Assembly: GCA_900555195.1 (NCBI GenBank)
Contig: USKC01000069.1
Location: 1 to 11,657 of the forward strand
Origin: an uncultured Lachnospiraceae bacterium
GTDB taxonomy: Bacteria > Bacillota > Clostridia > Lachnospirales > Lachnospiraceae
Length of the DNA: 11,657 nt
Direction: 5' to 3'
Shown: positions 1 through 11,657 of the stretch, piece by piece
Numbering within the stretch: the first letter of the stretch is position 1
Layout of the letters: each line of letters starts with the position of its first letter
Translations under genes and position numbers: made by a program
The notes under the pieces: generated by a model
What the model was told of the DNA's origin: nothing
Database searches by the model: none
What the model saw: the letters and a program-made list of their open reading frames with translations, nothing else

Positions 1-44
1 CAGACTCTGCAGAAAGCATCACCGGGGAAACAGGAGGAATCTAC

Positions 45-359
45 ATGCGGGAAAGGGAAGAAGGAATCAGGGAGCAGGGCCATGGGGCTTCACTGGCGCC
101 TGTAGCCTGGAAAGCCAATGAAATGCGCCTGTGGCTGAAAGAACGAATGGTGACGCATGTGAGAGATGCCGCAGAAAAGCTGACAGACTTTGAGATTCAG
201 ATGGTATTTGCCGGAATCTTTTATGGACTTTCGATTCCGGAGGCGGCAGAATCTGCGGGAATATCCCGGCTGCAGGCTGCGTCTGCTTACACATATGCCC
301 GGAAGAAAATGCGGAAAGAACTGGGGGCAGAAGAAAAAGGAGATGTCTTCTGCCTTTGA
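45..359 (+). CDS. small helix-turn-helix (sigma region 4-like) protein
   Basis: A 104-aa protein. AGGAGG at 32-37 sits 7 nt before the ATG, which supports this start, although the frame is open back to the window edge, so a longer 5'-truncated gene is possible. Residues about 45-95 (LTDFEIQMVFAG..., GLSIPEAAESAGIS, AYTYARKKMRKEL) have the look of a sigma-70 region 4 or similar helix-turn-helix: a recognition-helix pair followed by a basic helix. The first 40 residues are polar and match nothing I know. Small proteins of this kind are common in integrative elements of Firmicutes, where they act as accessory regulators, but no target can be inferred here. Its 3' end faces the convergent MerR-type gene 48 nt away. 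The HTH reading is moderate; the function is unknown. Confidence 0.6.
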   Translation: MREREEGIREQGHGASLAPVAWKANEMRLWLKERMVTHVRDAAEKLTDFEIQMVFAGIFYGLSIPEAAESAGISRLQAASAYTYARKKMRKELGAEEKGDVFCL

Positions 360-407
360 AAATTTATCTCCTGTCAGCCGGTGGGGGATCCGTAATTTTT
401 AATGTAA

Positions 408-1208
408 TTACCGGCTTACAGGGAAATAGACTTCCGTTTCCCAATCCTCAGGCGAAAGATGATCAAACTGCGTTTTTACATAGATTTCATAAGGTGCGCC
501 GGCCCAGGAATAGCCGTTTTCGCTGATCCATGCAGTCAGCGCTCCATATGCATCCGGCAGAGAAGAGTAGGGGCCTTTGTGAACCGTTTTGGCACACAGC
601 TGGCCTTTCATGACCTTATCTGCCTTTTCCTTTTCACGGATTCCTACAATTAATTCAATATCCGTGCTTTCTGGTTTAAATTCGTCATCATAATATACGG
701 CCCCCCGCATGCCGTCCGGTGTCAGATGTTCCTTTGCCATACGTTCGTACAGCGAACTGTAGTAAGTGCCAAAGTCCTTTACCCCCATTACCTGACGGCT
801 GGCAAGGACAATCCGGTCCGGTGCCGTTGTTACTGTAATTTCATAATTTTTCTGGTATGCCATAATGTCACCTGTCCTCTCAAAATCCTGAAGGTGGGCT
901 GATAATTCATTGATGATCAGTTCCATTTCCTGTTTCTGTGTTTTCAGTTTCTCTTTTTGCTGGCACAGCTTAGAAAAGAGTACTCTGTTATCTCCGCATT
1001 CGAGAAGCAGCCGAATGTCTTCAAGGGAAAAACCATATCGCTTCATGCGTCCAATCAGCAGCATTTTTTCTACCTGCTGCTGACCGTAATAGCGGTAGCC
1101 GCTGAAGGGATCGACTTTCAGCGGGGCAAGAAGGCCGATCCGGTCATAGTGGTGCAGTGTCTTGATACTTACCTGGCATATCCTTGAGAATTCGCCTACT
1201 GTAAACAT
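408..1208 (-). CDS. MerR-family regulator with GyrI-like effector-binding domain
   Basis: A 266-aa transcription regulator. The N-terminus (MFTVGEFSRICQVSIKTLHHYD) is a classic MerR winged helix-turn-helix, and the region through residue about 70 includes the GYRYY wing motif. A helical linker spans about 75-110. The C-terminal half, about 120-266, resembles the GyrI/AraC effector-binding fold of BmrR-type proteins that sense small, often cationic, molecules. I chose the ATG at 1206-1208 because GGAGG lies 7 nt upstream and the protein then starts at the conserved MFTVGEF; an in-frame ATG 18 codons earlier falls inside the promoter. The protein probably controls its own promoter (1251-1281). 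No efflux pump or other obvious target gene is beside it, so the ligand is unknown. The family call is secure. Confidence 0.93.
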   Translation of the reverse strand: MFTVGEFSRICQVSIKTLHHYDRIGLLAPLKVDPFSGYRYYGQQQVEKMLLIGRMKRYGFSLEDIRLLLECGDNRVLFSKLCQQKEKLKTQKQEMELIINELSAHLQDFERTGDIMAYQKNYEITVTTAPDRIVLASRQVMGVKDFGTYYSSLYERMAKEHLTPDGMRGAVYYDDEFKPESTDIELIVGIREKEKADKVMKGQLCAKTVHKGPYSSLPDAYGALTAWISENGYSWAGAPYEIYVKTQFDHLSPEDWETEVYFPVSR

Positions 1209-1250
1209 CTTTTTTCCTCCTGTGGGTGTTTTCGATTCGAATCTGAATTC

Positions 1251-1281
1251 AGTATACGCCATGACCTAAGGGGAGAGTCAA
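1251..1281 (-). promoter_or_regulatory. MerR-type promoter with 19-bp spacer
   Basis: On the minus strand, TTGACT (1276-1281) is followed after exactly 19 bp by TATACT (1251-1256). The spacer is too long for ordinary sigma-A promoters but is the hallmark of promoters that MerR-family activators untwist. The spacer also carries an imperfect dyad (TGAC...GTCA at 1262-1280), the expected operator. It lies 43 bp before the regulator's start codon, so autoregulation is the natural reading. Confidence 0.8.
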
Positions 1282-1294
1282 CAGGATTTTAAAG

Positions 1295-1344
1295 CATGAT
1301 GTAATTTATAAAGGGTGGATTACACCACCGAAAATTACATCATG
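1295..1344. repeat. 13-bp perfect inverted repeat with nested stem
   Basis: CATGATGTAATTT (1295-1307) is repeated exactly in inverse orientation at 1332-1344. Inside it GGTGG (1314-1318) pairs with CCACC (1325-1329), so transcript or single-stranded DNA could fold into one long hairpin. It lies between the divergent MerR promoter and tnpV. No T-run follows on the plus strand, so it is not a standard terminator. It could be an operator or the remains of an element end. Confidence 0.7.
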
Positions 1345-1449
1345 ACTGCGGCTCATTTGTGGCGAATGAAAAGACAGTTGTGATGAAGAAGGGATGCCCT
1401 CACACCTACTCGCACCTGCCAACCACACATTCCCACAAAGGAGGCAATT

Positions 1450-1803
1450 ATGGAACTGACCTATACACAATGCGGGGACTATCTGATTCCCAACCTCGTA
1501 TTGTCAGACACAAAGGAGTACCATATCGGCAAATATGGCCGGATGCGCCGTGCCTATCTGAAAGACCACCATCCGGCCCTTTACAGTACCCTGCTGCTTA
1601 CAGAAAAGCTCTTTCCCCATTTGGCGGAGATTGACGCTGCCTGCAAAAACCGGCTAGAGATTATTGAAGCGGAGATGATGCGCCGGGAAGGCGTGACCGA
1701 GGCACTGAAAGCCGACAATCAGATGGAGTGGGTGCGACGGATGAATAGCATCCACAGCCGGGCCGAAGAAATTGTCCTGCATGAACTTGTGTATGCGGAA
1801 TAA
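1450..1803 (+). CDS. tnpV: TnpV family transposon-encoded protein
   Basis: A 117-aa protein opening MELTYTQCGDYLIPNL, followed by IGKYGRMRRAYLKDHHPALY and a helical C-terminal half (residues about 65-117). This is the pattern of TnpV, a small protein of unknown role first seen in the Tn4451/Tn4453 clostridial mobilizable transposons and now common in Firmicute mobile elements. The length is full for the family. The start is supported by AAAGGAGG at 1437-1444, 5 nt before ATG. No TnpX-type large serine recombinase is present in the window, so if TnpV once belonged to such a transposon the partner is gone or lies outside. A hairpin terminator follows directly. Confidence 0.85.
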   Translation: MELTYTQCGDYLIPNLVLSDTKEYHIGKYGRMRRAYLKDHHPALYSTLLLTEKLFPHLAEIDAACKNRLEIIEAEMMRREGVTEALKADNQMEWVRRMNSIHSRAEEIVLHELVYAE

Positions 1804-1809
1804 GCAGTA

Positions 1810-1854
1810 ATGCCCTCACAGCAAGCCTTATAAGCCTGCCGTGAGGGCATTTTG
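1810..1854 (+). terminator. rho-independent-like terminator after tnpV
   Basis: ATGCCCTCAC (1810-1819) pairs perfectly with GTGAGGGCAT (1841-1850), and TTTTG follows. It begins 6 nt after the tnpV stop and ends just before the stop codon of the convergent pseudogene. The T-run is short but lies on the plus-strand side. Confidence 0.65.
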
Positions 1855-1856
1855 CG

Positions 1857-2704
1857 TTATTTCAGCAACTTCCAGTATCCTTTGCGGTCGGAACCGATGC
1901 GCTCAATCAAGCCAGCCCCTTTGAGCATTTTTAATCTAAGCGACACGGTTTTCCGGCTCAGAGACAGGTTTTCGGCAAGGAAAGTCGTTGTGTATGCTGG
2001 ATCGACGGCAAGGAGATTCAGAATTTTCAGTGATGTCTCATCCAGCGTATCTGTCACCTTATCTGTTACCTTTTCTGTCACCCTGCCGGTAACAGAACGG
2101 ATGACCCGATCTTCCGGTGCGGTGAATTTTATCATAATGTCACCGGGATTGATGGTATATTCCGGCTGTGGTACGCCGTCCTTTTCACAAGCAGAGCAGA
2201 TTTTCTCAATGCCACGTCCCCAGCTCTCAATAAAGCCCGCCAGATAGAACACATGGGCAATGTTGGGGTTGTAGGGGCTGGAAGCGTGCTTGTTCATCAG
2301 GTTTTCCAGCGTCCAGTTTTCCGGCAGGCATCCGCAGTTGGCGATGTACAGCTTATCTTCGTACACACTGATTTGGATCGGCACGCCGGATTGATACTGC
2401 TTGTGGCACAGGGCGTTCAGCAAGGCTTCCCGCAGGGCTTCCTCCGGCACAAAGTACCGCTCAATCCGCTGCATCCCCTCATAGGTGATTTTGGCTCTCA
2501 TGTACTTGAGGTACACCAGTTCCACGATCTTGTCGATCTGTTCCAGAATGGAGCCGTGGATTTCATCCTGATACAGCAGGTCGGCATCCGTCTCGAAGTA
2601 GCCGATTTTCACATACGCGCCCAACTGCCATTTCTCTGGGTCTTTGCTAAACAGGAGCATGGCCGCGTTGGTCAGATACGGGCCGTTCATCAGATGGAAT
2701 TTCC
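1857..2704 (-). pseudogene. 5'-truncated ATP-binding (RecG/AlbA_2-like) regulator
   Basis: This is the C-terminal two thirds of a protein of the family annotated as AlbA_2-domain ATP-binding protein or RecG-like regulator. Recognisable homology begins at KFHLMNGPYLTNAAMLLF, near position 2700. A GHKL-type ATPase domain follows, with an EALREALLNAL helix, an IANCG turn and a GFIESWGRGIEKI glycine loop. After it come a VT-rich linker (VTGRVTEKVTDKVTD) and a winged helix-turn-helix (AENLSLSRKTVSLRLKMLKGAGLIERIG) to the natural stop. The N-terminal AlbA_2 domain is missing, and the frame runs upstream only into a truncated recombinase gene read in another frame. There is no ribosome binding site and no proper start (in-frame ATGs at 2729 and 2690 are unsupported). 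I treat it as a pseudogene; the upstream limit is approximate. Confidence 0.8.
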
Positions 2705-3039
2705 CCGTCTGAAAAGATATATGGGACATAGCTGTCTGATGTTTTGGGGCAGCCCGGCATAAAAACACGGTAACCTTTATACTGGAGATACCGCAGGAAT
2801 TTACGGAGATAACTCACCTTGTCGCTGACCGTTTTGGCTGCGTTTGTCTGGCGGATTTCTCTGATCCATCGATTCACTGCCGCTTCTGAAATCACATTTG
2901 TATTTTCTTCCGCCAGCGATAAATCGAAGGAAAGCAATACTCTGCGTGTATTCCGCAAGGTGTCCCCATTGACAGTACCCTGATTGATTTTCAGGTATTC
3001 TTCCAATTCGTTTTTGAAAACGGACTGAAACTCCTTCAT
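2647..3039 (-). pseudogene. truncated second tyrosine recombinase (N-terminal domain only)
   Basis: The ATG at 3037-3039 overlaps the stop of the preceding recombinase as ATGA, the usual coupling of tandem recombinase genes in Firmicute elements. Residues about 1-100 form a SAM-like core-binding domain (NTRRVLLSFDLSLAEEN, SDKVSYLRKFLRYLQYKGYR). Residues SDSYVPYIFSD are the familiar entry into the catalytic domain. There, about 2690-2705, homology stops, and the frame continues for some 17 unrelated codons to a stop inside the neighbouring ATP-binding gene. All catalytic residues (R, K, HxxR, H, Y) are absent, so it cannot recombine DNA. In an intact element this would be a recombinase of about 300-340 aa. 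Confidence 0.82.
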
Positions 3040-4007
3040 GACAGGGGGCACCTCCCTTCAAGGAAAGCGGCGAATGTGCCCGCCGCCTCCATGACCGGGA
3101 GGGCGTACCCCCGAAGCTGCTCCAAATCCAGCCGGGCATAGGAACGGATGGCGTTCTGGTCTGTATGCCCAAGAGTTTTCCTTACCACTTCATAAGGGAT
3201 GTTGTCATTGACCATAGAGCTTGCAAGGGATGAGCGGAATGCATGGGGTCCCTGTTTTCGCCCGTCAGGGTCAATTCCGGCTGCCGCTATGGCAGTCCTT
3301 ACAATCTTAGTGATTGCCTGAACAGAGATATGGCTGTAAGGCGGGACAATGCGCAGGAACACATATGGACTGTCATAGTCGGCACGTTCTTCCTGTAAAT
3401 ATCTCTTTAAAGCGTCTTTTACATCTGGAACCATGGGAAGTTCAATGGCAATGCCTGTTTTGTGCTGCGTAAGCCGGACTAAATTCCCTTCAAAATCCAG
3501 TTCCTTAAACGTCATGGATGAAATATCGCCACTCCTGATTCCAAGGCGTGTCGCAAGGAGCAGGGCAGCGTAGTCACGTTTCCCATGCGGAGAATCCTGG
3601 TCAACACTGTTTTCAATCTTCAGAATTTCCTCTGCCGTGTAAACAGAGGGATACGGCTGCGGCCTTTTAAACAGAGGGACGACACCGCTGTAATCCCTGC
3701 CGGTATATCCGGAATGATAAGCATACCGGAGAAAAGTGCGGATATGTGAAAAATACCACCTGCTGCGGATTCTCAGGCAGGCAGCCCCTATATTGTGGGC
3801 ATCCATTTCCTGTGGCTTTAAACAGCCTGTTTCAGTTACGGCGGATAAAAAGTAATGGCCGATCTTGTCATGGAGATGGATGGTGCTTTCCCGCAAACCT
3901 CTGTGCCGCCCATCTTCAAGATATCCCACAAGGAAAGCGTCCATCTCTGGATTCAGTTCCTGATACCCGCTTGATATTAGTTTGTTTTCATTTGTCTTTT
4001 GCTTCAT
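3036..4007 (-). CDS. tyrosine recombinase / integrase
   Basis: A 323-aa, apparently complete site-specific recombinase. Residues 20-110 form the N-terminal core-binding domain (ESTIHLHDKIGHYF, RTFLRYAYHSGY). The catalytic domain follows, with all signature residues visible: R158 (LGIRSGD), K183 (QHKTG), H255 and R258 (HAFRSS), H281 (LGHTD) and the nucleophile Y290 (SYARLD). The start is fixed by AGGAGG 8 nt before the ATG. The stop overlaps the start of a second recombinase gene by ATGA, which recalls tandem-recombinase elements such as the recombinase-in-trio (RIT) type. Because the second gene is truncated and any third is gone, mobility of the original element is doubtful. The protein itself may still be active on its own sites. 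A 9-bp inverted repeat overlaps the ribosome binding site and may limit translation. Confidence 0.93.
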   Translation of the reverse strand: MKQKTNENKLISSGYQELNPEMDAFLVGYLEDGRHRGLRESTIHLHDKIGHYFLSAVTETGCLKPQEMDAHNIGAACLRIRSRWYFSHIRTFLRYAYHSGYTGRDYSGVVPLFKRPQPYPSVYTAEEILKIENSVDQDSPHGKRDYAALLLATRLGIRSGDISSMTFKELDFEGNLVRLTQHKTGIAIELPMVPDVKDALKRYLQEERADYDSPYVFLRIVPPYSHISVQAITKIVRTAIAAAGIDPDGRKQGPHAFRSSLASSMVNDNIPYEVVRKTLGHTDQNAIRSYARLDLEQLRGYALPVMEAAGTFAAFLEGRCPLS

Positions 4008-4008
4008 G

Positions 4009-4042
4009 GTTAAAGCCTCCTGTTTTCTTTAGTGGCTTTAAC
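4009..4042 (-). promoter_or_regulatory. hairpin over the recombinase ribosome binding site
   Basis: GTTAAAGCC (4009-4017) and GGCTTTAAC (4034-4042) are perfect 9-bp inverted repeats with a 16-nt loop. The AGGAGG of the recombinase gene (plus positions 4016-4021) lies partly in the stem, and the start codon follows one base later. A transcript could hide its own ribosome binding site; alternatively this is a repressor operator. Confidence 0.5.
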
Positions 4043-4060
4043 TGTATCATGTGGGGAAAC

Positions 4061-4143
4061 ATTATCCGAGAAGATTTTTTCGAAAGCCTTTTAGATTAGT
4101 GTTATTTGAGAATTTCTTCAGATAATTGAAAATCTCGGATAAT
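4061..4143. repeat. 11-bp inverted repeat flanking an AT-rich spacer
   Basis: ATTATCCGAGA (4061-4071) and TCTCGGATAAT (4133-4143) are exact inverse copies 61 bp apart, with a third, partial CTCGGATA at 4161-4167. The spacer is AT-rich. The position, between the recombinase gene's 5' end and oriT, fits a recombinase binding or crossover region or an element end, but this is inference from location. Confidence 0.55.
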
Positions 4144-4174
4144 GCGCCCTATCCCAGAACTCGGATAGGGCGCA
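4143..4174. repeat. 12-bp perfect palindrome containing the nic core on both arms
   Basis: TGCGCCCTATCC (4143-4154), an 8-nt loop, and GGATAGGGCGCA (4163-4174). The right arm read on the minus strand is the oriT nic core. No T-run follows on either strand, so a terminator is unlikely. Confidence 0.8.
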
Positions 4175-4204
4175 CTTACTCACCACCTGCTAAAGCAGGC
4201 GGTG
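4163..4204 (-). other. oriT: origin of transfer, oriT (IncQ/MobQ type)
   Basis: Read on the minus strand, an inverted repeat of CACCGCCTGC, loop TTTA, and GCAGGTGGTG (9 of 10 pairs, plus 4181-4204) is followed by AG and then TAAGTGCGCCCT (4167-4178). The layout, a hairpin followed a few bases later by the nic sequence, is that of RSF1010-like and Gram-positive MobQ origins of transfer. By analogy the cleavage falls between 4167 and 4166 on the minus strand. The cognate relaxase gene starts about 300 bp away. The relaxase-bound 5' end points left, so the recombinase side would enter the recipient first and mobA last. Confidence 0.85.
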
Positions 4205-4509
4205 GTAGCCCTCCCGTTGGTCGGGCACGTGCGCTCTCCGAGGGGGATTGCGGCGTCTGCGGACGCCGCTGGACGATGCCACAGCCCGGTCAGCGATGCT
4301 GTCATCGTCCATGCAGATGGCAAGTTGTTTCTGCATTGGAAGCCTCTTCCTCATCTGCCTGCGCAAACCTGCCACCGGCAGCTTCACGCAGATAGCGGGA
4401 TGTAACGATTCGTTACACCCCTCTTTGGGGGCGTCGCATTTCACGACGTACCTCTTACGAAAAAGGGGTGAACAATTCTAGCACTCCTTTAGAAAGGACA
4501 AGGTGATTT
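4205..4509. other. structured non-coding leader between oriT and mobA
   Basis: I see no convincing gene in these 305 bp. Perfect short stems are packed together: CGGCGTC/GACGCCG (4251-4268, loop of 4), GGACGATG/CATCGTCC (4271-4310, with an inner ACAGC/GCTGT), TGTAACG/CGTTACA (4401-4417) and CGTCG/CGACG (4432-4448). They could be binding sites for accessory relaxosome proteins or a structured mobA leader. The stretch is GC-rich like mobA. Confidence 0.5.
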
Positions 4510-6201
4510 ATGGCAATTTACCATTTGGAAGCCAAGATGGTCAGCCGGGGCGCGGGCCGCTCCGCTGTGGCCGCCTCGGCCTATCTGAGCTGTTCCCGGA
4601 TGCTCAACGAGTACGACGGGGTGCAGCATGACTACACCCGAAAACAGGGCCTTGCCTGGCAGGCGGTGTTCCTGCCGCCAATGGCTCCCCCGGAATGGCA
4701 GGACAGGGAGAAACTTTGGAACGCCGTGGAGGAAGCGGAGAAAACCAAGGACAGCCGCCTGGCACGGGAGTTCGTTGCCGCGTTACCCATCGAACTGTCA
4801 CGACAGCAGCAGATTGAGCTTTTGCAAGATTTTATCCGGGAGCAGTTCGTGGATGAAGGTATGTGCGCTGACGTTGCGATCCACGACACCGACGGCCACA
4901 ATCCCCACGCCCACATCCTGCTGACGGTACGTCCGTTGACCGAAACAGGCGCATGGCAACACAAGACTGAAAAAGAATATCTCTGTGTCAAGGACGGCGA
5001 GGAACGCGGCTTCACCGCCTCTGAGTTCAAGGCCGCGCAGGCCGAGGGCTGGGAGAAGCAGTACCCCTACAAAGTTGGCAAAAGGAAGGTGTATATGGCT
5101 CCATCCGCAGCCCATGCGCATGGCCATGTTCGTGTGGACAAACACCCAAAAAGCACCCGGTACGGCAGGCAGAACCCCATCTCTGCGCAGTGGAACAGTG
5201 AAGAACAGCTGCTCGTCTGGCGCGAGGCGTGGGCCACGGCAGCGAACCGCTGTCTGGAGCTGGCCGGTCATGCGGAACGCATTGACCACCGCAGCCATGC
5301 CGAGCGTGGCCTGGAGGAACGGCCCACCATCCACGAGGGCGTGGCAGCTCAGGCGTTGGAGCGGCGCGGCATCATCTCTGACCGTTGCGAACTGAACCGG
5401 CAGATCAAGGCCGACAACGCCCTGCTGCGAGAACTGAAAGCGGAGGTCAAAAAGCTGGCCGCTTTGGTTGCCCACACCGTGCCCGCCGTAGCGGAGCGTC
5501 TGGAAAAATTACGCAGCGGGATTTTAATTTTCTGTTATCAGCTGTCCCACATCCGTGTGGGCCAGAAACAGTATCAGGAAACCCTCAATGTGTACCGGTC
5601 CCAGATGGCGAGGTATACCGGGCTGGTACAGCAGATCAAGGACAAGAGCAAGGAGCGCAAAGCCCTGTTGACCGAGAAGAAAACCCTGCCTGCCCGGAAG
5701 ATTTTCAAGCATAAGGAGCTGGCGTCCAAAATTGCAGAGCTGACCGAGGATTTGGAGGAACTGCGCTCTGAAAAAGCGTTGCTGCTGAAGCACTTGGATT
5801 ACGCCGAGGATGCCGAGGCCGAAACCTTCCGCAAGGATATTTCCGCACTAGAAGCCAGCCTGCAAAAGCTGGAGGCACAGGAACAGAAATATTCCGTTGA
5901 ACTGGAGACGGTATTGCAGGAATACGCCGGGGTAAAAGCGCAGTCCACCGGGCTTGACCCGGTTGAATTGTACGAGGCGCGGCATGCTATCCGATCCGGA
6001 TATGAAGCTGCCGTCAATGAAAAATTGGAGCAGGCGTATGGAGATAAGTATTCTCCCCTGCGGTGGATGGAAGCGAAGCGGGCACAGGCGAAGCTGACCA
6101 ACGATTCCATGGAGGAATATGCTGCCCGCAAACTGGCGAAGCAAAAGTACAAATCTATGTCACAGCCCATCCGCGGGTGGAAGCAGGAGCAGGAACGATA
6201 A
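4510..6201 (+). CDS. mobA: MobA/MobL family relaxase (MobQ)
   Basis: A 563-aa DNA relaxase that would nick oriT and stay covalently bound to the 5' end during conjugative mobilization. The N-terminus shows the MobQ pattern: MAIYHLEAKMVSRGAGRSAV, with the presumed catalytic tyrosine Y25 in ASAYLS. The metal-binding three-histidine motif HNPHAH is at 130-135 in a beta strand (ILLTVRP). The relaxase domain ends near residue 230. Residues about 285-480 are Lys/Glu/Leu-rich and predicted coiled coil, with no primase domain such as RSF1010 MobA carries. The length is normal for Gram-positive members. A weak AAGGTG lies ahead of the ATG. There is no mobB or mobC-like gene beside it and no type IV secretion genes, so a helper conjugative element would be needed. 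GC content is clearly higher than in the cargo to its right. Confidence 0.94.
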   Translation: MAIYHLEAKMVSRGAGRSAVAASAYLSCSRMLNEYDGVQHDYTRKQGLAWQAVFLPPMAPPEWQDREKLWNAVEEAEKTKDSRLAREFVAALPIELSRQQQIELLQDFIREQFVDEGMCADVAIHDTDGHNPHAHILLTVRPLTETGAWQHKTEKEYLCVKDGEERGFTASEFKAAQAEGWEKQYPYKVGKRKVYMAPSAAHAHGHVRVDKHPKSTRYGRQNPISAQWNSEEQLLVWREAWATAANRCLELAGHAERIDHRSHAERGLEERPTIHEGVAAQALERRGIISDRCELNRQIKADNALLRELKAEVKKLAALVAHTVPAVAERLEKLRSGILIFCYQLSHIRVGQKQYQETLNVYRSQMARYTGLVQQIKDKSKERKALLTEKKTLPARKIFKHKELASKIAELTEDLEELRSEKALLLKHLDYAEDAEAETFRKDISALEASLQKLEAQEQKYSVELETVLQEYAGVKAQSTGLDPVELYEARHAIRSGYEAAVNEKLEQAYGDKYSPLRWMEAKRAQAKLTNDSMEEYAARKLAKQKYKSMSQPIRGWKQEQER

Positions 6202-6205
6202 CGCG

Positions 6206-6242
6206 AAAGGCGGCGCAGCCAACAATGGGCTCCGCTGCCTTT
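6206..6242 (+). terminator. hairpin after mobA, possible terminator
   Basis: AAAGGCGGCG (6206-6215) pairs with CGCTGCCTTT (6233-6242) with one mismatch, and inner AGCC/GGCT extends the stem. It starts 4 nt past the mobA stop. The downstream bases are AT-rich but lack a clean T-run, so efficiency is uncertain. Confidence 0.5.
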
Positions 6243-6445
6243 CATAATTGTAAATGTTTTAGTTCCTGTTGTTTCGTTTAGAAGGTAATCACAAGCGGTA
6301 GCATGAGATGTCATCATGTATGCGTTAAGGATATCGCGCGGGATTTTAAGTGTCTCTAACAGTTTTCAACATCCGTTCAGTCGATATGAAAAGCGGACTT
6401 TCCGCCGATATTTGCCGTTAAGCACGCAAAAGCATCCTCATTACA
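6243..6445. other. intergenic region between the mob module and defence cargo
   Basis: No credible gene is seen; the only open frame lacks a ribosome binding site and family resemblance. Base composition changes here from GC-rich to AT-richer, so the boundary between the mobilization module and the cargo probably falls in this stretch. A small stem GCGG/CCGC lies near 6401. No attachment-site repeat was recognised. Confidence 0.4.
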
Positions 6446-6474
6446 TTGACTTTCTTATGTGCTACCCGTATAAT
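6446..6474 (+). promoter_or_regulatory. near-consensus sigma-A promoter for the AbiEi-like gene
   Basis: TTGACT (6446-6451), a 17-bp spacer and a perfect TATAAT (6469-6474). Transcription would start near 6481 and leave a short leader before the AbiEi-like gene. It is the best promoter match on the right side of the window. AbiEi proteins usually repress their own promoter, so this is a likely operator site. Confidence 0.8.
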
Positions 6475-6527
6475 TATTTTATGAAGTTGCATCACAAGCC
6501 GAATCCGTGCGGAAGGTTGGTGAAAAT

Positions 6528-7130
6528 GTGGCCGATAAAGATATCATCAAAAAGTTAGCAGACGAATGTGGAGGTGTATTCCGCACATCTGATCTTGCAG
6601 CCCTTGGCTATAACACCTATGCGATTCGAAAAATAGTTGAATCACAAATCATTGAGAGAATTAAGCAAGGTTATTACCGCCTTTGTAAAGTGGATGAACC
6701 CATATCCGAGGCGGCTCAAGTTTCCCAACTGTTTCCGGATGGCGTGTTGTGTATGTATACGGCCCTGTTCTATTACCGCTATTCTGACCGAACACCTCTG
6801 GAATGGAATATTGCCGTTGATCGGGATACATCCAAATCTCGTTTTAAGCTGGACCACCCCTTTGTGCGGCCGTATTACATGAAAAAAGAATTTTTGACCT
6901 TTGGTGTTACAACCGCTGATTATGGTGACTGTACTATGCAAATATTTGACCGAGACAGGCTGATTTGCGAATGCGTTTTTTGCGAAAACAAAATGGACAG
7001 AGAGACCTACAACAAGGCCATTCAGAGTTATGTAGCAGATACGAAAAAGAATGTGCCCAAGCTACTGGAATATGCCCAAAAACGAAGAGTTCTAAAAAAA
7101 GTGACCGATCGGATCGGAGTGTGGCTGTAG
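6528..7130 (+). CDS. AbiEi-family antitoxin-like protein
   Basis: A 200-aa protein from this start. Residues about 1-45 form a winged helix-turn-helix (IIKKLADECGGVFRTSDLA, YNTYAIRKIVE). The typical IERIKQGYYRL turn follows, and then a domain with GVLCMYTALFYYRYSDRTPLEWNIAV and an end in DRIGVWL, the pattern of AbiEi antitoxins of type IV toxin-antitoxin systems. These proteins repress the operon and counter AbiEii, a nucleotidyltransferase toxin. I prefer GTG at 6528 because GGAAGG precedes it by 11 nt; GTG at 6507 is in frame but has no visible ribosome binding site. No nucleotidyltransferase gene follows, so the antitoxin looks solitary. It may regulate itself or counter a toxin encoded elsewhere. 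The family call is good; the role here is uncertain. Confidence 0.82.
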   Translation: MADKDIIKKLADECGGVFRTSDLAALGYNTYAIRKIVESQIIERIKQGYYRLCKVDEPISEAAQVSQLFPDGVLCMYTALFYYRYSDRTPLEWNIAVDRDTSKSRFKLDHPFVRPYYMKKEFLTFGVTTADYGDCTMQIFDRDRLICECVFCENKMDRETYNKAIQSYVADTKKNVPKLLEYAQKRRVLKKVTDRIGVWL

Positions 7131-7471
7131 TGGATGCGGGCGCATTTTTCCTTATGTGACTGAAAACAGAGAGGAAAAAGCTTTGGAGGAGAACAAAAGC
7201 ATCCAAGTTTGATGGAGATAATATCTGCAGCGCCTGAAAATGTCGGAATTGTCCATGGCGGATATTATGAATGGTACTGACCAGTTCTACGCATGGATTG
7301 GGATGCAATGCTTTCATAAAATGAACCCTTCATGCAGCAGGTTTGTAAAAACACTGCATGAGATAGCAAGGAAAAAGTCTGTCTTATAGAAAACAATGCT
7401 AATATTTTGTAGCGGAAATCGAAGGCTTTACAATTTATCGGCCTATATCTTGAAAGTTGGAGAGATGCACA
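7131..7471 (+). other. intergenic stretch where an AbiEii toxin gene would be expected
   Basis: This holds no recognisable gene. The longest plus-strand remnant is a 49-codon frame from ATG at 7240 to TAG at 7389 (starting MSELSMADIMNG). It has no ribosome binding site and no family resemblance, and could be the tail of a decayed gene. A weak promoter candidate for the downstream operon is TTGTAG (7407-7412), 16 bp, TACAAT (7429-7434). Confidence 0.4.
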
Positions 7472-9019
7472 ATGGCTCACAAGAAGAGTCGAGAACAAAT
7501 ACATAAAAATATGAGCCGGGTGCGCAATAGTGATACCGCACTGGAAAAACTTCTGTGCGGGGAACTTGTTCGTCATGGGGTTACTACATTTACAAGGAAC
7601 AATAAGACGATTTTTGGAAAACCGGATATTGTTTTTTTTGCTCGAAAAATCGCGATATTCTGTGACGGAGATTTTTGGCATGGATATAACTGGAAGCAGT
7701 CACAAAATGAAATAAAAAGTAATCGTGATTTTTGGATTCCTAAAATTGAGCGTAATATGCAGAGAGATGTTGAGGTAACGGCACGGCTACAGGAACAAGG
7801 TTGGACTGTTCTTCGATTCTGGGGACATGAAATACAAAAAGAACTGGAATACTGTATTTCCGTGATTTTGGATGAGTTGCGAGTTTTCCCCGTTCAGCCG
7901 TATAGAACAATTGACCTTTGTGCTGGCATCGGCGGCATTCGTCGCGGCTTTGAACTTACAGGACAGTTTGTCAATGTACTTTCTTCGGAAATTGACAAGT
8001 ACGCTTGTAAAACATACCAACATTTATATGGGGACAATCCCGAAAACGATTTGACCAGTGATGAATTTAAACGGCAGGTGGAAAACACGGAATATGGAGT
8101 GCTTTTGGCTGGATTTCCCTGCCAAACATTCAGCCGGGTCGGGTTGCAAGAAGGCTTTGAAAACGAAGAAAAAGGTAAAATTTTTTTCCATATCTCCGAT
8201 ATTATTAGAAGAACCAGACCGTTTGCTTTATTTTTGGAAAATGTAGATCGTTTGGTTTCTCACGATGAAGGGCGAACATTCAAAATCATTATCGAAACGC
8301 TTGTAAATGATTTGGGGTACCATGTAATTGGCGTCACAAAAGAAGCAGATGGGGCGCTCAGATATGTGCCTAAATCTTTTGTTCGCAATTCCCGCGACTT
8401 TGGCGTTCCGCAAAATCGACCTCGTACATACATAATCGGTTTTGATACGGAGCGATTTGCCCCGGAGAGACTGGCTATGCTGCCAACGGAAATGCCTTGT
8501 ACTCGAGCGGGCGAACTATATCATGATTTGAATGATGTGTTAGAACATGATGTGCCCCCGAGGTACTATATGGCATCTGGTTATTTGGAAACGCTCATCA
8601 AGCATCGAGAACGCCAAGAAGGAAAAGGTTACGGATTTGGTTATCGGATCGTGAATGCAAAAGAAATTGAGAGACCTATAGCCAACACATTGTTGGCAAC
8701 AGGAGGTTCAGGTCGCGAACGGAATTTAATTTACGATCCCAAAGAGGGAATTGCGGGACAAATTATTAAAGGGAAAAAAACCCCTCTCAACGATAAGGGC
8801 ATCCGTGTTATGACTCCCACCGAGTGGGGAAAACTCCAAGGCTTTATTAACTACGGTTTCGTGAACGCTGAGGGAAAGGACGAATTTACATTCCCTGAAG
8901 GGATGCCGGTTGTCCAGCAGTATAAGCAGTTTGGCAACTCCGTTACAATTCCAGTGATTGAGGAGATGGCACGGTTTATGCTTGATTGTTTAGCTATCTT
9001 GCGCGGAGAAGAACCATAG
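7472..9019 (+). CDS. fusion of Vsr-type endonuclease and C5-cytosine DNA methyltransferase (DrmMII-like)
   Basis: A 515-aa two-domain protein. Residues 1-135 form a Vsr very-short-patch repair endonuclease: NMSRVRNSDTALEKLL, GKPDIVF with the metal-binding D52, DGDFWHG with H70, then FWIPKIERNMQRD and GWTVLRFWGHEI. Residues 143-515 form a complete C5 methyltransferase: motif I DLCAGIGG (D148), motif IV GFPCQ with catalytic C217, motif VI ENV (256-258), motif VIII NSRDFGVPQNRPR, a target-recognition region, KLQGF, and motif X GNSV (from G488). ATG 7472 follows TTGGAGAG by 7 nt; an upstream in-frame TTG at 7457 is less likely. The next gene begins 16 nt on, so they form an operon. The expected role is to methylate host cytosines and repair T:G mismatches from their deamination. 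With a DrmE-like neighbour, the methyltransferase fits DrmMII of class 2 DISARM. Separate vsr and dcm genes are the usual state. Confidence 0.92.
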   Translation: MAHKKSREQIHKNMSRVRNSDTALEKLLCGELVRHGVTTFTRNNKTIFGKPDIVFFARKIAIFCDGDFWHGYNWKQSQNEIKSNRDFWIPKIERNMQRDVEVTARLQEQGWTVLRFWGHEIQKELEYCISVILDELRVFPVQPYRTIDLCAGIGGIRRGFELTGQFVNVLSSEIDKYACKTYQHLYGDNPENDLTSDEFKRQVENTEYGVLLAGFPCQTFSRVGLQEGFENEEKGKIFFHISDIIRRTRPFALFLENVDRLVSHDEGRTFKIIIETLVNDLGYHVIGVTKEADGALRYVPKSFVRNSRDFGVPQNRPRTYIIGFDTERFAPERLAMLPTEMPCTRAGELYHDLNDVLEHDVPPRYYMASGYLETLIKHRERQEGKGYGFGYRIVNAKEIERPIANTLLATGGSGRERNLIYDPKEGIAGQIIKGKKTPLNDKGIRVMTPTEWGKLQGFINYGFVNAEGKDEFTFPEGMPVVQQYKQFGNSVTIPVIEEMARFMLDCLAILRGEEP

Positions 9020-9035
9020 GCAGAGGTGTATAACT

Positions 9036-11657
9036 GTGACGGCGGAAAAATTGGCAAATGCTATTTTGGAAAAATGCGATATTTACTTCGGTGATGCACT
9101 AATATCAAAAGAATCAGTCATTGAAGAATATCTGTCTTTCTTTGCCAATTCATTGGTATCAAAGGAGAGAACGGTTAATTTTGCTCTTCATACAGGTTCT
9201 CTGTGCTTTGATGCCGTTTCCATTGTTGCCGTCGCACTGGGTTGTCTATCTTATAACTTGTCTACAAATGACGATATCATCTCCGCTCTACAGATAGATG
9301 ATATGGTCATGTATAATGGTCAGAGGTATCGCTGGAAGGGTACCCGCGTTGAATATGGTAAACTTTGCATGATAATTGAGCAAGACGGAAAAGGAAAAAA
9401 CGGGAAAATGACCAGGTTTCTTCCTCTGGAAAAAAATCAGCATCTGATAAAACCTTATTATGGCGAATCTCAGATTACTGACGGACGCGGCATTAGAAAG
9501 AAAAAAACAAACCGTGAGGATTTTTTAGCTTTTGTATTTGATATGGATATACAGGAAATACCTGCACAAATTGATGTCTCAATTGTTATCGTGGCTGACC
9601 GCACTTTCTTTGGTGAAATCTGTAAGCAAGTCCGCATTGTATATGGCGAAGGCAAAGAAGTTGGCTTGTTAGATATTATTCCGGCGGCATATTACACCAG
9701 CAGTGGTGAAGAGCATCAGTTTGGTCTGAATCCGACAAAAGCGGAACCGGTTTTGAAAGTAACCAGCAAAATTTCGACGGCACGAGATCTGATTCTGGAT
9801 AGAAACGGAAATAAAGTAGTGGGCCTGTTGGTTATCGGTGGCGTGTCCATGATTGAGAACGGATCCGAACTTGCCGATTTACTCCGAAGAAAAGTGTTAC
9901 GTTTTGCTTATGTTACATCCCCAATCAAAGCGGGCATGGGCGAACATATCTTAGAGATGTATGAGGGAGCTTCTGTATTTGCTTGTACAAAAAACCTGTT
10001 ATCCAAGAGTAATCAAATGATTCGCAATGACAATCCGCTTACTGCAGAACTTCACCGGCAGATTATGAATGTAATACACCATACGGTCACAGCAATTCCC
10101 GTAGGAGAAGGTTGGAGCTGGGATGAATACAAAACCATAAAAAATGCGCTTGTTGTCATCAAACAGTCCAATTGGCATGAACCTACCAAAGACGATTTTG
10201 TAGTGACTGCGCACGGCCTATTGAATCTTCTTAATACCGCAGTTTTCCGTTTGGAAATAATGGAAAAAGCCATTTGCAATGGACAAATTAACAAAGCGGT
10301 TACTCCCCCCAATGAACGCATTCAAAAATTATGGAGTATTGCGGATCAGGCCGGGGCTATGCAAGAATTATGTATGGTTGTGGCAGATGCATTGGAGAAA
10401 AAGTATCGTGAACGGTTGAATACCTGTCCAAAGGCAAATGTTCTTAAGGAATACTTGGACTCACATAAATTTAGCAAGGCTGCAATCGTTGTTCCAAAGG
10501 CATACTATGCGGACTTACTTCGCATGGAATACCCTGAATACTTTGCTGATGAAGCTATGATTTGTGTGACGGCAAATCGTTTCGATAGCCAGAAAAAATA
10601 CGATGCAGTTTTGTGTGTCGGAGAATTGAATAATAAGAGATTTGATCCGTTGCAATGCATGTTCGCACGGAATATAGATGTTCTTCTATATGAATGTGAG
10701 GAAAAGGTATTTACATTCCGACGGAAGAAGATCGCAAAATACGAGCGAAAATTGAACCAAAGAATCGGTGCCACCCGTATGGAGGATGATCCGAAAGAAG
10801 ATGACTCTTCTTTGGAAATGCACATGGAAAAGGAGATGCAGCGGTTCTCCGTTCTGGACGAATATATTGATGCCCTTAATACATTTGATATTCACAAATT
10901 AGTGCAGAGGAGCAATGCAGGAGGAATTAATGCTCCGATGTCTGAAGTTAAATATGTGGGTACTTTTGTTTCGGGAGAGCAAATATTCTTCTCCAGGTAT
11001 TATTCGGCGGTTGTTTTTGACAACATTGCAGAAAATGTGATTGAAAAATCTCCTGAACAACTACTGCCCGGAGACGTGCTGGTGTTTGTTAAGCGTGATG
11101 ATTACACCAAGAATATTGTTGACGTTATCTATGAACGTCTGCTTCGCGACGGACGTTTGGGACAAGGTGCAATTGATGTTTACGAAAAGTCTCAATATTG
11201 GAAAGAGGCATTACGGGAGTATAAAGAAGCCAATGACTTTACTTATCGAAAGGTCGCACAGAACATGAGAGCGGTTGGAAGCTCTGTCCAGGAGGTCACT
11301 GTTCGGCAATGGCTTATTGATGACAGCCATATTGTCGGGCCTCGTAAGGAACGCACTATGGAGCATATTGCAATCGTGACGCAGGATCCTTATTTGCTGG
11401 CAGATAGCCATGGATATTTTGAGGCATGCGGAGTTGTGCGTCATGACCGTCGAAAGATTCTTGAATTAATTGCAAAAGCTATCAATGACAAGCTCAGCGG
11501 CAACATCCCTGAGAAAGGCAGTGTTCTGAGTGTGGTATATGACAATGTGGACAATCTTTCGGAAACACTGGAACTCGAATACATTACGGAACTGGAGAAA
11601 AGTGTAAATATTAGCATCAATTTGGTGAACACGCCCATTACAGAAGCGGAGGTATTG
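9036..11657 (+). CDS. drmE: DrmE-like DISARM protein, partial at 3' end
   Basis: The frame from GTG 9036 is open to the window edge, 874 codons without a stop. GAGGTG lies 7 nt before the GTG and the methyltransferase stop is 16 nt upstream, so translation in one operon is likely. The protein has no signal peptide or membrane segments. Residues about 480-560 look like a helicase-like Rossmann strand set (AAIVVPKAYYADLL, YDAVLCVGELNNKRFDP, IDVLLYECE) without Walker motifs. About 735-760 resembles a helix-turn-helix. A GPRKERTMEHIAIVT segment lies near 768, followed by a helical tail. Overall layout, size and place next to a C5 methyltransferase match DrmE, a class 2 DISARM component of unknown biochemical role. 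I recognise this from general pattern rather than a diagnostic motif, so the name is moderate; the coding frame is certain. Confidence 0.62.
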   Translation, partial: MTAEKLANAILEKCDIYFGDALISKESVIEEYLSFFANSLVSKERTVNFALHTGSLCFDAVSIVAVALGCLSYNLSTNDDIISALQIDDMVMYNGQRYRWKGTRVEYGKLCMIIEQDGKGKNGKMTRFLPLEKNQHLIKPYYGESQITDGRGIRKKKTNREDFLAFVFDMDIQEIPAQIDVSIVIVADRTFFGEICKQVRIVYGEGKEVGLLDIIPAAYYTSSGEEHQFGLNPTKAEPVLKVTSKISTARDLILDRNGNKVVGLLVIGGVSMIENGSELADLLRRKVLRFAYVTSPIKAGMGEHILEMYEGASVFACTKNLLSKSNQMIRNDNPLTAELHRQIMNVIHHTVTAIPVGEGWSWDEYKTIKNALVVIKQSNWHEPTKDDFVVTAHGLLNLLNTAVFRLEIMEKAICNGQINKAVTPPNERIQKLWSIADQAGAMQELCMVVADALEKKYRERLNTCPKANVLKEYLDSHKFSKAAIVVPKAYYADLLRMEYPEYFADEAMICVTANRFDSQKKYDAVLCVGELNNKRFDPLQCMFARNIDVLLYECEEKVFTFRRKKIAKYERKLNQRIGATRMEDDPKEDDSSLEMHMEKEMQRFSVLDEYIDALNTFDIHKLVQRSNAGGINAPMSEVKYVGTFVSGEQIFFSRYYSAVVFDNIAENVIEKSPEQLLPGDVLVFVKRDDYTKNIVDVIYERLLRDGRLGQGAIDVYEKSQYWKEALREYKEANDFTYRKVAQNMRAVGSSVQEVTVRQWLIDDSHIVGPRKERTMEHIAIVTQDPYLLADSHGYFEACGVVRHDRRKILELIAKAINDKLSGNIPEKGSVLSVVYDNVDNLSETLELEYITELEKSVNISINLVNTPITEAEVL

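Follow-up and report, generated by a model that had tools for sequence, protein, structure and literature searches.

Why should an enzyme that writes a DNA mark also carry a nuclease? The question is raised by a locus of an uncultured Lachnospiraceae bacterium (Clostridia) on contig USKC01000069.1 (GCA_900555195.1), where a single protein begins with a Vsr-type endonuclease and continues into a complete C5-cytosine methyltransferase, an arrangement that the original prediction had described and that we confirm. The window, the whole stretch of DNA analysed, is 11,657 nt of the forward strand and contains the following features:

4510..6201, forward strand, MobQ/MobA relaxase gene (profile matches)
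6507..7130, forward strand, AbiEi-type antitoxin gene, upstream of the fusion
7472..9019, forward strand, Vsr::C5-methyltransferase fusion gene, 515 aa from the ATG at 7472 (profile matches)
7472..7879, forward strand, Vsr endonuclease domain (residues 6-141, with the TTG at 7457 as codon 1)
7901..8974, forward strand, C5-cytosine DNA methyltransferase domain (PF00145, residues 149-506)
8504..8839, forward strand, putative target-recognition region of the methylase (alignment; low model confidence)
9036..11657, forward strand, DrmE-family protein gene (NF038316), cut by the window end

The open frame of the fusion extends from 7457 to 9019, and its first possible start is the TTG at 7457. Because a Shine-Dalgarno-like GGAGAG (7459-7464) lies ahead of the ATG at 7472, and this ATG agrees with the start of most aligned homologues, we take the protein to be 515 aa long. 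Chance joining of two frames can be rejected, since the fused frame is kept across homologues: of the 120 best homologues in the list, 119 have both Pfam domains, and the remaining one (P0046) lacks the PF03852 call only. Nor is the fusion unique to this contig, as it is present in relatives.

The Vsr half scores 123.6 bits against TIGR00632, above the curated cut-off of 97.85, and 60.6 bits against PF03852, and PDB entry 1cw0 is a homologue (E 1e-15). Three residues of E. coli Vsr which we take to be its zinc ligands (C66, H71, and C73) are absent from the window protein. The active-site residues of the E. coli enzyme are given as E25, D51, H64, H69, and D97 (PMC12907096); in our alignment all of these positions are filled, by E30, D57, D70, H75, and D104 (window numbering from the TTG at 7457). 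The one substitution, of Asp for H64, has been likened to functional Vsr enzymes of Neisseria (PMC12907096). F73, W74, and W93 correspond to F67, W68, and W86 of E. coli; in the complex of Vsr with DNA, W68 and W86 are reported to stack on an A-T pair (PMC5902632). The catalytic set is intact in 120 of 121 sequences (the window and 120 homologues; the other one is gapped there), a count that leans towards intact copies because the homologues are the best matches. The dN/dS ratio of the Vsr half was 0.04-0.14 in nine of nine pairs, which are not independent and some of which have dS above 1. Judged from these alignments, the catalytic residues are mostly kept and are under purifying selection; the catalytic centre is altered in three loci, broadly in L014 and by D51N and D51T in L005 and L026, respectively. 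The window Vsr retains the residue set of a T:G mismatch nickase and, by homology, would be catalytically active.

The methylase half matches PF00145 (217.1 bits) and TIGR00675 (232.7 bits) and has intact PCQ, ENV, and QxRxR motifs. It thereby supplies the DNA methyltransferase (DrmMI or DrmMII) that DISARM requires in its operon; the PADLOC DrmMII model matches with 160.7 bits, less than generic MTase_II models (251.9 and 214.9). The PDB matches listed for a structure model of the fusion are all methylases. Dcm (3lx6/3me5) is the best PDB match of the methylase by sequence and the sole methylase among the PDB matches to align through the target-recognition region. CCWGG, the motif reported for DrmMII in Bacillus, is not supported by this as the specificity of the enzyme: the methylase aligns with Dcm along its whole length, but the region, searched alone, has no match at E <= 10.

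The stop codon of the fusion ends at 9019, and after a gap of 16 nt (9020-9035) a GTG at 9036, directly preceded by AGAGGTG, opens the very long DrmE-like frame that had been recognised earlier. Its assignment holds: the frame scores 782 bits against DrmE_fam NF038316 (cut-off 80) over model positions 1-838 of 838. The frame is still open at 11657, with 874 codons visible, and P0121, apparently the database entry for this gene, is 99% identical and 875 aa long. An SF2-helicase-like fold is predicted for residues 1-568. DrmE had no match among plasmids, phages, or viral contigs.

Class 2 DISARM comprises DrmMII, DrmE, DrmA, DrmB, and DrmC. We surveyed 35 related DrmE-type loci or stretches, a set that leaves out the canonical class 2 equivalog (NF038323). 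In these, drmA comes next in 32 and drmB in 28, and in the others the contig ends first; drmA and drmB of the window's own locus would lie beyond 11657 and are predicted from these relatives. In two relatives, DrmA scores 934 and 946 against DISARM_DrmAS, just under the cut-off of 950, and in two relatives scanned DrmB_fam scores 441.7 and 454.2, over its cut-off of 240. From these matches the locus appears to be a DISARM-type operon of the order Vsr::methylase, DrmE, DrmA, DrmB. It shares with class 2 DISARM the pairing of a C5 methylase gene with one of the DrmE family, and in relatives DrmA- and DrmB-family genes follow. However, it is not canonical class 2: the DrmE frame reaches only 36.5 bits against the DISARM_DrmE equivalog NF038323 (cut-off 250), DrmA of the two relatives falls just short of its cut-off, no DrmC was detected in the 35 stretches, and the methylase is fused or paired with Vsr.

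How closely Vsr belongs to this operon can be read from the related loci. Vsr is found in 30 of the 33 that could be assessed, as an N-terminal fusion to the C5 methylase in 18 (counting the window), as a separate gene in ten, and as a reversed fusion, which arose separately, in one; the fusion occurs in 17 of the 35 related loci fetched. Every Vsr found beside DrmA/DrmB genes comes with a C5 methylase or a methylase remnant. The genomes of L030 and L045 have the methylase and no PF03852 match, and L014 retains the operon despite a decayed Vsr. Vsr is missing from the stretch in four of six class-1-like loci and in two of five plasmid loci with a C5 methylase. The plasmid figure comes from eight DrmA/DrmB loci, chosen from the 58 and 59 matching records. 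In five of the eight, the stretch contains a C5 methylase, with Vsr in L099, L103, and L106 and none in L100 and L105; L101, L102, and L104 have neither gene in the stretch. In L103 and L106, Vsr sits in a separate restriction-modification cluster. A Lactiplantibacillus plasmid encodes an 801-aa protein between methylase and drmA that matched no NCBIfam model. Vsr tracks the history of the operon less closely than the core does: the correlation with DrmE (rho) is 0.49 for Vsr, 0.72 for the methylase, and 0.87 for DrmA.

In ordinary restriction-modification, DNA that loses a site through deamination of 5-methylcytosine can no longer be attacked there by the enzyme; in DISARM, if it is repressed by methylation, site loss should make self DNA look foreign. 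We consider it probable that the fusion is the modification gene of a DrmC-less DISARM-type operon, in which Vsr mends the T:G mismatches that arise from deaminated marks and preserves the self-mark. The C-terminal half would methylate cytosine in some motif, marking self DNA; the N-terminal Vsr, with Asp for His64, would, by homology, nick T:G where a marked cytosine has deaminated; and the nicked site would be restored and open to methylation again. One protein that both writes and mends the mark would prevent site loss, and tethering may also confine this type of Vsr, of which the characterised member, V.NgoAXIII, attacks T:G whatever the context (PMC6116569). Methylation is reported to repress DISARM, and DNA that lacks methylation sites is reportedly hit harder: 5mC reduces the DrmAB ATPase, and a tenfold increase in targeting is described when cognate sites are absent, data that come from a class 1 system (PMC9142583). 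Given this repression, a site lost by C-to-T change would both mutate the host and thin the self-mark, and Vsr repair would preserve it. According to the same source, modified phage too is a target of class 2 DISARM (PMC9142583). The original idea of mutation repair built into the self-marking arm fits best, with the residues of a T:G nickase kept. Repair must be dispensable, since Vsr is damaged or missing in L014, L005, L026, L030, and L045, and self-marking must work without Vsr, since there are class-1-like and plasmid loci with a methylase and no Vsr in the stretch. A repair nuclease within the mark-writing enzyme makes the upkeep of a self-mark testable as a selected function.

A different role is suggested by the missing DrmC, a PLD nuclease. 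The window encodes none up to its end at 11657. The gene had been expected after drmA and drmB, and these two were found in relatives, but a local DrmC model, narrow in that it was built from six class-1-like sequences, detected it in none of the 35 stretches, several of which are ended by contig ends. An HxKx4D motif occurs within 6 kb in one of the 35, in a minus-strand frame that does not match this model, and the best DrmC_I match across 15 host genomes was 44.6 bits (cut-off 133), compared with 118-120 for class-1-like DrmC. As the methylase-DrmE-DrmA-DrmB core contains no other recognised nuclease and Vsr is present in most loci, Vsr might be the defence nuclease, stationed at the mark-writer and nicking or cutting invading DNA once DrmAB is activated. 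DISARM is reported often to be missing DrmC, its acting nuclease is called a mystery (PMC9142583), and the Vsr-like domains of ARMADA (PMC12458937) and CoCoNuT III-B (PMC11090510) are interpreted as effectors. Nevertheless, we regard this role as unlikely: the operon is kept with a decayed Vsr in L014, the key Asp is missing in L005 and L026, the L030 and L045 genomes do without a PF03852 match, the mismatch-contact residues are kept, and Vsr is joined to the methylase and not to the motor. Two class-1-like loci, L041 and L089, carry DrmC and Vsr together; with L030 and L045 having neither, the idea that Vsr strictly replaces DrmC is rejected. More doubtful still is a version in which the fused Vsr is the missing nuclease in that the mark-writer's own nickase opens unmethylated phage DNA for DrmAB loading, besides or instead of host mismatch repair. 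A lineage without detectable DrmC sharpens the issue of whether DISARM needs a nuclease and, if so, which one.

Vsr might also be a passenger, recruited together with the methylase from a type II restriction-modification cassette and performing ordinary repair of no benefit specific to DISARM. C5 methylases in general often have a Vsr nearby, and the nearest relatives of this Vsr outside DISARM (L083, L084, L123, and L124) adjoin C5 methylases. In the L022 operon, methylase and drmE are separated by an additional gene of 370 aa, a relative of which follows vsr-methylase in L053. However, Vsr accompanies 7 of 18 C5-methylase loci outside DISARM versus 29 of 32 here (Fisher p 0.0002; the latter figure rests on related loci, including two near-identical pairs), the Vsr half is under strong purifying selection, and searching 391+397+400 partly overlapping genomes with the fusion itself revealed none outside DISARM, a small test because the four fused matches were all already known through DrmE. 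A passenger role therefore seems improbable to us. Least credible is an addiction module that harms cells losing the methylase, as proposed for Caulobacter VsrA, where loss of the C5 methylase ScmA leads to a VsrA-dependent SOS response (PMC12907096); in a fusion, gene loss removes both activities at once, so loss of the methylase cannot be punished, and we give this reading hardly any weight.

Compared with known systems, the fusion that we interpret as mending its own mark resembles Dcm/Vsr of E. coli in combining a homologue of that Vsr with a Dcm-like C5 methylase, but differs in being one polypeptide with H64D and without the presumed zinc ligands, and a member of a defence operon. The non-DISARM pairs share its Vsr clade, with the methylase next door, but are separate genes without Drm genes in the stretches fetched (3.7 kb for L123). 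ARMADA (PMC12458937) and CoCoNuT III-B (PMC11090510) also have a Vsr-like nuclease domain in a defence setting, DISARM-related or other; there, however, it is fused to the helicase, and here to the methylase. We found no description of a Vsr-methylase fusion in DISARM in the literature searched; the fusion is no single oddity, as it recurs in the related loci and, by profile, is carried by at least 119 of the top 120 homologues. Upstream, where about 1.3 kb was compared with the relative L001, the 3' part of the AbiEi-type antitoxin gene aligns at 82-91%. The fusion locus adjoins genes of a mobilizable element, among them the MobQ/MobA relaxase.

The window encodes, as the original prediction held, one protein with an N-terminal Vsr domain and a full C5 methylase, both recovered by profile matches in a single frame whose best start is the ATG at 7472. 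The DrmE-like frame read 16 nt downstream was likewise borne out, and matches the NCBIfam DrmE_fam profile NF038316 end to end (782 bits); it has no match among the PADLOC models at E <= 0.01. The frames discussed here are:

1857-2768, minus strand: frame with RecG-C-type ATPase and HTH domains, joined by the integrase N-terminal frame
2647-3051, minus strand: integrase N-terminal (SAM-like) frame, continuing into a second frame
7472-9019, plus strand: Vsr-methylase fusion, 515 aa
9036 onward: DrmE-family frame, cut by the window end

Because tyrosine recombinase genes, a MobQ relaxase gene and a gene for an AbiEi-type antitoxin lie 5' of the fusion, the Vsr-methylase/DrmE locus appears to be carried on a mobilizable element. 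The minus-strand arrangement at 1857-3051 looks as if two genes had been joined through a deletion.

Scanning a DrmE alignment against genome contigs gave 33 related loci, to which L044 and L045 were added from whole-genome searches, and the counts in these 35 were repeated by six-frame search. In 32 of the 35 drmA comes after DrmE, and in 28 drmB does; wherever either is missing, the contig breaks off within drmE or drmA or shortly beyond. The DrmA proteins scanned from two relatives score 934 and 946 bits against the DISARM cut-off of 950, and two DrmB proteins score 442 and 454 bits against a cut-off of 240. A local DrmC model, built from six class-1-like sequences, found no match in the 35 loci, six-frame search included. 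One of the 35 has a PLD motif at most 6 kb from the operon (in a frame unmatched by the DrmC model), versus 6/6 class-1-like loci. The best DrmC_I match in 15 host genomes reaches 44.6 bits against a cut-off of 133; even the DrmC proteins of class-1-like loci, at 118 and 120 bits, stay below it, so that this cut-off alone is a blunt test. Since drmA and drmB follow in the relatives, the curated DISARM DrmE definition is missed and DrmC is not detected, the operon is, judged from its sequences, of DISARM type but non-canonical: class 2 is the nearest class, from which it differs in a DrmE outside the curated definition and in having no detectable DrmC.

In seven relatives (L017, L021, L022, L024, L025, L028 and L044), which form a sub-branch, DrmB is longer, at about 785 aa, and the gene after it codes in 7/7 for a helicase of NERD-UvrD-like type (about 570 aa), which may be a nuclease partner. 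Near the operon in L001, L009, L016, L021, L022 and L027 lies a protein of HNH type with an integrase-like N-terminus, about 237 aa long (98 aa in L022); one of the six was covered by the domain scan. The DrmE-type operon noted at L045:18319-19893 has a C5 methylase from a different family and no Vsr match in the host genome searched; a 524-aa frame upstream, with UvrD-C and Cas4-like parts, is perhaps a further substitute nuclease.

A survey of DISARM-type loci for Vsr-methylase fusions found the N-terminal fusion in 18 of 36 loci, the window counted. A separate vsr lies directly 5' of the methylase in 10/36, L026 (1/36) carries the reverse fusion, methylase then Vsr, after drmB, and in L027 (1/36) vsr adjoins a methylase remnant. 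Vsr is missing from L030, from L045 and its 99% copy L010, and from L004, which lacks the methylase as well; in L015 and L020 the contig stops short of the expected vsr position. Excluding L010, L015 and L020, Vsr is present in 30/33 loci. This set includes L012 and L031, whose Vsr domains do not differ, and also L001 and L002, which are near-identical except in the Vsr part.

In the Vsr-domain tree all 18 N-terminal fusions group together (support 100/97), nested in a clade lacking the zinc-ligand residues of E. coli Vsr; the other clade holds the Vsr proteins of class-1-like loci and of the reversed fusion. This grouping speaks for a single origin of the N-terminal fusion, but the DrmE tree requires five changes of the fused state, which calls for subsequent losses, replacements or exchanges. 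When the DrmE tree is midpoint-rooted, loci with Vsr stand to either side of the root. Over 23 loci, similarity correlates with that of DrmE at rho 0.49 for Vsr, 0.72 for the methylase and 0.87 for DrmA. L001 and L002 are 95-100% identical across most of the methylase and beyond, only 77-90% identical in the Vsr part, and dissimilar upstream, where the near flank of the window is common to L001 (window 7472-7900 compared). This pattern points to recombination at the Vsr-methylase joint.

Aligned to the E. coli Vsr structure 1cw0, the Vsr half has a residue at each of the five active-site positions, with Asp in place of His64. PMC12907096 lists these residues and notes that functional Vsr proteins of Neisseria have the Asp variant; PMC5902632 describes W68 and W86 of DNA-bound Vsr as stacking on an A-T pair, and equivalents of both are kept. 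The catalytic set is kept in 120 of 121 sequences, the remaining one being gapped there. For the Vsr half dN/dS is 0.04-0.14 over nine non-independent pairs, several with dS > 1, and the methylase is similar. PCQ and ENV are intact in 29/29 uncut main-family methylases. Several active-site and contact residues are lost in the Vsr of L014; L005 has D51N and L026 D51T, single changes that may be sequencing errors. The L014 fusion, from Paenibacillus roseus (L014:8415-9953), retains intact methylase motifs beside full-length DrmE, DrmA and DrmB frames and offers a naturally occurring Vsr-dead operon for tests.

The methylase aligns to Dcm over its full length and to HhaI in the catalytic half only. 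As the recognition region alone found no match as a query and is predicted with low model confidence, CCWGG, claimed for DISARM in a review (PMC12926258), is a lead only for the target of this enzyme.

Vsr occurs alongside 5mC methylases, but by no means always. Among 18 non-DISARM C5-methylase loci from Clostridia (all methylase matches listed at E <= 1e-30 minus two DISARM loci, some stretches short), Vsr is found in 7 of the fetched stretches and fused in none, versus 29/32 in the DISARM set (Fisher p 0.0002, the loci being related). Searches with the fusion over 391, 397 and 400 partly overlapping genomes (E <= 1e-30, 1e-60 and 1e-60) gave four single-frame fusions, all adjoining DrmE and already in the DrmE-derived set; 31 loci in viral contigs held no fused frame. 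The six class-1-like loci, found through DrmB, all have DrmC and a C5-methylase-like gene beside drmD (local model, 21-26 bits; 179 bits to TIGR00675 in L094, the one checked), and in two of them vsr lies 3' of drmC. On these counts Vsr is not simply a substitute for DrmC. An IMG/VR contig carries, at its start, a solitary methylase (L049:192-1316) that shares about 70% identity with those of the DISARM loci, and the stretch has no Drm gene; such an enzyme might let a virus imitate the self-mark.

We propose that the fusion would both write the self-mark and restore sites lost through deamination. For a class 1 system, PMC9142583 reports DrmAB ATPase activity lowered by 5mC, cites a tenfold increase in targeting where cognate sites are missing, and describes DrmC as dispensable and frequently missing; according to the same paper, modified phage too are stopped by class 2 DISARM, an argument against a strict self-mark. 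V.NgoAXIII is reported to belong to a second Vsr group and to act on T:G in every context (PMC6116569). The Asp residue, rather than a tree with the Neisseria enzyme, suggests a link of the fusion's Vsr to that group, and the tether to the methylase may aim such a promiscuous nickase. An alternative explanation is that Vsr serves as a defence nuclease. This is the weaker reading because Vsr can be damaged or missing in related loci, and because the Vsr effectors of ARMADA and CoCoNuT III-B are described as fused to helicases, whereas here Vsr is fused to a methylase.

A search of largely open-access literature on DISARM with Vsr, DrmE, DrmMII or fusions yielded no description of this arrangement. 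Of 120 homologues listed, four have a readable source name, and in these the fused protein is named Vsr or a cytosine methyltransferase.
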